Shown here one piece after another: positions 1-64,000 of a stretch of 64,000 bases of DNA. The stretch lies in assembly GCA_036405135.1 (NCBI GenBank), contig DASWYF010000031.1, forward strand, positions 1 through 64,000. Direction: 5' to 3'. Within the stretch, counting starts at the first letter, position 1. The number at the start of each line of letters is the position of its first letter. Position numbers and translations under genes: made by a program. This DNA comes from Verrucomicrobiia bacterium. GTDB taxonomy: Bacteria; Verrucomicrobiota; Verrucomicrobiia; Limisphaerales; JAEYXS01. The notes below the pieces were generated by a model, which saw nothing but the letters and a program-made list of their open reading frames with translations, did no database searches and was not told the origin of the DNA.

Positions 1-3000
1 CAGGTTCCCGAACGCGTCGTAGTCATACGTGTCCGTCACCGTGCCATACTGGTCATACAGCTGGCGCACGCTCCCCTTCCCATCATACCCGTAGAAGCTC
101 GGCACCCAGTCATTCCCAGACACCTGGTCCATGCTCACCAACTGATGTCCCCACACATACACCCGCATCACGTCGAGTTGCGCGGTGTTCTGCGAATTCG
201 TCGCCAGTTCTTCGACGACCTGCGCGTAACCGGTCGGGTTCAGGTCATCCACCAGATACCACGTGGCGACGCCGTTCACGGTCTTCTTCACGCGGTTGCC
301 ATCACCGTCATACACGATGGTCACCTGGCCATTGCCGCGATCCACCAGCATGTCCTCGGAGTCATACTTGTCATTCACCGGCACAGAGGTGCTGAAGGCG
401 GACCACACGTTCGTAGAGGTGAGCGTGTTGCCGTTATGATCGTAGGTCTCGCCGTTCAGGCGGTCGTTCGCATCATAGGTGAAGGCCTGCAATGGCAACT
501 GCGGCAGGTTGGAATTGCGGGAGAGGCGGTTACCGGTGGCATCGTATCCATAATCCACGGTGCCAGCACTCGGCCAGCCAGGCACATTCACCGTCTCATT
601 CGTGAGACGATACGTGGCGTCGTAACCATAGGTGACCGTGCGGCCCGAAAGTTCCTGCACACTCTGGCGATGGCCAGAAGGCAGGAGTGTGTAAGCGTAG
701 CTGGAAACATTCGTCAGCACCGTACTGGCAGTCAGATTCGTCAGGCGATCCAACGGATCGTACTGATGATAGTGGTTGATGCCGTTCGGATAGGTGAATC
801 CCTGGAGATTGCCGACTGGATCAAACGTGTAGGTGGTTCGGCCCGTGTGCTGATCCACCACCGCGTTCATGCGGTTCAGCAAGTCGTATTCATACTCCAC
901 ATCCACGCCGTTCACGCGGGCGGACTGCATCGTGCGCAGATTGCCGTTCAGATCGTAGGTGTAGTTCAGCGTGCCGTGCGGAGCCGCTTTTTGCAGCAGA
1001 CGGTCACGCAGATCGTAACCATACGTGGTGGTGCCGAGGGCATCCGTCATGCTCTGGCGCGCACCCGTGACAGTGTAGCCATACTGCACCGGCGCCTGAC
1101 CGAACACGGCATCCGGGATCTTGGAAGTCAGGCGGTTCAACGCATCGTAGACGTACGTCGTGGTCCGGCCATTAAAGTCCGTGCGGTTCGTCAGGTTGCC
1201 ATTGAGATCGTAGCGGTAGATCTCCTCCTTGTTATCCGGCAGGATGCGCTTGGTGCGACGGCCCATCGAATCATACTCATAACGCGTGATGCGATTGCTC
1301 GCATCGATCTGCGCTGTCATCTGGCCCTTGGCATCAAACTCGTAACGGGTCACCTGGCCCAAGGAGTTCGTCACAGAAGTCATGCGGCCCAGGCTGTCGT
1401 AGCCGAACCAGGTGGACTTGCCGGATTGATCCGTCACTGCCGTGCGACGGCCCAGATCATCATAGAAGGTATGCGCCTCCGTCAGGTCAGGGCGTATCGC
1501 ACTGACCGGACGTCCCAAGGTATCGTAAACGAAGTAGTTCGTGCGGTTGTTCGCATCCACAGAAGCCACCACGCGGCCCATGGGGTCATAGGCGAAGTAG
1601 CTCGTCTCGCTCAGAGCATTCGTGACAGCCACCACACGACCCGCTTCATCATAGCCGAAATGAGTGCTGCGGCCCAAGGCATCCGTCTCCACGATAGCCA
1701 GACCACGGGTATCGTACGTAGTGGTGAAATTGGCGCCATCAGCATAGGTGACACCCGTGCGGCGGCCCATGGCATCATAGGTGAAGGTGGTGGTGCGGTT
1801 CGCCGCATCCGTCATCGTCACCATCTGATCCAGCACATCGTAACCGAATTGCGTGACTTGGTTCAGCGCATTGGTAATGGCGACAAGGCGGCCCTTCGTG
1901 TCATAAGCAAACCATGTGGCATTGCCGTTTGGATCGATTTGGACGGTCTTCTGGCCACGAGCGTTGTAAACCCATGAAACGCTCCCGCCATCCGGATACA
2001 CGACGTTGGTCCGACGACCGAGGGAATCATAGCCATACGTCAGCGTGAAGTTCGCCGGGTCCGTCTGCGAGATGAGCTGGCCCTTGGAGTCGTACGCAAA
2101 ACGCGTCACCTGGCCTAGGCTGTTCGTGCGAGCCACCGTCCGGCCCAAGGCATCGTAACCGAGGTAAGAATTATTCCCCGCCTCATCCTTCACGGCCACC
2201 ACACGGCCCAAGGCATCGTATGTCGAGACGATGGATTTGCCATCCGGGCGGAACACATGCGTCTGACGGCCCAAGAGGTCATAGGCATAGCCCGTCACAG
2301 CACCATCCGCCGCCGTCTGCGTGAGGACTTGCCCTTCGCTATCATAAGTGAAGGAAGTCGTGGCACCCGTTGGCCCAGTGACCAGAACCATGCGGCCCAG
2401 CTTGTCATAGGCATAATGCGTCTCATTGCCGGCACGATCGATCTTCGTCATCAACCTGCCGCAATCGGAATACACATCCTGTTCATTGCTGCCATCGGGA
2501 TGATTGGTGCGGATCTTCCGGCCACCGTTGTCATAGATGTAACGCGTCACCTCATTGTTGGCATTTGTGACGCTGATCAGCCTGCTGCCCGCATCATAAC
2601 CATACTGCGTGACATATCCTTGCGGATCGACCTTCATGATTAGTCGATCGCGCAGATCATAGGTGTAGAACGTCGTGGCACCGGCCTGATCGGTTTCCGA
2701 TATTTTCTGGCCGGTAGCGTCATAAGCTGACGCCGCGAATGTGCCATCCGGGAAGATCACCTTCGTGCGGCGGTTCATGATGTCGTACTCGAACCGCGTG
2801 ATATCGTTGTTCGGCGCGACCTCAGTGATCACATTTCCCGCCTCGTCATACTCATATCTGCGCACTTCCCCGAGCGCATTGGTGATCGCGATCAAGCGTC
2901 CGAGAAGGTCATAGCCGCGGTAGGTCTTGTTCCCGAGCTGGTCCGTCTCGCTCATCAACACCCGTCCATCATACGTATAGGAGCTGGTGCTGCCGTCCGG

Positions 3001-6000
3001 ATGCATGCTGTTGGTGTGACGATTCAGGAAATCGTATTCGAACGCCTTGGTTCGTCCGAGCCGGTCCACTTGTGCCACCACCGCACGATGTTCGTTATAG
3101 GTGTAAGTGGTCGTATTGCCGTAAGTGTCCGTATCGGTGATCCGGTTTCCGGCACCATCGTAGGTGTAGGTGTTCGTGGCTCCGTGACGGTCGATCTCCA
3201 TGATCAATTCACCGCCCAAGTTGTAGAACGCCTGGATATGGCAGCCATCCGGGAATGTGGTGCGCGTCAGCTTACCACGCGGATCATACTCGTAACAGGT
3301 CTGGCGACCCAACTCATCCGTGGCACAAGCGACACGGCCTTCCGCATCATAGGTGTAGCTGATGCTGGTGCCATCCGGATTGATCTGCTCGGCCAGACGT
3401 CCCATCGTGTTGAACTTGCGCTGGGTCGGGCGACCTTTCTTGTCTGTATGAATCTCCTCATCCGGCAGATAAGCGATCTGCTCGGAAACTTCCCCTTGAG
3501 GATCTGGGAACAGAGTGGTGACAGGACGACCTGCCGCATCGTAGTAAAGCCTGACGCGAACCGGCTGGGTGCTGCCGCTGGACAAGGCGAAGCGGCCCAT
3601 TTTACCAGTGGAAACAGCCTTGTTTTTGACACCGAACGACAGCAACTGCAACTGCTGCGGTGCTGTCCGATACGATGTCATGGAGAGCATTTTCCCATTG
3701 GCATCGATTTCATAATTTATCTCATAGCCGAGCGAATTCACTTCATTGGTAAGATTGCCGAAACCGTCATAACGGAAGGTAGAAAGACCCCCTTTAGGAT
3801 CGGTCATGGTCACCACCTTACCCTTCGAGTCATAGGTGAACAGCGTTAGTTTTCCTGCGGTATCGCTGGAGGACAACATGTTGCCCTTGCTGTCATACGT
3901 GTTGGTAACGGTGCCGGAAGAGTCCTTCATTGTGAGCACTTTTCCGTAAGCGTTATAAGTGAAGTGCGTGGCCACGCATCCGCATGCTTCATTGGTCACC
4001 GCGATGCGATTATCCAAAGCATCATAGGCATAGGTCATGCGACGTCCCAAGGGATCCGTCTTGGACAGGAGATTGTCATTGAGGTCATAGGTCGAGACCG
4101 TCTCTGCACCTATTGCATCGATAAAGCGCGTGATGTTACCACGTTCGTCATACTCCTTCATGGTCACATGACCGAGGCGGTTGGTCGTGTAATCTCTGCG
4201 ATTCACGAGGTCATGATTGTGTCCTATGGAGAATCCGTCTGCATCCGTTTGAACAATCAGGCGTCCCGCCGCATCGTAATCATTTGATGAGCTCTGAACA
4301 CCGCGTTTATCTGTCACCGTGAGCAGATTATGCTTCCCATCATACGTGAACGAGTTCGTCTCCCCTGCCCGGTCGATGAACGTCATCAGATTCCCGTTCG
4401 TATCGTACTGGTAATGCATCTCATTACCGGCGGCATCCACGATGTTCGTTATCATGCCCGCCACATTGCGCTCAAAGATCACGCTCTTGCCCGTGGAATG
4501 CAGGATGCCATTCGCTGTGAAAGTCAGCGTGTTATTGTTCGGGTCCGTGATGCTCCGCAGACCATTCGTTTCACTGATGATGTAGGTGTAACCCTCCTTC
4601 GTCTTGAACTCGAACAGGTCAGGATTGAAGTAGATATTATCTGCCGCACCCGGAGGCGGATTCAGCAACAGTTCATAACTCAACAGCGGACCAAACCCCG
4701 GATTGTCTCCGGCATAAACCACCTGATCGTCCGGATACAACTGGCCGTCAATTTCCACCAACGGCGTCAACGTTCCTTGGGTGCCTTGGAACGGCAGGAA
4801 CTTGATCTTCGGATAGATCAACGGCAGGCCGAATTGTCCCGAAGGACTCGGCACGGCACCGAATTTGTAGACATTACCATCTGGGAACGTGACCGTGACT
4901 ACGCGAGATTTGGTGGTTCTGATGCCATACACAGGGAACAACCCCGGCTCCACCGTCTGTTCCCAGTTGATGCCCAGGTGACGGTTCTTTTGCAGGCGGA
5001 TGTTGTTGATGTCCATCGTCCAGCCCACGCCGAAGTCACCCGTCTCCTTGTTACGACTGTCGTAACTGCGCGTGATGGTGATCGGGATGCCCGCCACCGG
5101 AATCGTCAGATCGTTGAACGAAAACGCGAAGTTACCGATCTTCATATTCCGGTCGAACACCACCGTGATCGGTTCCGTTGTTGAGGTGCGGTTCCGCACA
5201 TCCATGGCGCGCACACGCAATTCATAGATGCCGTTCAATGAGAGCGTCGGGTCCAGCGTACCCAAGGTGCCGTTCACCACAGACACCGTGTTGCTGCTCA
5301 GAGTGATCCACGCATTCGCGTTATTCGGCGAAATGGCGCGATATTCCAATACAGAGTAAGCTAGGATGGCGCTGTTGGCGGTGCCGTTCACCACTGTGGG
5401 TGCGGTGACTTCAGTGGCATCCGCCGGAGAGGTGATCTCAACCACGGGAGGTCCGTTATCCACATACACATAAGCATGAGCGACCGCTGAAGTGCTTACC
5501 AAGCCGTCATCATCTGTAGCCACCGCAGTGAATGCATAAGCACCTTCCCCGAGGCCGTTCAACGTCACCGAGTAAGGCGCGTTCGTGAACACACCGAGGC
5601 TGGTGTTGCCCTGGAACAATTCCACTTGAGCCACCGCACCATCAATGTCAGTGGCAGTGGCGGTCACGGTGATATTGGCCGCTCCGCCGGATGAAACCGC
5701 CACCAGCATGGGATCAGCCGGACTGCTCAATGACACCACCGGTGCCACGCGCGGATCGGCCAGCACCTTGATCGTCACCGTATCATAGTCCAAGTATTCC
5801 CCATCGTAGGCAGTGAGCTCGAATTCATAGACACCCGGCTGCGTGAACTGCACCGTGGTGACCGGCGCGTTTGTATCACCGATGACCACCGGTGCCGGAC
5901 CGGAGACATAAGTCCAGTCCGTGTCCAATGTGCCGCCCACCGGACGACCGTCATCATAAACGGCGCCATTCAACGTCGCAATATGGGGCAGGTAATGAGT

Positions 6001-9000
6001 GCGGTTTGCCCCGGCAAAGACGAATGGCGCGTCGTTGCGCGGTGTCTGGCATTTGCCTACGCTACCTGCAGCGTGCAAGGTCCCGATCTCGGAAACACTC
6101 AACTCGCGATTGTAGAGGGACACTTCATCCAGCGCGCCCCAGAACGGACGGCCTTGATCCAAATGACCTCCCAGGTAGAAATCTCCCGTCGTCTTGACCT
6201 TGAAGGAGCCGCGGTTCTGGGAGAACCGCTCCGCGCCGTTCACATACATGTGGGCCATGCCGCTGGCGCTGTTGTAAGTCAGCACCACATGCTGCCATGT
6301 GTTGGCAGAGAGCGGTCCGCCTGCCGTCATGGCATGATTCACTCCGTTCGTCTGCATGAGATGCCAGGTAAAGCTGCTGTAGTGATACAGCATCGTGCCA
6401 TCCCGCCAGCCCATCACCATGCGCGGCTCCCAAGAATTATAAGCCGTTGTCCCTGGATTGAACCAGAACTCCACGCTGAACGCATCGTTAGTGCCGATGT
6501 TCACACCCGCCGAAGCCGGGATGCGCACATAGTCATTCGCGCCATCGAAGGAAAACGCGCTCGCCACCTTGCCCGTCGTGTAGCTGGCACCGTTCGCGAG
6601 GATGCCATCCATGCCTTCCGTGATGTCGCGTGCATGCTTGTTCGCCGGCCACCAGCCCACGAGTCCGCTCAGTTCACCCACCACACAATTCGTATTCACG
6701 CGCACCTCCACCTGATCAGTCGTGCGTCGTTCACCATCCGTCGCCGTCAACTCCAGCAGGTAAAGTCCGTTCGTGCTGAAGGTCGCCGTGCTGGTCAGCG
6801 CATACGGTGTTCCAAACGCGACTTGCCCAGGACCAGAAACCATGCGCCACACCGAGGTGACATTGATACCCGATGGCAAACCATCATCGCTCACCTGTCC
6901 CATCAAGGTCGTTGTGTTCAATCCATCTGTGAATGCGAAGTCCGCTCCCGCGAACACCACCGGTGCTGCATTACCATTCTCCGGACACTTGCCCGCCGCA
7001 CCTGCCATATATAGATTCCTGACTTCATCTTCATTCAAAGCCCGGCCATGGATGGCGAATTCGTCAAGCTGCGTCAGAGAATGATTGCTCTGCGATGGCG
7101 GCGTCCCCAGATAGAGCTGTCCTCCAGTACGCAAAGTGATATTTCCGATGACCTGTTGCCTGATAAGATTGCCGTCGATGAATATCTGGTAAATCCCAGT
7201 TGAACGATCATAGGTGGTGGCGATATGACGCCAAACACCCGCCTGCATCTGGTTGCCACCCTCCACCAACACTGAAGTATTGGTGATTGTGGTCAATGCA
7301 ATGCGGACGCCCGTATACGTCCATAAGGCGCACCCATCGCCTCCCGGTCCGGTCCAGAGCACAGACGGACGCGCTTCCCACCAATTCCCGGATACTGCGG
7401 CAGGCTTGATCCAGAACTCCATCGTATATTGGTCCATCTGTCCGATGTCGATGGCCGGATTTGCCTCGATCCGCACATGGGACGAAGGACTCATCGTAGA
7501 CAGCGAGCCGCCTACCATGCCATTCGTCAGCATCGCCCCGCTGTAATAGGCGGCCTCCAGACCTTGCACCACATCACGGTTGCTGTCATTGAAAGGCCAC
7601 CACGCTTTCAAGTCTTCCGCTGGGCACGTGAGACATTCTGCGCCCACACGCACCTGCACCAAATCCTTGTTCTCCACCAGACCATCGTTGGCGGCGAGTT
7701 GCAGCACATACAGACCTGGTTGATCAAAAGTTACCGCCGTCACCTCTTCATTGGACGCAGCGAATATTGCGTTGCCCGGTCCGCCCACCTTTGTCCACTG
7801 CTTGATCAGATACCCTTCAGGCATCGTGTCATCCTTGGCTGAACCTTGCAGCAAGGCAGGTGCATTGGTCGATCCCAAGACGAGATCCTGTCCCGCATTG
7901 ACCACCGGCGGCAGATTGATTCCCGGATGTGCTTCACCGCGAGAACCTGCATTGAAGATATTGTAGACCTCTTCACCTGACAGCTCGCGCCGGTAGAGAC
8001 TGATCTCATCCATCACACCATTGAAAGGCGACCCGCCAGACCGCGTGCCGCCCAGGAACAAATCTCTTCCCGTCTGCACCCGGAAACTTCCGATCTGAGT
8101 GCTGCTGACCATTACACCGTTATTGTAAACCCGCCCTATGCCCGTGTTCCGATTATAGGTGATCGCGATATGAACGAACTGACCCGTCGGGATACTCGGC
8201 CCCGGGAGCGAGCGCGATACTCCATTCGCATCATACAGGAAGACCTGCAGTTCCCTGCTGAAGCGGATGCCGATCTGTGCGCCTATGGAGCTGAAAGAAC
8301 TCCAATGCAACAGCGCCGGACTGAAATTACTGGGAATGGAATAAGCATTGAGCCAGAACTCGATCGTGAAGGCATCTGCATCTCCTATGTCATGGCTGGG
8401 ATGTGCGAACACCTTCGCGAAGTCATTCACACCATCGAAGTAAAAGCCCTGCCCTACTTTGCCCGTTTGGTAACTCGCACCATTCGCCAGATAGGCCACG
8501 TTGCCAGCCAGAATATCTATGTTGTTGCCATCAGCCGGCCATAACACCGCGAGTGCATTTGTGCTCGTGTTTTCAGCAATCGTTTCCACCCGCACCTCGA
8601 CGACATCTGAATACACCACTGATGAGTCATCGGCCGTCAGCTTCAGCAGATAGATGCCCGGCGCGGTGAAACTCACCGATGTGACCGGCGCGTTTGAATT
8701 CGCGAAGGTTGCTGTGCCCGGCCCGGAGAGCTTGCTCCAAGCAGACAGGATCGTGGACGCCTCCGGCAGCCCATCATCCTCCACGTAGCCGTTTAACACC
8801 AACGAACTCGCTCCCGCCAGCACCCGGTCAGGACCGGCATCCACGACCGGCCCGCGGTTTCCATCCTTCGGACACTTGCCCGTGGCACCCGCTGCAAAGA
8901 TCGCATAGATCTCCTGCTCCGTCAGCGCGCGACGGTACAGCGCCACTTCGTCCAGCAACCCCTTGTAACGTGCCTGCCCTGCTCCCGGATATCCGCCCAT

Positions 9001-12000
9001 ATAGAAATCATACGAAGTCTGCGGCTCGAAGATGCCAAGGTTTAAGGTATTGTTCAGCACCCCGTTCAAAAAGACCGCCGCTAAGCCGGTCGTCTTGTCG
9101 TACGTCAATGCCACATGATGCCACACTCCTGCCGACCAGCCACTCAGACTGATCTTGTGACTTACATTGTTCGTGTCGTAGATGTAGCAGTCCAGATAGG
9201 CCAGACTCGGCTGGAACTGATCGATCAAAACACCCGGCTGCGTTCCATTATGCCATGCCAAGATCGGCACCCGGCGCAAGTCATCTGACTTCGCCCAGAA
9301 CTCCACCGTGAACCCGTCAGCCTTGCCCACATCCAGGCTCGGGCTGTTCACCGCACGAGTATGCGCCACTGTGCCGTCAAATTTGAATGCCGCCCCGACT
9401 CTTCCTTGATCGAAAAAATTGATCGTCGGCAGCACCAGCTGGTTGCCGTTGATGTGATCAGCCCCGTCACCATTGCCCTGCCACCACGCGGCGATGCCAT
9501 CCGGCTCCTCGATTGTACACAATGTTCCCACCCGCACCTCGATCTTCCGTTTCTGCTGATACTCACCGTCATCCGCCACCAGTTCGAGGATGTAGATGCC
9601 GTTCGTCGTGAACGTCGCCTGCGTCACCGCGTTCGAGACATCCGCGAACAGTGTCGTGCCCGGACCGAATGCCTGTCTCCACCACACGCGCAACGGCGTC
9701 GTGAGCGGTAGCCCGTCATCACGCACCTGGCCTGTCAGTTGCAACACATCATTGGTTGAACGCAGGAACCGGTTCTCGCCTGCATCCACCCAGGGTGAAC
9801 GGTTATACGGCGTCAGCGTGACCGTCACATCATCGGTCTGCACATCACCGAAATTATCCGCCGTCAACCGCAGCACATACACACCGTTCGTGCTGAACGT
9901 GGTCTTCGGCTGGATGACATTCAGATTGTCAAACGTCACTGTGCCCGGCCCTGAGATGACCGACCAGCTTACAGAAGGATTGATCGCATTTGTATGTGGC
10001 GAACGGCCGATTGCCCCCTTCATCAACACCGGGTCCGGCCACAGCGCATGGATGTCCGCACCGGCGCTCGCCGCCCAAGCCTGCACCGCTGGTGTGTAAA
10101 CATAACCCGCCGTTCCCACTGTCAGATCATACAGGACCGGTCCTTCACCCGAGCTCGCCGGGATGAACTCCGCCTCCACCTTCAGGTAACGGCTCCGCAC
10201 CGTCGGTGCCGCCCCTTCAAATTCTACCGGCTCCGCGGCTCCGTACGAAACACCGTTATGGCTGCTCGCCACGCGTACGACGATCTTGCCATCGTTATAG
10301 ATCAGGCCGTTCCAAGTCACCGGGCCCCACGCCGCATTCGTCAGTGCCGAGTCGAATACCGCCGTCCAGCTGCCTCGTTGCGTGCTCATCGTCTGGGAGC
10401 CGCCAGAGAAGTGCGAGTAAGCCCAGGTTGAGGAACCCAAATAGGTGGTCGTCAACTCCAACTCGCCCACCGGAGTTTCTCCATCCGCACCGAGTGGTCC
10501 GCCCATAGGGTTGATCCGCTGCAACACACCCGTGCTGGAGCTTACCCACAGCCGTCCTTTCCGATCGAAAGCCACCGCCGTCGGTCCATGGTTCGCCACT
10601 TCCACCGTGCCCACCAGTCGGCCATCCTTCTTCAAGTGGCCAACCGTATTGCCGCAATGCGAGTGCGCCACCCATACATCACCGGACACCGGATCGATCG
10701 CCATACCCTGCCCCCAGCCGCCGCCATGATAATAGCTGCCGATCTCTTCTCCCGACGGCGAAAACTTTCTGACATAAGAGGACGGCTCATACGTCACCCA
10801 GATGTTTCCGTCCGGGTCCTGCGCCACATTCCACGAACCGTCCGGCTGGATGTTCCACTGCGCTGGATTCACACTCGTGATCGGCAGACTTGTATCCCAC
10901 CTCAAGAAGCGTCCTGCAGAGTACAGTATCCCGTTCTTGTCCGTGAAACCGCCGTAGCCGCCACGGCCGATGCTCGTCTCCGTGCGGATGATCTGGCCCG
11001 TCTGCGCATTGATCAGGTCGAAGACATTCAATGAATTGCCGCCCGCCCAAATATTTCCATCCGGGTTCATCGAAAGATGCCGGATCGTCCGTCCATTCAC
11101 CTTCACGTAGAAGACGATCAATTCATCCAATGCCCCATTCACTGTCGTACCGGTCCACGCCCGCACATCCCCGCTACCCAAGGACGTATCCAGCACGCCG
11201 TTGTTGTTGCGGTCCACCCAGCGTCCGCTCTCCGGCGTCGCGATCATCGCCACGCTGTTATCCTCCTGGTTCGCCACCCACAGGTTGCCTTGGCGGTCCA
11301 CCCACGTGCGCGAGGGCGATACCCGCGCCACACTCGTCGGCGCGGTGCGATACTCGCCCAATACGCGCCCCGTCTCCGCATCCACGCGTACCACCGTATC
11401 CTTGCTCAAAGGCACCCATACATAATTGAACGAAGTCTCATCCACCACCGGCTTCAGTTCACCCGCCACCGTCTGGCTCAAATTCGTCAATGTGCCGGAA
11501 CTGAAATCCGCGCTGCTCGTCCATGTCTTGCCACGTGCGAACGGCGTGACATAGAACATCACGCTCGTCACCGCTGAAGTCGATACCCCGTCCGAGATCT
11601 GATACTCAAAACGGTCCCAACCGAACGTGTTCGTATTGGCCGTATAAGTCAGGTTCGTATTCGCACCGCTCAACGTCCCCAGGAACGGCGGATTCACCAT
11701 GATGAGTGATACCGCATCACCATCCACATCGTAAGCCAGAAGCCCCACATGCACTGACTGCCCTTCCATCACCAGATTCGTCCGGCTGAAAGTCATCGGC
11801 ACGTCATTCACCGGCGTCACATTGATAGTGACGGTCGCCGGTTCAGATTCATCCTGTCCGTCAAAAGCGCGGAACACAAAATGGGTCTGTCCCGAGAAGT
11901 TTGTCACCGGCGTGAACACATAGTTGGTGACATTGTTCTGCAACGTCCCGAAGTAGGGCCCTTCTGTGATGTTCAATGTCAGAGGATCGTTGTCCTCATC

Positions 12001-15000
12001 TGTCGCCAGCAAGGTGAATGTCACCGAACCGTCCTCCAGCAGCGTAAGCGTTTGCGGCATCGCGACCGGCTTCACATTACTGTTCAGCACGAACACAGTG
12101 AACGTCTGCGTCGCACTCATGCTCGGCGTCCCATCGTCTGCCACCACCACGTTCACCACATTTGTGCTCGGCCCCTGCGTCAACGTCGGCACCCAGGAGA
12201 TGATGCCATTGGTCGCATTGATGTTCATTCCTGCCGGAGCATTCATTCCTAGGCTGAACGTCAGCACATTTACCGGGAAATCCCCATCCGTCGCCACATT
12301 CGTCACCGATAGCAACTGCCCCTCGATCACCGTATGATTCGTTATCGCCGCCAGCATCGGCGCACTATTTGTCTCCAGCACAGTCACCGTCAGGAACACG
12401 CTGTTGCTTAATGGCGGCACGCCATCATCTGTCACCACCACTTCGATCACATTCGTACTCGGCCCCTGCAGCTCGCTCGGCGTCCAAGTGATAAGCCCCG
12501 TGTTCGCATCGATGCTCACCCCGGCAGGAACACCCGAACCCAGCGAATAGACCAGTGTATTCACCGGCATATCCGCATCCGTCGCGCTGTTCGTCACGCT
12601 CAGAAGGTGGCCTTCGAAGATTGTCTGCTCGATCGGCATCGCCAGCACTGGCGCACTATTCACCTCCAGCACCACCACCGTGAAGCTCTGCGTCGCGCTC
12701 AGGCTCGGCGTACCATTATCCGTCACGATCACGCTCAAGACATTCGTGCTCGGCCCTTGCGCTTCCGTCGGTGTCCAGGTGATCACACCGCTGTTCGCAT
12801 CGATCGCCACACCGCTCGGCGCACCCGCACCTAAGCTGAACAGCAACGCATTCGCTGGCAGATCGGCATCCGTCGCCGATGCATTCACCGTCAAGAGCTG
12901 CCCTTCCGCCACCGTCTGGTTCGCGATCAACGCCAGCACCGGTACCGCATTCGTTTCCAGCACCGTCACGATAAAGGTGTTCGTATCGCGCCGGATCGGC
13001 GTGCCGTTATCCGCCACGATGACTCGGATCAGATTCGTGCTCGGTCCCTGCGCCTCGCTCGGCGTCCACGTCACGACACCATTTGTCGCATTGATTGTCA
13101 TTCCCGCCGGAGTGTTCGTTCCCAAGCTGAACGTCAACGTGTTCGCCGGGATGTCCGCATCACTCGCCACATTGGTTATCGAGAGCAATTGCCCTTCGTA
13201 AATCGTCTGGTTCGGCACATCGACCAGCACCGGCGCACTGTTTACCTCTTGCACCGTCACCGTGAATGTCCGCGTATGGCTCAATGCCGGAACACCATTA
13301 TCCGTCACCCGCACCGTGATGCTGTTCGTGCTCGGCCCCTGCTCTTCAGTAGGTATCCATGTGATCGCACCCGTGACCGGATGAATGACCATCCCGCTCG
13401 GCACCATACCGACAAAGTCATAGCTTAAACTGTTCGTCGGAACATCTGCGTCCGTGGCAGTGACTGCGACATTAAGTGTTTGCCCTTCCAACACCGTCCG
13501 GTTCGTGATCACCGCCAGCACCGGCGCTGTATTCATCTCCAGCACCGTCACCGTGAAGAACACATTCGTGCCCAACGCCGGCACGCCATCATCCACCACC
13601 ATCACTTGCACCAAATTCGTCGTGCCACCCTGGGATTCCGAGGGCGTCCAGGAGATCACACCACTGGTCGCATTGATCACCATCCCCGCAGGAGCATTCG
13701 TTCCCAAGGTGAACGTGAACCCGTTCATCGGCACATCCGCATCCGTCACCAGATTAGTGAATGTCCAGAGCGTGCCCTCATTGATCGTCTGGTTGACCGG
13801 AGCCACCATCACCGGCGCGCTGTTCGTCTCCAGCACCACCACCGTGAAACTCTGCGTCGCGCTCAAACTCGGCACACCATCATCCGTCACGATCACGCTC
13901 ACCAGATTCGTCCCCGGCCCCTGCACCTCGGTCGGCGTCCATGTGATGATACCGTTCGTCGCATTGATCGACATTCCCGCCGGAGCATTCGTCCCCAAGC
14001 TGTAAACCAGCGCATTCGCAGGCAGATCACTGTCGCTCGCCGAGTTCGTGATCGTCAGCGTGAAGCCTTCGATGACCGTCCGGTCCGCAATCGGCGCAAG
14101 CACCGGCGCCTCGTTCGCCTCCAAAATGTTCAGCCAGAAACCGCCCTCAGCCGTCTCCGGCGGATTCCCGTTGTCCGTCACGAAATACTGCACGCGCATC
14201 ATCACCGTGCCACCATACTCCTCACCCGGCGTCCACGTGATCACCGCGTTCGTAGGATTCATCACCATGCCCGGAGGTGAATTCGTTCCCAACGTATAGG
14301 TCAGCACTTGCGCAGGCAGATCCACATCCGTGGCTGTGTTCGTTACCATCAACAACTGCCCTTCATAGATCGTCTGGTCCTGGATGAACCCGAACACCGG
14401 ACGCTCGTTCAACTCCAGCACCACCACCGTGAAAGTCTGCGTGGCGCTCAAGCTCGGCACTCCATCATCTGTCACGATCACCGTGACGATATTCGTGCCA
14501 GGCCCTTCACTTTCGCCCGGTGTGCCAAAAATCATCCCGTTCGTACCATGGATTTGCAGCCACGACGGTGAACCTGCCCCCAGCGTGAAGCTAAGCTTGT
14601 TCGTCGGCATGTCCACATCCGTCGCCACCACATTCGTGATGAGCAGGAACTGCATTTCCACCAATACCTGATTCGTGATCGCCGCCAGCATCGGTGCCGT
14701 GTTCGCCTCCAGCACGATGATCTGCGTCGCCTTCGTGTCGCTGAAGGCGGGAACGCCATCATCCGTCACCGTCACCAGCACATTGTTCGTGCTCGGCCCT
14801 TGCGCCTCCGTCGGCGTCCACGTGATCACACCCGTGGTCGGATTGATGCTCATTCCCGCAGGCGCATCCGCCAGCGTGAACGTGAAATTATTCACCGGCA
14901 CATCGCTGTCTGTCACGACGTTGTTCGTCACCACCAGCGTCTGCCCTTCCGTCACCACATGATCTGTCACCGTCAGCACCGGGTGCATGTTGCTTTCCAG

Positions 15001-18000
15001 CACCGTCACCAGGAAATTCATCGCGGCGCTCAAGTTCGGCGAACCGTTATCCGTCACGATGACCGTCACCACATTCGTCGTCCCGCCATCCAGTTCGCCC
15101 GGCAACATCGTGATGAAACCGTTCGTCGCATTGATGCTCATCCACGTCGGCGCATTCGTCCCTAAGCTGAACGTCAAGCTGTCGCCATCCACATCCGTCG
15201 CCACTGCCACGTTCTGCACCCATTGAAACTCATACACCACCGAGTTCGTCATCGCTCCGAACACCGGCGCATGATTCGTCGCCAGCACTGTCACAAGGAA
15301 AGTCCCGCTGTCACTCATCGGCGGCACGCCATCGTCCGTCACTATTACCGAGATGAGATTCGTCGAAGGCGCTTGCGTCGATGTCGGAGCCCACGTCACC
15401 ACACCATTCGACGGATTGATCACCATTCCCGCCGGAGCATTCGAGCCCAAGCTGAACGTCAAACCGTTCGCTGGCACATCCGCATCCGTCGCACTATTTG
15501 TCAGCACCAGCAACATTCCTTCGATCACCACCTGATTCGTCGCCACCGTTATGACCGGCGCCGTGTTCTCCTCTTGCACGATCACACTGAAAGTCGTCGT
15601 CGCGCTCAATGCCGGTGTTCCATTATCCACCACCATCACCGTCACCAGATTTGTGCTGGGCCCTTGTGCTTCCGTCGGCGTCCATGAGATCACACCCGTA
15701 TTCGCATTGATCGTCATGCCCGACGGCGCATTCGTGGTCAGGCTGTAAGTGAGCGTATTCGCTGGAATATCACTGTCCGTCGCCGTTGCCGCTACCGTCA
15801 GCAACTGCGCCTCCACCACCGTCTGCGTTCCGATCGCCGCGAACACCGGTGCCGCATTGGTTTCCTGCACGAACACATAGAACGCATTCGTCCCCACCTT
15901 CGCCGGCATGCCATTATCCGTCACCACCACCCACACCGTGCGCACACCCGGCCCGATCGCTTCACCCGGCACCCAGGTGATCAAACCGTTCGTCGCATTG
16001 ATGCTCAATCCCGGCGATACATTGGTGAAGAGCAAGCTGTAAGTCAGCGTGTTCGCCGGAATATCGCTGTCCGTCGCCACCGTCTGCACCGAAAGAAGTT
16101 CCCCCTCAAACATTGTGCGATTCGTCATCGCCGCCACCACCGGAGCAGTGTTCGTCTCCAATACCGTGATCAGAAAACTGTTCGTATCGCTCAGGCTCGG
16201 AACCCCGTTGTCCGTCACGATCACCGTCACCAGATTCGTGCTCGGCCCCTGCGCCTCCGTCGGCATCCACGTGATCACACCATTCGTCGCATTGATTGAA
16301 ATCCCCGTCGCCGTTCCCAAACCCAGACTGTAAATCAGCGCGTCACCATCCGCATCGTTCGCCGCCACAGTCAGCGTCAGCAACTGCTCCTCCACCACCA
16401 CTTGATTCGAGATGCTCGCCAAGACCGGCGCATTATTCGTCGCCAACACCGTCACCGTAAAAATCTTCGTATCGCTCAAAGACGGCACCCCGTCATCCGT
16501 CACCGTCACACTCACCGTATTCGTCGTATTCGCATAACCCGCACCCGCTGTCCAAGTCACTGTTCCGTTCGTCGCATTGATTGCCATTCCCGGCGGCGCA
16601 TTCGTGCCCAATGAATACGCCAGCACATTTGCTGGCAGATCACTGTCCGCCGCACTGTTCGTCACCGTCAGAAGCTGTCCCACGTAAACCGTCTGATTCG
16701 CGATCGCCGCCAATACCGGCGCACTGTTCGTTTCCAACACCGTCACTGTGAATGACCGCGTGCTGCTCAATGCGGGCGTTCCATTATCCGTCACCGTCAC
16801 GCTCACCGCATTCGTGCTCGGCCCCTGCGCTTCCGTCGGCGTCCACGTGATCACCCCGTTCGCATCCACCACCATGCCTGTCGGTGCACCGCTCAAGCTG
16901 TAGCTGAACACCGTCGAATCCACATCCGTCACACTGTTCGTGATGCTCAAGGCCGTCCCCTCGGTAACCGTATGATTCGCCACTACCGCCAGCACCGGCG
17001 CATCATTTACCGATGTCACCGTGATGCTCACCGTCGCCGTGCCGGAATCCACCGTCCCGTCATTCACCTTGAACGTGAACGAATCCGACCCGAAATAATT
17101 CGTCGCCGGCGTGTAAGTCAGGTTCGGTGCCGTGCCGCTCAGCGTGCCATGACTCGGCCCGCTCACCACCGTGTAAGTCAGCGCGTTGCTCTCCGGATCG
17201 CTCCCCGTCAGAGTGATGCTGGTAGCCGTGTCCTCATTTGTCGTCACGCTCAACGCATTCGCAGTCGGCGCTTGATTGCCCGTCCCCGTCATCGTCGCCC
17301 ACTGCAGCTTGCCGTTGGAATTCACCGTCAACCGGTCCGCCTCCACCGTGCCTGCGATTGTGCATCCAGAATTGATCGTCACCGTGCCGCTTGGCGCGAT
17401 GACATGCCCGTACATCGTGTACGCGCTGTTAAAATTAAATCCTCCGTTCGAGATCTTGATGATCAACCATTCCGGATGCGCACTCGTTCCCATCGCTCCG
17501 TTCGCACTGAACCCGTTCTTCACCCGTATCTCCACCGGCCCGACCACTTGAATGTCCGCGCTACCGTTCAGATTCAGGCTCTGAAAACTATACACCACCG
17601 CCGTCGTCCCATTCGTCACGCCCAATCGGAAACCCGTCCCGCTGTTCGCCGTGAACGTATCATAAGTACCCGGCGGCACATAAAAGACTCCGCCACCATT
17701 CAAGCCCAGATTCTTCAACGTGCTGAAATCTCCTGCGCTATCACTGGAAGAATTGATATAAACACTCCTCGTGCCCGAAGAACTCGGCGGCGTGCTCACA
17801 CTCGTCAATGTCCCCGGTGTCGTCCGAACCACCAGATTACCCAATGTCGAACCGCTGTTTAGCGTGATCCAATACCCCGATGGCGAAGCACTCCCTGTAT
17901 TCGTGATAGTCCCGCCAAATGTCGGCGACCCGTTGATATTCAATCCCGGCGTTCCCGGCACCAGCAAGCCTCCCGTGATCACCGCGCCGCTGTTGAAATT

Positions 18001-18186
18001 GAGCCCCTCTCCCTGGAACTGCCACACCGATCCCTCGATGCGTCCATTCACTGATGGCGCATACTTCACCTTTGCCGCCAGATTTGTTTGCGCCCTCGCT
18101 GATTCCACCCCACCACCCAAAATCATCGTCAGCACAGCCGCCCGTATCAGCGCTCGATTGAAAACCATTCTCCCCAATGTGATCAT
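1..18186 (-). CDS. Giant secreted RHS/YD-repeat protein with Ig-like, LamG and PKD modules (3' end outside window)
   Basis: One minus-strand frame stays open for at least 6062 codons. It starts at ATG 18186, with AAGGAG four bases upstream, and leaves the window at base 1. The first ~32 residues are a signal peptide with a hydrophobic core (VLTMILGGG) ending near ARAQ. Approximate modules: 33-300 beta-rich region resembling polymer-forming domains; 300-400 one cadherin-like domain; 395-2030 seventeen tandem Ig/cadherin-like repeats of ~97 residues; 2030-2240 two more Ig-like domains; 2245-2580 beta-propeller-like segment (repeated DGNIWV-type strands); 2745-4060 four alternating PKD-like and LamG domains; 4060-4360 Ig-like domains; 4360-6062 RHS core with roughly 60 YD repeats (TYDxxGR, about 21 residues each). 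The last visible residues, DTYDYDAFGNL, mark the end of an RHS core, so the variable C-terminal tip lies beyond the window. A role as adhesin, polymorphic toxin carrier or glycan binder at the cell surface is inferred from the architecture. No toxin domain is visible. Confidence 0.93.
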   Translation of the reverse strand, partial: MITLGRMVFNRALIRAAVLTMILGGGVESARAQTNLAAKVKYAPSVNGRIEGSVWQFQGEGLNFNSGAVITGGLLVPGTPGLNINGSPTFGGTITNTGSASPSGYWITLNSGSTLGNLVVRTTPGTLTSVSTPPSSSGTRSVYINSSSDSAGDFSTLKNLGLNGGGVFYVPPGTYDTFTANSGTGFRLGVTNGTTAVVYSFQSLNLNGSADIQVVGPVEIRVKNGFSANGAMGTSAHPEWLIIKISNGGFNFNSAYTMYGHVIAPSGTVTINSGCTIAGTVEADRLTVNSNGKLQWATMTGTGNQAPTANALSVTTNEDTATSITLTGSDPESNALTYTVVSGPSHGTLSGTAPNLTYTPATNYFGSDSFTFKVNDGTVDSGTATVSITVTSVNDAPVLAVVANHTVTEGTALSITNSVTDVDSTVFSYSLSGAPTGMVVDANGVITWTPTEAQGPSTNAVSVTVTDNGTPALSSTRSFTVTVLETNSAPVLAAIANQTVYVGQLLTVTNSAADSDLPANVLAYSLGTNAPPGMAINATNGTVTWTAGAGYANTTNTVSVTVTDDGVPSLSDTKIFTVTVLATNNAPVLASISNQVVVEEQLLTLTVAANDADGDALIYSLGLGTATGISINATNGVITWMPTEAQGPSTNLVTVIVTDNGVPSLSDTNSFLITVLETNTAPVVAAMTNRTMFEGELLSVQTVATDSDIPANTLTYSLLFTNVSPGLSINATNGLITWVPGEAIGPGVRTVWVVVTDNGMPAKVGTNAFYVFVQETNAAPVFAAIGTQTVVEAQLLTVAATATDSDIPANTLTYSLTTNAPSGMTINANTGVISWTPTEAQGPSTNLVTVMVVDNGTPALSATTTFSVIVQEENTAPVITVATNQVVIEGMLLVLTNSATDADVPANGLTFSLGSNAPAGMVINPSNGVVTWAPTSTQAPSTNLISVIVTDDGVPPMSDSGTFLVTVLATNHAPVFGAMTNSVVYEFQWVQNVAVATDVDGDSLTFSLGTNAPTWMSINATNGFITMLPGELDGGTTNVVTVIVTDNGSPNLSAAMNFLVTVLESNMHPVLTVTDHVVTEGQTLVVTNNVVTDSDVPVNNFTFTLADAPAGMSINPTTGVITWTPTEAQGPSTNNVLVTVTDDGVPAFSDTKATQIIVLEANTAPMLAAITNQVLVEMQFLLITNVVATDVDMPTNKLSFTLGAGSPSWLQIHGTNGMIFGTPGESEGPGTNIVTVIVTDDGVPSLSATQTFTVVVLELNERPVFGFIQDQTIYEGQLLMVTNTATDVDLPAQVLTYTLGTNSPPGMVMNPTNAVITWTPGEEYGGTVMMRVQYFVTDNGNPPETAEGGFWLNILEANEAPVLAPIADRTVIEGFTLTITNSASDSDLPANALVYSLGTNAPAGMSINATNGIITWTPTEVQGPGTNLVSVIVTDDGVPSLSATQSFTVVVLETNSAPVMVAPVNQTINEGTLWTFTNLVTDADVPMNGFTFTLGTNAPAGMVINATSGVISWTPSESQGGTTNLVQVMVVDDGVPALGTNVFFTVTVLEMNTAPVLAVITNRTVLEGQTLNVAVTATDADVPTNSLSYDFVGMVPSGMVIHPVTGAITWIPTEEQGPSTNSITVRVTDNGVPALSHTRTFTVTVQEVNSAPVLVDVPNQTIYEGQLLSITNVASDADIPANTLTFSLGTNTPAGMTINATNGVVTWTPSEAQGPSTNLIRVIVADNGTPIRRDTNTFIVTVLETNAVPVLALIANQTVAEGQLLTVNASATDADLPANALLFSLGAGAPSGVAIDANSGVITWTPTEAQGPSTNVLSVIVTDNGTPSLSATQSFTVVVLEVNSAPVLAMPIEQTIFEGHLLSVTNSATDADMPVNTLVYSLGSGVPAGVSIDANTGLITWTPSELQGPSTNVIEVVVTDDGVPPLSNSVFLTVTVLETNSAPMLAAITNHTVIEGQLLSVTNVATDGDFPVNVLTFSLGMNAPAGMNINATNGIISWVPTLTQGPSTNVVNVVVADDGTPSMSATQTFTVFVLNSNVKPVAMPQTLTLLEDGSVTFTLLATDEDNDPLTLNITEGPYFGTLQNNVTNYVFTPVTNFSGQTHFVFRAFDGQDESEPATVTINVTPVNDVPMTFSRTNLVMEGQSVHVGLLAYDVDGDAVSLIMVNPPFLGTLSGANTNLTYTANTNTFGWDRFEYQISDGVSTSAVTSVMFYVTPFARGKTWTSSADFSSGTLTNLSQTVAGELKPVVDETSFNYVWVPLSKDTVVRVDAETGRVLGEYRTAPTSVARVSPSRTWVDRQGNLWVANQEDNSVAMIATPESGRWVDRNNNGVLDTSLGSGDVRAWTGTTVNGALDELIVFYVKVNGRTIRHLSMNPDGNIWAGGNSLNVFDLINAQTGQIIRTETSIGRGGYGGFTDKNGILYSAGRFLRWDTSLPITSVNPAQWNIQPDGSWNVAQDPDGNIWVTYEPSSYVRKFSPSGEEIGSYYHGGGWGQGMAIDPVSGDVWVAHSHCGNTVGHLKKDGRLVGTVEVANHGPTAVAFDRKGRLWVSSSTGVLQRINPMGGPLGADGETPVGELELTTTYLGSSTWAYSHFSGGSQTMSTQRGSWTAVFDSALTNAAWGPVTWNGLIYNDGKIVVRVASSHNGVSYGAAEPVEFEGAAPTVRSRYLKVEAEFIPASSGEGPVLYDLTVGTAGYVYTPAVQAWAASAGADIHALWPDPVLMKGAIGRSPHTNAINPSVSWSVISGPGTVTFDNLNVIQPKTTFSTNGVYVLRLTADNFGDVQTDDVTVTLTPYNRSPWVDAGENRFLRSTNDVLQLTGQVRDDGLPLTTPLRVWWRQAFGPGTTLFADVSNAVTQATFTTNGIYILELVADDGEYQQKRKIEVRVGTLCTIEEPDGIAAWWQGNGDGADHINGNQLVLPTINFFDQGRVGAAFKFDGTVAHTRAVNSPSLDVGKADGFTVEFWAKSDDLRRVPILAWHNGTQPGVLIDQFQPSLAYLDCYIYDTNNVSHKISLSGWSAGVWHHVALTYDKTTGLAAVFLNGVLNNTLNLGIFEPQTSYDFYMGGYPGAGQARYKGLLDEVALYRRALTEQEIYAIFAAGATGKCPKDGNRGPVVDAGPDRVLAGASSLVLNGYVEDDGLPEASTILSAWSKLSGPGTATFANSNAPVTSVSFTAPGIYLLKLTADDSSVVYSDVVEVRVETIAENTSTNALAVLWPADGNNIDILAGNVAYLANGASYQTGKVGQGFYFDGVNDFAKVFAHPSHDIGDADAFTIEFWLNAYSIPSNFSPALLHWSSFSSIGAQIGIRFSRELQVFLYDANGVSRSLPGPSIPTGQFVHIAITYNRNTGIGRVYNNGVMVSSTQIGSFRVQTGRDLFLGGTRSGGSPFNGVMDEISLYRRELSGEEVYNIFNAGSRGEAHPGINLPPVVNAGQDLVLGSTNAPALLQGSAKDDTMPEGYLIKQWTKVGGPGNAIFAASNEEVTAVTFDQPGLYVLQLAANDGLVENKDLVQVRVGAECLTCPAEDLKAWWPFNDSNRDVVQGLEAAYYSGAMLTNGMVGGSLSTMSPSSHVRIEANPAIDIGQMDQYTMEFWIKPAAVSGNWWEARPSVLWTGPGGDGCALWTYTGVRIALTTITNTSVLVEGGNQMQAGVWRHIATTYDRSTGIYQIFIDGNLIRQQVIGNITLRTGGQLYLGTPPSQSNHSLTQLDEFAIHGRALNEDEVRNLYMAGAAGKCPENGNAAPVVFAGADFAFTDGLNTTTLMGQVSDDGLPSGINVTSVWRMVSGPGQVAFGTPYALTSTATFSTNGLYLLELTATDGERRTTDQVEVRVNTNCVVGELSGLVGWWPANKHARDITEGMDGILANGASYTTGKVASAFSFDGANDYVRIPASAGVNIGTNDAFSVEFWFNPGTTAYNSWEPRMVMGWRDGTMLYHYSSFTWHLMQTNGVNHAMTAGGPLSANTWQHVVLTYNSASGMAHMYVNGAERFSQNRGSFKVKTTGDFYLGGHLDQGRPFWGALDEVSLYNRELSVSEIGTLHAAGSVGKCQTPRNDAPFVFAGANRTHYLPHIATLNGAVYDDGRPVGGTLDTDWTYVSGPAPVVIGDTNAPVTTVQFTQPGVYEFELTAYDGEYLDYDTVTIKVLADPRVAPVVSLSSPADPMLVAVSSGGAANITVTATATDIDGAVAQVELFQGNTSLGVFTNAPYSVTLNGLGEGAYAFTAVATDDDGLVSTSAVAHAYVYVDNGPPVVEITSPADATEVTAPTVVNGTANSAILAYSVLEYRAISPNNANAWITLSSNTVSVVNGTLGTLDPTLSLNGIYELRVRAMDVRNRTSTTEPITVVFDRNMKIGNFAFSFNDLTIPVAGIPITITRSYDSRNKETGDFGVGWTMDINNIRLQKNRHLGINWEQTVEPGLFPVYGIRTTKSRVVTVTFPDGNVYKFGAVPSPSGQFGLPLIYPKIKFLPFQGTQGTLTPLVEIDGQLYPDDQVVYAGDNPGFGPLLSYELLLNPPPGAADNIYFNPDLFEFKTKEGYTYIISETNGLRSITDPNNNTLTFTANGILHSTGKSVIFERNVAGMITNIVDAAGNEMHYQYDTNGNLMTFIDRAGETNSFTYDGKHNLLTVTDKRGVQSSSNDYDAAGRLIVQTDADGFSIGHNHDLVNRRDYTTNRLGHVTMKEYDERGNITRFIDAIGAETVSTYDLNDNLLSKTDPLGRRMTYAYDALDNRIAVTNEACGCVATHFTYNAYGKVLTMKDSSGTVTNTYDSKGNMLSSSDTAGKLTLFTYDSKGKVVTMTDPKGGLSTFRYDGFGNLTNEVNSLGYEINYEIDANGKMLSMTSYRTAPQQLQLLSFGVKNKAVSTGKMGRFALSSGSTQPVRVRLYYDAAGRPVTTLFPDPQGEVSEQIAYLPDEEIHTDKKGRPTQRKFNTMGRLAEQINPDGTSISYTYDAEGRVACATDELGRQTCYEYDPRGKLTRTTFPDGCHIQAFYNLGGELIMEIDRHGATNTYTYDGAGNRITDTDTYGNTTTYTYNEHRAVVAQVDRLGRTKAFEYDFLNRHTNSMHPDGSTSSYTYDGRVLMSETDQLGNKTYRGYDLLGRLIAITNALGEVRRYEYDEAGNVITEVAPNNDITRFEYDIMNRRTKVIFPDGTFAASAYDATGQKISETDQAGATTFYTYDLRDRLIMKVDPQGYVTQYGYDAGSRLISVTNANNEVTRYIYDNGGRKIRTNHPDGSNEQDVYSDCGRLMTKIDRAGNETHYAYDKLGRMVLVTGPTGATTSFTYDSEGQVLTQTAADGAVTGYAYDLLGRQTHVFRPDGKSIVSTYDALGRVVAVKDEAGNNSYLGYDALGRTVARTNSLGQVTRFAYDSKGQLISQTDPANFTLTYGYDSLGRRTNVVYPDGGSVSWVYNARGQKTVQIDPNGNATWFAYDTKGRLVAITNALNQVTQFGYDVLDQMVTMTDAANRTTTFTYDAMGRRTGVTYADGANFTTTYDTRGLAIVETDALGRSTHFGYDEAGRVVAVTNALSETSYFAYDPMGRVVASVDANNRTNYFVYDTLGRPVSAIRPDLTEAHTFYDDLGRRTAVTDQSGKSTWFGYDSLGRMTSVTNSLGQVTRYEFDAKGQMTAQIDASNRITRYEYDSMGRRTKRILPDNKEEIYRYDLNGNLTNRTDFNGRTTTYVYDALNRLTSKIPDAVFGQAPVQYGYTVTGARQSMTDALGTTTYGYDLRDRLLQKAAPHGTLNYTYDLNGNLRTMQSARVNGVDVEYEYDLLNRMNAVVDQHTGRTTYTFDPVGNLQGFTYPNGINHYHQYDPLDRLTNLTASTVLTNVSSYAYTLLPSGHRQSVQELSGRTVTYGYDATYRLTNETVNVPGWPSAGTVDYGYDATGNRLSRNSNLPQLPLQAFTYDANDRLNGETYDHNGNTLTSTNVWSAFSTSVPVNDKYDSEDMLVDRGNGQVTIVYDGDGNRVKKTVNGVATWYLVDDLNPTGYAQVVEELATNSQNTAQLDVMRVYVWGHQLVSMDQVSGNDWVPSFYGYDGKGSVRQLYDQYGTVTDTYDYDAFGNL
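300..4640 (-). repeat. RHS/YD-repeat coding array (~63-bp units)
   Basis: The DNA repeats with a period of about 60-63 bases, best seen on the plus strand as recurring GGCCCAAGGCATCGTA-like blocks. Each unit encodes one YD repeat of ~21 residues (GYDxLGRxxxxTNALGQVTRF type). Such arrays build the hollow beta-cocoon of RHS and teneurin proteins. The units are diverged, so this is an old array and not recent slippage. Confidence 0.85.
12110..17000 (-). repeat. Seventeen tandem Ig/cadherin-like domain repeats (~294-bp units)
   Basis: A conserved block encoding TPTEAQGPSTN recurs 17 times at 290-300-bp spacing, near 12170, 12466, 12763, 13059, 13355, 13630, 13915, 14215, 14505, 14796, 15090, 15380, 15660, 15953, 16248, 16540 and 16828. 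Each unit also carries TVxEGQLLxVTNxATD and NAPAGMxINATNGVITWTP, which is typical of putative Ig (He_PIG) or cadherin-like domains. These would form a long stalk between the N-terminus and the LamG/RHS part. Some neighbouring units are very similar at the DNA level, so copy number may vary between strains. Confidence 0.85.
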
Positions 18187-19398
18187 AACTCTCCTTGCTT
18201 TTTTCACCAAGATTTCGCACCAGTCATCAGCTGTCCGCAAAACCTCCTGCCGCACTGCCTCTGCACCAGAGCACACCACGACACGGCTTCTCTGTTCTCA
18301 AAAACTTATTTTTCAGGACATTATTGTTTTGTCCTTTGTGCTCCACCTCAGAGCACACCTCACATGAACAGCAATACTCCCTCATCACTCAATCAGTCAA
18401 ACGATTTGCCTGAGAACAGGCTGTAAATCTGTTATCTACGAGCGACATTTCCCTTCCAAGTGCCTGTCATGGTTCAACTTTCAATCATCTAAAAAATCTT
18501 TAAATAAACCCCTTCCTCCCTTTCATTTTGGTCATCTGAATCGAAATCTCCTGGGTTTCCCTCACCCTCGCATCACCCTGCACATACCTCTCTCATCAGC
18601 AGGCCCAGAGTCGCTTAGGACGAGTTTTTAAAAAACATCATCGAGCAGATCGGCGTGTGCATGGCTTGTTGAAATTTGCAGCGGAGGAGCCACTTTCCCA
18701 ATGCCCTTGTGACTCAGTTGGAATGAAAGCCACCATAGATTGCATGCAACTTGTTTTCTACCGATCGGCCACGGAACTCTTAAGACCGTCCTGCCCATAT
18801 TTCCTGTCCACAACGTCCCCGGTTCGCTCATAAAATGGGACACGGAAAGCCTCCCCCCTTTTTCCCTGCAGAAACTTGAGACTTTACGTACACAAATCCG
18901 CTTTCCATCTTGTTCGCCAAGGATTTCCACACACCCTCATTCTGCACCTGGTTCTCCACCATCAGCACGGCGGCCGAGGCTCCAAAAAACCCATAGATAT
19001 TATCCCTGCCGCATCTCGCCAGAAAAGAACAACGTCAGCTCGCTCATGGTCTATACGCCTCATCACACATCACGCTGTTCGCGGGAATTTTTTTTGAATT
19101 TTAGCTGGTAAAAAGATTGAATAAACACAAAAAAATCGCCATCAATAGAATCTGCCGGGCACGCATACGTTTCTTCAGCGGGGTTCCCCACCCCCACCTC
19201 CTTGGCGTTTGCGGCCCGGCAACTTTTTTCTCCCTTCACTCCAAGCTACGCGAATCACCGCCACCTCTCTTTTTCAAAGTTGAAAGTTCGTTGTCTCATA
19301 AATCCTATCCATCCCATAAAACCCATCTCTCCTTTTCGCGTATTTAACGTCGAAACTCAAAACTAGGAACCAGAAACTTAATCGCCCTTCTCCCTTTT
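18187..19398. other. Non-coding stretch of 1.2 kb upstream of the giant RHS gene
   Basis: No convincing gene was found: the short frames here have no recognisable domain or good ribosome site. It probably holds the promoter and leader of the RHS gene on the minus strand and the 3' flank of the ankyrin gene. Visible items are an inverted repeat near 18303-18335 (AGGACA and TGTCCT arms), GTGCTC/GAGCAC arms near 18339-18357, A/T tracts near 18626-18638 and 19088-19134, and a GC-rich stem at 19154-19220 listed separately. A degenerate AACTCAAAAC/AACCAGAAAC direct repeat lies near 19355-19379. Confidence 0.6.
19154..19220 (-). ncRNA. Candidate structured RNA element closed by a 7-bp GC stem
   Basis: GCCGGGC at 19154-19160 pairs perfectly with GCCCGGC at 19214-19220. 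The helix can continue with ACGC (19161-19164) against GCGT (19205-19208). The interior is G-rich on the minus strand and contains GGGGAACCCC. It lies in an otherwise A/T-rich intergenic region, about 0.97 kb upstream of the RHS start. I compared it by eye with c-di-GMP and cobalamin riboswitch consensus features and could not match it. A degenerate repeat or a plus-strand terminator is also possible, because TTTTTT follows at 19224. Confidence 0.25.
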
Positions 19399-20541
19399 TT
19401 ATCCCTCCCCACCCGCCTGTCGCAACAACTCCACCCCTTCCTTAAAAGAGTTCTCCAACGCCAGCGCCAAAGGCGTCCGCCCCTCTCGATCCTTCCGGTT
19501 CACCTCCGCACCCGCCCGGATCAGCTCCGCCAAAATCTCCGCATGCTTCTGAAACACTGCCTCATGTACCGCCGTGCTGTAATACCGCTCCGCCTCCGTG
19601 GCCGTGCGTTTCGCCGCGAACCAATTCGCTATACTGTTAGGATCAGCCCCCTTCGCGAGAAACAGCTTCACCACCCGCAATTCTTTATGATTCACTGCCA
19701 GATGCAACGGCGTCCGCATCCCATTCATCCTGTTCAGATCCACTCCCGCCTCCACCAGCATCTCGATCACCTCATATGCATCTGGAATCCGTGCGATTAA
19801 CTCCGCACGTTTGACTCGTCCTTCCTCGTAGTTTTCATTACACGCGTTCGCACAAATCTTCAACGTGCTCAGATGACTCAGCGCACACTCCAACGACCCC
19901 TTTCCTTCATAGATCCCCTCGTATTTCGTCGCCACCACATTCACTTGCGCACCAGCCTCGATCATCGCCCGTAAGACCTTTGCGTCTCCCTGCGCCGCGG
20001 GCAGCACCACCGCCCGCCCAAACTCCTTGCAACCATGCGCGATCAGCAACGAGATGAACTCCGCACTCCGTTCCCCACCTTCCGCTCCCAATGACGCCGC
20101 GCAAACCCCTCGCTTCGTCAACAAGTTAGGATCCGCCCCCGCCTTCAGTAACAGTTCAAAAACCTCCAGATGCTTCTGCTCCGCCGCCGCCATCAGCGCC
20201 GTCATGCCCGAATCCCCCTCATCATTCGAGCCCTCGCGCTCATTCACATCCACACCAGCCTCCAGCAACATCTGCGCACAACCCACACACCCGCTATACC
20301 CCGCACTCACCAGCGGCACCGACGACCGATGCTTCACCCCTCGATGCCCCGCCGCCAGCAACGCCCGCATCACATTCTCCATCTTCAGCGCAGCCGCCAA
20401 CGCACACGGAGTCTCCGGCACACTCCACTCATTCCAACGCACCCCTCTATCCGGCGGCACCTTATGCGTCGCCAGCAGATGCAACACCAACTCCGCATCC
20501 CCCATCTCCATCGCCAGATAAAATCCCGGTATTAGATACAT
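19399..20541 (-). CDS. Ankyrin-repeat protein
   Basis: The 380-residue protein is built almost entirely of ankyrin repeats. Recognisable units include DSGMTALMAAAEQKHLEVF followed by ELLLKAGADPN, then MRTPLHLAVNHKELRVVKLF followed by LAKGADPN, and DREGRTPLALALENSFKEGV near the C-terminus, with more diverged repeats between. No signal peptide, membrane segment or catalytic domain is visible, so a cytoplasmic protein-binding role is likely; the partner is unknown. The start is ATG 20541, and the N-terminus (MYLIPGFYLAMEMGDAELVL) itself resembles a capping ankyrin helix. It is probably monocistronic: about 300 bp with a palindromic repeat separate it from the upstream tRNA-Arg gene on the same strand. 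Confidence 0.9.
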   Translation of the reverse strand: MYLIPGFYLAMEMGDAELVLHLLATHKVPPDRGVRWNEWSVPETPCALAAALKMENVMRALLAAGHRGVKHRSSVPLVSAGYSGCVGCAQMLLEAGVDVNEREGSNDEGDSGMTALMAAAEQKHLEVFELLLKAGADPNLLTKRGVCAASLGAEGGERSAEFISLLIAHGCKEFGRAVVLPAAQGDAKVLRAMIEAGAQVNVVATKYEGIYEGKGSLECALSHLSTLKICANACNENYEEGRVKRAELIARIPDAYEVIEMLVEAGVDLNRMNGMRTPLHLAVNHKELRVVKLFLAKGADPNSIANWFAAKRTATEAERYYSTAVHEAVFQKHAEILAELIRAGAEVNRKDREGRTPLALALENSFKEGVELLRQAGGEG

Positions 20542-20683
20542 AACGCCCTCGGTTCGTACAACTCCTGATTACCCGCAAAGCCTGAAGAAATCCCCCAAAC
20601 CTGTCCAGCCAAGTGAAAAACTCACCGTATCAAACAACCATGTAAAAATGGAAAGCTTCTACCGACCCTAGCAATCAATCTGA

Positions 20684-20762
20684 GGGCCAAAGGCCCGGCT
20701 TCATAGCAGCGTGGGGCAGCGCCCCACGAAATGGTCCCAAAAGGTCGGAGCGCTGTAAGCGC
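20684..20762. repeat. Intergenic repeat with three consecutive hairpins
   Basis: Three perfect short palindromes follow one another: GGGCC-AAA-GGCCC (20684-20696), CGTGGGGC-AGC-GCCCCACG (20710-20728) and GCGCT-GTA-AGCGC (20750-20762). The spacing and GC content resemble REP-type elements. It sits between the ankyrin gene and tRNA-Arg, and has no coding potential. Confidence 0.6.
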
Positions 20763-20841
20763 GATTCATGCACCGTAATTACCCGTCACAAATTAATGAA
20801 ACCGCATTAAAACTATTTTTGGGGAAATCTAAAGAGAAGAG

Positions 20842-20918
20842 TGGTGCACCTGTCAGGAGTCGAACCTGAAACCTTCTGATCCGTAGTCAGATGCTCTATC
20901 CAATTGAGCTACAAGTGC
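20842..20918 (-). tRNA. tRNA-Arg (anticodon ACG)
   Basis: Read on the minus strand, a complete cloverleaf is present. The acceptor stem is GCACTTG/CAGGTGC, the D stem GCTC/GAGC, the anticodon stem TCTGA/TCAGA with loop CTACGGA (anticodon ACG), and the T stem TCAGG/CCTGA with loop TTCGACT. The discriminator base is A and the CCA end is encoded at 20842-20844. ACG reads CGN arginine codons after A34 deamination to inosine. Confidence 0.97.
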
Positions 20919-20934
20919 AACCAACGGGACCGAA

Positions 20935-20963
20935 ACGCTACAAAACCACCCCCAACCCTGCAA
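20935..20963 (-). promoter_or_regulatory. Possible promoter of tRNA-Arg
   Basis: On the minus strand, TTGCAG (20963-20958) is followed after 17 bases by TAGCGT (20940-20935), ending 16 bases before the mature tRNA. The -35 match is fair and the -10 match is weak. The rest of 20964-21226 shows no other feature I can support, except a TATAAA at 21146-21151 that may belong to the next plus-strand gene. Confidence 0.35.
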
Positions 20964-21226
20964 GCGATTATTTCACGATTTTTTAACCCCTGCTTTTGGA
21001 GCGCGGATTGTTCAACTCCGAAGCCACGTCCAACCGCCTAACTCATTGCCAATCAAACTAAAGCATCCGTCGAAACCCGAGCTCCATCACCTCTCACCTT
21101 GGAGAGTGCTAGGCTTTTCCTTTCTCCCACGTCGAAAGCGTCCGGTATAAATCTGCCTTGTTACCTGAAGGTTAGCTGTTAAACTATTCGTGAATCTCCC
21201 CTGAGCCAGCGTAAACAATAAGCCAG

Positions 21227-21472
21227 ATGCAAACCATCATTATTGCCGTAGTAGTGAGCTTCTTGGCGATAAAGATTCATTTTTGGTGGCGCATACGCTC
21301 ACTACGCCGCCAAGGTATCTATCCACCAGCCGGGCAAGTCACCATGGCGGACGTCGAGCGTTTGTCGAAGACGGGTTACCGTGTTGAGGCGATCAGATGC
21401 TATCGGGAACTGAATCCCCAACTTGGCCTCGCTGAAGCCAAAGCAGCGGTCGAGGCCTTGAAGCAATCGTAA
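21227..21472 (+). CDS. Small membrane-anchored protein with L7/L12 C-terminal-like domain
   Basis: The 81-residue protein has one N-terminal membrane helix (residues 2-22, IIIAVVVSFLAIKIHFWW) and a basic loop (RIRSLRRQG). The C-terminal half (TMADVERLSKTGYRVEAIRC and LGLAEAKAAVEAL) resembles the ribosomal protein L7/L12 C-terminal fold. The known fold binds translation factors on the ribosome; similar small proteins with a membrane anchor exist in many bacteria without assigned function. The gene stands alone, facing the ABC operon. A weak TATAAA (21146-21151) is the only promoter hint. Confidence 0.75.
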   Translation: MQTIIIAVVVSFLAIKIHFWWRIRSLRRQGIYPPAGQVTMADVERLSKTGYRVEAIRCYRELNPQLGLAEAKAAVEALKQS

Positions 21473-21536
21473 TCCCAGATTTACTTTCGCTTACTTCTCC
21501 TATTCGCTTGTCCCCATTCGGTTGAAAATCTTCCCA

Positions 21537-22535
21537 TCACTTCTTCACCTCTTCCTTCTTCCGCAGAAACTGCACCTTCGCACTCAACTCCGGGGTCAGA
21601 AACTTGTCCGGGTTCCGCACCTGCACCTTGATCTGCAGCGTCCCCTTCTGCCGATTCGCCTCCGGCGCGATCTCCGCCACATAACCCGCATAGCTCTTGT
21701 CCGGATACGCCTCCGGGCTCACCTTGCACTCCTGCTTCAGATACACCTTCGCCAAATCCTGCTCATTCAGATCGATCTCCACCTGCAAGTCATCCCCCTG
21801 CGCCACCGCGATGAGTGCTGTGCTCGGCCCACGCGTGCCGCCGAAGCTCTGCGGTGTCACCAACTCATTCGGGTCCACCAACTTCTCCAGCACCACGCCA
21901 TTGATCGGTGACCGGATGATCGTCCAATCAATATACGTCAGCAGCAATTCCCGTTGCCCCTCGATCTCCTTGATCGCCGCTTTCGCGGAATCCACCGCCA
22001 GCCGCGCATCATCCTCTGCTTGCTTGGACTCCACATTGATCTTTGCCAGTTCACCCGTGCGCTTCCACGCCAGCTCCGCCTTCTCGATATTCACCTTCGC
22101 CATCGCCATGCGACCATCCGCCTCACGCAACCGCGCGCGATACTCCGTGTCATCCAACAGCACCACCACCTGCCCATTCGTAACGGAATCGCCCTTCGTC
22201 ACCCCGATCCACTTCACCATCCCCGTGAACCGCGGACTGATTTCGATGCGCTCGCGATTCACGATATACCCGCTCACCGTCAGCACGGAACCATCCTCCG
22301 TCGGCACACTCGCCACCGGCGCGGCATTGGTCGAGGCAGAAGCATTCCCACCCTTCGCATCCATCGGCTTGCCGCCACCCATGATACGGCGCGAATCCGA
22401 TTCCCGCGGCCACGCAAAAAAGATCGCCACCGCCGTGATGATTAACACCAATGCGAAGATCATCCCCACCGCGCCCTTCGGACGCTGCCGGACCTCTTCA
22501 TCGATTTTCAGGCGGTTCGCCTGGTCAGGTTTCAT
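21537..22535 (-). CDS. HlyD/RND-type periplasmic adaptor of an ABC exporter
   Basis: This 332-residue membrane-fusion protein has an N-terminal membrane helix (about residues 24-41, GMIFALVLIITAVAIFFAW). It then has a split lipoyl/barrel-sandwich region (TVSGYIVNRERIEISPR, GDSVTNGQVVVLLDDTEY and, after the hairpin, IRSPINGVVLEKLVDPNE). A helical hairpin (residues ~140-200) and a C-terminal beta-barrel (VEIDLNEQDLAKVYLKQE) complete it. The protein should bridge the inner-membrane transporter to the outer membrane or periplasm. The start ATG overlaps the stop of the upstream permease (ATGA), so it is the fourth and last gene of the 25552-21537 operon. No TolC-like gene is adjacent, so the outer-membrane partner must be elsewhere. 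Confidence 0.9.
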   Translation of the reverse strand: MKPDQANRLKIDEEVRQRPKGAVGMIFALVLIITAVAIFFAWPRESDSRRIMGGGKPMDAKGGNASASTNAAPVASVPTEDGSVLTVSGYIVNRERIEISPRFTGMVKWIGVTKGDSVTNGQVVVLLDDTEYRARLREADGRMAMAKVNIEKAELAWKRTGELAKINVESKQAEDDARLAVDSAKAAIKEIEGQRELLLTYIDWTIIRSPINGVVLEKLVDPNELVTPQSFGGTRGPSTALIAVAQGDDLQVEIDLNEQDLAKVYLKQECKVSPEAYPDKSYAGYVAEIAPEANRQKGTLQIKVQVRNPDKFLTPELSAKVQFLRKKEEVKK

Positions 22536-23713
22536 ACCGATTTAAGTGCTGAGATCACCGGGATGCGCGAAGCCCGCCACGCCGGCAGCAAGCTCCCGAC
22601 CAAGCCGATGATCACCGCGAAAACAAGTCCCTCGCCCAGTAACGCAGGCGTGGGACGAAAATCAAAGATCACTTCGCTGAACGTATCAAAGTTGATCGTG
22701 CCAAACGTATAACCCGTAGCCGTCACCCACGCATACGCACCCGATACGATGAGACACCCTACCACACCACCGAGAAAAGCGAGAATCGCCCCCTCCATCA
22801 AGAAGCTGAACAAAATCGCCCGCCGATGAAAGCCCAACACGCGCAACGTCCCCACCTCACGCGTCCTTGCGCCCACCGTCGCATACATCGTGTTCATCGC
22901 GGAGAACACCGCTCCCACCGACATGATGAACGCCAGCGCCACGCCCAGAAACTTGATCGGCCCCGCCGTCTTCGTCTGGGTCCGATAATAATCCGTCTCC
23001 CGCTCCAGCCGCGCCGCGATCTGCTTGCTGCCCTCCAGCTTAGCCTTCAGCTTCGCCGCCGTCGCTTCATCCGTTGGCCGCACCAGCACGCTCGTATAAT
23101 TCTCCCGTCCAAAAATGTTCCGCGCCTCATCTGTATCCATCCACACCTCGGAATCAAACGCACTCCGTCCACCATCCATCCATCCCACCACTTTCAGATC
23201 TGCCCCCGGCACATGAAATTCCTCACCGATCTGAAAATTCTTGAACCGCGACGCCAGCTTGCGGCTCACCACCACCTCGCGCTTGCCCGGCACGAACCAC
23301 CGCCCCTCCACCAGTTGCACCTGCGGCCGCAATTCCTTCCCCTTCTCCATGATCCCGCGCACCAGCACATTCGCCTCGCCATTGCCTTCCTTGCGCGGCA
23401 GATTCACCAGCACCATCGTATCCGCCGTGAGAATCGCCTTCCCCTGCCCATCCTTCGCGATCTCCTCCATATATTGCAGATAGCGGAACTGCTCCCGCGT
23501 CACCTGGCTCACCGATTCGGACGTCGCGCCCTTGCGCACGATCAGGAAATTCCGCTCATCCCCCGTGTTCGCACTGTTCTGCTCCAAGCCCACCGCCATC
23601 GCTTGCAACATCACATACACCGCCACCACCAGCCCGATGCCGAAGATCGTCGCGATCGTCGAACGCCAGCGCACGATGACGTTGTTGAAATTATATTTGA
23701 GCGGCATTGCCAT
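22532..23713 (-). CDS. ABC transporter permease, MacB/FtsX family (second permease)
   Basis: The 393-residue protein has the four-helix MacB/LolC/FtsX arrangement. There is one N-terminal helix (TIFGIGLVVAVYVMLQAMAV), a large extracytoplasmic domain (residues ~45-265, including VEGRWFVPGKREVVVSRKLA), then three C-terminal helices with the typical GARTREVGTLRVLGFHRRAI coupling motif and a final LLPAWRASRIPVISALKSV. Proteins of this kind do not pump through a channel; they use ATP-driven conformational change to extrude lipoproteins, peptides or drugs. It lies four bases after the first permease gene and overlaps the adaptor gene by four bases. Confidence 0.92.
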   Translation of the reverse strand: MAMPLKYNFNNVIVRWRSTIATIFGIGLVVAVYVMLQAMAVGLEQNSANTGDERNFLIVRKGATSESVSQVTREQFRYLQYMEEIAKDGQGKAILTADTMVLVNLPRKEGNGEANVLVRGIMEKGKELRPQVQLVEGRWFVPGKREVVVSRKLASRFKNFQIGEEFHVPGADLKVVGWMDGGRSAFDSEVWMDTDEARNIFGRENYTSVLVRPTDEATAAKLKAKLEGSKQIAARLERETDYYRTQTKTAGPIKFLGVALAFIMSVGAVFSAMNTMYATVGARTREVGTLRVLGFHRRAILFSFLMEGAILAFLGGVVGCLIVSGAYAWVTATGYTFGTINFDTFSEVIFDFRPTPALLGEGLVFAVIIGLVGSLLPAWRASRIPVISALKSV

Positions 23714-23717
23714 GGTT

Positions 23718-24863
23718 TTAATCCAGTGTCTTCAAGCCTTGGATCACACTCATCCGCGCCATCGAGATCGCCGGCACAATGCTGCCGATGATCCCCAGAA
23801 TCGCCCCCACGCCAAACCCCGTCGCCATGATGCGCGGCGTCAATTCAAACGCCACAAACATCCCCTTCGTCACCGCCGTGATATTGATGTTCGAGAACAG
23901 CATCCACGCGCCACCAATGCCGATGACCGCACCCGCAAACGCGAACCCAAAGCTTTCCGCCAAAATGAACGCGAACAATTCATGCCGCCGAAAACCCAAT
24001 GCCTTCAAGATCGCCAATTCCCGGAACCGCTCACGGATCGCCATGCTCATCGTGCTCGCCGTCACCAGGATGAGCGAGAACACCACCACGGTGCAGATGA
24101 CACCGATAAACACCTTGATATTTCCCCACATCGAGATGAACCCCAGCACGAATGACCGCTCCGTCTCCGCCAGTACTTCCGCCGACGTGTTCTTGAATTC
24201 CTTGTTGATGCGCTCCACCACCAGCGGCACCTCCTCCAATGACTTCGCCCGCACCCACCATGTCCCCACGATGCCCTGCCGCCCGCACGCTTCATCCATG
24301 TAATCGTGATGGAACAACACATTACGATCATCCGGCGTGCCCTGATAGATGCCCGCAATGGTCAGTTCCAGATCCGCCTGCCAGATCGTTCCCACTAGCT
24401 TCATCTTATCGCCGATCTTAAAACCATACATATCCGCCGTCTTGATGCCGATGATGCACGATGAGCGATCATGTATCCAATTGTTCAACTGATCCATCGG
24501 CAGCTTCGCTTCGCCAAAAACATTCGTGAGCTGGATCGGGTCCATCGCGAACTGCGCAAAAGACGGGATGTCCTCATTCCGGAACTTACCACCAAAGAAC
24601 GTGAAAGGCGTGATCGCCGCCACTCCGGGAATGCGCTCGATCGTCGCACGTTGCCGATACGGCAACGTGTTCGCCAGCGACACCCGATGCCGCACCGCGA
24701 TGCGCATCGCCGCATCCGCATCCTCCATCGGTGTCGTCAGTTCACGCAACAGCACCATCAACGTGACGAGCAAAAACAAGCTCACCGCCACGCTCAAAAT
24801 GGAAAGCAATGCGCGACGCTTGTTGCGCAAGGCATTCTTGATGATGAAGGTGCCGATCGTCAC
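23718..24863 (-). CDS. ABC transporter permease, MacB/FtsX family (first permease)
   Basis: This 381-residue permease has the same topology as its neighbour: helix near residues 16-37 (LLSILSVAVSLFLLVTLMVL), a MacB-type periplasmic domain (residues ~50-250), and three C-terminal helices with AIRERFRELAILKALGFRRH. It begins at GTG 24863, within the stop of the ATPase gene (GTGA). Two distinct permeases imply a heterodimeric transporter of LolCDE or DevBCA-like layout. The substrate cannot be read from the sequence. Confidence 0.92.
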   Translation of the reverse strand: MTIGTFIIKNALRNKRRALLSILSVAVSLFLLVTLMVLLRELTTPMEDADAAMRIAVRHRVSLANTLPYRQRATIERIPGVAAITPFTFFGGKFRNEDIPSFAQFAMDPIQLTNVFGEAKLPMDQLNNWIHDRSSCIIGIKTADMYGFKIGDKMKLVGTIWQADLELTIAGIYQGTPDDRNVLFHHDYMDEACGRQGIVGTWWVRAKSLEEVPLVVERINKEFKNTSAEVLAETERSFVLGFISMWGNIKVFIGVICTVVVFSLILVTASTMSMAIRERFRELAILKALGFRRHELFAFILAESFGFAFAGAVIGIGGAWMLFSNINITAVTKGMFVAFELTPRIMATGFGVGAILGIIGSIVPAISMARMSVIQGLKTLD

Positions 24864-25552
24864 CGCGTCTCCTCCCGGATCAGTTCGCCCTTCTCCAGAT
24901 GGATCGAGCGCGAGCCATACGCCGCCGCCTTCGGATCATGCGTCACCATGATCACCGTCTTGTCTCCGCTCTTCGCCAGACTCTGCAAAATCCCCAGCAC
25001 CTCGTTTGCCGAATGTGCATCCAAGTTACCCGTCGGCTCATCCGCCACAATGAGACGCGGATCAGTCACCAGCGCCCGCGCGATCGCCACACGCTGCTCC
25101 TGACCGCCCGACATCTGCCTCGGCAAATGCCCCGCACGATCCGCCAAGCCCACCATCTCCAGCGCGATCTTCACCTGCGCCCGCCGCTGCCTGCCACTCA
25201 ACCCCGTGAGCAAGAGCGGCAGCTCCACATTCTCAAACGCCGTCAGCACCGGGATGAGATTGAACGATTGAAAAACGAAGCCGACATTCTGATTCCGCCA
25301 ATCCGCCAGTTGCGATTCATTCAACTTCGTCACATCGATGGATTCAATATGGCACTTCCCACTCGTCGGCCGGTCAATCCCCGCGATGATGTGCAAGAGC
25401 GTGGATTTCCCCGAACCGGAAGGCCCCATCAACGTAAGAAATTCACCCCGCGCGATATCCAGCGAAACATTGTCCAGCGCCGTGACATTGATCTCCCCCT
25501 GCCGGTAAATCTTCGTCAAATTCTGGATGCGCACCACCACGTCTTTTTCCAT
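24860..25552 (-). CDS. ABC transporter ATP-binding protein, LolD/MacB class
   Basis: The 230-residue nucleotide-binding subunit has Walker A GPSGSGKST, Q-loop FVFQSFNLIPVLTAFEN, signature MSGGQEQRVAIARAL (Q-E replaces the more usual Q-Q), Walker B LIVADEPTGNLD and H-loop VTHD. It powers the two MacB-type permeases encoded downstream. An in-frame start at 25639 would add 29 residues without family similarity. ATG 25552 (MEKDVVVRIQ) matches family length and is preferred, although no clear Shine-Dalgarno is visible. It is the first gene of the four-gene operon. Confidence 0.92.
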   Translation of the reverse strand: MEKDVVVRIQNLTKIYRQGEINVTALDNVSLDIARGEFLTLMGPSGSGKSTLLHIIAGIDRPTSGKCHIESIDVTKLNESQLADWRNQNVGFVFQSFNLIPVLTAFENVELPLLLTGLSGRQRRAQVKIALEMVGLADRAGHLPRQMSGGQEQRVAIARALVTDPRLIVADEPTGNLDAHSANEVLGILQSLAKSGDKTVIMVTHDPKAAAYGSRSIHLEKGELIREETR

Positions 25553-25854
25553 AGAGCAGGAAAGGAATATGGTAGAACCCCGCCAAAAGCAAACCCCCTT
25601 AAATCTTTGCAGAAACGTAACTCCTGGCCATTTCCCCACCTAATAGCCAACTCCTTGGAACGCAGATGTTTCTTCCTTCTCTCTGACGGGAGAAGGACTG
25701 AGGATGAGGGTGCCCCCGTGCGACGTCATATTAGACCTATCAGTCCTATAAGACCTATTCCCCTATTGGCCCGCCGGTGCAACCGGCGCTCATCTGCGTC
25801 CATCTGCGGTTACTTCCCTGTTCGCGTATTCCGCGTATTTCGCGGTTTATCCCC
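25553..25854. repeat. Intergenic cluster of degenerate repeats
   Basis: No gene is seen in these 302 bases. From about 25675 the sequence is a patchwork of repeat-like pieces: GACGGGAGAAGGACTGAGGA, an ATTAGACCTAT/CAGTCCTATA/AGACCTATT direct repeat (25729-25758), a perfect hairpin CGCCGGT-GCA-ACCGGCG (25772-25788), a CATCTGCGTC/CATCTGCGGT direct repeat (25791-25810) and a GCGTATTCC/GCGTATTTC repeat (25823-25841). Such mosaics are usual in intergenic DNA of this lineage. The 25553-25670 part may hold the ABC operon promoter, but no clear boxes were found. Confidence 0.5.
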
Positions 25855-27816
25855 CTACTTCCCCGCCAACAACGGCGGCAACGGACAATCCAGCCCATCC
25901 GCCACCGCCCGCAACAACTCCGCCTCACGCGATTGTATCTCCCCATCACTCGCTACCGCATGCGCGCATGCATCCAACACCTGTTTCTTCACCATCGGCG
26001 ACGCCGACGCCAACCGGTCCAACGCCGCATCAATGTGCGTCAGGTTAGCCTTACCCACCGGTTGCAACTGCAGATTCACTGCCTCCGCCCCCAACCGACT
26101 CACACCCATGCGAAACGCCTTCGCTGCTTCTTCCGGTGAAGCATGCCCCACAATCGCCAATCCCGAGAGCAACACCTCACAGTCCGGCAGCAAAGGCTGC
26201 AGCACGTAATACTGCACAACCGCCTTCTTCACCTGCCGGTAATGCGGCCACAAATGCCGCTTCAACATCCGCTGCAAGGAATACTCGAACAGATCGATCT
26301 GTTGGTCCGCCGCGATCAACGCCTCCACATTCCCCATGAACGTCTCGAACTGGCTCTGCGACATGTGCCGCAACGCCGGCATCGCCATCTCGATCAACGG
26401 CAACCGCGCCTCCGTCTTCACCGCTTCAAAGGATGGACGCAGTTTGTTCAGCTCCGCGAACACACCCGCATCCGCTCGTGCTTGCAAGGTACTCACCTGT
26501 TTCGCCCGGCAATTCTTATCAGCGCTCAACAGCAGCCCATAAACCAGCGCCCTTGCTCCATATCCATCATGCGCCGCCGCACGCAACGGCTCCGGCATCT
26601 CCGCCATCATGGCCAGCGCCCAGATCACGTTCTGCGGCTGCACCGTGCCCACCTGCCTCACGACATCTGTGGGCAATATCGGCGGCATCGGAAACGGCAT
26701 CGGCGGCGGACGATGCCGCGGAGCCGTCGGTGGCTCCATCTCCTCATCATCCACATCGAAACGACCACCCCGACGTTTCTGCGACGGATACTCGACACGC
26801 GGAAAATTCCCATCAAAACGCGGCTCGATCGCTTTGATCCGATCCACTAACGGAGGATGCGTCGCCGTCAGGTTCGAAAAACTCTCCGCCAATGCATTGC
26901 CAAAGAACATATGGCTCGCCTCCTCCGCATCCGGCGCCGTCACCACCGACCCGCGTCGCCCCAACCCACCAATCTTCTTCAACGCATTCGCGATCCCATC
27001 CGGATTCCGCGTGAACTGCACCGCCGAGGCATCCGCCAGATACTCCCTCTGTCGCGACACCGCCGCCTTGATCAGCCGTCCAAAAAAGATGCCGATATAA
27101 CCTACTGCGAACAGCACCAAACCGATGAGAGGCAATGGATTGGCTCCTTTCTCACGCGCCCCCAAACGATAACTACGACGCCCCGTCGTCTCCAGCAGGA
27201 TGCGCCCGATCATCGCGATGCACAGGATGCCGAACAGCACGCCCATCATGCGGATGTTCAGCTTCATATCACCGTTCAAGATATGGCTGAACTCATGCGC
27301 GATCACCCCTTGCAACTCATCGCGGTTCAGCAACTGGATGCACCCTCGCGTCACGCCCACCGCCGCATCGCTCACCGAATTGCCTGCCGCGAACGCGTTG
27401 ATCCCCTCCTCATCATCCATCACATAAATTTCCGGCACTGGCACACCCGAAGCGATCGACATCTCCTCCACGATATTCACCAGCTTCCGCTCATCCGAAT
27501 CCCGCGTGCTGCCATCGATCAAACGCCCGCCAAGCGCTCGCGCCACCGCCCCACCACCGGAACTGAGCTGCGCCATCTTGAAAAGACTGCCCAAAACGAC
27601 CACTGCCGTCGTGCCGCCCGCCACCATCATGAAGAGTCCGGGTTGCCACATCGTGCGCTCCGCACCTGTTTGCGGGTCTATCCTGCCCAGTTTGATTTGG
27701 ATGAAAGCCAAGATGAGATAGATGACCGCGATCGTCCCCACTACCGCCGCGCCGAAGTACAGAACCAGCCGCCCGCTGTTCTTCCGCGCCTTTTCCTGTG
27801 CCGTAAAAAAATCCAT
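25855..27816 (-). CDS. M48 family (HtpX-like) zinc metalloprotease with C-terminal TerB-like domain
   Basis: The 653-residue inner-membrane protease has two N-terminal helices (about 18-40 and 60-79), then the M48 catalytic domain. The zinc site is HEFSH at 174-178 with the third ligand Glu258 in REYLAD. Two more hydrophobic helices (about 190-205 and 229-246) lie inside the domain, as in HtpX. Residues ~340-400 are a proline-rich linker. The last ~250 residues are helical and contain a TerB-like pattern (LDACAHAVASDGEIQSREAE). HtpX is ~290 residues, so the C-terminal half is extra and may sense stress or bind partners. HtpX-type enzymes degrade damaged membrane proteins. Gene context gives no further hint; it is divergent from the small membrane gene at 27955. 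Confidence 0.92.
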   Translation of the reverse strand: MDFFTAQEKARKNSGRLVLYFGAAVVGTIAVIYLILAFIQIKLGRIDPQTGAERTMWQPGLFMMVAGGTTAVVVLGSLFKMAQLSSGGGAVARALGGRLIDGSTRDSDERKLVNIVEEMSIASGVPVPEIYVMDDEEGINAFAAGNSVSDAAVGVTRGCIQLLNRDELQGVIAHEFSHILNGDMKLNIRMMGVLFGILCIAMIGRILLETTGRRSYRLGAREKGANPLPLIGLVLFAVGYIGIFFGRLIKAAVSRQREYLADASAVQFTRNPDGIANALKKIGGLGRRGSVVTAPDAEEASHMFFGNALAESFSNLTATHPPLVDRIKAIEPRFDGNFPRVEYPSQKRRGGRFDVDDEEMEPPTAPRHRPPPMPFPMPPILPTDVVRQVGTVQPQNVIWALAMMAEMPEPLRAAAHDGYGARALVYGLLLSADKNCRAKQVSTLQARADAGVFAELNKLRPSFEAVKTEARLPLIEMAMPALRHMSQSQFETFMGNVEALIAADQQIDLFEYSLQRMLKRHLWPHYRQVKKAVVQYYVLQPLLPDCEVLLSGLAIVGHASPEEAAKAFRMGVSRLGAEAVNLQLQPVGKANLTHIDAALDRLASASPMVKKQVLDACAHAVASDGEIQSREAELLRAVADGLDCPLPPLLAGK

Positions 27817-27954
27817 AGCTCGGAAAGAAAGCTAACAGAAGCAGAGAACCAGACCAGTCCAACAAAAGAAGATTTTTGGAATCCAGATAAGCAACCATTT
27901 GTCTTTTGACGCCCAAATCATGTTAGGCCATATTGATATCAATCCAAGATTGCA

Positions 27955-28347
27955 ATGGGCCTTATGAACAAGGAAATCTCCAAAGTTCGGTTTAGCTGGA
28001 TCGAGTTTTCCTGCTTCCTCCTGCTCTTTTTCGCGACCTTTCGGATGACTTATGCCATAGCATTCGTTCTTTGTATCCTTGCTTATTTGAGTTTCAACTG
28101 GCACCGCAGCAACCACTTGATCCACTCAGCAACCGCCTTGATAGGAATCGCCTTTTTACTGCCCATTGACATCCATATACCCGGCGTAAGTAGTCCTATA
28201 TTGGAAAGCACTCACAGGGGGCCAAGACTGGTAGAAGTAGGATACGGTTTCCCGCGCCTCGCTGAAGGTAAAGAATTCGCTGCCGTAGGCTGCGCCCAGC
28301 CATTGTATCCCGACAAATGGCGTCTCGTTTGGTTTGAGGAAAAATAA
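27955..28347 (+). CDS. Small predicted membrane protein, unknown function
   Basis: I do not recognise this 130-residue product. It has two predicted membrane helices (about residues 17-45, SCFLLLFFATFRMTYAIAFVL part, and 55-72, SATALIGIAFLLPIDIHI). A soluble C-terminal tail contains YPDKWRLVWFEEK. ATG 27955 is used, with ATG 27964 an equal alternative (MNKEISKV); neither has a clear ribosome site. It converges on the caspase-fold gene with only nine bases between stops. The moderately A/T-rich composition differs slightly from its neighbours. Confidence 0.55.
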   Translation: MGLMNKEISKVRFSWIEFSCFLLLFFATFRMTYAIAFVLCILAYLSFNWHRSNHLIHSATALIGIAFLLPIDIHIPGVSSPILESTHRGPRLVEVGYGFPRLAEGKEFAAVGCAQPLYPDKWRLVWFEEK

Positions 28348-28356
28348 ATATACCGC

Positions 28357-29334
28357 TCACTTCGGCAGCAGCCCCGCTTTCTCATACACCCTCGCCAGCT
28401 CCACCAACAACCTCTCCAATTCCTTGTCGTAATCCACCCCCTTCATCGTGGATTTCTTCTCCCGCAGCTTGTTGATACCCAACTCCAACTCATCCCGCTT
28501 CACTCGTAACTCAGCCGGCATCTTCTGCTCCTCCGCACTTCGCACGAGATGAAACTGATGCGCGCGAAACCCATCCAGTTCCGCATCATTGCGCGCCTTC
28601 TTCGTCGCTCTCACCCCACGGAACCAATCAGGAGGAGTACCCAATCCATCACCATTGTCATCCAATAACGAATGCTCCGTGGCGATGCGTCCCTCCGTTT
28701 TGTAAAACTCCGCCGTTTTCCGTGCCGCCATCAGATACGCCTCCAGCAGCGAAGTCTGCCCGTCCTTGTCCAGGTCCGCTTCCTTGTCCACGATCGCTTT
28801 TGAGAGATGCTCGCCGAAGCGCGTGTAGTTCTGCTCATACCCGCTCTTCGTCGCCGCGATGACCACACGCCCTGAGCCCGACAGCTTAGGCAGATACGGC
28901 GCGCTCGCCGCCGAAGTATTGATCACCGCCATCGGCCGATGAAACGGTTTCAACCATTCCGTCAGTTCATCCGAATTGAAATCCGGTCCGCGCAGGTTGA
29001 ACTTCGCTTCCCTGCCGTCAAAAGTCCCATGCCCCAGCATCACGAACCACAATTCTCCCGCACCTTCCTTGGGTTCAATCTCCAGCTTCTTCTGCAACTC
29101 CTCGCGATCCTTGCCTTGATCCGCTTCCAACCCCACCGCGATAAAATTGGCATCGGCCTTCTTCGCTGCCTCACGCCACTGCTCCGCCCACTTGCTGAAC
29201 TGCATGCCGTAAACCTCTTCACCCGCCGCGCCCACGACGACAAATACCGTCGGCTTGTCCGCACTGGCCGCCTGCGCGATCCCCAGCGCCAACAGCCACA
29301 CACAACCGGCCAATGTCATCCACAGTCTGCTCAT
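28357..29334 (-). CDS. Secreted caspase-fold (C13/C14-like) protein lacking the catalytic cysteine
   Basis: The 325-residue protein has a signal peptide cleaved near residue 22 (IAQA). A caspase/legumain-like core follows: VFVVVGAAGEE, then ELWFVMLGHGTFDG with the expected His-Gly (102-103), then MAVINTSAASAPYLPKLS. In active clan CD enzymes the last strand carries the nucleophilic Cys; here residues 139-144 read NTSAAS, so Ser or Ala stands in its place. A calcium-binding-like loop DLDKDGQTSLLE (about 187-198) and a second acidic loop DDNGDG follow. The C-terminus is charged and probably coiled coil. It is the last gene of the seven-gene MoxR/Bat operon, starting inside the stop of the vWA/GATase gene. 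An enzymatically dead binding protein seems most likely. Confidence 0.8.
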   Translation of the reverse strand: MSRLWMTLAGCVWLLALGIAQAASADKPTVFVVVGAAGEEVYGMQFSKWAEQWREAAKKADANFIAVGLEADQGKDREELQKKLEIEPKEGAGELWFVMLGHGTFDGREAKFNLRGPDFNSDELTEWLKPFHRPMAVINTSAASAPYLPKLSGSGRVVIAATKSGYEQNYTRFGEHLSKAIVDKEADLDKDGQTSLLEAYLMAARKTAEFYKTEGRIATEHSLLDDNGDGLGTPPDWFRGVRATKKARNDAELDGFRAHQFHLVRSAEEQKMPAELRVKRDELELGINKLREKKSTMKGVDYDKELERLLVELARVYEKAGLLPK

Positions 29335-31730
29335 GCCAATCCAGATTTACGCCGCAAACCCCATTCCGCCAGAAAGCACGCCAGCGCCAGCAGGAATACC
29401 CACGAGGTATGCCACAGTGGCTGGGCGGTCGTTTCCATCACCGGCGCCTTGCGCGTCGGCAGCTTCGCCGCGAACGCCGCGAGCTTGTCCTCATCGATCA
29501 CCTCGCCGCCCGTCTGCCGCGCGATCTTTTCCATCAGCTCACGATTCGGCTTCAGCGAGGCGAACTCTTCCGCCGCAAAATCACTCGCCCATGCCGTCAA
29601 CGCTGTGCCTGCGGTCACTGCATTCGCATCCGTCGCCACCGCCGTGGCCATATAACCGCCCGCTTCACGCGGAATGAAAACCGTTTCGTACAAGCCCGGC
29701 TCATTGAGCGAAGGTTCCGCCGTCAGCTTGATCTCCGGCAGCAACGTCACATTTGTCGCCGTCGGCAAGGGCAGCGACTTGATCATCACGGACACTGTTG
29801 CGTTATCTAACGGCTTAAACACCGCATCCCTCGCTCTCACCTTCAAACGCACCGCACCATGCCCTTCATGACGTGCCGCTTCTGCACGAATCTCCACCCG
29901 CTCTGGCACATCCGCGACCAACCAGCGCAGCGTCTGCCGCCACGCCTTTTGCAAGTCAGCCATCATGAGCTCGTCATGAAATCCCCAACGCCACAAATCA
30001 CCGATAGTGATCGCTGCCGAGCGGCCATAACCGAACTTCTGCGCTACCAACGCTGGAAATTGTTCCCCGCCATCATCACTCACCGTTGCCAACACATTCG
30101 CGCCCGGCTTCACCGCTCTCGTATGATTCATCACCTGCAGTGGCGGCATCGAGCCATAACGCTCGTTCTCATCCGCTTCACTCGCCCGCAACCGCACCCA
30201 CGGTTGCAACCACCCTTCACGTGTCAGCGCGAGCTTCAGGTTGCTCACCGGTGTCACCTCCGCGTTGCCATCCAGATAAACCGGTAACATAGCGCCGATG
30301 GGCGTATTGTCATACTTGCCCTGGTTGAACGATTCCTGACCGCCCAACATCAGGAAACCACCGCCGCGATCACCCACAAAGCGTTGCACCAGACTCATCT
30401 GATCTTGCGTGAAAAACTCCGACTCCAGATCATCCAATATGATCGCGTGATAGCGATACAGGTCCGCCGGGTCCTTTGGAAAACCATCGCGCAACTCCGC
30501 TTCATCCTTCGCGTTCAAACGGATCAACACCGGCTGATCATATCGCTCCGTCTCCTCCGTTTTGCGATCAAACCCGCGGAATAGCGGATTGCTCGCCTCA
30601 CCCACGCGCGATTTGAAATTGAACTTTTCGCGTTTGGCCACGCGTACCAATCCCATCAATTCAAGCTGCGGATCATCCCACACCGAACGGTTCAGGAATT
30701 TGAAATCCCAGTTCGGACGACCGGACACATAAAGGATGCGATACGGCCCCTCACCACGCGTGATGGCCACAAGCTGCTGATTGTTCAGCAACGTCGCTTC
30801 ACTCGTATGCTTGTCTCCCAGTGCGGTCACCGTCACCCAATACAACGTGTTACCAGGTGCGATGGGCCGTTCCAGAAAACGGAAGACTAACGGCTGCGCA
30901 TCATCCTTCACCTCCTGCGTCTGCCCTTTCACGCGCTCTAGTGCGGATGTGTTGGTAACGGAAAGAGAGGTCGTATTTGTGCCGCTCGGACTCACTTCCA
31001 CCACCTTCGCCACGATGCTCTCCCCCTTGTATCCCGTCACACTGACCTCCACTTGCATCGTCACCGGCGCATCTTCAAACGATGTCTGCGTCACCGACAC
31101 CTTGCGGATGGCCAGATCACGCTCTGGCTCACCCTTGCCGATCACAACCGGATAGACCGGCGGCAACCCGGTGAAATCCATCGCATCATCTACATCCGTG
31201 GCATTGCCATCCGTGAGCAACAGCAAACCCGCCACCGGCTGACCACGATAACGCTCTCCCAAAGTCTTCACTGCGTAACCAAGCGAAGAAGCATCTCCCT
31301 TGAAATCCAACGCACTGAAATCACTCACCGCCTGCAAACGCGAATCGACGAGGAATGGTCGCAGCTTGAAACTTTCATTAAGCCCACCGAGCCACCCCTT
31401 CTCCGCATCCGCCAGCATTCCTTGCAGACGTTCGCCACGTGTCTGGCTCGCATCGCGATCGCGGATGAGCATTCCTTGGCTGTTATCCGCCACCACCAGC
31501 AATTGATTCGCTCCCGGCACCGCGCGCTCGGAGGACCACATCGGCTCCATGAGACAGAGCGCGAGCAGTGTGATACCGAGAACTTTTAATCCCACGCACG
31601 CCAGCCGCAGACCTCCGCGAATGCGTGTATTCCGATATCCCCACACCAGCAGCAGGGCAGCCACGAACAAAAAACCGGCCGCCCATGGCAGCCAGTTTTT
31701 CGCAGAAAGAAATATCGCCCCCCAGAACAT
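29331..31730 (-). CDS. Membrane protein with vWA-like and glutamine-amidotransferase-like domains
   Basis: The 799-residue protein has two N-terminal helices (about residues 12-29 and 40-61), then a von Willebrand A-like domain. Its metal-site motif reads DNSQG (from VVADNSQGM) and not DxSxS, so the MIDAS is degenerate. An Ig-like segment (about 190-310) follows, then a class I glutamine-amidotransferase-like domain (about 320-480, YRILYVSGRPNWDFKFLNR ... GGGFLMLGGQESF) without a visible catalytic Cys-His-Glu set. The C-terminal part is beta-rich and ends with a membrane helix (WVFLLALACFLAEWGL). The ATG overlaps the upstream stop as TGATG. The Bat-like operon context suggests a membrane complex with the BatA-type protein. 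The function of these GATase-fused vWA proteins is not established. Confidence 0.85.
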   Translation of the reverse strand: MFWGAIFLSAKNWLPWAAGFLFVAALLLVWGYRNTRIRGGLRLACVGLKVLGITLLALCLMEPMWSSERAVPGANQLLVVADNSQGMLIRDRDASQTRGERLQGMLADAEKGWLGGLNESFKLRPFLVDSRLQAVSDFSALDFKGDASSLGYAVKTLGERYRGQPVAGLLLLTDGNATDVDDAMDFTGLPPVYPVVIGKGEPERDLAIRKVSVTQTSFEDAPVTMQVEVSVTGYKGESIVAKVVEVSPSGTNTTSLSVTNTSALERVKGQTQEVKDDAQPLVFRFLERPIAPGNTLYWVTVTALGDKHTSEATLLNNQQLVAITRGEGPYRILYVSGRPNWDFKFLNRSVWDDPQLELMGLVRVAKREKFNFKSRVGEASNPLFRGFDRKTEETERYDQPVLIRLNAKDEAELRDGFPKDPADLYRYHAIILDDLESEFFTQDQMSLVQRFVGDRGGGFLMLGGQESFNQGKYDNTPIGAMLPVYLDGNAEVTPVSNLKLALTREGWLQPWVRLRASEADENERYGSMPPLQVMNHTRAVKPGANVLATVSDDGGEQFPALVAQKFGYGRSAAITIGDLWRWGFHDELMMADLQKAWRQTLRWLVADVPERVEIRAEAARHEGHGAVRLKVRARDAVFKPLDNATVSVMIKSLPLPTATNVTLLPEIKLTAEPSLNEPGLYETVFIPREAGGYMATAVATDANAVTAGTALTAWASDFAAEEFASLKPNRELMEKIARQTGGEVIDEDKLAAFAAKLPTRKAPVMETTAQPLWHTSWVFLLALACFLAEWGLRRKSGLA

Positions 31731-34700
31731 CAATCTTCACCACCCAGTTTTTCGTAATAACGCCGCACCAGTTCGCTGAACCGGCCCGGCACCGGATCGC
31801 GGTCGATGGGCACCAGTGCATCCTTCGATTCCCGTTTCGCGATCTCCTGCTGGAGCTTCGCCCGGATGTCGGCCATCGGCTTGGAGATTTCCGCCTGCAC
31901 CAGATCCCACTGCGGCTCCTTGCTGTGCCGCTTGAAATCCACCCGCACTTCGCGGGCGCGATCACGCACCCGCGCCACTTCCGCGCGCAACTCTGGCGAA
32001 TCAATCGACTCCTCCACCTCACGCAAGCGATCGCTCCACTGCGTGAACTGTTCCCCGGTCAAGGGGCCGCTTTCCATTCCGCCACCCCGTTCATTGAAGA
32101 AATTATCGAGGCGATTGCCACCGCCTTCGTTGCCTCCACCGGGTCCGCCATTGCGACCACCAGCCGTCTGCTGACCGCCACGCTGGTTGCTGCCTTTCTG
32201 TCCGCCCTGACCTTGGCCCTCACCCTGTTGTTGACCTTCGCCTTGACCCTGCGCCTGGCCTTTACCTTTGCCCTTCCCCTTGCCACTGCCTTCCCCGCCC
32301 TCGCCTTCCGCTTCGCTTTGACCCTGCCCTTTTCCTTTTTGATTGCTGGCCATTTGCTTTTGGCCTTCTCCTTCACCTTCACCCGGTTGTTGGCCCTCGC
32401 CTTGTTTGCCTTCACCCTGCTTGCCCTTTTGACCGCCCTGACCAGATTGGCCGCTCTTCGCCTGCTCACCACCGGGCTGCTTGCCTTCCCCAGCTTTGCC
32501 ACCTTGAGCTTTGGGCTCGCCATTGTCTCCGGGCTGTTGTCCCTCACCTTTTTTCTGGCCTTGTCCACCAGCCATGGCCAACTGGTTTGTCCCGCCCGCC
32601 AGACGATTCGTGGAACTGCCGTTGCCTGCAACCGCAACGCGATTCGTGGAGGACGCATCACGCTTACCGCCCGCTTGCGCCAAGCCCGGATTCCCTTTCG
32701 CGATCTCCTTCTCCAACTGATCCGAGAGATTCCGTAACTGCCGCTCTGCAAAACGCATCGCCTCCACTTCATCCCCCAGCACACTGCCCGCCGCGCGCTC
32801 CACACCTTGCCGCAATGTATCGAGTGAAGCGCGCGCCTTCTCCTCATACTGCTGTGACTGCGGGGCGAAACCGCGCTTGAACAGTTCTTCCGTCATCTCC
32901 AGCAGGTTTTCCGTCTTTTCCTGCTCCACCTTGCGGACTGTGTCGTAAAGCTGCTTGGACAGGAGCGGCTCGGAGAACTCTGCGGATTGCGTGACTTCCT
33001 TCATCTCCTTCACCAGCTCGTTGTAACGCTCCCGCTGCTCTTTCAGTCCTTCAGTGACACTTTCCTTGTTACCACTATCGGTCAGGCTCTTGCGGCCGCC
33101 CTGCTTGTCATTCCGCATCTGCTGCGCCAGCTCTTCCTGTTTCTCGGAAAGTTTGCGGGCTTCGTCACGCATCTCACGCATCGTCTCAGCGAACTCGTTG
33201 GAAGTCTGCTTGCGCATGTCCTCCTTCATCTGCTCCAGATCTTTTTGCGCGCGATTGCCCGCCGCCAAGGCCTGCGAGACCGCTCCCTTGTCGATCTCCT
33301 CGGAAGCCCGCCGGATATCCTCACGCGTCTGGTCCAGTTGATTGCGTGCCTCGGCCATCTCTTGCGGGTTCTTGCTCTGTTCCATCTTCTCGCGCAGTTC
33401 GTCCACGTCCGCCAGCATCTGGCGCTCTTCCTCGCGCAAGCGCTTCAACTGCCGTTCCAGTTCGGCCTTCTGTTCCTGCGTCTTGGCTTCCTGCAAAGCC
33501 GTCTGCAACTCCTTCAACCGTTCATTGAGATCATCCTGGCGTTGTGCCAGTTCGCGCAGGCGGTTCAGGAACTGCAGCTGTTCCTTCTGCTGCTCATTCT
33601 GCATCGGCGAGGCTTGTTTCTCTTTTTCATAACGGTCCTCTGCCTGCCGCATTTCCAGCTGATCAAGCTGCTTCTGCTTGCCGCCGCCTCCGCCGCCACC
33701 CTTTTTCTTGCTCTGGCTGACTTGGGCTTCCCGTGGTTGCAGCTTGGCCAAAGCACGCAGAGCCCCTTGTTCTGCCGCCAGTGCTTGCGGCAAGGGCGTG
33801 GTGGAATTCTTCTCTTCCGCACGGCTCAAATGCTCACCCGCCTTCTTCATCTCCCTCATCGCCTGATCGATGAACTTGGACAAAGTCGGGTCGGTCATTT
33901 TTCCCGACTGTTCTTCTGCCTTCTTGAGCATCTCTTCCTGAGAAAGGCGGATGGCTTCGATATCCTTCTGATAAGAGCCGGAGGGAGCAGGCTTCGTCTC
34001 ACGACGTTGCACCTTCCACGTGGCGATCACGATCTGCTTCTGGAGATTGCCCAATGCTTCAGCAGAACTACCACCACCGCCACCTTCCTCGTCATTGGAT
34101 TGGCCTTCACGAAAAATCTCATCAAACGCGCGGACCTCGGCAAAATAGATGTCGCTGTAATTCCGGCGCAAATTTCCATCCGGCCCGAAATCATCCGCCC
34201 AGACGAAGTAGGAAACGACTTCATCCGGCTCAACGGTCAATGTCTCCATCGCCAGCAGATGCTTGAAGCCTTGCTTCACATTGGCCGGGGCATTGGTGCC
34301 CAGCTCCACAAACTTGGGTTCCTGACCCGCCAGGCTGTAGGCCAGACCGTAGGCCTTCAATCCGAAGTCATCGGATAACTGCGCTTCGAAACGCATCTCC
34401 TCCAGCGGGGACACACGCGGATCACCCTTCGGCGTGATCATCTTCATGTCCGGCGCCTTGTTCGCGATGGCATTCAGACTGATCTCGCTCGGGGACTTGT
34501 TCGTCCGCCCATCGGTATCGCGCAGCAGCAGCTTGTAACGCTTGGACGTTTCCAACGGAAACTTCGCCACCCAGACATTCGATTTCGTGCCCTCCGGTGT
34601 GAGTAACAGCTCTTCGCCTTTCGAAGTCCGCAGCTTGGCCTCGACCACTGGTTTGTTAAGCTGGAAGACGTATTCCATCTGCGTGCCTTCCACCGCACTG

Positions 34701-35590
34701 ATGCGCGTGGTCTCTTCGACTTTTCGTTCCGTCAGGCCGGTGTATTCAGGGAACTTCAGCGTGGCATCGGCGCGCACGAGCGATGGGTGCTCATAGACCT
34801 TCACCGCGAATTCGCGCGTCTTCGTCTTGCCATACTCGATCTCATACTTCATGTCGCCCTGCACCGCAGGCAGGCTCGCGCCGAAGACGGGATCGTTCAG
34901 ATTCTTGGTGAGTGTGATGCGTTGCGGCTGGCCGGTAGCCGGCGTGATGACCAGCGTGGCCTCCACCGGGACTGTCCCAGGGAAACGCGCCAGCACCACC
35001 ATGCCGGAACCACGCTCCACCTCGGCATCACCGGGCGTCACTTCGATCTCACCCGATTGTTTGGAAGCATGATGAGTGCTTTCTGGTGCGGCTGGCAGGA
35101 ACGACACGGCGGTGACTGAAGCGATGGCCAACATGAACGCGGCAGAATTCCACACACGCGCCCGGCTCAAGGCATCCTCCGTCTCCACTCCCCAAGCCTG
35201 CTCCTCGCACCGTTCACCGATCTCTTTGAACAGCCGCTTTTGCAGGAAGCTGTATTCCCCGTTCGAACCATCCGGCTTCTGCTCGATGGCCGCGAGCAAG
35301 GATGTTTGCAGTTCGGGATGCTTCTTCTCCAGTTGCCGCACGAGCCAGTGATAATCGAACGATGCCTTACGCAGTTTCCAAAGAGTGACACAGGCTCCCA
35401 GCGCACCGGCGATGATGGCGAATATCCAAGCCTTGTTTGAAGTCCAGCCCGTCGCCTTATGCTGCCAGAGCATCAAGACACCCAGAACGGCGACGCCTAA
35501 CCAGCAGAGAGCAAGCCCGCGCCAACGACGCAAGGCCTGATGCCGGGCCAGGATCGGGTCCAGTCTTTGTTTCAGTTCGGCGGCGATCAT
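31730..35590 (-). CDS. Large DUF4175-like membrane protein with long coiled coil and Gly/Gln/Lys-rich tail
   Basis: The 1286-residue product starts at ATG 35590, overlapping the BatA-type gene as ATGA; an in-frame start at 35686 would lie inside that gene. Two helices near residues 23-40 and 53-71 and one near 120-140 anchor it. A beta-rich, Ig-like extracytoplasmic region follows (about 170-470). A very long coiled coil runs from about 530 to 900, dense in E, K, Q and R. Residues ~990-1160 are low-complexity repeats of GEGQQ/GKGKGQ type, followed by a helical C-terminus. The layout matches the DUF4175-type proteins found next to moxR and bat genes in Bacteroidota, Planctomycetota and Verrucomicrobiota. 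A scaffold role in the envelope is inferred. Confidence 0.85.
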   Translation of the reverse strand: MIAAELKQRLDPILARHQALRRWRGLALCWLGVAVLGVLMLWQHKATGWTSNKAWIFAIIAGALGACVTLWKLRKASFDYHWLVRQLEKKHPELQTSLLAAIEQKPDGSNGEYSFLQKRLFKEIGERCEEQAWGVETEDALSRARVWNSAAFMLAIASVTAVSFLPAAPESTHHASKQSGEIEVTPGDAEVERGSGMVVLARFPGTVPVEATLVITPATGQPQRITLTKNLNDPVFGASLPAVQGDMKYEIEYGKTKTREFAVKVYEHPSLVRADATLKFPEYTGLTERKVEETTRISAVEGTQMEYVFQLNKPVVEAKLRTSKGEELLLTPEGTKSNVWVAKFPLETSKRYKLLLRDTDGRTNKSPSEISLNAIANKAPDMKMITPKGDPRVSPLEEMRFEAQLSDDFGLKAYGLAYSLAGQEPKFVELGTNAPANVKQGFKHLLAMETLTVEPDEVVSYFVWADDFGPDGNLRRNYSDIYFAEVRAFDEIFREGQSNDEEGGGGGSSAEALGNLQKQIVIATWKVQRRETKPAPSGSYQKDIEAIRLSQEEMLKKAEEQSGKMTDPTLSKFIDQAMREMKKAGEHLSRAEEKNSTTPLPQALAAEQGALRALAKLQPREAQVSQSKKKGGGGGGGKQKQLDQLEMRQAEDRYEKEKQASPMQNEQQKEQLQFLNRLRELAQRQDDLNERLKELQTALQEAKTQEQKAELERQLKRLREEERQMLADVDELREKMEQSKNPQEMAEARNQLDQTREDIRRASEEIDKGAVSQALAAGNRAQKDLEQMKEDMRKQTSNEFAETMREMRDEARKLSEKQEELAQQMRNDKQGGRKSLTDSGNKESVTEGLKEQRERYNELVKEMKEVTQSAEFSEPLLSKQLYDTVRKVEQEKTENLLEMTEELFKRGFAPQSQQYEEKARASLDTLRQGVERAAGSVLGDEVEAMRFAERQLRNLSDQLEKEIAKGNPGLAQAGGKRDASSTNRVAVAGNGSSTNRLAGGTNQLAMAGGQGQKKGEGQQPGDNGEPKAQGGKAGEGKQPGGEQAKSGQSGQGGQKGKQGEGKQGEGQQPGEGEGEGQKQMASNQKGKGQGQSEAEGEGGEGSGKGKGKGKGQAQGQGEGQQQGEGQGQGGQKGSNQRGGQQTAGGRNGGPGGGNEGGGNRLDNFFNERGGGMESGPLTGEQFTQWSDRLREVEESIDSPELRAEVARVRDRAREVRVDFKRHSKEPQWDLVQAEISKPMADIRAKLQQEIAKRESKDALVPIDRDPVPGRFSELVRRYYEKLGGED

Positions 35591-37701
35591 GCGGGCGCAG
35601 TCGTTTGGGCCGGGCGCGTCAGGCGCGCGGCGAGCCAGGTTTCCACCAAAAGCACGGCCAGTGCGGCCACCACCAGCCAGCGCCACAGCTTTTGACGGTT
35701 CTCAAGCTCCGCGTGCTTCAACTTTTCGGTGCGCGCTTGAGTTTGCTGGGCTGTTGCTAGACTTGAACTATGGACCGGAATGCCCAGCCGTTCAAGCTCT
35801 TCCACCGGCAACGGCGCCGTCCGGCTTTCTTCCGCAGGAAGGTTCACCGCGAAGCGCCAGTGCTTGCCATTATCTTGAACGTCATAAATGCCCGGAAGTT
35901 CCGCTGCGGAAAGTGTTTTACGTCCGCTAACATCCTGTTTTTCACCATCTGGACGGGTGACTTGAGCCTTGGCCGTCGCATCTAATGGCACTGGAATCTC
36001 ATCCCCCACGGCGAACTGAGCCCGCCGGGAAGTCATAGCCCCGCCCTGCTCCAAGAAGGAATAGAGCAGCGGCACGAATTTGGAGGAAAGTGCGAGCTGG
36101 CTATCCGCCGGATGCCATCCGCTGGTGAACACGAATATCTGTCCTTTGTCAGCATTCACGGAAAAGAGCGCGGGCTTCTCATCATCGAACCGTGCCAAAA
36201 CCTTGGCACCCTTCACCCCATCCAAATTCACCTCACGATACTTCCAGAAATAGATACGTGTAAAATCGCTGAAGCGCGGATCGGCAAACGGCGCGAACAA
36301 AGGATGTGTGAAGTCCACCTGTCCCAGCAGCATATGGCGCGAGGAGACATGTTCTTCCACCGGCAGATTCGACACCTTCAGCAGATCCGCCACGCTCGGC
36401 GCCATGCCCTTGTCCTTGAGCACCACGATCACCGTCTTGCCATTCTCCGCCATGCGACGCAGCTCCGCATTCTGTCCCGCCGTCAGCGCTTGCCCTACAA
36501 TGATCAGACGTGCCGCACCCAATTCAGCCGCTGTCGGGAAATTCGCTGTCGTGCGATTGGCGACATCCAGCGCCAATGACCGCGTTGTCTGTAAACCGCG
36601 TTGCACATAGAAGAGCAACTGTTTGGTATCCGCCGGTTGATCTTCCCCGATGAACAATACCGTCGCTCGATCCGCCTCCTGCTTCACCGCGTGGACGGTG
36701 TTATCGAAAAGATCATCATCCCCCGTCAGCACGATCTTCTCCGATTGCATGTTCTCCACCGAACGCTGCACTGCCACCACGCGGCTCTGCCCCGCCGGCA
36801 CATGCACATTCACCGGCACACCGGCGATCTGACGTCCATCCGTCGCCGCCCAGCCCACTTGAAACTGCTCCTTCCGCGAATCCGTGGCATTGCTCACGCG
36901 CACCCGCACGACCTGTTCGCCCGCAGATTGCGTAGCGGCCTCTTCCCCCTCCGCTACGATCTGGACGCCCGCATTGCTGCGTTTGCCGAGGTCCAATTTC
37001 TCAAACTCCACCTTCACGCCTTCCGGCCATTGCATGCCTTGCAGACCATCCAGCTTCGCGCCTTCCTGCAGGTCTGTCACCACGATGATCTCGCGCTGGA
37101 TGCTGGACGTCTTGAGCTCCGACCGCGTCGCCTCTTCCTCCAACGCTTCCGCAGCCGTAGCCAGCGCATTGCCCAAATGCGTCGTGCGCCAACCAGGTTT
37201 CGTATCGTTCAAGCGCTGCACCGCCACTGCCTTGCGCTCGCTATCTTGTGCCAGCCGCCATTGCTCAAAGCTCACCATGGCCTTGGCCTGTTGATCGAAC
37301 GTGTAGAACGCGAACTGGTCCGTCGGCTTTGCATCTGCCAATAGTTTCTCCACCTTCTGCTTCGCTTGAATCCACACGCCATCGCGCTGCATGCTCGCGC
37401 TCACATCCAGCAGGATGACGCGTTGACGCGCCAGATTACCACCCGCACCCGCGCGCGTCGCATCATTGAAGAACGGGCGGGCAAATCCCAACGCCAACAA
37501 GCCCAACACCAAACACCGCATGAGGAGTAACAGCCAATGTTCCACACGACTGCGGCGCGTCAGCTTCGGTGGCGTCGGCTGGAGAAAAAGAAGTGAACTG
37601 AAGGTGAACCGGTCATTCGTCGTCCGTCGCACGAGATGGAAAATGATGGGACCGGCGACAGCCAGCGCACCGAACAGAAACAATGGCGTCAGGAAGTTCA
37701 T
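35587..37701 (-). CDS. BatA-type vWA membrane protein
   Basis: The 704-residue protein opens with the BatA N-terminal module: a helix at 1-20 (MNFLTPLFLFGALAVAGPII), the FHLVRR motif, and a second helix near 56-75. The vWA domain (about 90-260) has an intact metal site DVSAS in VILLDVSASM, with a downstream VVTDLQ strand. Residues ~330-560 resemble a glutamine-amidotransferase-like fold. A C-terminal helix (LVVAALAVLLVETWLAARL) anchors the end. Bat proteins act with MoxR AAA+ ATPases in envelope stress or metal-insertion-like chaperoning. It overlaps DUF58 upstream by four bases and the DUF4175-like gene downstream by four. Confidence 0.88.
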   Translation of the reverse strand: MNFLTPLFLFGALAVAGPIIFHLVRRTTNDRFTFSSLLFLQPTPPKLTRRSRVEHWLLLLMRCLVLGLLALGFARPFFNDATRAGAGGNLARQRVILLDVSASMQRDGVWIQAKQKVEKLLADAKPTDQFAFYTFDQQAKAMVSFEQWRLAQDSERKAVAVQRLNDTKPGWRTTHLGNALATAAEALEEEATRSELKTSSIQREIIVVTDLQEGAKLDGLQGMQWPEGVKVEFEKLDLGKRSNAGVQIVAEGEEAATQSAGEQVVRVRVSNATDSRKEQFQVGWAATDGRQIAGVPVNVHVPAGQSRVVAVQRSVENMQSEKIVLTGDDDLFDNTVHAVKQEADRATVLFIGEDQPADTKQLLFYVQRGLQTTRSLALDVANRTTANFPTAAELGAARLIIVGQALTAGQNAELRRMAENGKTVIVVLKDKGMAPSVADLLKVSNLPVEEHVSSRHMLLGQVDFTHPLFAPFADPRFSDFTRIYFWKYREVNLDGVKGAKVLARFDDEKPALFSVNADKGQIFVFTSGWHPADSQLALSSKFVPLLYSFLEQGGAMTSRRAQFAVGDEIPVPLDATAKAQVTRPDGEKQDVSGRKTLSAAELPGIYDVQDNGKHWRFAVNLPAEESRTAPLPVEELERLGIPVHSSSLATAQQTQARTEKLKHAELENRQKLWRWLVVAALAVLLVETWLAARLTRPAQTTAPA

Positions 37702-38663
37702 CCGTTAGTCCCTCCCTTGCGCTGCTTTACCACCTTGCCGCGTTGCATGCGTTCTCGCAGATAATCGAACAAGGCAATGTCCAGCGGCTTATCCGTGTAA
37801 ACCGGTCGAAAACCTACCCCTAGCTTCTGGCAGATCGCTGCCAATGCTTCCTGATGCTTCTGCATCTTCTGCAAGTAATCCGCCCGCACCTGATCGGGCT
37901 CGATGTAAAGCTCGCGTCCTGTCTCCACATCGAGAAAGAACGATGCCTTCTCAAAATTGAAATCGCGCTCCGATGGATCAAGCACCTGAAACACCATCAC
38001 CTCATGACCGCAAGCCGTGAGTTGCGTTAGGCTCTTCTCAAACGTATCCAGCGGCGTGAGGAAATCTGACATCAGCACCATCAGCCCACGCTTACGCACA
38101 AGTTCTGCGATACGTTTCAACGGCATCGACAAATCCGTTTGCGTCCCGCCAGCGGGCTTTTCCAAGGCGAGCATCATGTGCCGCAAATGCCCTGTGCGAT
38201 AACGTGCCGGAAGATATTCGCGGATGCGTTCATCGAACGTCAACAAGCCGACCGCATCACCTTGTCCGTAAAGGAAGTAAGCGAACGTCGCGGCCAACGT
38301 GTTCGCATACTGCGCCTTGCTGTAGGTCAACGAGCCGTAGCTCATCGAGCGGCTGTTATCCACGAGCAGATAGCAGCGCAGATTCGTCTCGTCCTCGAAC
38401 TTCTTGATGTAATAGCGATCACTCCGTGCGTATAACCGCCAGTCGAGATAACGCGGATCATCGCCCGGCGTGTATTGGCGATACTCGGTGAACTCGACGG
38501 AGAAGCCGTGATACGGACTGCGATGCAGACCGTTCCAGAATCCTTGCACCACGATGCGCGCGCGCAGCTCCAGATTCCGGATCGCCATCAGAGCCTGCGG
38601 ATCAATGAACGAAGCCGCCTGCTTGGGCGTTGTCGCAGCAGCACTGTTTACGGCTTCGGGCAT
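37698..38663 (-). CDS. DUF58 domain protein (vWA-like)
   Basis: The 321-residue soluble protein carries the DUF58 signature: GFSVEFTEYRQYTPGDDPRYLDWRLYAR. It is followed by a vWA-like domain with intact metal-site residues DNSRS in YLLVDNSRSM. No membrane segment is seen. DUF58 proteins are constant partners of MoxR ATPases and may be substrates or adaptors. It starts six bases after the moxR stop and overlaps the BatA-type gene by four bases, indicating translational coupling. Confidence 0.92.
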   Translation of the reverse strand: MPEAVNSAAATTPKQAASFIDPQALMAIRNLELRARIVVQGFWNGLHRSPYHGFSVEFTEYRQYTPGDDPRYLDWRLYARSDRYYIKKFEDETNLRCYLLVDNSRSMSYGSLTYSKAQYANTLAATFAYFLYGQGDAVGLLTFDERIREYLPARYRTGHLRHMMLALEKPAGGTQTDLSMPLKRIAELVRKRGLMVLMSDFLTPLDTFEKSLTQLTACGHEVMVFQVLDPSERDFNFEKASFFLDVETGRELYIEPDQVRADYLQKMQKHQEALAAICQKLGVGFRPVYTDKPLDIALFDYLRERMQRGKVVKQRKGGTNG

Positions 38664-38669
38664 CGTATC

Positions 38670-39716
<1,047 letters not shown>

Positions 39717-39848
39717 TTATGCTTCCTTTCCCGTGTACGTGTTCCACCAGTGATTGAACACCGGCAGGGGTGAAATGTTTTGAAGATGGACGCGAGCCGT
39801 TCCGGTCGTATTCGTGTCTCTGTTTTTCCATTCGCATGCCGGTGAACT

Positions 39849-40766
39849 TCAATGCGTCATCGCGTAGAAGATGATGTTGATGCCGAGCGGAAAGGCCTTC
39901 TTCTCGGAGAACTCGCGGAAATAATATTCGTTCTCGCCTTCGCGCTCCCATCCGTCGCCATTGTCCGTGTTATGGCAGATCATCACCATCATGCGGCCCT
40001 TGTCATCCGAGATGGAACGGAAATGGACTTCCTTGGCATCGGGCCGTTCCCATGTGACACCGCTATACTGGCTGTCCGTGCCGGTCCCCACATTCGGCAC
40101 TTGCATGTGATTTTTCTCCAATTTCAGGTCGAACACACAATGGAAGATGGGATGATCCATCGGTACATCCACCACTTCGCGATCAGGGAACACGCGTTTG
40201 ATCTCGTAGTAAAAATTCTCCCACTCAGCTTCACCCCAAAAATCATCCACCATCAAGAAACCGCCATTGAGCAGATACTTCCGCAAGGCCACGACTTCTT
40301 CCTCGCTGAATTGCAAAGCGCCCGGTTCCACAATGTAGCAGAACGGATAGTTCAGCAGATCCGGATTGGTGATCTCCAAGCTGATGGGATTGGGATTCAC
40401 CTTGAGTGAAGTCATCTCCTGCAGACGATAGGACAAATTCAACTCAGCATCTGGCGCATCCGTGGTCCAGCGTCGTCCACCATATCCGCCAAAGCCATAA
40501 CGACCGCCGCTGGAGGTGTATTGGATGCGTACGAAGGTGAAGACATCCTTGGAAAGCTCCTTGTTCACCTCCCACACCGGGACACCGGCACGAGGATCAC
40601 TGCTGCGGCTATCGTAAGGAGAACGCATACGCCCCCCGGAACGCTGGGCAAAAGTGACGGCTGCCGTAGTGATGACAAGAGCGACGAAGATAAACCAACG
40701 TGATGCCCGCGAACTGAAGCGCCGAGGGGCGCTCGCTGGGCTGGCCTGTGATGTGGGCTCCGGCAT
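39849..40766 (-). CDS. DUF4159 domain protein
   Basis: The 305-residue protein has an N-terminal membrane or signal helix (WFIFVALVITTAAVTFAQR), a Gly/Arg/Tyr-rich linker (RYGFGGYGGRRW) and a DUF4159 domain: LSYRLQEMTSLKVNPNPISL, then FCYIVEPGALQFSEEEVVAL and LLNGGFLMVDDFWGEAEW. DUF4159 resembles the glutamine-amidotransferase-like fold and usually lies next to moxR/bat genes, as here. ATG 40766 (MPEPTSQ) is chosen; a TTG start at 40808 would add 14 residues. It is the promoter-proximal gene of the seven-gene operon. The function is unknown. Confidence 0.87.
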   Translation of the reverse strand: MPEPTSQASPASAPRRFSSRASRWFIFVALVITTAAVTFAQRSGGRMRSPYDSRSSDPRAGVPVWEVNKELSKDVFTFVRIQYTSSGGRYGFGGYGGRRWTTDAPDAELNLSYRLQEMTSLKVNPNPISLEITNPDLLNYPFCYIVEPGALQFSEEEVVALRKYLLNGGFLMVDDFWGEAEWENFYYEIKRVFPDREVVDVPMDHPIFHCVFDLKLEKNHMQVPNVGTGTDSQYSGVTWERPDAKEVHFRSISDDKGRMMVMICHNTDNGDGWEREGENEYYFREFSEKKAFPLGINIIFYAMTH

Positions 40767-40877
40767 ATCGGACTTCACGGCGTATCCATCTGGTATCGGG
40801 TAAACCAAACGGGCTGTCGCTGAGATTTAACTACGCCGGAATCAGGTCAGAAGCAAGCGGGGAGAACGGGTATTTTC

Positions 40878-40993
40878 TGAATGACGAATGACCAAGCACC
40901 AATGACGAGGGAATGAGCAATACCCAATGACTAAAATAGCGGCTTAAGTCATTGGCCATTCCTTGGTCATTCGGATTTCGTCATTGGTCATTT
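40878..40993. repeat. Inverted array of degenerate AATGAC/GTCATT repeats
   Basis: The left half has AATGAC-type units and the right half their reverse complements. Perfect arm pairs are CGAATGACCAAG (40885-40896) with CTTGGTCATTCG (40962-40973), CCAATGACGA (40899-40908) with TCGTCATTGG (40978-40987), and CCAATGACT (40924-40932) with AGTCATTGG (40947-40955). The whole could fold as a long imperfect hairpin. It lies between the DUF4159 and yacG genes, and its right end contains the last codons and stop of yacG. Read as protein it gives the MTNDEIRMTKE type of spurious peptide. Confidence 0.7.
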
Positions 40994-41214
40994 CTTTCTG
41001 GCTTATCAAGATACTCCCCCGGCGGCAGCTCCTCATAGCCCTTGAAATGCTCGGGCTTGAGCGGTTCAGAGATCTTGTTTTCCTCGTCGAGCCACTTGCC
41101 GAGGTCGAGCAAGCGGCAGCGGCTCGAGCAAAAAGGCCCGAACTTACCCTCAAACCACGCCCCGCGCTTCTTGCAGGTCAGGCACTTCACTTCTGGTAAC
41201 GGCTTGTCACTCAT
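40981..41214 (-). CDS. yacG: DNA gyrase inhibitor YacG
   Basis: The 77-residue protein has the YacG zinc finger: CLTCKKRG followed by FCSSRCRLLDLGKWL, a C-x2-C...C-x3-C site. In E. coli YacG binds GyrB and blocks DNA binding by gyrase. ATG 41214 (MSDKPLPEVK) fits the family; a much longer in-frame extension upstream overlaps the divergent gene and is spurious. The last residues (RNDQ) are encoded by the AATGAC repeat array, so the extreme C-terminus was probably rewritten by the repeat. The gene is divergent from the MGMT-like gene, with 84 bases between starts. Confidence 0.9.
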   Translation of the reverse strand: MSDKPLPEVKCLTCKKRGAWFEGKFGPFCSSRCRLLDLGKWLDEENKISEPLKPEHFKGYEELPPGEYLDKPERNDQ

Positions 41215-41298
41215 GTGTTCTATCTGCTGCTGTTCTTTTGCGGCTCGACCCTTTGCTTGTCCAGAGATAATACTACCACAACCTATCCACCAATCCTC

Positions 41299-41781
41299 AT
41301 GAAAGCCCGCAAAACTTGGCGCGAAAAATTGGCTGACGATAAAGATCTGCCCAAAGTCGTGCACATCAAGCCCGGGGACCGCGCCCGCTGGAAAGGCGCG
41401 ACGCTCGTCGTCCCCGCCCCGCGCGAAGTGGATGCGTTGATGCAAAAGGTACCAAAAGGAAAACTGGTCACTATCAACGAACTTCGCACTGCGCTTGCTC
41501 GCAAACATGGCACCGAGGTAGGCTGTCCCATCACCACCGGCATCTTTTCCTGGATCGCCGCACATGCCGCCATGGAGGATGAAACGGCTGGAAAGAAACG
41601 CGTCACACCTTATTGGCGGACACTCAAGGTGGGCGGTGAATTGAATCCAAAATATCCCGGGGGGATTGAAAACCTCCGTCAACGATTGGAGGGCGAAGGC
41701 CACAAAGTCATCCAAAAGGGAAAGAAGTTTCTGGTGGAAGATTATCAGAAAGCGATGGTTCAGCAGGAAAAGCTGGTGTGA
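41299..41781 (+). CDS. MGMT-family-like protein (no PCHR active site)
   Basis: The 160-residue protein resembles the winged-helix DNA-binding part of O6-alkylguanine-DNA alkyltransferases (VPKGKLVTINELRTALARKH). It then has VGCPITTGIFSWIAAHAAME and TPYWRTLKVGGELNPKYPGG. The alkyltransferase PCHR motif is absent; a cysteine sits in VGCPITTG. Proteins with this pattern are commonly labelled MGMT family without a tested function. ATG 41299 is chosen because the 28-residue upstream extension is hydrophobic and overlaps the divergent yacG start region. A repeat element begins two bases after its stop. Confidence 0.7.
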   Translation: MKARKTWREKLADDKDLPKVVHIKPGDRARWKGATLVVPAPREVDALMQKVPKGKLVTINELRTALARKHGTEVGCPITTGIFSWIAAHAAMEDETAGKKRVTPYWRTLKVGGELNPKYPGGIENLRQRLEGEGHKVIQKGKKFLVEDYQKAMVQQEKLV

Positions 41782-41782
41782 C

Positions 41783-41937
41783 GGAGCGTGCCCGTCCTCG
41801 GGCACAGCAACGTCCATAAGCACAGGTGAGCTAGTTTCGCCTGAGTCTGCCGCATGAAACGACTTTCTTATGCGCTCAAATTTCTGTAAGCCGCTTGCAG
41901 CATTTCACCTTGCTGTGCCCGGGGCCGGGCACGCTCC
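41783..41937. mobile_element. MITE-like element with 28-bp terminal inverted repeats
   Basis: The ends at 41783-41810 and 41910-41937 are reverse complements at 26 of 28 positions. Each arm is itself a palindrome (GTGCCCG-TCCT-CGGGCAC on the left, GTGCCCGGGGCCGGGCAC on the right). The 99-base interior has no coding potential. The element fills the gap between the MGMT-like gene and the thioredoxin gene. No target-site duplication is evident, so a non-mobile palindromic repeat pair is also possible. Confidence 0.5.
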
Positions 41938-41943
41938 AGCAGT

Positions 41944-41981
41944 CTTTACGTTTCACGCATTACACGTTACGTATCACCCAT
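41944..41981 (+). repeat. Degenerate TTACG/TCAC tandem repeat touching the thioredoxin gene start
   Basis: The tract reads as loose repeats of TTTACGTTTCACG, CATTACACG and TTACGTATCACCC, and ends directly before ATG 41983. It leaves no normal Shine-Dalgarno sequence for that gene. Low-complexity tracts of this kind recur between genes in this window. Confidence 0.5.
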
Positions 41982-41982
41982 C

Positions 41983-42789
41983 ATGAGTCACGAGTTGCAG
42001 GATTTTCAGAAGGATGTTTTGGAGCGGAGCCAGCAGGTGCCCGTGCTGGTGGATTTCTGGGCGCCTTGGTGTGGTCCGTGTAAGATGCTGGGACCGATCC
42101 TCGACAAGCTCGCCACGGAAGCTCATGGCCGCTGGGAACTCGTGAAGGTGAACACCGAGGTGCATCAGGAACTCGCGATGCAATTCGAGATCGCCAGTAT
42201 TCCGGCGCTGAAGCTTTTCGTGAACGGTCAAGTCGTGCATGAACTGGCCGGTGCCTTGCCGGAGGCTGAGTTGCGTCGCTGGCTGAACAAGAACCTCCCC
42301 TCTCCTTCCGCTGGCATTGTGAAAGAAGCGCGGCGACTGGCGAGTGAAGGCCAGTTCGCTGAGGCGATGAATCAACTCGAAACCGCACTCGACCTCGACT
42401 CTGGCGACGAAGCGGCAGTTCTGCTCATGGCTGAGTGCCAACTGGCGGCGAACCCGTCCGCCGTCAGCGGCACTTTGAAAACCATCACAGAATCCTCAGA
42501 CAATGCGACCAAGGCCAACGCGCTCAGGGAACTGGCCCGACTGCGCCAGTCCGCCAAGGAACTTCCCACGGGTAAAGGTAAAGCAACATTCATTGCCGGA
42601 TTGACCGCCTTGGAAACCTTGGATTACGTCACGGCTTTGGAGAATTGGATCAAAGTCATCGAAACAGACCGCAAGTATCACAACGAGGCGGCCAAGGCAG
42701 GCTGCAAGGGCATCTTCCAGATTCTGGGCATTCGGCACCCTATTTCCGAGCGGTTCCATCGCGCCTTCTCCAGCGCAGTCAACTGCTAG
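41983..42789 (+). CDS. Thioredoxin-domain co-chaperone, CnoX/YbbN-like
   Basis: The 268-residue protein begins with a thioredoxin fold: VLVDFWAPWCGPCKMLGPIL with the active site W29-CGPC, and the cis-proline region SIPALKLF. A helical TPR-like C-terminal part follows (about 110-268; AEAMNQLETALDLDSGDEAA). This two-part layout matches CnoX (YbbN), a holdase that also protects thiols and hands clients to GroEL and DnaK. Unlike E. coli CnoX, whose motif has lost the redox pair, this one keeps CGPC and should be redox-active. A likely terminator follows the stop. Confidence 0.88.
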   Translation: MSHELQDFQKDVLERSQQVPVLVDFWAPWCGPCKMLGPILDKLATEAHGRWELVKVNTEVHQELAMQFEIASIPALKLFVNGQVVHELAGALPEAELRRWLNKNLPSPSAGIVKEARRLASEGQFAEAMNQLETALDLDSGDEAAVLLMAECQLAANPSAVSGTLKTITESSDNATKANALRELARLRQSAKELPTGKGKATFIAGLTALETLDYVTALENWIKVIETDRKYHNEAAKAGCKGIFQILGIRHPISERFHRAFSSAVNC

Positions 42790-42803
42790 CGGCGTGACTG
42801 CTT

Positions 42804-42836
42804 ATCGCCCAAGGTGTTAGGCGATGTTATTTTTTG
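42804..42836 (+). terminator. Probable intrinsic terminator after the thioredoxin gene
   Basis: ATCGCC (42804-42809) pairs with GGCGAT (42820-42825) around a 10-base loop, followed by GTTATTTTTTG. The stem is short but correctly placed 15 bases after the stop. Confidence 0.4.
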
Positions 42837-42882
42837 CCATTTTTCTCCTGAGAACGGCAAACAACCTGCTATTTGGACATGT

Positions 42883-43347
42883 ATGTTTAGCTGGTTGCGC
42901 AAGACACTGAACCCGGAAGAAGAGATTCGCCAGAACCAGGCCAAAGCAGCAGCAGGTGATGCCGAGGCCCAGTTCCGCGTGGCTGTGTATCATATCGAGG
43001 GCAAATTGGGCGATCCCGATACGATGCAGGCAGCGCAGTGGTTTAAGCGCGCTGCAGAGCTAGGTCACCGGGATGCGCAATACAATCTCGGCGTGATGTA
43101 TTCCGTGGGCCGCGGCGTTCCGAAGGACTATCCCCTCGCCCTCAAATGGTTACGCATGGCCGCCGAACAGAATTGCCCGGATGCCCAGTATCTTTTAGGC
43201 AAGTTCCTCGCCCTCGGTAAAGGGGCGAAAGGCACACAGCCAGAAGCTTTCCGTTGGCTGGATCTGGCTGCGGAACAAGGAAATGAAGAAGCAAAAGGCT
43301 TGCTCGCCACCTTGCGCCCTCAATCTGCCGAAGCGGTGAAGGCGTAG
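42883..43347 (+). CDS. Sel1-repeat protein
   Basis: The 154-residue protein carries three Sel1-type (SLR) repeats: DAEAQFRVAVYHIEGKLG, HRDAQYNLGVMYSVGRGVPK followed by ALKWLRMAAEQ, and CPDAQYLLGKFLALGKGAK followed by AFRWLDLAAEQ. Sel1 proteins are helical scaffolds for protein interactions. ATG 42883 (MFSWLRKTL) is preferred; an in-frame start at 42814 would cover the terminator of the upstream gene. No signal peptide is evident. A second, secreted Sel1 protein lies at 45349-46407. Confidence 0.85.
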   Translation: MFSWLRKTLNPEEEIRQNQAKAAAGDAEAQFRVAVYHIEGKLGDPDTMQAAQWFKRAAELGHRDAQYNLGVMYSVGRGVPKDYPLALKWLRMAAEQNCPDAQYLLGKFLALGKGAKGTQPEAFRWLDLAAEQGNEEAKGLLATLRPQSAEAVKA

Positions 43348-43443
43348 TTTTGTTCCGAGTATATTCCGGACTCTCAGTAGTCAAAAGGTTTCAGTTGCAG
43401 CCTCCGCAGCGGATGCTCATCTTTGAGGAAGCCCAAGCTGACT

Positions 43444-43893
43444 ATGAGCGCACAAGTGATCCACTTCTTCAGACCGGAAGACGCCTATGGTGGCTTCTCC
43501 AATCACTCGGCTCATGCTATAGAACTGCACGGCAAGCGCTGGTCCACGACGGAGCATTATTTTCAGGCACAGAAATTCGTCGGCACCGAGCAGGAGGAGA
43601 AAATCCGGTTGGAGCCGTCCTCGCAGGTCGCAGCGCAAATGGGGCGCGACCGCTCTTTCCCCATTCGCAAGGATTGGGAAGCCGTGAAGGAAAACCTGAT
43701 GCGGGAAGCGTTGCTGGCCAAGTTCACCCAGCACGCGGACTTGAAAGCATTACTGCTCTCCACCGGCGATGCGCAAATCGTGGAACACACGCCCTCTGAT
43801 GCTTATTGGGGCGATGGCGCGGATGGTTGCGGCAAGAACCGGCTCGGCATCTTGCTGATGGAAATCCGCCAAAAGCTCCGCGAGGGAAATTAA
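43444..43893 (+). CDS. NADAR-domain N-glycosidase (YbiA-like)
   Basis: The 149-residue protein matches the NADAR/YbiA family over its whole length: FSNHSAHAIELHGKRWSTTEHYFQAQKF (read in two parts), MGRDRSFPIRKDW, then TPSDAYWGDGADGCGKNRLGILLM. YbiA-type enzymes cleave N-glycosidic bonds of riboflavin-pathway intermediates; other NADAR members reverse ADP-ribosylation of guanine. Which applies here cannot be told. ATG 43444 has AGGAAG 12 bases upstream; a TTG start at 43423 would add seven residues. It precedes the CCA enzyme by 45 bases, possibly in one transcript. Confidence 0.9.
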   Translation: MSAQVIHFFRPEDAYGGFSNHSAHAIELHGKRWSTTEHYFQAQKFVGTEQEEKIRLEPSSQVAAQMGRDRSFPIRKDWEAVKENLMREALLAKFTQHADLKALLLSTGDAQIVEHTPSDAYWGDGADGCGKNRLGILLMEIRQKLREGN

Positions 43894-43938
43894 GAAAGTT
43901 TGGGATTTTTCGATTCAGGGGTTAAAGGAGAGGCAGTC

Positions 43939-45342
43939 ATGGGTGAAGCGGGCAAAGGCAATTTCACGCTCCCGGAAGAATTGGAGCGTATTTTACTGGA
44001 AACAGATGCGTTGCAGGAAGCGTATCTGGTGGGTGGCTGCGTACGCGACTGGTTCCTCGGCTCGGCTCAGAAGGATTTCGATATCGAAGTCTTCGGCATC
44101 ACCTATGAGCAATTGGAAAAAGCACTGCGCAAATGGGGGCGCGTTGATCTGGTAGGTCGTTCCTTCGGCGTCGTGAAGCTGACGATGCGTTCGGGTGCGA
44201 CTTATGATTTCTCACTGCCGCGCCGGGATTCAAAGATCGCTGCTGGCCACAGAGGCTTCACCATCACCTTCGATCCGGACATCACTCCGAAAGAAGCGGC
44301 TGCACGGCGTGATTACACCATCAACGCGCTGATGTACAGTCCACGCAAAGGCGCGTTGCTGGATCACTACGGCGGTGTGGCAGACCTGAAGCAGCGTGTT
44401 CTCCGGCATACGAGCGAGGCATTCACGGAAGATCCCTTGCGTGTGTTGCGCGGAATGCAGTTTGCCGCACGCTTCAATCTGACTGTCGCGCCTGAAACAG
44501 TGAAGCTGTGCCGTAGTATCAAGGATACTTACCGCGAATTGGCCGTGGAACGTGTGCGTGAAGAGTGGTTCAAGTGGGCATCCAAGAGCGTCACGCCTTC
44601 ACGCGGTCTGCATTTCCTCCGCGACACTGGCTGGATCGAACATTTCCCCGAGGTGCTGGCATTGATCGATGTGCCGCAGGAGCCAGAGTGGCATCCTGAA
44701 GGCGATGTCTACACGCACACCAGCCTGTGCTGTGATGCCATGGCGCGCCTGTCTCTCTGGCAACAGAAGGACGAAACCTCTCGTATCGTCTACATGCTCG
44801 CGATACTCGCGCATGACTTCGCCAAGCCACAGACCACTTCGCGTGCTCTAAGAGATGGCGTATGGCGCATCGTCTCACCGGGTCACGAAGAGGCGGGCGG
44901 TCCGATAGCTGAGAGATTCCTGGAACGCATCGCGGCACCCAACGCGATCCGTGAACGCATCATTCCTTTGGTTGTGAATCATCTAGCACACTTGAACGCA
45001 GCTTCAGCACGAGGGGTAAGGAGATTGGCAAAGCGTTTGGTGCCAGAGACGATCGAGGGATTGTGCCTCGTCATCGAGGCCGATCACAGCGGGCGTCCAC
45101 CGAAACCGCCCGGTTTGCCGAAAGGCGGCCAAATGTTGCTGGAGATGGCGGAAGAGATGAATTTGAAAGCATCGGCTCCCAAGCCGATCTTGCTGGGACG
45201 TGATCTCATCGCGAAGGGCATGTCACCCGGCAAACAATTCGGTGCGATCTTGGAAGCCGCGTTTGAAGCGCAGCTCGAAGGTAAATTTACCGACCACGCC
45301 GGAGCGCTGCAATGGCTGGAAGAAACCTTGCGTGCCGAATGA
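43939..45342 (+). CDS. cca: CCA-adding tRNA nucleotidyltransferase with HD domain
   Basis: The 467-residue class II nucleotidyltransferase has the G-G-C-V-R-D motif (YLVGGCVRDWFLG), catalytic carboxylates in KDFDIEVFG, motif RRDYTINALMYSP, and EDPLRVLRGMQFAARF. A C-terminal HD-type phosphohydrolase-like region (HTSLCCDAM...LAILAHDFAKP) follows. It repairs or adds the 3' CCA of tRNAs; note that the tRNA-Arg in this window encodes CCA. ATG 43939 is supported by AGGAG eight bases upstream; an in-frame start 13 codons earlier lacks one. It converges on the Sel1 gene with six bases between stops. Confidence 0.93.
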   Translation: MGEAGKGNFTLPEELERILLETDALQEAYLVGGCVRDWFLGSAQKDFDIEVFGITYEQLEKALRKWGRVDLVGRSFGVVKLTMRSGATYDFSLPRRDSKIAAGHRGFTITFDPDITPKEAAARRDYTINALMYSPRKGALLDHYGGVADLKQRVLRHTSEAFTEDPLRVLRGMQFAARFNLTVAPETVKLCRSIKDTYRELAVERVREEWFKWASKSVTPSRGLHFLRDTGWIEHFPEVLALIDVPQEPEWHPEGDVYTHTSLCCDAMARLSLWQQKDETSRIVYMLAILAHDFAKPQTTSRALRDGVWRIVSPGHEEAGGPIAERFLERIAAPNAIRERIIPLVVNHLAHLNAASARGVRRLAKRLVPETIEGLCLVIEADHSGRPPKPPGLPKGGQMLLEMAEEMNLKASAPKPILLGRDLIAKGMSPGKQFGAILEAAFEAQLEGKFTDHAGALQWLEETLRAE

Positions 45343-45348
45343 CGCCGA

Positions 45349-46407
45349 TTACTTGGCGGCAGGCTTGTTCAGCTTCTCCGCGCGGTCTTTCGCATCCGCC
45401 AGTTGCTCAGGCGTCATCTCTTTTTCCAGCAGTGCGAGGATTTCCTTACCAAAACCCCGTGAGCTCGCGAGGCTGATCCAACGATAGGCTTCCACCAGAT
45501 CTTTCTTCACCCCCACACCTGTGCGATAGAGCGAGCCGAGACTGATCTGAGAAAAGGCTTCACCTTGTTCTGCCGCTTTCTGATAAAGCTCGGCAGCCTT
45601 AGCCGGATCACGATCGACAGCGATACCGTTCTCGTAGAAGCGCCCCATGTTGGCGATGCAGTTCAGTTCGCCCGCCTCCACACCGCGTTGATACCAGTAC
45701 ATCGCATCCTGATTGCTCTGGCCGATGCCATGACCGCGCTCGTAGCAATAGCCCATCTTGAAATAGGCTTTGGAATTCTTGAGCTGGGCGGCATTGCGAT
45801 AATATTTGAATGCCTCGGGCAGATCACGGATGCCGGCTTCACCCGTGAAATAGAGATCACCCAAGCGCATATTGGCTTCGCTATCCCCGGCTGAAGCGGC
45901 CTTCTGATACATCTTCACCGTTTCAGCGGCGTTGTTGCCAGTGGATTCCTTGGCGCGCGCGACTTTGAAGGCGGATTCTGCGATACCACCTTCCGCCGCC
46001 GCGCGATGCCATTTCAAGGCTTGCTCCTTGTCTGCTGCCCCGCCCTTGCCTTGTTCGAACATCATGGCGGCTTTTGCTGCCGCGCGGATGTGGCCGTTCT
46101 CAGCGGCTTTTACATACCATTCACGGGCCTTGGCCATGTCTGAACTTTCCATGACCAGACCAAGGAAAAATTGGGCGTCGGGATAACCGGCCTCAGCCGC
46201 ACCTGTGATCAGGGCCGTGGCCTCTCCCTTCTCTTTTTCCGAAGTGGCTATGTCCAGCAAGTGCATGCCGCGCTCGAAATTGTTCACTGCCGCCATCTTC
46301 TTGGGATCGATCGCTACCGGACCAGGTGCAGGCAAAGACTTCGGTTCCGCAGCGGAAGCATTCAGCATCGGCACGATCAAGCACAAGGAAAGTAATGGGC
46401 GCCACAT
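45349..46407 (-). CDS. Secreted Sel1-repeat protein
   Basis: The 352-residue protein has a signal peptide (MWRPLLSLCLIVPMLNASAA) and about seven Sel1-type repeats, for example YPDAQFFLGLVMESSDMAKA, AYFKMGYCYERGHGIGQSN and FSQISLGSLYRTGVGVKKD. It should act in the periplasm as a protein-binding scaffold; homologous repeats occur in envelope-stress and secretion regulators, but the partner here is unknown. The start is ATG 46407. The DEAD-box gene upstream on the same strand is 49 bases away, with a hairpin in the gap. Confidence 0.88.
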   Translation of the reverse strand: MWRPLLSLCLIVPMLNASAAEPKSLPAPGPVAIDPKKMAAVNNFERGMHLLDIATSEKEKGEATALITGAAEAGYPDAQFFLGLVMESSDMAKAREWYVKAAENGHIRAAAKAAMMFEQGKGGAADKEQALKWHRAAAEGGIAESAFKVARAKESTGNNAAETVKMYQKAASAGDSEANMRLGDLYFTGEAGIRDLPEAFKYYRNAAQLKNSKAYFKMGYCYERGHGIGQSNQDAMYWYQRGVEAGELNCIANMGRFYENGIAVDRDPAKAAELYQKAAEQGEAFSQISLGSLYRTGVGVKKDLVEAYRWISLASSRGFGKEILALLEKEMTPEQLADAKDRAEKLNKPAAK

Positions 46408-46419
46408 ACGGATAGAGTG

Positions 46420-46445
46420 AACTTGATGCAGGGTAAAATCAAGTT
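46420..46445 (-). other. Hairpin between helicase and Sel1 genes
   Basis: AACTTGAT (46420-46427) pairs perfectly with ATCAAGTT (46438-46445) around a 10-base loop. No T-tract follows on the minus strand, so it is not a classic terminator. It may protect the upstream transcript end or influence Sel1 translation, as it ends 13 bases before that start. Confidence 0.35.
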
Positions 46446-46456
46446 TGGCAGAGACT

Positions 46457-48541
46457 TTAGGCCTCCTTGACTTTCACCTTATATCCTTTGATCTGAGTTC
46501 GTTTCAACTTGGCCACGATGCTGTTCGCATGCTCCGCTGCCACATCCACAAAAAGGTGTTTCTCGCGGATATCCACCGTTCCAATCGCCTTTGCAGACAA
46601 CCCGGTCTCGCCTTGGATCGCCTGAACCACATCGGCGGCCGTGACACCCATCTCTTCACCCACGCTCATGTATAGACGCGTCTGGTTATCTGGCGTCTTG
46701 CGGCTCGCCTTGGGTGAACGGAAAGGCATAGGATTCTCGATCAACTCCCGTTTTTCGGGTATACGCATCATCGGCTTCACCTTCGTCGGCGTGCCCGGCG
46801 GAATTTCTGATTTTTGGACCGGCTTTGCTTCTGCCTTGGGTGCGACCGGTTTGATTTCTTTAACCTCGGTTTTGACCGCAGGTGTCACTTTAGCAACCGG
46901 AGGAAGTTCTTCCGCTTTAGGCTCAGGCACCTTGGCATACGCCTCTGCCGCTTCCTTCACCGCTTCAGCGGTCGCTGCGATGGTTGTCGGCTTGGGAGTA
47001 ATCATCTTCGCTGGCGTCGAAGGCCGGGCGATAGGTGCTGGTCTTACCGGGCGCTCCATCGGCGCCCGGGCTGGACGCTCATCGTATCGGTCACCATACC
47101 CGCCGCGATCCTGACGGTATCCTCCACGTTCTTCACGGTAACCGCCACGATCCTCGCGATAGCCACCACCACGACGATCATCCCGTCCACCACCGCGATC
47201 ATAGCCGCCACGCTGTTCCTCTCGCTCCACTGGCTGCTGCGCGGGTTGTTCATCCTCACCTTGTAAATGATGAATAAGCGCGGAGGCGATGTCGGTAGAC
47301 GTAAATCCTTCTTCCAGCAAACGCTCGATCAAATGATCCTGCTTCTTGTATTCGCCGCTCGTCAAAGTCAGGCGCAGCTTCGTCAGGAACACGCTCGCCT
47401 TGGCCTGTTCGACTTCCGTTTGCGTCGGCACACGACCGCGCTGGATGCGCATCTTCGTGTAACGCTCGATGTGCTGGATCTGAAACAGTTCGCGTCCCGA
47501 GATGAACGAGATGGCACGACCACTACGACCGGCGCGGCCTGTGCGGCCAATACGGTGCACGTAGTCTTCTACGTCATACGGCAGGTCGTAATTGAACACC
47601 ACCTGCACGTCGTCCACGTCGATGCCGCGTGCGGCCACATCCGTCGCCACGAGAAATTCCAAACCCGATTTGCGGAACTTCTGCATCACGCGATCACGCT
47701 GGTTCTGGTTCATGTCACCATGCAGGCGGTCGGCAGAATAACCCTGCGCATTCAGGTGATCCACGAGGTCATCCACCATGCGCTTGGTGTTGCAGAAAAT
47801 GATGCCCAGCTTGAGATCGTGGATGTCAATCAAGCGCGTGAGCAACTCGATCTTGAAGCGGCGGTCCACCTCGTAATAGGACTGCTCCACCGTCGGCACA
47901 GTCATCGCCTTCTGCTCGATTTTAACGCTCTGCGGATCCTTCGCAAACTTCTTGATCAATTCCTGGATCGGCCGCGGCATCGTAGCGGAGAAGAAAACCG
48001 TCTGCCGTTCTGCAGGCAAGGCTTGCAGGATGAACTCGATGTCTTCGCGGAAACCCATGTCCAGCATCACATCCGCCTCGTCCAGAATGATCATCTTGAG
48101 CTTATCGAGGCGCAACGTGCCACGGCGCATATGGTCCATCAGACGTCCCGGTGTGCCGATGACGATCTGCGCGCCCTGCTGCAAACCGTAGTACTGACGT
48201 TCGTAAGATTGCCCGCCGTAAATCGGCAGCGCCTGGATGCCACGCTTGAAAAGCGTCAGTTTATGGACCTCTTCCGAGACCTGCACGGCCAGCTCACGGG
48301 TGGGGCACAAGATCAGGATCTGCACGCCACGCAGTTTGACATCCACCTTCTCCACTGCCGGGATGGCAAAGGCCGCCGTCTTACCGGAACCAGTTTGCGA
48401 CTGGCCCACGATGTCCTTCCCCTGCAACAGTACAGGGATGGCCTCGGCCTGAATCGGTGAGGCTTGTTCAAACCCCAGCTTATCGATGGCCTTCAACAGT
48501 TCCGGGGACAAACCCAGCTCAGAAAATAACTTCGGTGTCAT
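46457..48541 (-). CDS. DEAD-box RNA helicase with RGG-rich linker and DbpA-type RNA-binding domain
   Basis: The 694-residue helicase has a full core: Q-motif (GFEQASPIQAEAIP), Walker A SQTGSGKT, PTRELA, TPGRL, DEAD, SAT, then FVATD-type and HRIGRTGRAGRSG motifs. After ~residue 440 there is an Arg/Gly/Tyr/Asp-rich stretch (RGGYREDRGGYREERGGY type), then a Pro/Lys/Ala-rich linker. A C-terminal DbpA/CsdA-type RNA-binding domain follows (RLYMSVGEEMGVTAADVVQA). CsdA/DeaD proteins assist ribosome assembly and mRNA unwinding in the cold. ATG 48541 (MTPKLFSELGL) fits the family; the 20-residue upstream extension does not. Confidence 0.93.
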   Translation of the reverse strand: MTPKLFSELGLSPELLKAIDKLGFEQASPIQAEAIPVLLQGKDIVGQSQTGSGKTAAFAIPAVEKVDVKLRGVQILILCPTRELAVQVSEEVHKLTLFKRGIQALPIYGGQSYERQYYGLQQGAQIVIGTPGRLMDHMRRGTLRLDKLKMIILDEADVMLDMGFREDIEFILQALPAERQTVFFSATMPRPIQELIKKFAKDPQSVKIEQKAMTVPTVEQSYYEVDRRFKIELLTRLIDIHDLKLGIIFCNTKRMVDDLVDHLNAQGYSADRLHGDMNQNQRDRVMQKFRKSGLEFLVATDVAARGIDVDDVQVVFNYDLPYDVEDYVHRIGRTGRAGRSGRAISFISGRELFQIQHIERYTKMRIQRGRVPTQTEVEQAKASVFLTKLRLTLTSGEYKKQDHLIERLLEEGFTSTDIASALIHHLQGEDEQPAQQPVEREEQRGGYDRGGGRDDRRGGGYREDRGGYREERGGYRQDRGGYGDRYDERPARAPMERPVRPAPIARPSTPAKMITPKPTTIAATAEAVKEAAEAYAKVPEPKAEELPPVAKVTPAVKTEVKEIKPVAPKAEAKPVQKSEIPPGTPTKVKPMMRIPEKRELIENPMPFRSPKASRKTPDNQTRLYMSVGEEMGVTAADVVQAIQGETGLSAKAIGTVDIREKHLFVDVAAEHANSIVAKLKRTQIKGYKVKVKEA

Positions 48542-48668
48542 GCGATCAAATATCCAACAAGAGAACCACTTTACAGTATGCCGGGATGCATAGGGAGACA
48601 AATCTTACGGGGTCAAAAAACCCCTATTCAGCATTGCGACACACCCATTCCTCCCTTACATAACCTCT

Positions 48669-49958
48669 ATGCCACTGTTCGACAGCTTGCGCCGTATGCT
48701 CTCCCCCGAGGGCAAAAGCGGCGCTGCGGCTGCCAAGCTCCCCACTTGCCGGGGTGCGCGCACAGTGGATTACCTGTCCAAGACGGGTGAATTTTCCATC
48801 GAAGCCCGCTACCTGCTTGACCTCATCTTGCTGGATGCGATCGCTGTAAAAGCCAGCGATGTGCATCTGGATCCTGCTGAGGACCATATGCTTGTCCGCT
48901 ATCGCATCGACGGCATGTTGCATGATGTGGTGAAACTGCCGAATCACCTGAAAGGCTCCCTCGCCAATCGTGTGAAGGTGATGGCAGACTTGAAGATTTA
49001 CGAGAGCCGGGTGCCGCAGGAAGGCAAGGCCAAGGCCGATCCGGCCATGGGTGGATTCGAGATGCGTGTCTCGCTCTCGCCGATGGTAGCGGGAGAAAAG
49101 ATTTCCATCCGCCTGTTCCGACCGGGTGAACAGCGCTTCAGTGTCCAGGCTTTGGGTTTTGATCCGGATACGTTGCATCAATGGGTAAACCTCATCTCCC
49201 AGCCGCATGGTTTGTTGCTGCTGACCGGGCCCGTGGGTTCAGGCAAGACCACTACTCTTTATTCCACGCTCACGCACTTGGTGAACACTCAAGGCCAGCG
49301 TCTGAATATCACCACCGTGGAGGATCCGGTTGAATCGGTTTTGCCGCGCGTGAACCAGGCCACCGTGAACGTGGCGCAAGGGTTCACCTACCCCATCGCC
49401 TTGCGTTCTATTCTGCGACACGATCCGCAGGTCATCATGATCGGTGAGATACGGGATGAGGAGACGGCGGGCATCGCTGTGCGCGCCAGCCTTTCAGGTC
49501 ATTTGGTCTTGAGCACGGTGCATAGCGGCACAGCGGCGGGTGCGTTTGCGCGAATGGCAAACTTGCATGTAGACCCGCAACTGCTTGCTAGCGCCACGAT
49601 AGGCGTGATGAATCTGCGTCTCGTCCGCCAGAACTGCACACAATGCGCCATCCCCTACGAGCCCGGCCCGATGCATATGGCGCGCTTGGAAGGATTGGAC
49701 CTGGATCGCGCATTCTTTCGTAAAGGCACCGGTTGCGCTGCTTGTGGCTTCACCGGCTTCCAAGGGCGCCTGCCCATCACGGAATTGCTGGTGAAGAATC
49801 CGGAGATCGAACGCCTCATCGCCGCGAACGCCCCTAGCCAGCAGATCCATGACCTCGCCGAGCAACACGGCATGTGTTCTTTGGCGGCCAGCGCAGTCTT
49901 GCGCACCTTCAATGGTGAAACGACTTTGGAAGAGATATCCAATCTCCTCATCGCGTAA
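48669..49958 (+). CDS. GspE/PulE/PilB-type secretion ATPase, short form
   Basis: The 429-residue ATPase has Walker A GPVGSGKTTT, Asp box TTVEDPVESVLPRVNQ, Walker B VIMIGEIRDEET, His box LVLSTVHSGTA, and a zinc-binding four-cysteine motif (CTQC and CAAC, ~45 residues apart). It drives a type II secretion or type IV pilus-like machine. Typical GspE/PilB proteins have 500-570 residues; this one lacks most of the N1 domain that binds the platform partner. No other secretion gene is nearby. The start is ATG 48669, divergent from the helicase with 127 bases between starts. Confidence 0.9.
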   Translation: MPLFDSLRRMLSPEGKSGAAAAKLPTCRGARTVDYLSKTGEFSIEARYLLDLILLDAIAVKASDVHLDPAEDHMLVRYRIDGMLHDVVKLPNHLKGSLANRVKVMADLKIYESRVPQEGKAKADPAMGGFEMRVSLSPMVAGEKISIRLFRPGEQRFSVQALGFDPDTLHQWVNLISQPHGLLLLTGPVGSGKTTTLYSTLTHLVNTQGQRLNITTVEDPVESVLPRVNQATVNVAQGFTYPIALRSILRHDPQVIMIGEIRDEETAGIAVRASLSGHLVLSTVHSGTAAGAFARMANLHVDPQLLASATIGVMNLRLVRQNCTQCAIPYEPGPMHMARLEGLDLDRAFFRKGTGCAACGFTGFQGRLPITELLVKNPEIERLIAANAPSQQIHDLAEQHGMCSLAASAVLRTFNGETTLEEISNLLIA

Positions 49959-50042
49959 TTTTACGCGTTTTGGGAATCATCTCTCTTGCGAAATCCTCAC
50001 GCAAAGGCGTATCGTCCGATAGCCTTCGGACAAAGCCACGCC

Positions 50043-50759
50043 ATGAAATGCCTCGTAGTAGCCGATCTGCACTACGCCCTAAAACAATGGGATTGGGTGC
50101 ACCGTGCCGCTGACAGCTTCGACCTCGTCATCATCGCCGGAGACCTGCTGGACCTGAGTTCGCTCGTGGAGCGTGAGGCTCAATCCATTGTTGTCCTGAA
50201 ATACCTCGACCGGATTGTCCGCAAGAAACCTCTGCTCGTGTGTTCCGGCAATCACGATGGCACCGACCACAATGCAGAGAATGAAGCCATCGCCACGTGG
50301 CTTGAGGAAGCGCGTGAGGGCGGCACGCTGGTGGACGGTGATTCATGGGAGAAAGACGGCTGCCTGTTCACCATCTGTCCTTGGTGGGATGGTGATATCA
50401 CACGCAAGGAAGTCGGAGAATTGCTCGCGCGCGATGCGGCAAAGCCCAAGCAACGCTGGATCTGGATCTATCATGCTCCCCCTGATCATACGAAAGTGAG
50501 CTGGACCGGTCGTGATTGGGGTGGCGATGCGCACCTTGTAGAATGGATCAAACAATATCAGCCAGACATGGTTTTGAGCGGGCACATCCATCAGTCCCCT
50601 TTCCGTAACGAAGGCTCGTGGATCGATAAGATAAACGGCACGTGGGTTTTCAATACAGGACGTCAGATAGGCCCTGAACCCGCCTTCATCCTTCTGGATC
50701 TGGAAAACAGGCAGGCGACTTGGACATCCCAGGCGGGACAGGAGACGATGGCCTTATAG
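50043..50759 (+). CDS. Calcineurin-like metallophosphoesterase
   Basis: The 238-residue enzyme shows the dimetal phosphoesterase motifs in order: DLHYA (Asp8, His10), IAGDLLD, CSGNHDG, IYHAPP and SGHIHQSP. It is a cytoplasmic hydrolase; substrate unknown, though small proteins of this class act on nucleotides, nucleic acids or phosphoproteins. ATG 50043 (MKCLVVADLHY) places the first motif at the usual distance; an in-frame extension to 49986 is unlikely. It follows the GspE-like gene by 84 bases. Confidence 0.9.
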   Translation: MKCLVVADLHYALKQWDWVHRAADSFDLVIIAGDLLDLSSLVEREAQSIVVLKYLDRIVRKKPLLVCSGNHDGTDHNAENEAIATWLEEAREGGTLVDGDSWEKDGCLFTICPWWDGDITRKEVGELLARDAAKPKQRWIWIYHAPPDHTKVSWTGRDWGGDAHLVEWIKQYQPDMVLSGHIHQSPFRNEGSWIDKINGTWVFNTGRQIGPEPAFILLDLENRQATWTSQAGQETMAL

Positions 50760-50766
50760 GACGGGA

Positions 50767-51228
50767 TTACCCGGACTTTTTCTTCGACTTCCCTTGATGA
50801 TGCAGCAAGCTTTCCAGCACTTCATCCACCATGCTCATGTGATCTTTCTGATCTTCGAACTGGTGTTTCAAGTCTACCAGATAGCGCGTGAGATTGTTTA
50901 GCCTCCGCGCCAGTGTTTCAGCGACGATGATCGTTACTTCTGGATGTGCATCCAGAAACTGGCGTGCATTCTCGGCCTCCAAGAACTTGCAATCTGTCAG
51001 GCACTTGACGGTGGCCATGTGCGGCTGATGGAGCAGGATGGACATCTCGCCAAAGATGGACCCAGGTTCAGACACACGGCTTACCTGCACATCGCCTTTG
51101 CATATCTCCACCTTACCCTCTATGAGGATATAGAGGTGGCCCGTGCTCTGGCCTTCGTGCAAAACCTCATCGCCTGTCTTATAGGATACCTGCGGCAGTG
51201 CCTGGCAAGATTCCAGCATATGGCTCAT
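50767..51228 (-). CDS. Cyclic-nucleotide-binding-fold protein
   Basis: The 153-residue protein is a single cNMP-type beta-roll (KTGDEVLHEGQSTGHLYILI, then GSIFGEMSILLHQPHMATVK) followed by helices and a lysine-rich tail (GKSKKKSG). The phosphate-binding cassette keeps FGE, but the Arg that normally contacts the cyclic phosphate is replaced by His (QPHMATVK). Binding of cAMP or cGMP is therefore doubtful. There is no DNA-binding domain, so it is not a CRP-type regulator. It converges on the phosphoesterase gene with seven bases between stops. Confidence 0.85.
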   Translation of the reverse strand: MSHMLESCQALPQVSYKTGDEVLHEGQSTGHLYILIEGKVEICKGDVQVSRVSEPGSIFGEMSILLHQPHMATVKCLTDCKFLEAENARQFLDAHPEVTIIVAETLARRLNNLTRYLVDLKHQFEDQKDHMSMVDEVLESLLHHQGKSKKKSG

Positions 51229-51307
51229 AACACCGCCAAGGTGAAGGACCCGTTTGACAACGTCAAACGTTGCTTCACCGGGATAGTTAATTGGAGAGCG
51301 TCAAAGC

Positions 51308-51338
51308 AAAACCGCGCATGAATTCATTTCATGCGCGG
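51308..51338 (-). terminator. Strong intrinsic terminator of the outer-membrane protein gene
   Basis: On the minus strand an 11-bp perfect stem, CCGCGCATGAA with TTCATGCGCGG (51338-51312), has a 5-base loop and is followed by TTTTGCTTT. It ends 26 bases after the stop of the 51364-52218 gene. Confidence 0.88.
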
Positions 51339-51363
51339 CTGCCTTAAACATCTTTCAGAGCAA

Positions 51364-52218
51364 TCAGAACCGCCACACCAGATCCACCGTCACGCGGTCT
51401 TTGAAGATGTCATTGCTCGGCGCAAAGCCACGCTCGTAAGCGAATCCCAAATCCACGTTCTCGAGAACCCGCGAACGGAAACCCACTCCCCACGCAGCTT
51501 GCGTGCGACCACCGGCATTCGTGCTGCCGAAGTTGATCAGATCGAAGCCCTCGGAATTGAAGGGCAATTGGTTACCTTCGGTGAGCGTAGTCACAGCATT
51601 GATGGTGGTGAATGGGATGAACCATCTACAGGTGAAGTAATCCGCCATCAGGCTGTAACGCACATTGGCTGTCTCTTTGTCCATGTCGATCGGGATGCGT
51701 GCTCCGAGATTACCGGTCAGGTGGAACTTGTCCCACCCCTTGATGGCCGAGACAAACAGGTTGAACTCACCAGACGCATTCCCTTGGAACACATCTTGAT
51801 TGCCGGAGGGCAGTTCAAAGGTCAGGCCTGGTGTGATGACCGTTTGCTGCTCGTCATTCTTATAAACGGCATACTTCACACCGAAGCCGATGTCCGCCCA
51901 GCCATTCTGCGCAGGACCGACCTCAGGGTTGAACTCGATGAAGCCGTCCTTAGTGGCGATGATGGCCAGCCGGTCATTCACGGCGTAGCGCAATTGCACG
52001 GCGTATACACGCACATCCACGTCAGTCCCGAGGAATGCATTATCTAGACGGTGGTAGGCGAAGATCGGGCGAACCTCACTTTGAATCAAAGGTGATTCAA
52101 AGAAAATGGGATTCGTCACCGGCGCGATCGCCTGTGCGGTCCAGTCCTCTGCGTGCACAGTTGTTCCTAGAATCAAACCTGCTGCAGCAGCCATTAATTT
52201 CAGTGATGTTTGTTTCAT
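51364..52218 (-). CDS. Predicted outer-membrane beta-barrel protein
   Basis: The 284-residue protein has a signal peptide (MKQTSLKLMAAAAGLILGTT, cleaved near HAED). It then shows alternating amphipathic strands (VYAVQLRYAVNDRLAIIA, DIGFGVKYAVYKN, VITPGLTFELPSGN) and ends in VDLVWRF, the C-terminal aromatic typical of barrels. It resembles small transporter or phenol-degradation-type barrels, but no specific family is recognised. It is divergent from the truncated hemoglobin operon, sharing the 157-base region that holds the NsrR-like box. It has its own strong terminator. Confidence 0.75.
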   Translation of the reverse strand: MKQTSLKLMAAAAGLILGTTVHAEDWTAQAIAPVTNPIFFESPLIQSEVRPIFAYHRLDNAFLGTDVDVRVYAVQLRYAVNDRLAIIATKDGFIEFNPEVGPAQNGWADIGFGVKYAVYKNDEQQTVITPGLTFELPSGNQDVFQGNASGEFNLFVSAIKGWDKFHLTGNLGARIPIDMDKETANVRYSLMADYFTCRWFIPFTTINAVTTLTEGNQLPFNSEGFDLINFGSTNAGGRTQAAWGVGFRSRVLENVDLGFAYERGFAPSNDIFKDRVTVDLVWRF

Positions 52219-52345
52219 AAATCAACAAACTTCACTTATACTCCTAGAGATCCGTTCTCTACCCTCCGCTTGTCGCTTCCCTGCTTTCTCTTGGGACAAA
52301 ATAGGATGGCTCTCACGCCAAAATGGGTCAGCGAAAATGTTTGAA

Positions 52346-52368
52346 TAGATGCTTTTAAAATGCATCTA
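52346..52368. promoter_or_regulatory. NsrR-type operator upstream of the truncated hemoglobin operon
   Basis: A 23-base near-perfect palindrome has half-sites TAGATGCTTTT and AAATGCATCTA around a central A; 10 of 11 base pairs are symmetric. It matches the known NsrR 11-1-11 pattern (AAGATGCATTT-n-AAATGCATCTT) at 19 of 22 positions. It ends seven bases before ATG 52376, so a bound repressor would cover the transcription or translation start. The regulator is presumably the NsrR-like protein encoded in the same operon. Confidence 0.85.
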
Positions 52369-52375
52369 TATTGAT

Positions 52376-52840
52376 ATGAACGTCAGTTTGCTGGAACGCA
52401 TGGGTGGACGACCGGTTCTCCTGAACCTGTTACGCCATTTCTATGCCGATGTCCGTCAACACGTACTGATCGGCCCTATCTTCACCGCACATATCACAGA
52501 TTGGCCGGCGCATCTGGAGAAGATTGCGGATTTTTGGAGTACCATCGCCGGTGGTCCGCCCGCTTACAGCGGGCCCATGGGGGCCAAACACATGCCTTTA
52601 GAGCTAAAGGAAGAACACTTTCAGGCATGGCTGGGCCTGTGGGAACATAATTGCAAAGTCTGGCTGGCTGCCGATTGCGCAGCGGAAATGATTCAATTTG
52701 CCCGGAGCATAGCCCTGCGTCTGCGCTTGATCAGCGGTGTCACCATCCCCGCAGACAGCCTTGGTGCCAGCCTGACTTTCGGTACGAGGCCGTATGGACA
52801 GAAGCCTTCCGTTAGGCTTCAATCCGGCCCGACATCATGA
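52376..52840 (+). CDS. Group III truncated hemoglobin
   Basis: The 154-residue globin has the truncated-hemoglobin start SLLERMGGRPVLLNLLRHFY and the group III block HMPLELKEEHFQAWLGLWEH, with the proximal His in EEHF and the conserved Trp. Group III globins bind O2 and NO; several serve in NO or nitrite responses. ATG 52376 (MNVSLLER) is chosen; an earlier in-frame ATG at 52349 lies inside the operator. No Shine-Dalgarno is seen, so a very short leader is possible. It overlaps the nsrR gene as ATGA. Confidence 0.92.
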   Translation: MNVSLLERMGGRPVLLNLLRHFYADVRQHVLIGPIFTAHITDWPAHLEKIADFWSTIAGGPPAYSGPMGAKHMPLELKEEHFQAWLGLWEHNCKVWLAADCAAEMIQFARSIALRLRLISGVTIPADSLGASLTFGTRPYGQKPSVRLQSGPTS

Positions 52841-53274
52841 ATCTGACCTTATTCTCTGATTACTCGCTTCGCATTCTCATGTATGCAGCTCTCAATGGTG
52901 GCAAGCAGTTCTCGGTGGATGACGTGTCGAACGCCTACAAGCTCTCGCGCCATCATGTGGCCAAGGCGGTGAACTTCCTTTCGCAGGAAGGTTACCTGGC
53001 CGCCAAGCGTGGTCGCGGGGGTGGGATTCTGCTGGGCAAAGCACCTTCGGAAATACGCATCGGCCAGTTGCTGCGCCGTAGCGAAGCAGGAACTCCGTTC
53101 ATCGAGTGTTTCGATGTGGCCACGAATACATGTCCGCTCATCAAAGGCTGCATGCTGAAGGGGGCTCTGTTCGAAGCGTGGAATGCGTTCTTCGATACGC
53201 TGGATAAATACACGCTCGCCGATTTCGTAAAACGACCCGAGCGCCTGCAACAGGCGTTGGCGATCACTACATGA
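52837..53274 (+). CDS. nsrR: NsrR-like Rrf2-family nitric-oxide-sensing repressor
   Basis: The 145-residue Rrf2 regulator has the winged helix-turn-helix (LSRHHVAKAVNFLSQEGYLA, then KRGRGGGILL) and the NsrR cysteine cluster CFDVATNTC...CPLIKGC, that is C-x7-C-x5-C. This cluster holds an iron-sulfur cluster that reacts with NO in known NsrR proteins, releasing the operator. The order ECF...NTCPLIKGCMLKGAL is typical of NsrR, not IscR. It is coupled to the globin gene (4-base overlap) and to the heme protein gene (4-base overlap). Autoregulation through the box at 52346-52368 is likely. Confidence 0.92.
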   Translation: MNLTLFSDYSLRILMYAALNGGKQFSVDDVSNAYKLSRHHVAKAVNFLSQEGYLAAKRGRGGGILLGKAPSEIRIGQLLRRSEAGTPFIECFDVATNTCPLIKGCMLKGALFEAWNAFFDTLDKYTLADFVKRPERLQQALAITT

Positions 53275-54590
53275 AGTTGCTGTTACATAGTTTCATTCTG
53301 TTTTTAAGTTCTGTCATAGGCACATACGCCCAAGGCACCGAAGAATACGAACAAGCACCCATCCGCTACTCTGCCACCGCCGCAAAGGACGCCACGCAAA
53401 AACTCGAGGCTAAATTCGCTTCGGGTGAATTAAAATTTTCCTCCACGGATAAAGAGAATGTCCGTCTCATCTTGCGTGAGATGAATGTGCCAGTGGAAAG
53501 TCAGGTCATCGTTTTTTCCAAGACCAGTCTCCAGCGCGGGCTCATCTCCCCCCAGCATCCACGCACGATTTACTTCAGTGACGATTGCTACATCGGTTGG
53601 GTGCCGGGTGGCTTGGTAGAGGTAGCGAGCTTCGATCCTGAACTGGGCCCGGTCTTTTATACTTTCGATCCGCGTCCTCTCGCCAAGCCCGAACTGCCCC
53701 ACTTCAAACGCGACAATGATTGCCTGAGCTGTCATGGCGGCTCCTTCGTGCGCGGCATCCCAGGTGTGTTTGTCCGTTCGGTGAATACCACGGAGACCGG
53801 CGATCCCCTGCTCCAGTTCGGTTCCAAGGTGGTGGACCACACCACCCCATTCAAAGACCGCTGGGGCGGTTGGTATGTGACGGGCACGCATGGTGATTCC
53901 ATACATCAAGGCAATGTTTTCGCAGTGGATAAGAATCGCGAACTCCAGGTGGACTACCACAAGGGTGCAAACATCACCGGGCTCTCACGTTTTTTCCCGG
54001 TGGAGAATCTGCTGACGGATTCGAGCGACATCGTCGCCTTGCTTGTGCTGGAGCATCAGACCGCGATGCACAATGCGATCACGCGTGCTGCTTACAACTC
54101 ACGGCGAATGCTTGCGTATCAACGAAATCTGCAGACGGACTTGAAAGAGCCTGTGACCGATGAGCCCAGCTACGACAGCGTGAAGCGCGTCTTCGACAGC
54201 TCAGCCCGGGATGTGGTGGATCATCTGCTCTTCAAGGATGAAGCCATTTTACCCGAAGATGGCGTAAAAGGTTCCAACGCGTTTCAGCAAGTATATGAGC
54301 GAGGCGGTGTCCGCACGAAAGATGGCCGTTCATTGCGCGACTTGCGGCTGGATCGTTACCTCTTCAAATACCGTTGCAGCCATCTTATCTATTCGAAACA
54401 GTTTCTCGCTTTGCCGAAGCAACTCAAGCAACGCATCTATGCGCGCTTGGAAAAAGCGCTGGATGAGAATGATCCAGATTCACGGTATGATCATCTCAGC
54501 AAGCAGGAACGGATTGGTATCCGTGAGATTTTGCGGGAGACGCATCCGGATTTAAAAGTTACTTGGCAGAAGCAGACGGCGCCGAAGTAG
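53271..54590 (+). CDS. Secreted protein with one CxxCH heme motif, uncharacterised family
   Basis: The 439-residue protein has a signal peptide (MKLLLHSFILFLSSVIGTYA). A single heme c attachment motif, CLSCH, sits near residue 150 in HFKRDNDCLSCHGGS. The rest is not a standard cytochrome c fold that I recognise. Further conserved-looking parts are DDCYIGWVPGGLVEVASFD, the Trp-rich DRWGGWYVTGTHGDSIHQGN and KYRCSHLIYSKQFLALPKQL. Two more cysteines (DDCY, YRCSH) are spaced far apart. It is translationally coupled to nsrR and so probably belongs to the NO response. Possible roles are periplasmic NO or nitrite binding or electron transfer; none is established. Confidence 0.8.
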   Translation: MKLLLHSFILFLSSVIGTYAQGTEEYEQAPIRYSATAAKDATQKLEAKFASGELKFSSTDKENVRLILREMNVPVESQVIVFSKTSLQRGLISPQHPRTIYFSDDCYIGWVPGGLVEVASFDPELGPVFYTFDPRPLAKPELPHFKRDNDCLSCHGGSFVRGIPGVFVRSVNTTETGDPLLQFGSKVVDHTTPFKDRWGGWYVTGTHGDSIHQGNVFAVDKNRELQVDYHKGANITGLSRFFPVENLLTDSSDIVALLVLEHQTAMHNAITRAAYNSRRMLAYQRNLQTDLKEPVTDEPSYDSVKRVFDSSARDVVDHLLFKDEAILPEDGVKGSNAFQQVYERGGVRTKDGRSLRDLRLDRYLFKYRCSHLIYSKQFLALPKQLKQRIYARLEKALDENDPDSRYDHLSKQERIGIREILRETHPDLKVTWQKQTAPK

Positions 54591-54674
54591 CAACTTTGGA
54601 CCTCGGCGGCTCGCCACGATGCGGTGTCGGGGTTGTTCTCCCCAAGAGAACCAGACGCAGTCCAAAGGTATCAG

Positions 54675-55364
54675 CTACTGTTTTGCAAAATACTTCAGCA
54701 TCTTCTCCAATGCCTTCGAGCGATGGCTCAGCTTGTTCTTCACTTCTTCGCCCAATTCTGCAAAGGACTTGTCATATCCAACCGGGATGAACATGGGATC
54801 ATAGCCAAATCCGCCGCCGCCAGCGGGCTTGGTATCCATGCGGCCTTCACATGCACCTTCGAATACCAGTGTGGCCGTTTCCAATTCATCCGCTGCGCAA
54901 GGAGGTGAGGAACATTTCTCCTCTTTCACCAATGGCGTGAGTGCCAGCGCGCAACGAAAACGCGCACTGCGTATTTCCGTTGGCACACCTTGCATAAGAC
55001 GCAGCAACTTGGCGTTATTTTCGCCATCTGGGGAATTGCCCGGCTTGCCGGAATCCAGATTCGCGAATCGCGCGGAGTAGACTCCGGGGGCGCCGTTCAG
55101 CGCATCCACTTCCAAGCCGCTGTCATCTGCGAGCACATAGGCCTCACCCGAAATTTGGGATAATTTCCCGGGCGTCTCCAGAAGCCAGTGCGCCAAGCCC
55201 GCTGACTTCAACGTGGCGTTGCCTCCAAACGTGGTCGCGTTCTCTTCGATCGGCGGCGCGTCAGGAAACTCGACCAGGGAAAGGCAGCGGAAAGAGGGAC
55301 CGAGGATCTGCTGGATCTCTTCCGTCTTGTGTTTGTTGCGCGTGGCCAGAATCAAAGTGATCAC
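54675..55364 (-). CDS. rdgB: RdgB/HAM1 family non-canonical purine NTP pyrophosphatase
   Basis: The 229-residue enzyme shows the Ham1 motifs: ILATRNKHKTEEIQQIL, VLADDSGLEVDALNGAPGVY and GFGYDPMFIP, then AELGEEVKNKLSHRSKAL. It hydrolyses ITP, dITP and XTP to the monophosphates, preventing their incorporation into nucleic acids. It is about 25 residues longer than E. coli RdgB, owing to insertions near residues 65-70 and 150-165 (EEKCSSPPCAADELE). The start codon is GTG 55364. The upstream heme protein gene converges on it. Confidence 0.94.
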   Translation of the reverse strand: MITLILATRNKHKTEEIQQILGPSFRCLSLVEFPDAPPIEENATTFGGNATLKSAGLAHWLLETPGKLSQISGEAYVLADDSGLEVDALNGAPGVYSARFANLDSGKPGNSPDGENNAKLLRLMQGVPTEIRSARFRCALALTPLVKEEKCSSPPCAADELETATLVFEGACEGRMDTKPAGGGGFGYDPMFIPVGYDKSFAELGEEVKNKLSHRSKALEKMLKYFAKQ

Positions 55365-55415
55365 GCTTTAAGAAAATCCGAAATACGCCGGGAACCAAGT
55401 CTAAAGCGCAGTCGC

Positions 55416-56147
55416 TTACAACTGTGTCACCTTCACATTCACTAAAAAGAATCCGCTCTGGCCGTTGCGGCTCACATACACAATCTGGCTGGTGCCGCTG
55501 GCGGTCACTTCAGTGGTCACGATCGTCCCAGAGGGATTTATGGAGAATGGCACCACGTTTTCCGCCCCGGTCAACTGTGCACGAAAACGGATCTCATACT
55601 TTATCCCTGGAGTGGATGTAAAAGTGAGTTCAAGACGATCTGCGCCTGAGGCGGTCACTACTGTCACCCTGTATGCCATATCGGGCAAACTGATCTCCAG
55701 CAAACCATCCGACGCTTGATGAAGTGACTCATACTGCGGCAGAGATCCGCCTATCGCCGGCCCCATGTAAGCAATTCCTTCGTGATTGAAGAGCGAGCCG
55801 TGATTTGTGCAACGAAAGTTCGTGCCATTGGGAACGACCGTGCCGCCGGCATGAGGACATTGGGCACGCATGACGCGATAACCTTCCGTCATCCGGCTGA
55901 TCAGCACAGGATAGTTTGTATCGTAGGCAAGCCCGATGAAACCGCCTACTGCTCCGAGCACGGGGAAATCAGAGGGCTTCACCGTCAGCTTTCCATCGGT
56001 AGCCGATGACATGAGAGCCAGCACCGGTTGCGCCCATGTTTTGGAGCCCAAGCGACAACTTGCGAGACCGGTGAACAAGCCAGCAATGAAATCTCTCCGG
56101 TTCGGCAGGCAAGGCTTGGTCTGGCAAGGCAGCATGCTCAAAAGCAT
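55416..56147 (-). CDS. Tat-exported Rieske [2Fe-2S] protein with beta-rich C-terminal domain
   Basis: The 243-residue protein starts at ATG 56147, with AAGGGG five bases upstream; a GTG start ten codons earlier is possible. It has a twin-arginine signal (NRRDFIAGLFTGLAS). The Rieske domain has ligands in RAQCPHAGGTVV and FRCTNHGSLFN. A C-terminal beta domain (LTFTSTPGIKYEIRFRAQLT ... GFFLVNVKV) resembles the one ending the Kelch protein at 60681-63386. It likely transfers electrons in the periplasm or at the cell surface; no partner oxidase or cytochrome b gene is adjacent. Confidence 0.82.
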   Translation of the reverse strand: MLLSMLPCQTKPCLPNRRDFIAGLFTGLASCRLGSKTWAQPVLALMSSATDGKLTVKPSDFPVLGAVGGFIGLAYDTNYPVLISRMTEGYRVMRAQCPHAGGTVVPNGTNFRCTNHGSLFNHEGIAYMGPAIGGSLPQYESLHQASDGLLEISLPDMAYRVTVVTASGADRLELTFTSTPGIKYEIRFRAQLTGAENVVPFSINPSGTIVTTEVTASGTSQIVYVSRNGQSGFFLVNVKVTQL

Positions 56148-56300
56148 GCCTTGCCCCTTGGAATTCCAGCAAGGCACCTCCGGTCACATTCGGGTGACAA
56201 TTGGCTGTCAAACCTTTCCCCAAAAATTAGCACATACAAAAAACGGGTGCCCCAGTGTCTAGTGACTGACAGGACCAGACGCGAATCATGCGCTCAACCA

Positions 56301-56334
56301 GGGGGCCATAGGCAAAAATTTATGATTGGCCCCC
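56301..56334 (+). other. Hairpin in the leader of the YfhO-like gene
   Basis: GGGGGCCA (56301-56308) pairs perfectly with TGGCCCCC (56327-56334) around an 18-base A/T-rich loop, 42 bases before ATG 56377. No T-tract follows. It could be a translation-control or stability element. Confidence 0.35.
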
Positions 56335-56376
56335 GGCATGGTTTCCTTAATCCTCTGGCACCCGATAGCAGCAATT

Positions 56377-59079
56377 ATGGCAGCAAATAAAAGCCCGCAA
56401 TCCGATACCGGCCTTAAAACTTGGCAATGTCTCGCGCTAGCCTTGGCCGGCCTGCTCGTCCTGCTGCTCATCTCTTTCCATGACGGTCTGGGGGAAGGAA
56501 TGGTGCATTTCAACAATGACGCCCCATATGGCATGATCAAGGCGCGGGAGGATTCGGCCATTGCTGGACTTACCGGGTATTGGGAAAACCTGAACTGGGT
56601 GGGCATTGAGCAGCCCAGCGGCCAGCCAGAACTGGGCAATGCTTATTACTTCCTCACCGGAACCGAGCTGTTCTGCAAAACGTTCCCGGCTTTTTCCCTC
56701 TTTTTTCTGGGGTTCTGTGGCTGGGTCTTGTTCCGCGCGCTCAAGTTTCATCCCGTGGTATGTTTTGCGGGAGCAGTAGCGGCGGCTTATAATACCAACT
56801 CCTTTTCCAATGCTTGCTGGGGCTTGGGCACCTGGCCGATCGCCCGCGGTATGGTCCTGCTTGCGATCGCTGCCCTGTTCAGCTACCGCGAGAAGCCGCA
56901 TTGGTCCAAGCTGGTGCTCGCAGGCGCTGCCGTGGGCTTCAACATCATGGGTGCTTTCGATACGGGGGCGATTTACAGTCTCTATGTGGCGGCCTTTGGC
57001 CTGGCTCTGGCCTTCAGCAAGGCGAGCGAGCCATTGCTCAAGCGCAGCGGCAAAGGCATACTACAAGTCGGGGTGGTGGCCGTTTGCGCGTTCCTGCTTT
57101 CTGCCCATACCGTCATGAACCTTATCGGCACCCAGGTGCAAGGTGTCGTCGGCATGGAGCAGACGGAGCAGGCTAAACAGGAACGCTGGAAGGGCGCCAC
57201 ACTTTGGAGCTTCCCGAAGATCGAAACCCTCAGGCTCGCTGTGCCAGGCATGTTCGGTTATCGCATGTCAGAAAGTCAGACAGCCAAGCCTGCTGATTAC
57301 TGGGGTACAGTCGGAGCGCAAGACGATGCTCCCTATACCCGCTATTCCGGTTCTGGCGAATATGCTGGCTTGCTGGTATTGCTGCTGGCCGCATGGGCTT
57401 TGGGGCAAAGCCTGCGACGCGATGGAAAAGAGCTTTCCGGCGATAATGACAAATATGTCATCTGGTTTTGTGCGATCGCCGGCTTCATCGCCCTGCTCCT
57501 CTCATACGGGCGCTTTGCACCGTTTTACCAGATCATCTACAAACTGCCTTTCTTCTCCACCATCCGGAATCCCATCAAATTCACCAACCCTCTGCACATC
57601 TCGCTACTGATCCTGTTCGGCTACGGGCTGAACAATCTGGTGAAATCCTACTTCTTCACCAGCAAAGGAGAAACCCTGTCTTGGGGGGCTGCGTGGGTGG
57701 CATTTAAGAAAATGTCTGATCAACACGCCAAGAAACTCCTGTATGGTGGAATCGTGCTCCTGGGTGTTTGCGGACTGGCCGGGTTGATCTATTCCTCTTC
57801 CTCTGCGGAATTGGTCAGCTATCTGGAAAAAGCCCGTTTCACCCCGGAATCCGCCAAGACACTGGCTGCCTACAGCGCCAAGGAAGTCTTCATAGCATTG
57901 ATGTTTTTCGCTGCTTCCCTGCTGGTGATCTGGGGCGGGATGAGCGGCTGGCTAAAGCCCCGGCTCGCCTTGGGGATACTGGTGGCGCTGCTGGCGGTGG
58001 ACTTCGTCCGCGCCAATATGCCCTGGGTGAATTTCTATGACTACCGGTATCGCTACGCCTCCAATCACGTCATTGATTTCCTGAAGTCGCAATCCCCTTA
58101 TTGGCGGAACGCCACCGAAGTTTCTCCCTTGAGCCGCAGTTACCTCCTCACGCCAGAAGCCAATCACTTCGGCGGAGTGTTCAGCGCATGGCTGCAGAAC
58201 CAATATCAGTATTACCAGATACAGTCGCTTGACATCATCCAGATGCCCCGCCCGCCGGTGTTGGAACTCAATTACATCATGAATTTCAAACCGACAGATA
58301 ACACCACCGGCAGCGACCTGTACAAGCTCAGCCGCGTCTGGGAGCTGACCAGCACGCGGTATCTGGTCGGCCTCGAAGGTTATCTGCCCATCCTGAACCA
58401 GCAGTTCGACCGCGGTCGCAACCGTTTCAGCATCAAGGAAAAATTCCAGTTCACCGCCAAGCCTGGTGCTACGGGAAACATCGGCCAATACGATGTCACC
58501 ACCGCCCCTTCGGACAAAGGCCCTTTGGCCATCTTCGAGTTCACGGGCGCCCTGCCCCGAGCCCACATCTATACCCAATGGGAAAGCGGCATGAGCAACA
58601 GCATCCTTTACACAAACATGGGTGCCGTGACGACCAATGAAGCCGCCCTGCCGATGATCGCCGCGCCGGATTTTGACCCTCAGATGAAAGTGCTGATCTC
58701 AGAAACCATTCCGGCACCTGCCTCTTCACCCGCGAAAGAAGGTATGACCAATCGCGTCAGCGACGTGAACATCCAATCGCGCAGCGTGAGCATGAAGGTT
58801 GAGGTGGCACAAGATTCCGTGCTGCTCCTCAACGACCGTCACAGTCCCAACTGGCACGTGTATGTGGATGGCGCGGAACGTCCGCTCTTGCGGGCGAATT
58901 ACCTCATGCGCGCCGTACAGTTGAAGCCGGGTGACAAGGAAGTGATCTTTAAGTTCGAGCCCACCGCCAAGTATCTCAAGATCACTGTCGCCTCGATGGC
59001 AGTTGCCCTAGGCTTGCTCGTGTGGTGGCCATTGCGCGAAAAAAGACAGGCTGCCTCCCCGGAACCTGCTGCCAAATAG
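56377..59079 (+). CDS. Large YfhO/GT-C-like integral membrane protein
   Basis: The 900-residue protein has about 12-13 membrane helices in its first ~580 residues, for example LALALAGLLVLLLISF and the first periplasmic loop HFNNDAPYG, which carries the acidic motif typical of GT-C glycosyltransferases. A C-terminal periplasmic beta-rich region (about 600-870) and a last helix (ITVASMAVALGLLVWWPL) follow. The part ending HSPNWHVYVDGAERPLLRAN is characteristic of YfhO-family proteins, which in Gram-positive bacteria glycosylate wall or lipoteichoic polymers. An envelope glycosyl transfer role is inferred. ATG 56377 is chosen over a start at 56326, which lies inside the leader hairpin. The methyltransferase gene follows without any gap. 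Confidence 0.8.
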   Translation: MAANKSPQSDTGLKTWQCLALALAGLLVLLLISFHDGLGEGMVHFNNDAPYGMIKAREDSAIAGLTGYWENLNWVGIEQPSGQPELGNAYYFLTGTELFCKTFPAFSLFFLGFCGWVLFRALKFHPVVCFAGAVAAAYNTNSFSNACWGLGTWPIARGMVLLAIAALFSYREKPHWSKLVLAGAAVGFNIMGAFDTGAIYSLYVAAFGLALAFSKASEPLLKRSGKGILQVGVVAVCAFLLSAHTVMNLIGTQVQGVVGMEQTEQAKQERWKGATLWSFPKIETLRLAVPGMFGYRMSESQTAKPADYWGTVGAQDDAPYTRYSGSGEYAGLLVLLLAAWALGQSLRRDGKELSGDNDKYVIWFCAIAGFIALLLSYGRFAPFYQIIYKLPFFSTIRNPIKFTNPLHISLLILFGYGLNNLVKSYFFTSKGETLSWGAAWVAFKKMSDQHAKKLLYGGIVLLGVCGLAGLIYSSSSAELVSYLEKARFTPESAKTLAAYSAKEVFIALMFFAASLLVIWGGMSGWLKPRLALGILVALLAVDFVRANMPWVNFYDYRYRYASNHVIDFLKSQSPYWRNATEVSPLSRSYLLTPEANHFGGVFSAWLQNQYQYYQIQSLDIIQMPRPPVLELNYIMNFKPTDNTTGSDLYKLSRVWELTSTRYLVGLEGYLPILNQQFDRGRNRFSIKEKFQFTAKPGATGNIGQYDVTTAPSDKGPLAIFEFTGALPRAHIYTQWESGMSNSILYTNMGAVTTNEAALPMIAAPDFDPQMKVLISETIPAPASSPAKEGMTNRVSDVNIQSRSVSMKVEVAQDSVLLLNDRHSPNWHVYVDGAERPLLRANYLMRAVQLKPGDKEVIFKFEPTAKYLKITVASMAVALGLLVWWPLREKRQAASPEPAAK

Positions 59080-59856
59080 ATGTCAGACTCCTCTTCATCA
59101 CATCAGGAATCCTACCGGCAGAACGAAGCCTACGCCGAGTTTCTCTCCGGTTGGGATGCCGGCTTCTACGCCAAGTACGCTGATACCTTGCGGCCTGCCA
59201 ATGCCGGGGGGCGGGTGCTGGATGTAGGCTGTGGAGTCGGCCAGGTGGTGAACCGCTTGCAAACCGCCGGTTATGAGGCTCACGGTGTGGATGTCTCGGA
59301 GCCGAACATCCAACGCGCGGTGAAATTCAGTCCTCGCTGCCAGCTCTATGACGGGCGCAAGCTGCCCTTCCCTGATGGCTTCTTCGATTCTGCTGGTGCA
59401 TTGAATGTCTTGGAGCATGTGGAAGAGCCCGAACTGTTCATCCCTGAGCTTGTGCGCATAGTGAAACGCGGCGGCAAGATCGTGCTCTCCAGTCCGAACT
59501 TCTTTCGCGTGCTCGGTTTCAAAGATTACCATCCCCGAATGCGCGGCATCGGGCAGAAGTGGAGCAACTTCCAACGCTTACAGGAAAAGCGCCGTCAGAT
59601 CCGCGAGACTCCCGAGCAAGTGCGCTTTGACCGCATGGAACCCATCAAACGGGAAGCTTTTCAACCGGACGATGATGCCATCATCGCCACGAATCCGCTG
59701 GAGATGAGCTTCTTTCTGGAACGCGCCGGTTGTCGCGTGGAGAGTGTTTCCTGCACGGATCGTTATGTGGCCGCGCCAGTCGAGTTCGGGTTGAATCTCG
59801 GTCCTTGGCGCTGGGGCATGTTCAATGCCTTCCTCATCGCCACCAAGATCAAGTGA
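59080..59856 (+). CDS. SAM-dependent methyltransferase (class I)
   Basis: The 258-residue enzyme has the Rossmann motifs VLDVGCGVGQVVNRLQ (motif I), HGVDVSEPNI (motif II) and FDSAGALNVLEHVEEPELFI followed by RIVKRGGKIVLSSPNFFRV. It resembles Methyltransf_11 enzymes acting on lipid or sugar intermediates. It starts directly after the stop of the YfhO-like gene, so the two are co-translated. A shared job on an envelope glycan or lipid is inferred. It converges on the Nif3-like gene with one base between stops. Confidence 0.88.
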   Translation: MSDSSSSHQESYRQNEAYAEFLSGWDAGFYAKYADTLRPANAGGRVLDVGCGVGQVVNRLQTAGYEAHGVDVSEPNIQRAVKFSPRCQLYDGRKLPFPDGFFDSAGALNVLEHVEEPELFIPELVRIVKRGGKIVLSSPNFFRVLGFKDYHPRMRGIGQKWSNFQRLQEKRRQIRETPEQVRFDRMEPIKREAFQPDDDAIIATNPLEMSFFLERAGCRVESVSCTDRYVAAPVEFGLNLGPWRWGMFNAFLIATKIK

Positions 59857-59857
59857 T

Positions 59858-60631
59858 TCACAGCCCCGATGGGTGATCGATGAAACTCCACGGCACTCCG
59901 CATTTCTTCGAGAGATGCGCTGAGAGCGCTTTCACTCCAAATGTTTCAGTGGCGTAGTGCCCGCCGTAAATCACATTCACTCCCAATTCTTCCGCCAGCG
60001 GAAAAGTCCAGTGTGGCCCTTCTCCCGTGATGAACGTATCCACACCTTCAGCCGCCGCCTTCTTCACCTCGGCTCCGGCTCCGCCCGTCACCACGCCGAT
60101 GTTCCGGCAGATCTCCGGTCCGCACGCGAGCACAGTCGTCTTGCCACCGACCGCCTTTTGCACCCGCGTATCCAATTCCTCCCGGCTGATCTTCGTCGCT
60201 GACTTCAGCCCCAAGTATCGCTTCTTCTCAAAGAAAAACGGCATCATTTTCTTCAAACCAAGCGCCGCGCAAAGTTGTGCGTTGTTCCCCAGCTTCGCAT
60301 GCAGGTCCAACGGCAGGTGCGAACTGTAAACCGCTACGTTTCCCTCCAGTAACAGGCGCATGAGCTCATAGCGCTTCCCCGTCCACGGATGCGATGGCGA
60401 CCAGAATAATCCGTGATGCACGATGAGCAGATCAGCTTTCGCTGCGATCGCCTTGCGGACGGTCGCAATGCTGCCATCCACGGCAGCGGCGATCTTCGTA
60501 ACCTTGCCGGTGTTTTCCACCTGCAAGCCGTTCACCGCCCCGGGGTAATCTTCCACGTTTGCCGTATCCAGCAACTCGTCACAATACCCCGTCAGCTTTC
60601 GCAGTTCCACACTTTGCATGGTGTTCTCCAT
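59858..60631 (-). CDS. Nif3/YbgI family dinuclear metal protein
   Basis: The 257-residue protein matches the Nif3-like (DUF34) family: YPGAVNGLQVEN, metal-site strands LLIVHHGLFWSP and YSSHLPLDLH, then GVDTFITGEGPHW and YGGHYATETFGVKAL. The family forms toroidal hexamers with two metal ions per subunit; a GTP cyclohydrolase-related label is common but the reaction is not settled. The start is ATG 60631; ATG 60619 is an alternative. It lies 49 bases downstream of the Kelch gene on the same strand. Confidence 0.92.
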   Translation of the reverse strand: MENTMQSVELRKLTGYCDELLDTANVEDYPGAVNGLQVENTGKVTKIAAAVDGSIATVRKAIAAKADLLIVHHGLFWSPSHPWTGKRYELMRLLLEGNVAVYSSHLPLDLHAKLGNNAQLCAALGLKKMMPFFFEKKRYLGLKSATKISREELDTRVQKAVGGKTTVLACGPEICRNIGVVTGGAGAEVKKAAAEGVDTFITGEGPHWTFPLAEELGVNVIYGGHYATETFGVKALSAHLSKKCGVPWSFIDHPSGL

Positions 60632-60680
60632 GCCATGCCTTGCATCTCAGGCAAAGCTATTTCACCCTCTAAACGAAGGT

Positions 60681-63386
60681 TTACAGTTCAATCGGCTCAA
60701 CCTTGTAGAAGCCGGTGTCAGTCTCCGAAAGGATATCGGCATACACGCCTTGCTTGCCTGTCGGAGTGACTATCCCCACTTCTTCCCAAGCCGGATCGTT
60801 GATATTCGTCTTCCTCAGGACGCGATAGCTCACGCCTGGAACACTGCGCCAGACGACTGTCGGCGTCATGCGGATTCCCAGCGCAAACCCGGAGAATGGA
60901 TCCAGCGGATTCGTCTCATCTTCAAATTCCTTCTGGTTCGTGCTGCCGTCATCATCCGGGTCAGCCTTCAGCAATGCATTCGGATTGTGCCGGTAATGTT
61001 CGCCAAAATATTCCGCGAGCCATTCCGAGCTGACACCCGTGATGTCTTTCGGCGAATAGCTATAGATCTGGGAACTATGCTCAACTCCTGTGTAACCGCC
61101 GTAGACCAGCACACTGGCTCCGGTCCACACCGCATGATGATGGACGCGGGCGGACGGCGCATTCGTCGTCGTCAGCAAAGACCACTTATCCGTCACCGGA
61201 TTGTAGATGCCGCCCGTGTTCAAGAATCCCGAATTGTTGAAAGCACCGCCGAATACGAACATCCGGTCACCCGCCCACGTCAACGCATGCCGGTTGCGGG
61301 CCGAGGGTGCATTCACCGTGGACATAGTCGTCCATGTATCTGTCGTCGGGTTGTAACGCGCACCGTCGTTATAAGACGCCGTTAAACCTTGGTTCGCACC
61401 GCCCCATACGATCATCTCCGTGCCCGTCCACGTTGTTTGGAATAACCAAGTGCGCGCTGACGGCGCATTCACACTGGAGACAGCCCGCCACGTATCCGTC
61501 TCAACATTGTAAGCTGCACCATCACCCAATGCTCCCGCTGAGCCAGAACCGCCCCATACCACTAGCTCAGCGCCGCTCCAAGCGTGAGCCGGCAGGCAAC
61601 GCGCAATTGGCGCACCGACAGAAGCGAGCGCACGCCAGCTATCCGACTCCGGATTGTAGATAGCTCCGTCATTGAGATAGGTACCGTTCGAGACACCACC
61701 CCATACGATGACTTCCTCTCCCGTCCACGCGATCGCTGGATAACTCCGTGCCGAAGGCGCACCTACCGTGGACATCACGTGCCATGTATCCGTCTTCGGA
61801 TCATAACGGCCGCCAGAATTCAACTGCGCGCCGTTGTATCCACCCCAGACGATGAACTCCGTCCCTGTCCACACACCTGCATGCTGCGAACGGTTTTCCG
61901 GTTTGTCCACCTCACTCATCGGCGTCCAAGTGTTGCTCGCTGGTGAATAACGCGCACCGCTATCGTAAGAAACTCCAAAACCCTCGCCACCCCAGATCAA
62001 CAATTCCTTGCCCGTCCATGCGGAAACATAGATAGAGCGACCCGGCACTTCCGTATTATTTGCACGCTGCAACCATTCACCCATCATCGGCACAGAGCTG
62101 GTGCTATTCGGATCACTTCCACCGTCGAACTCCACCAGATTGTTGAACCCATCTCCATCCGGGTCAGCATACTCTGCTGCTGCCGGTTGATGACGGAAAT
62201 AGCCGCCAAAATTCTCTGCCAGCCATTGGCTCATGATCACTTGATAATTGAATGAAGGCGAATAGCTCGTGCAGTCTTGGTTATGACCGGAACCATTGTA
62301 ACCGCCATACACCAGCACACTTGCTCCCGTCCACACCGCTGAATGATGCACCCGGGCTCCTGGTGCACCAGTCGTCGTCATCGGGGCCCAAGTGTCCGTC
62401 ACCGGGTTATAGGAAGCCCCGGTATTCGAGTATGTCCCCGTCCCTGCGCCGGTCGCCCCACCGAACAAAACCATTTCCTTGCCTGTCCACGCCATCGCCG
62501 CGCGGTTGCGACCGCTCGGCGCTCCTGTGGAAGACATCGTCGTCCACGTATCCGTCGTCGGATTGTAGCGCGCACCATCGTTAAACGTCTGCGATAAAGC
62601 CAGATTACCACCACCCCACACGATCAATTCCGTCCCCGTCCAGACCGGCGTCAAAATCCAAGTCCGCGCGGAAGGAGCGTTGACCGAAGATACCGGACGC
62701 CACGTATCCGTTGCCGGATTGTATAACGCGCCGTCGTTGTGAACGATCGAGTTGTTATGACCGCCCCAAATGAGCATTTCTGTCCCCGTCCAGACCGCAT
62801 TCACGCCACCACGTGCGGAAGGAGCCCCAGTGGTACTCATCGGTCTCCAAGTGTTATTGGTCGGATTATACAAAGCTCCACTCGCCAGCAATACGTTACC
62901 AGCCCCATGCCCGCTCCAGATGATCATTTCGCTACCGGTCCAGATCACTGCGGCTGCTGAACGCGCCGCTGGTGCACCGGTCGTCGATGTCGCCTGCCAA
63001 GAATCGGTGGAGGGATTGTAACGTCCGCCTGATTGCAGATAGCTCCCATTGTAACCGCCCCAAACGATCATCTCCGTCCCCGTCCATACCGCATTATGCT
63101 GCGAACGGTTCGCTGGCGCATTCACCGTGGAGGTGGCCGTCCAGCTATTGCTCTTCACCAGAAAACGCGCACCCGAGTTGTAGGAAACTCCAGGACCCTC
63201 ACCACCCCAGATGATCATCTCCTGCCCGGTCCACACCGCAGAATGGACTGCTCTTCCTGGAACGACCGTGGCCGCACTACGCCCAAGCCATTCATCTGGT
63301 GTACCCACCGCTTTGGCATTGGTTAAGGCTAAAAATGCCAAACACAACACCATCAGTCCGGCTTTGAGACAGAGTTTGGTATTCAT
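60681..63386 (-). CDS. Secreted double Kelch (2 x 7 blades) protein
   Basis: The 901-residue protein has a signal peptide (LCLKAGLMVLCLAFLALTNA) and two consecutive sets of seven Kelch repeats (HNAVWTGTEMIVWGGYNGS / YNPSTDSW type, ~50 residues each), at about 38-385 and 445-790. Each set is followed by a linker with WLAENFGGYFRH or WLAEYFGEHYRH and a calcium-binding loop (DPDGDGFNNLVEF, DPDDDGSTNQKEF). The C-terminus (VVWRSVPGVSYRVLRKTNIN ... GFYKVEPI) resembles the end of the Rieske protein at 55416. The halves are clearly an internal duplication. AGGAGA about ten bases upstream supports ATG 63386. A surface carbohydrate- or protein-binding role is inferred. Confidence 0.88.
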   Translation of the reverse strand: MNTKLCLKAGLMVLCLAFLALTNAKAVGTPDEWLGRSAATVVPGRAVHSAVWTGQEMIIWGGEGPGVSYNSGARFLVKSNSWTATSTVNAPANRSQHNAVWTGTEMIVWGGYNGSYLQSGGRYNPSTDSWQATSTTGAPAARSAAAVIWTGSEMIIWSGHGAGNVLLASGALYNPTNNTWRPMSTTGAPSARGGVNAVWTGTEMLIWGGHNNSIVHNDGALYNPATDTWRPVSSVNAPSARTWILTPVWTGTELIVWGGGNLALSQTFNDGARYNPTTDTWTTMSSTGAPSGRNRAAMAWTGKEMVLFGGATGAGTGTYSNTGASYNPVTDTWAPMTTTGAPGARVHHSAVWTGASVLVYGGYNGSGHNQDCTSYSPSFNYQVIMSQWLAENFGGYFRHQPAAAEYADPDGDGFNNLVEFDGGSDPNSTSSVPMMGEWLQRANNTEVPGRSIYVSAWTGKELLIWGGEGFGVSYDSGARYSPASNTWTPMSEVDKPENRSQHAGVWTGTEFIVWGGYNGAQLNSGGRYDPKTDTWHVMSTVGAPSARSYPAIAWTGEEVIVWGGVSNGTYLNDGAIYNPESDSWRALASVGAPIARCLPAHAWSGAELVVWGGSGSAGALGDGAAYNVETDTWRAVSSVNAPSARTWLFQTTWTGTEMIVWGGANQGLTASYNDGARYNPTTDTWTTMSTVNAPSARNRHALTWAGDRMFVFGGAFNNSGFLNTGGIYNPVTDKWSLLTTTNAPSARVHHHAVWTGASVLVYGGYTGVEHSSQIYSYSPKDITGVSSEWLAEYFGEHYRHNPNALLKADPDDDGSTNQKEFEDETNPLDPFSGFALGIRMTPTVVWRSVPGVSYRVLRKTNINDPAWEEVGIVTPTGKQGVYADILSETDTGFYKVEPIEL

Positions 63387-63597
63387 CTTATCTTGATCTC
63401 CTGTTAGATGGAATGTCCTGTGACGACTCCTTGGTTGTTAGGAAATATTTTTCAAAATGACTGCTGGCGTGTCCAGCCTAGAATCTTCTCCTTGCCATTT
63501 TTTTGATCTCATCTGAACAAGTCATATCCTTTTTGCACACGCTCAACCCGCTTCTTCTGCCCGTTTGGAAAATGTATTTTATGGGAACAGCAGGGAA

Positions 63598-63632
63598 TGG
63601 CCGCCAGAGTGCATCCTTTGCTTTAGCGGCCA
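63598..63632 (-). ncRNA. Candidate leader hairpin upstream of the Kelch gene
   Basis: TGGCCGC (63598-63604) pairs perfectly with GCGGCCA (63626-63632) around a 21-base loop, containing AAAGCAAAGGATG on the minus strand. It lies about 210 bases upstream of the Kelch start. The loop sequence and a downstream AAGCGGGTT faintly recall c-di-GMP riboswitch parts, but the full consensus cannot be drawn, so this stays a weak candidate. Confidence 0.25.
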
Positions 63633-63782
63633 TCCGACACTAACCCAACTTTCATTTCACCCCTCACCCTCCCTTCTGTCATTTCCCATAATGAACCTTT
63701 TTCACGGTCTTTATATTTTCCACCCCCTGATACCTCCCAAAACCACGCCCAGAATCTCCTTCAAATATTTACTTAACCCCTA

Positions 63783-63810
63783 TTGAATTCCTCCCCGCAC
63801 TCCTTATAGT
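63783..63810 (+). promoter_or_regulatory. Probable sigma70-type promoter of speA
   Basis: TTGAAT (63783-63788) and TATAGT (63805-63810) are separated by 16 bases, with the start codon 26 bases after the -10 box. The predicted leader would be about 19 bases. Confidence 0.55.
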
Positions 63811-63835
63811 GCGCTCGACTTTTGCATCGCAAAAA

Positions 63836-64000
63836 ATGAGCAACCAGCAGGACGGAGCCGGCCAATGGAACATCCAGGCGGCGCGCACTCTTTACAACGT
63901 TGATCGTTGGGGCGCGAAATATTTCGACATCAACGAACAAGGCAACGTCGCGGTCACGCCTCTTCAGGAAGCCGGTGCCAGCGTCGATATCACCGACGTC
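63836..64000 (+). CDS. speA: Biosynthetic arginine decarboxylase SpeA, N-terminal part
   Basis: The first 55 codons are present and the frame runs off the right edge. The sequence WNIQAARTLYNVDRWGAKYF followed by DINEQGNVAVTP matches the start of SpeA-type arginine decarboxylases, where the N-terminal YNVxxWGxxYFDINExGxV block is conserved. The enzyme converts arginine to agmatine with PLP, the first step of one polyamine route. ATG 63836 is used; no strong Shine-Dalgarno is visible. The PLP lysine and substrate site are outside the window. Confidence 0.88.
   Translation, partial: MSNQQDGAGQWNIQAARTLYNVDRWGAKYFDINEQGNVAVTPLQEAGASVDITDV

Follow-up and report, generated by a model that had tools for sequence, protein, structure and literature searches.

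Results

Organization of the locus

The window (the whole 64-kb stretch of DNA that was analysed) contains, on its forward strand, genes for a group III truncated haemoglobin, an Rrf2 regulator and a cytochrome-like protein, with a barrel-like gene diverging from them and a 23-bp imperfect palindrome, hereafter the box, in between (Table 1). The three forward genes follow one another without a gap, each start overlapping the preceding stop as ATGA at both the globin/nsrR and the nsrR/cytochrome junctions. The source genome (G000; 5.8 Mb in 52 contigs, 97.8% complete) belongs to the Verrucomicrobiota, as had been guessed from the letters alone. Among solved structures the globin is closest to 2ig3 (E 4.9e-9), which is a group III truncated haemoglobin; 2bkm and 1ux8 rank behind it. 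The globin ATG follows the end of the box after seven bases, the spacing given in the earlier note.

Table 1. Features at and around the globin-nsrR-cytochrome locus (window coordinates).
Feature	Position	Strand	Basis
Divergent barrel-like gene	51364..52218	-	of 20 loci read, only those of G000 and G002 have a box nearby
Possible -35 element, TTGAAT	52341..52346	+	putative; same letters in congener G002
NsrR-type operator (predicted), imperfect 23-bp palindrome, 11-1-11	52346..52368		scans; same place in congener G002
Possible -10 element, TATATT	52367..52372	+	putative; overlaps box end; TATTAT in G002
Group III truncated haemoglobin gene	52376..52840	+	Pfam Bac_globin PF01152, 33.6 bits, cut-off 21; 2ig3
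nsrR, Rrf2 regulator with Asp8 and Cys91/Cys99/Cys105	52837..53274	+	Pfam; ligands; identity to E. coli NsrR
Cytochrome-like protein, one-haem (CxxCH), secreted-looking, 439 aa	53271..54590	+	invariant haem motif; structure model

The two putative promoter elements are separated by a spacer of 20 bp, and a sigma-70 scan lists neither of them. Since the -10-like element ends three bases before the globin ATG, the globin mRNA could possibly be leaderless.

The palindrome and its uniqueness in the genome

The box reads TAGATGCTTTTAAAATGCATCTA, and 10 of its 11 arm pairs are complementary. As a yardstick of 22 specified positions we used AAGATGCATTTNAAATGCATCTT, the enterobacterial NsrR consensus. 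The box departs from it at three positions, so that the near-consensus agreement of 19 of 22 claimed in the earlier note holds; a match with three mismatches occurs only once in the 64 kb, and none of 100 dinucleotide shuffles yielded one. Compared by eye, the box also agrees with the published NsrR consensus, gATGyAT-(N5)-ATrCATc (PMC1274295), in 13 of 14 letters.

The genome-wide scan that the earlier note had proposed, when run on G000, left the box as the sole strong site. No other site matched the core pattern perfectly; the next-best site (contig C13, two mismatches) lay inside a 567-aa open frame, scored -6.5 bits and was discarded. With a matrix built from 29 boxes, all of other genera, the box scored 19.7 bits and ranked top of the window, the runner-up having 5.0 bits, and 3 Mb of random Markov sequence contained no site as good. 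A looser pattern returned two further sites in G000 with one mismatch each, on contigs C35 and C48, which score 9.1 and 9.5 bits, compared with 19.7 for the box, and were rejected; long open frames enclose the C35 site, and neither has a counterpart in the congener G002 when scanned with the same looser pattern. The weak C48 site (126815-126837, L122) opens a small c-type-cytochrome-like open frame.

G000 yielded neither a NorB cytochrome-c-like domain nor an ScdA_N protein, and it has two Bac_globin genes besides the boxed one. The boxed globin is thus the only NO-type gene tied to NsrR there, and the NsrR regulon of this genome appears to be a single operon, globin-nsrR-cytochrome.

Identity of the regulator

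The product of the second gene has an Rrf2 winged-helix domain (PF02082, 97 bits against a cut-off of 30). Its best solved relative is the Streptomyces coelicolor NsrR, and it shares 41% identity with E. coli NsrR over 144 columns. Asp8, Cys91, Cys99 and Cys105, which make up the set of cluster ligands typical of NsrR, are invariant in 24 of 24 aligned orthologues (the alignment covered 24 of the 51 nsrR sequences of the order). The narrow NsrR equivalog model, NCBIfam NF008240, gave 109.6 bits, below its cut-off of 182, so the regulator is not filed under that model. The RirA model NF008886 (PRK11920) gave about 114 bits (114.2-114.5), below its cut-off of 193. Because both curated models were missed, the RirA model with a slightly higher score than the NsrR model, the assignment to NsrR rests on residue 8, the operator and the context.

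These scores raise another reading, in which the regulator is a RirA-like iron sensor that carries a labile cluster, binds the box and responds to iron. RirA has no protein fourth cluster ligand. It forms a sister clade of NsrR (PMC10510648). RirA proteins, however, have a conserved Asn8 whose replacement by Asp abolishes the iron response (PMC10510648), whereas the regulator carries Asp8, like every aligned orthologue. The operator, which is of the E. coli NsrR type, and the NO-type neighbours of the orthologues described below also speak against RirA, and we regard an iron sensor as very unlikely. The name NsrR is used in what follows.

The same operon in relatives

In the congener G002 the globin, nsrR and cytochrome genes, plus the barrel gene, are arranged as in G000. 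Its box, TAGATGCATTTGTGGTGCATCTA, stands 8 bp before the globin and departs from the window's box at position 8 and in the centre and nowhere else. In the structure of S. coelicolor NsrR with DNA the central 7 bp have no base-specific contacts (PMC9338935). The same three genes occur in G127 (locus L075), where a degenerate box (16/22, 7.6 bits) lies five bases before the globin. Absence of the palindrome before orthologous operons, which the earlier note had named as evidence against its proposal, was therefore not what we found: the box is kept in G002 and degenerate in G127, the latter being a weak case. Another member of the genus, G001, has neither an nsrR orthologue nor a box.

Predicted NsrR boxes across the order

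A search of the source genome's order (E 1e-15 or better) found nsrR orthologues in 49 of 320 genomes, at 51 places, and the DNA of all 51 loci, the window included, was examined. Boxes were scored with a 22-letter pattern that was loosened after the first relatives had been inspected; on this scale the E. coli hmp and ytfE sites reach 19/22 and 22/22. A box of at least 17/22 was present within 200 bp upstream at 32 of 50 nsrR loci (L116, with no upstream DNA, was excluded), where Markov copies predict 0.12 of 50, so the palindrome does recur before orthologous nsrR operons. Upstream of other Rrf2 genes, namely the 23 matches of the order that had loci, the best score was 16, and hence none of the 23 has a box.

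The dyad TGTA-N7-TACA, counted without a motif, occurs in 11 of 45 dereplicated upstream regions and in at most 4 in each of 30 random sets. Left and right half-sites also co-vary, the observed match being reached by none of 2,000 reshuffles of the halves; the boxes had been picked by score, but the excess is greatest at positions 3/21, which that score barely constrains. The box stands most often, namely at 12 loci, 64 or 65 bp ahead of nsrR.

These results bear on the reading that some other dimeric regulator uses the box, or that the box is an AT-rich palindrome that arose by chance, with nsrR merely nearby. Palindromes of similar size do serve other regulators, and binding by NsrR is here a prediction. 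However, the box accompanies nsrR in many families, the 23 other Rrf2 genes have no such box, and the shuffles and the matrix scan against random Markov sequence exclude a chance origin, leaving this reading highly improbable.

Seven nsrR orthologues of family f7 (L085, L086, L089, L090, L092, L095 and L097) have no box in the 200 bp upstream. The same loci have no NO-type neighbour and lie near a gene whose product begins with MILGITLGDVTGIGPEVALRAV or a similar sequence and is presumably PdxA-like; these orthologues have possibly been repurposed. At four other loci (L080, L081, L126 and L129) ATG is changed to AAG symmetrically in both half-sites (AAGTAT...ATACTT).

NO-type neighbours of nsrR

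We counted as NO-type genes those for truncated and other globins, Ric-like ScdA_N-hemerythrin proteins, hemerythrins and NO reductase. A gene of this set lies within 1.5 kb of nsrR at 30 of the 51 loci of the order and at none of the 23 control Rrf2 loci; the query proteins had been chosen from neighbours already seen, and were checked by Pfam, including NO reductase and ScdA_N-hemerythrin. A box of at least 17 and an NO-type gene occur together at 25 of 51 loci. In 12 loci of the order a truncated globin is divergent from nsrR, mostly with a YHS-like stretch. At L043, L044, L076-L084 and L087 this divergent globin is secreted-looking, the YHS-like stretch mostly precedes it, and the box usually lies between it and nsrR. 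At L105 (917-3612) nsrR is followed by genes for a cytochrome c with two haems and a protein of the COX1 family, which we read as a putative NorC-NorB pair, with a box 64 bp before nsrR.

The cytochrome-like and barrel genes

The third product of the operon has no Pfam or NCBIfam match; C151, C154 and H155 are invariant in 22 aligned relatives. Its structure model is confident (pLDDT 86.8, pTM 0.87). Foldseek found no PDB match for the model at E 0.001 or better, and the best VIA-align hit, with a Z of 6.0, is to unrelated proteins, a value that means little, and no new fold is claimed. The family is found in 161 of the 320 genomes of the order, with three copies in G000, and its members mostly lie apart from nsrR and have no box. 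We considered the cytochrome as a general member of the regulon and rejected this: among 30 loci read, a score of at least 16 was seen only at L203, L204, L215 and L229, all of which adjoin nsrR. In this operon the cytochrome is best read as a co-transcribed passenger or a recruited helper.

The earlier note had suggested that the divergent barrel gene may share control with the globin. In an extended form, added to the main reading and not an alternative to it, the box would be a two-way operator that also governs the barrel gene, and barrel, cytochrome and globin would form one envelope module. G002 keeps the barrel gene on the other side of its box, homologues of barrel and cytochrome directly adjoin in G043 (contig C63, 5791-7899), and the 12 divergent globins of the order share a gap with nsrR, all of which are consistent with such a module. 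Against this, 127 bp separate the barrel start from the box, the barrel-proximal stretch is poorly conserved between G000 and G002, and the barrel family, present in 82 of 320 genomes of the order, showed no box nearby in 18 of the 20 loci read, each in a different genome from G000 and G002. Shared control is thus not supported, and we consider the two-way operator unlikely. Downstream of the barrel gene, on the same strand (50767-51228, -), is a gene for a small stand-alone cyclic-nucleotide-binding domain protein, and G002 has a similar one after its barrel gene.

Boxes beyond the order

Among named loci with 200 bp of upstream DNA, 41 of 79 have a box of at least 17, about one being expected (L128, with too little upstream DNA, was excluded from the 79). 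Their titles include Planctomycetota, Sumerlaeota, Hydrogenedentota, Bacillota and Pseudomonadota, and the usual caution over genome bins applies. In Verrucomicrobiota outside the order, a box lay within 250 bp at 3 of 15 genes of NsrR type (Asp8 and three Cys), the 15, found in addition to the window's own, coming from 30 loci read, that one among them. The 30 were drawn from the hits of a profile search (95 of 387); as its hits weaker than about 1e-30 include other Rrf2 types, this figure should not be read as the number of NsrR genes.

Five loci named Verrucomicrobia (L124, L125, L127, L130 and L133) have a box like AAnATGCAC-N5-GTGCAAGTT about 50 bp before nsrR; this altered half-site may reflect changed recognition.

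The strong conservation of NsrR recognition across phyla that the earlier note had drawn from this one box therefore stands in part. The 41 of 79 named loci, in several phyla, support it, and the 3 of 15 outside the order and the seven f7 orthologues without a box show that it is not uniform; the ATGyAT-type half-site code spans several phyla and is widely shared, not universal. The idea is not new either: conservation of the code across phyla was proposed for Bacillus and Streptomyces already in 2005, and NsrR with its operator in more than one phylum has been in print since then (PMC1274295).

Discussion

We propose that the product of the second gene, NsrR, has the box before its own operon as its operator and that NO releases repression of globin-nsrR-cytochrome, a reading to which we give a probability of about 86%. 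It is based on the box and its conservation, on how the genes are ordered, on the ligand residues and on the NO-type genes that accompany the orthologues; from these we infer repression, NO as the signal, the position of the promoter and the reaction of the globin. In the proposed cycle, the holo-NsrR dimer would hold one [4Fe-4S] cluster per subunit, with three cysteines and Asp8 of the partner as ligands, and would sit on the box, overlapping the globin promoter and keeping the operon off. NsrR would repress its own operon, and thus limit its own synthesis. NO would nitrosylate the cluster, upon which NsrR would leave the DNA; the truncated haemoglobin (and the cytochrome) would then be made and NO removed. 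With NO gone, the cluster would be rebuilt and repression would return.

A wider interpretation, rather doubtful at present, is that Verrucomicrobiota have an NsrR regulon spanning a whole order, in which the enterobacterial operator code was kept while the targets were exchanged (group III truncated globins, YHS-globins, Ric-like proteins, NO reductases). In the present genome a one-haem cytochrome from an unclassified family would have joined this regulon as a new NO-handling protein of the envelope. We found no earlier description of NsrR operators in Verrucomicrobiota in the literature, and so far as that search reaches, both the NsrR regulon of this phylum and the globin-nsrR-cytochrome operon are new. 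They add an order of Verrucomicrobiota to the range of a well-studied NO switch. In G000 the system has one site and one operon, with operator, regulator and target within about 1 kb, where they can be tested together. The boxes and regulators of the whole order, altered half-sites included, offer material for matching residues of NsrR to the bases that they read, and an unclassified cytochrome family becomes tied to NO in a few genomes.

Several known systems resemble this one. On plasmid pPZ02 of Paracoccus zhejiangensis, as here, an Rrf2 regulator adjoins an annotated group III truncated hemoglobin, there together with hemerythrin and NnrS genes, but the layout is divergent and the box weaker (18/22); we know of no experiment on that cluster. 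In Legionella, glbN-lpg2536 is a predicted NsrR operon in which, likewise, a haem globin other than Hmp is the sole predicted NsrR target (PMC1274295). It differs in that the partner is a hypothetical ferredoxin reductase, that nsrR is not named as part of the operon, and that the phylum is another (PMC1274295). The S. coelicolor NsrR (PDB 5n07, 7b0c), the closest solved relative, shares Asp8, the three cysteines and a tiny regulon, whose targets, however, are hmpA1, hmpA2 and nsrR (PMC9338935). Finally, the NsrR regulon of enterobacteria and Shewanella (hmp, ytfE, hcp-hcr) has in common with the present one an Rrf2 protein with the same ligand residues, a 23-bp operator and an NO-detoxification target; that target is there a flavohaemoglobin and here a group III truncated haemoglobin, and what sets the present system apart is a regulator inside the operon and one strong genomic site.
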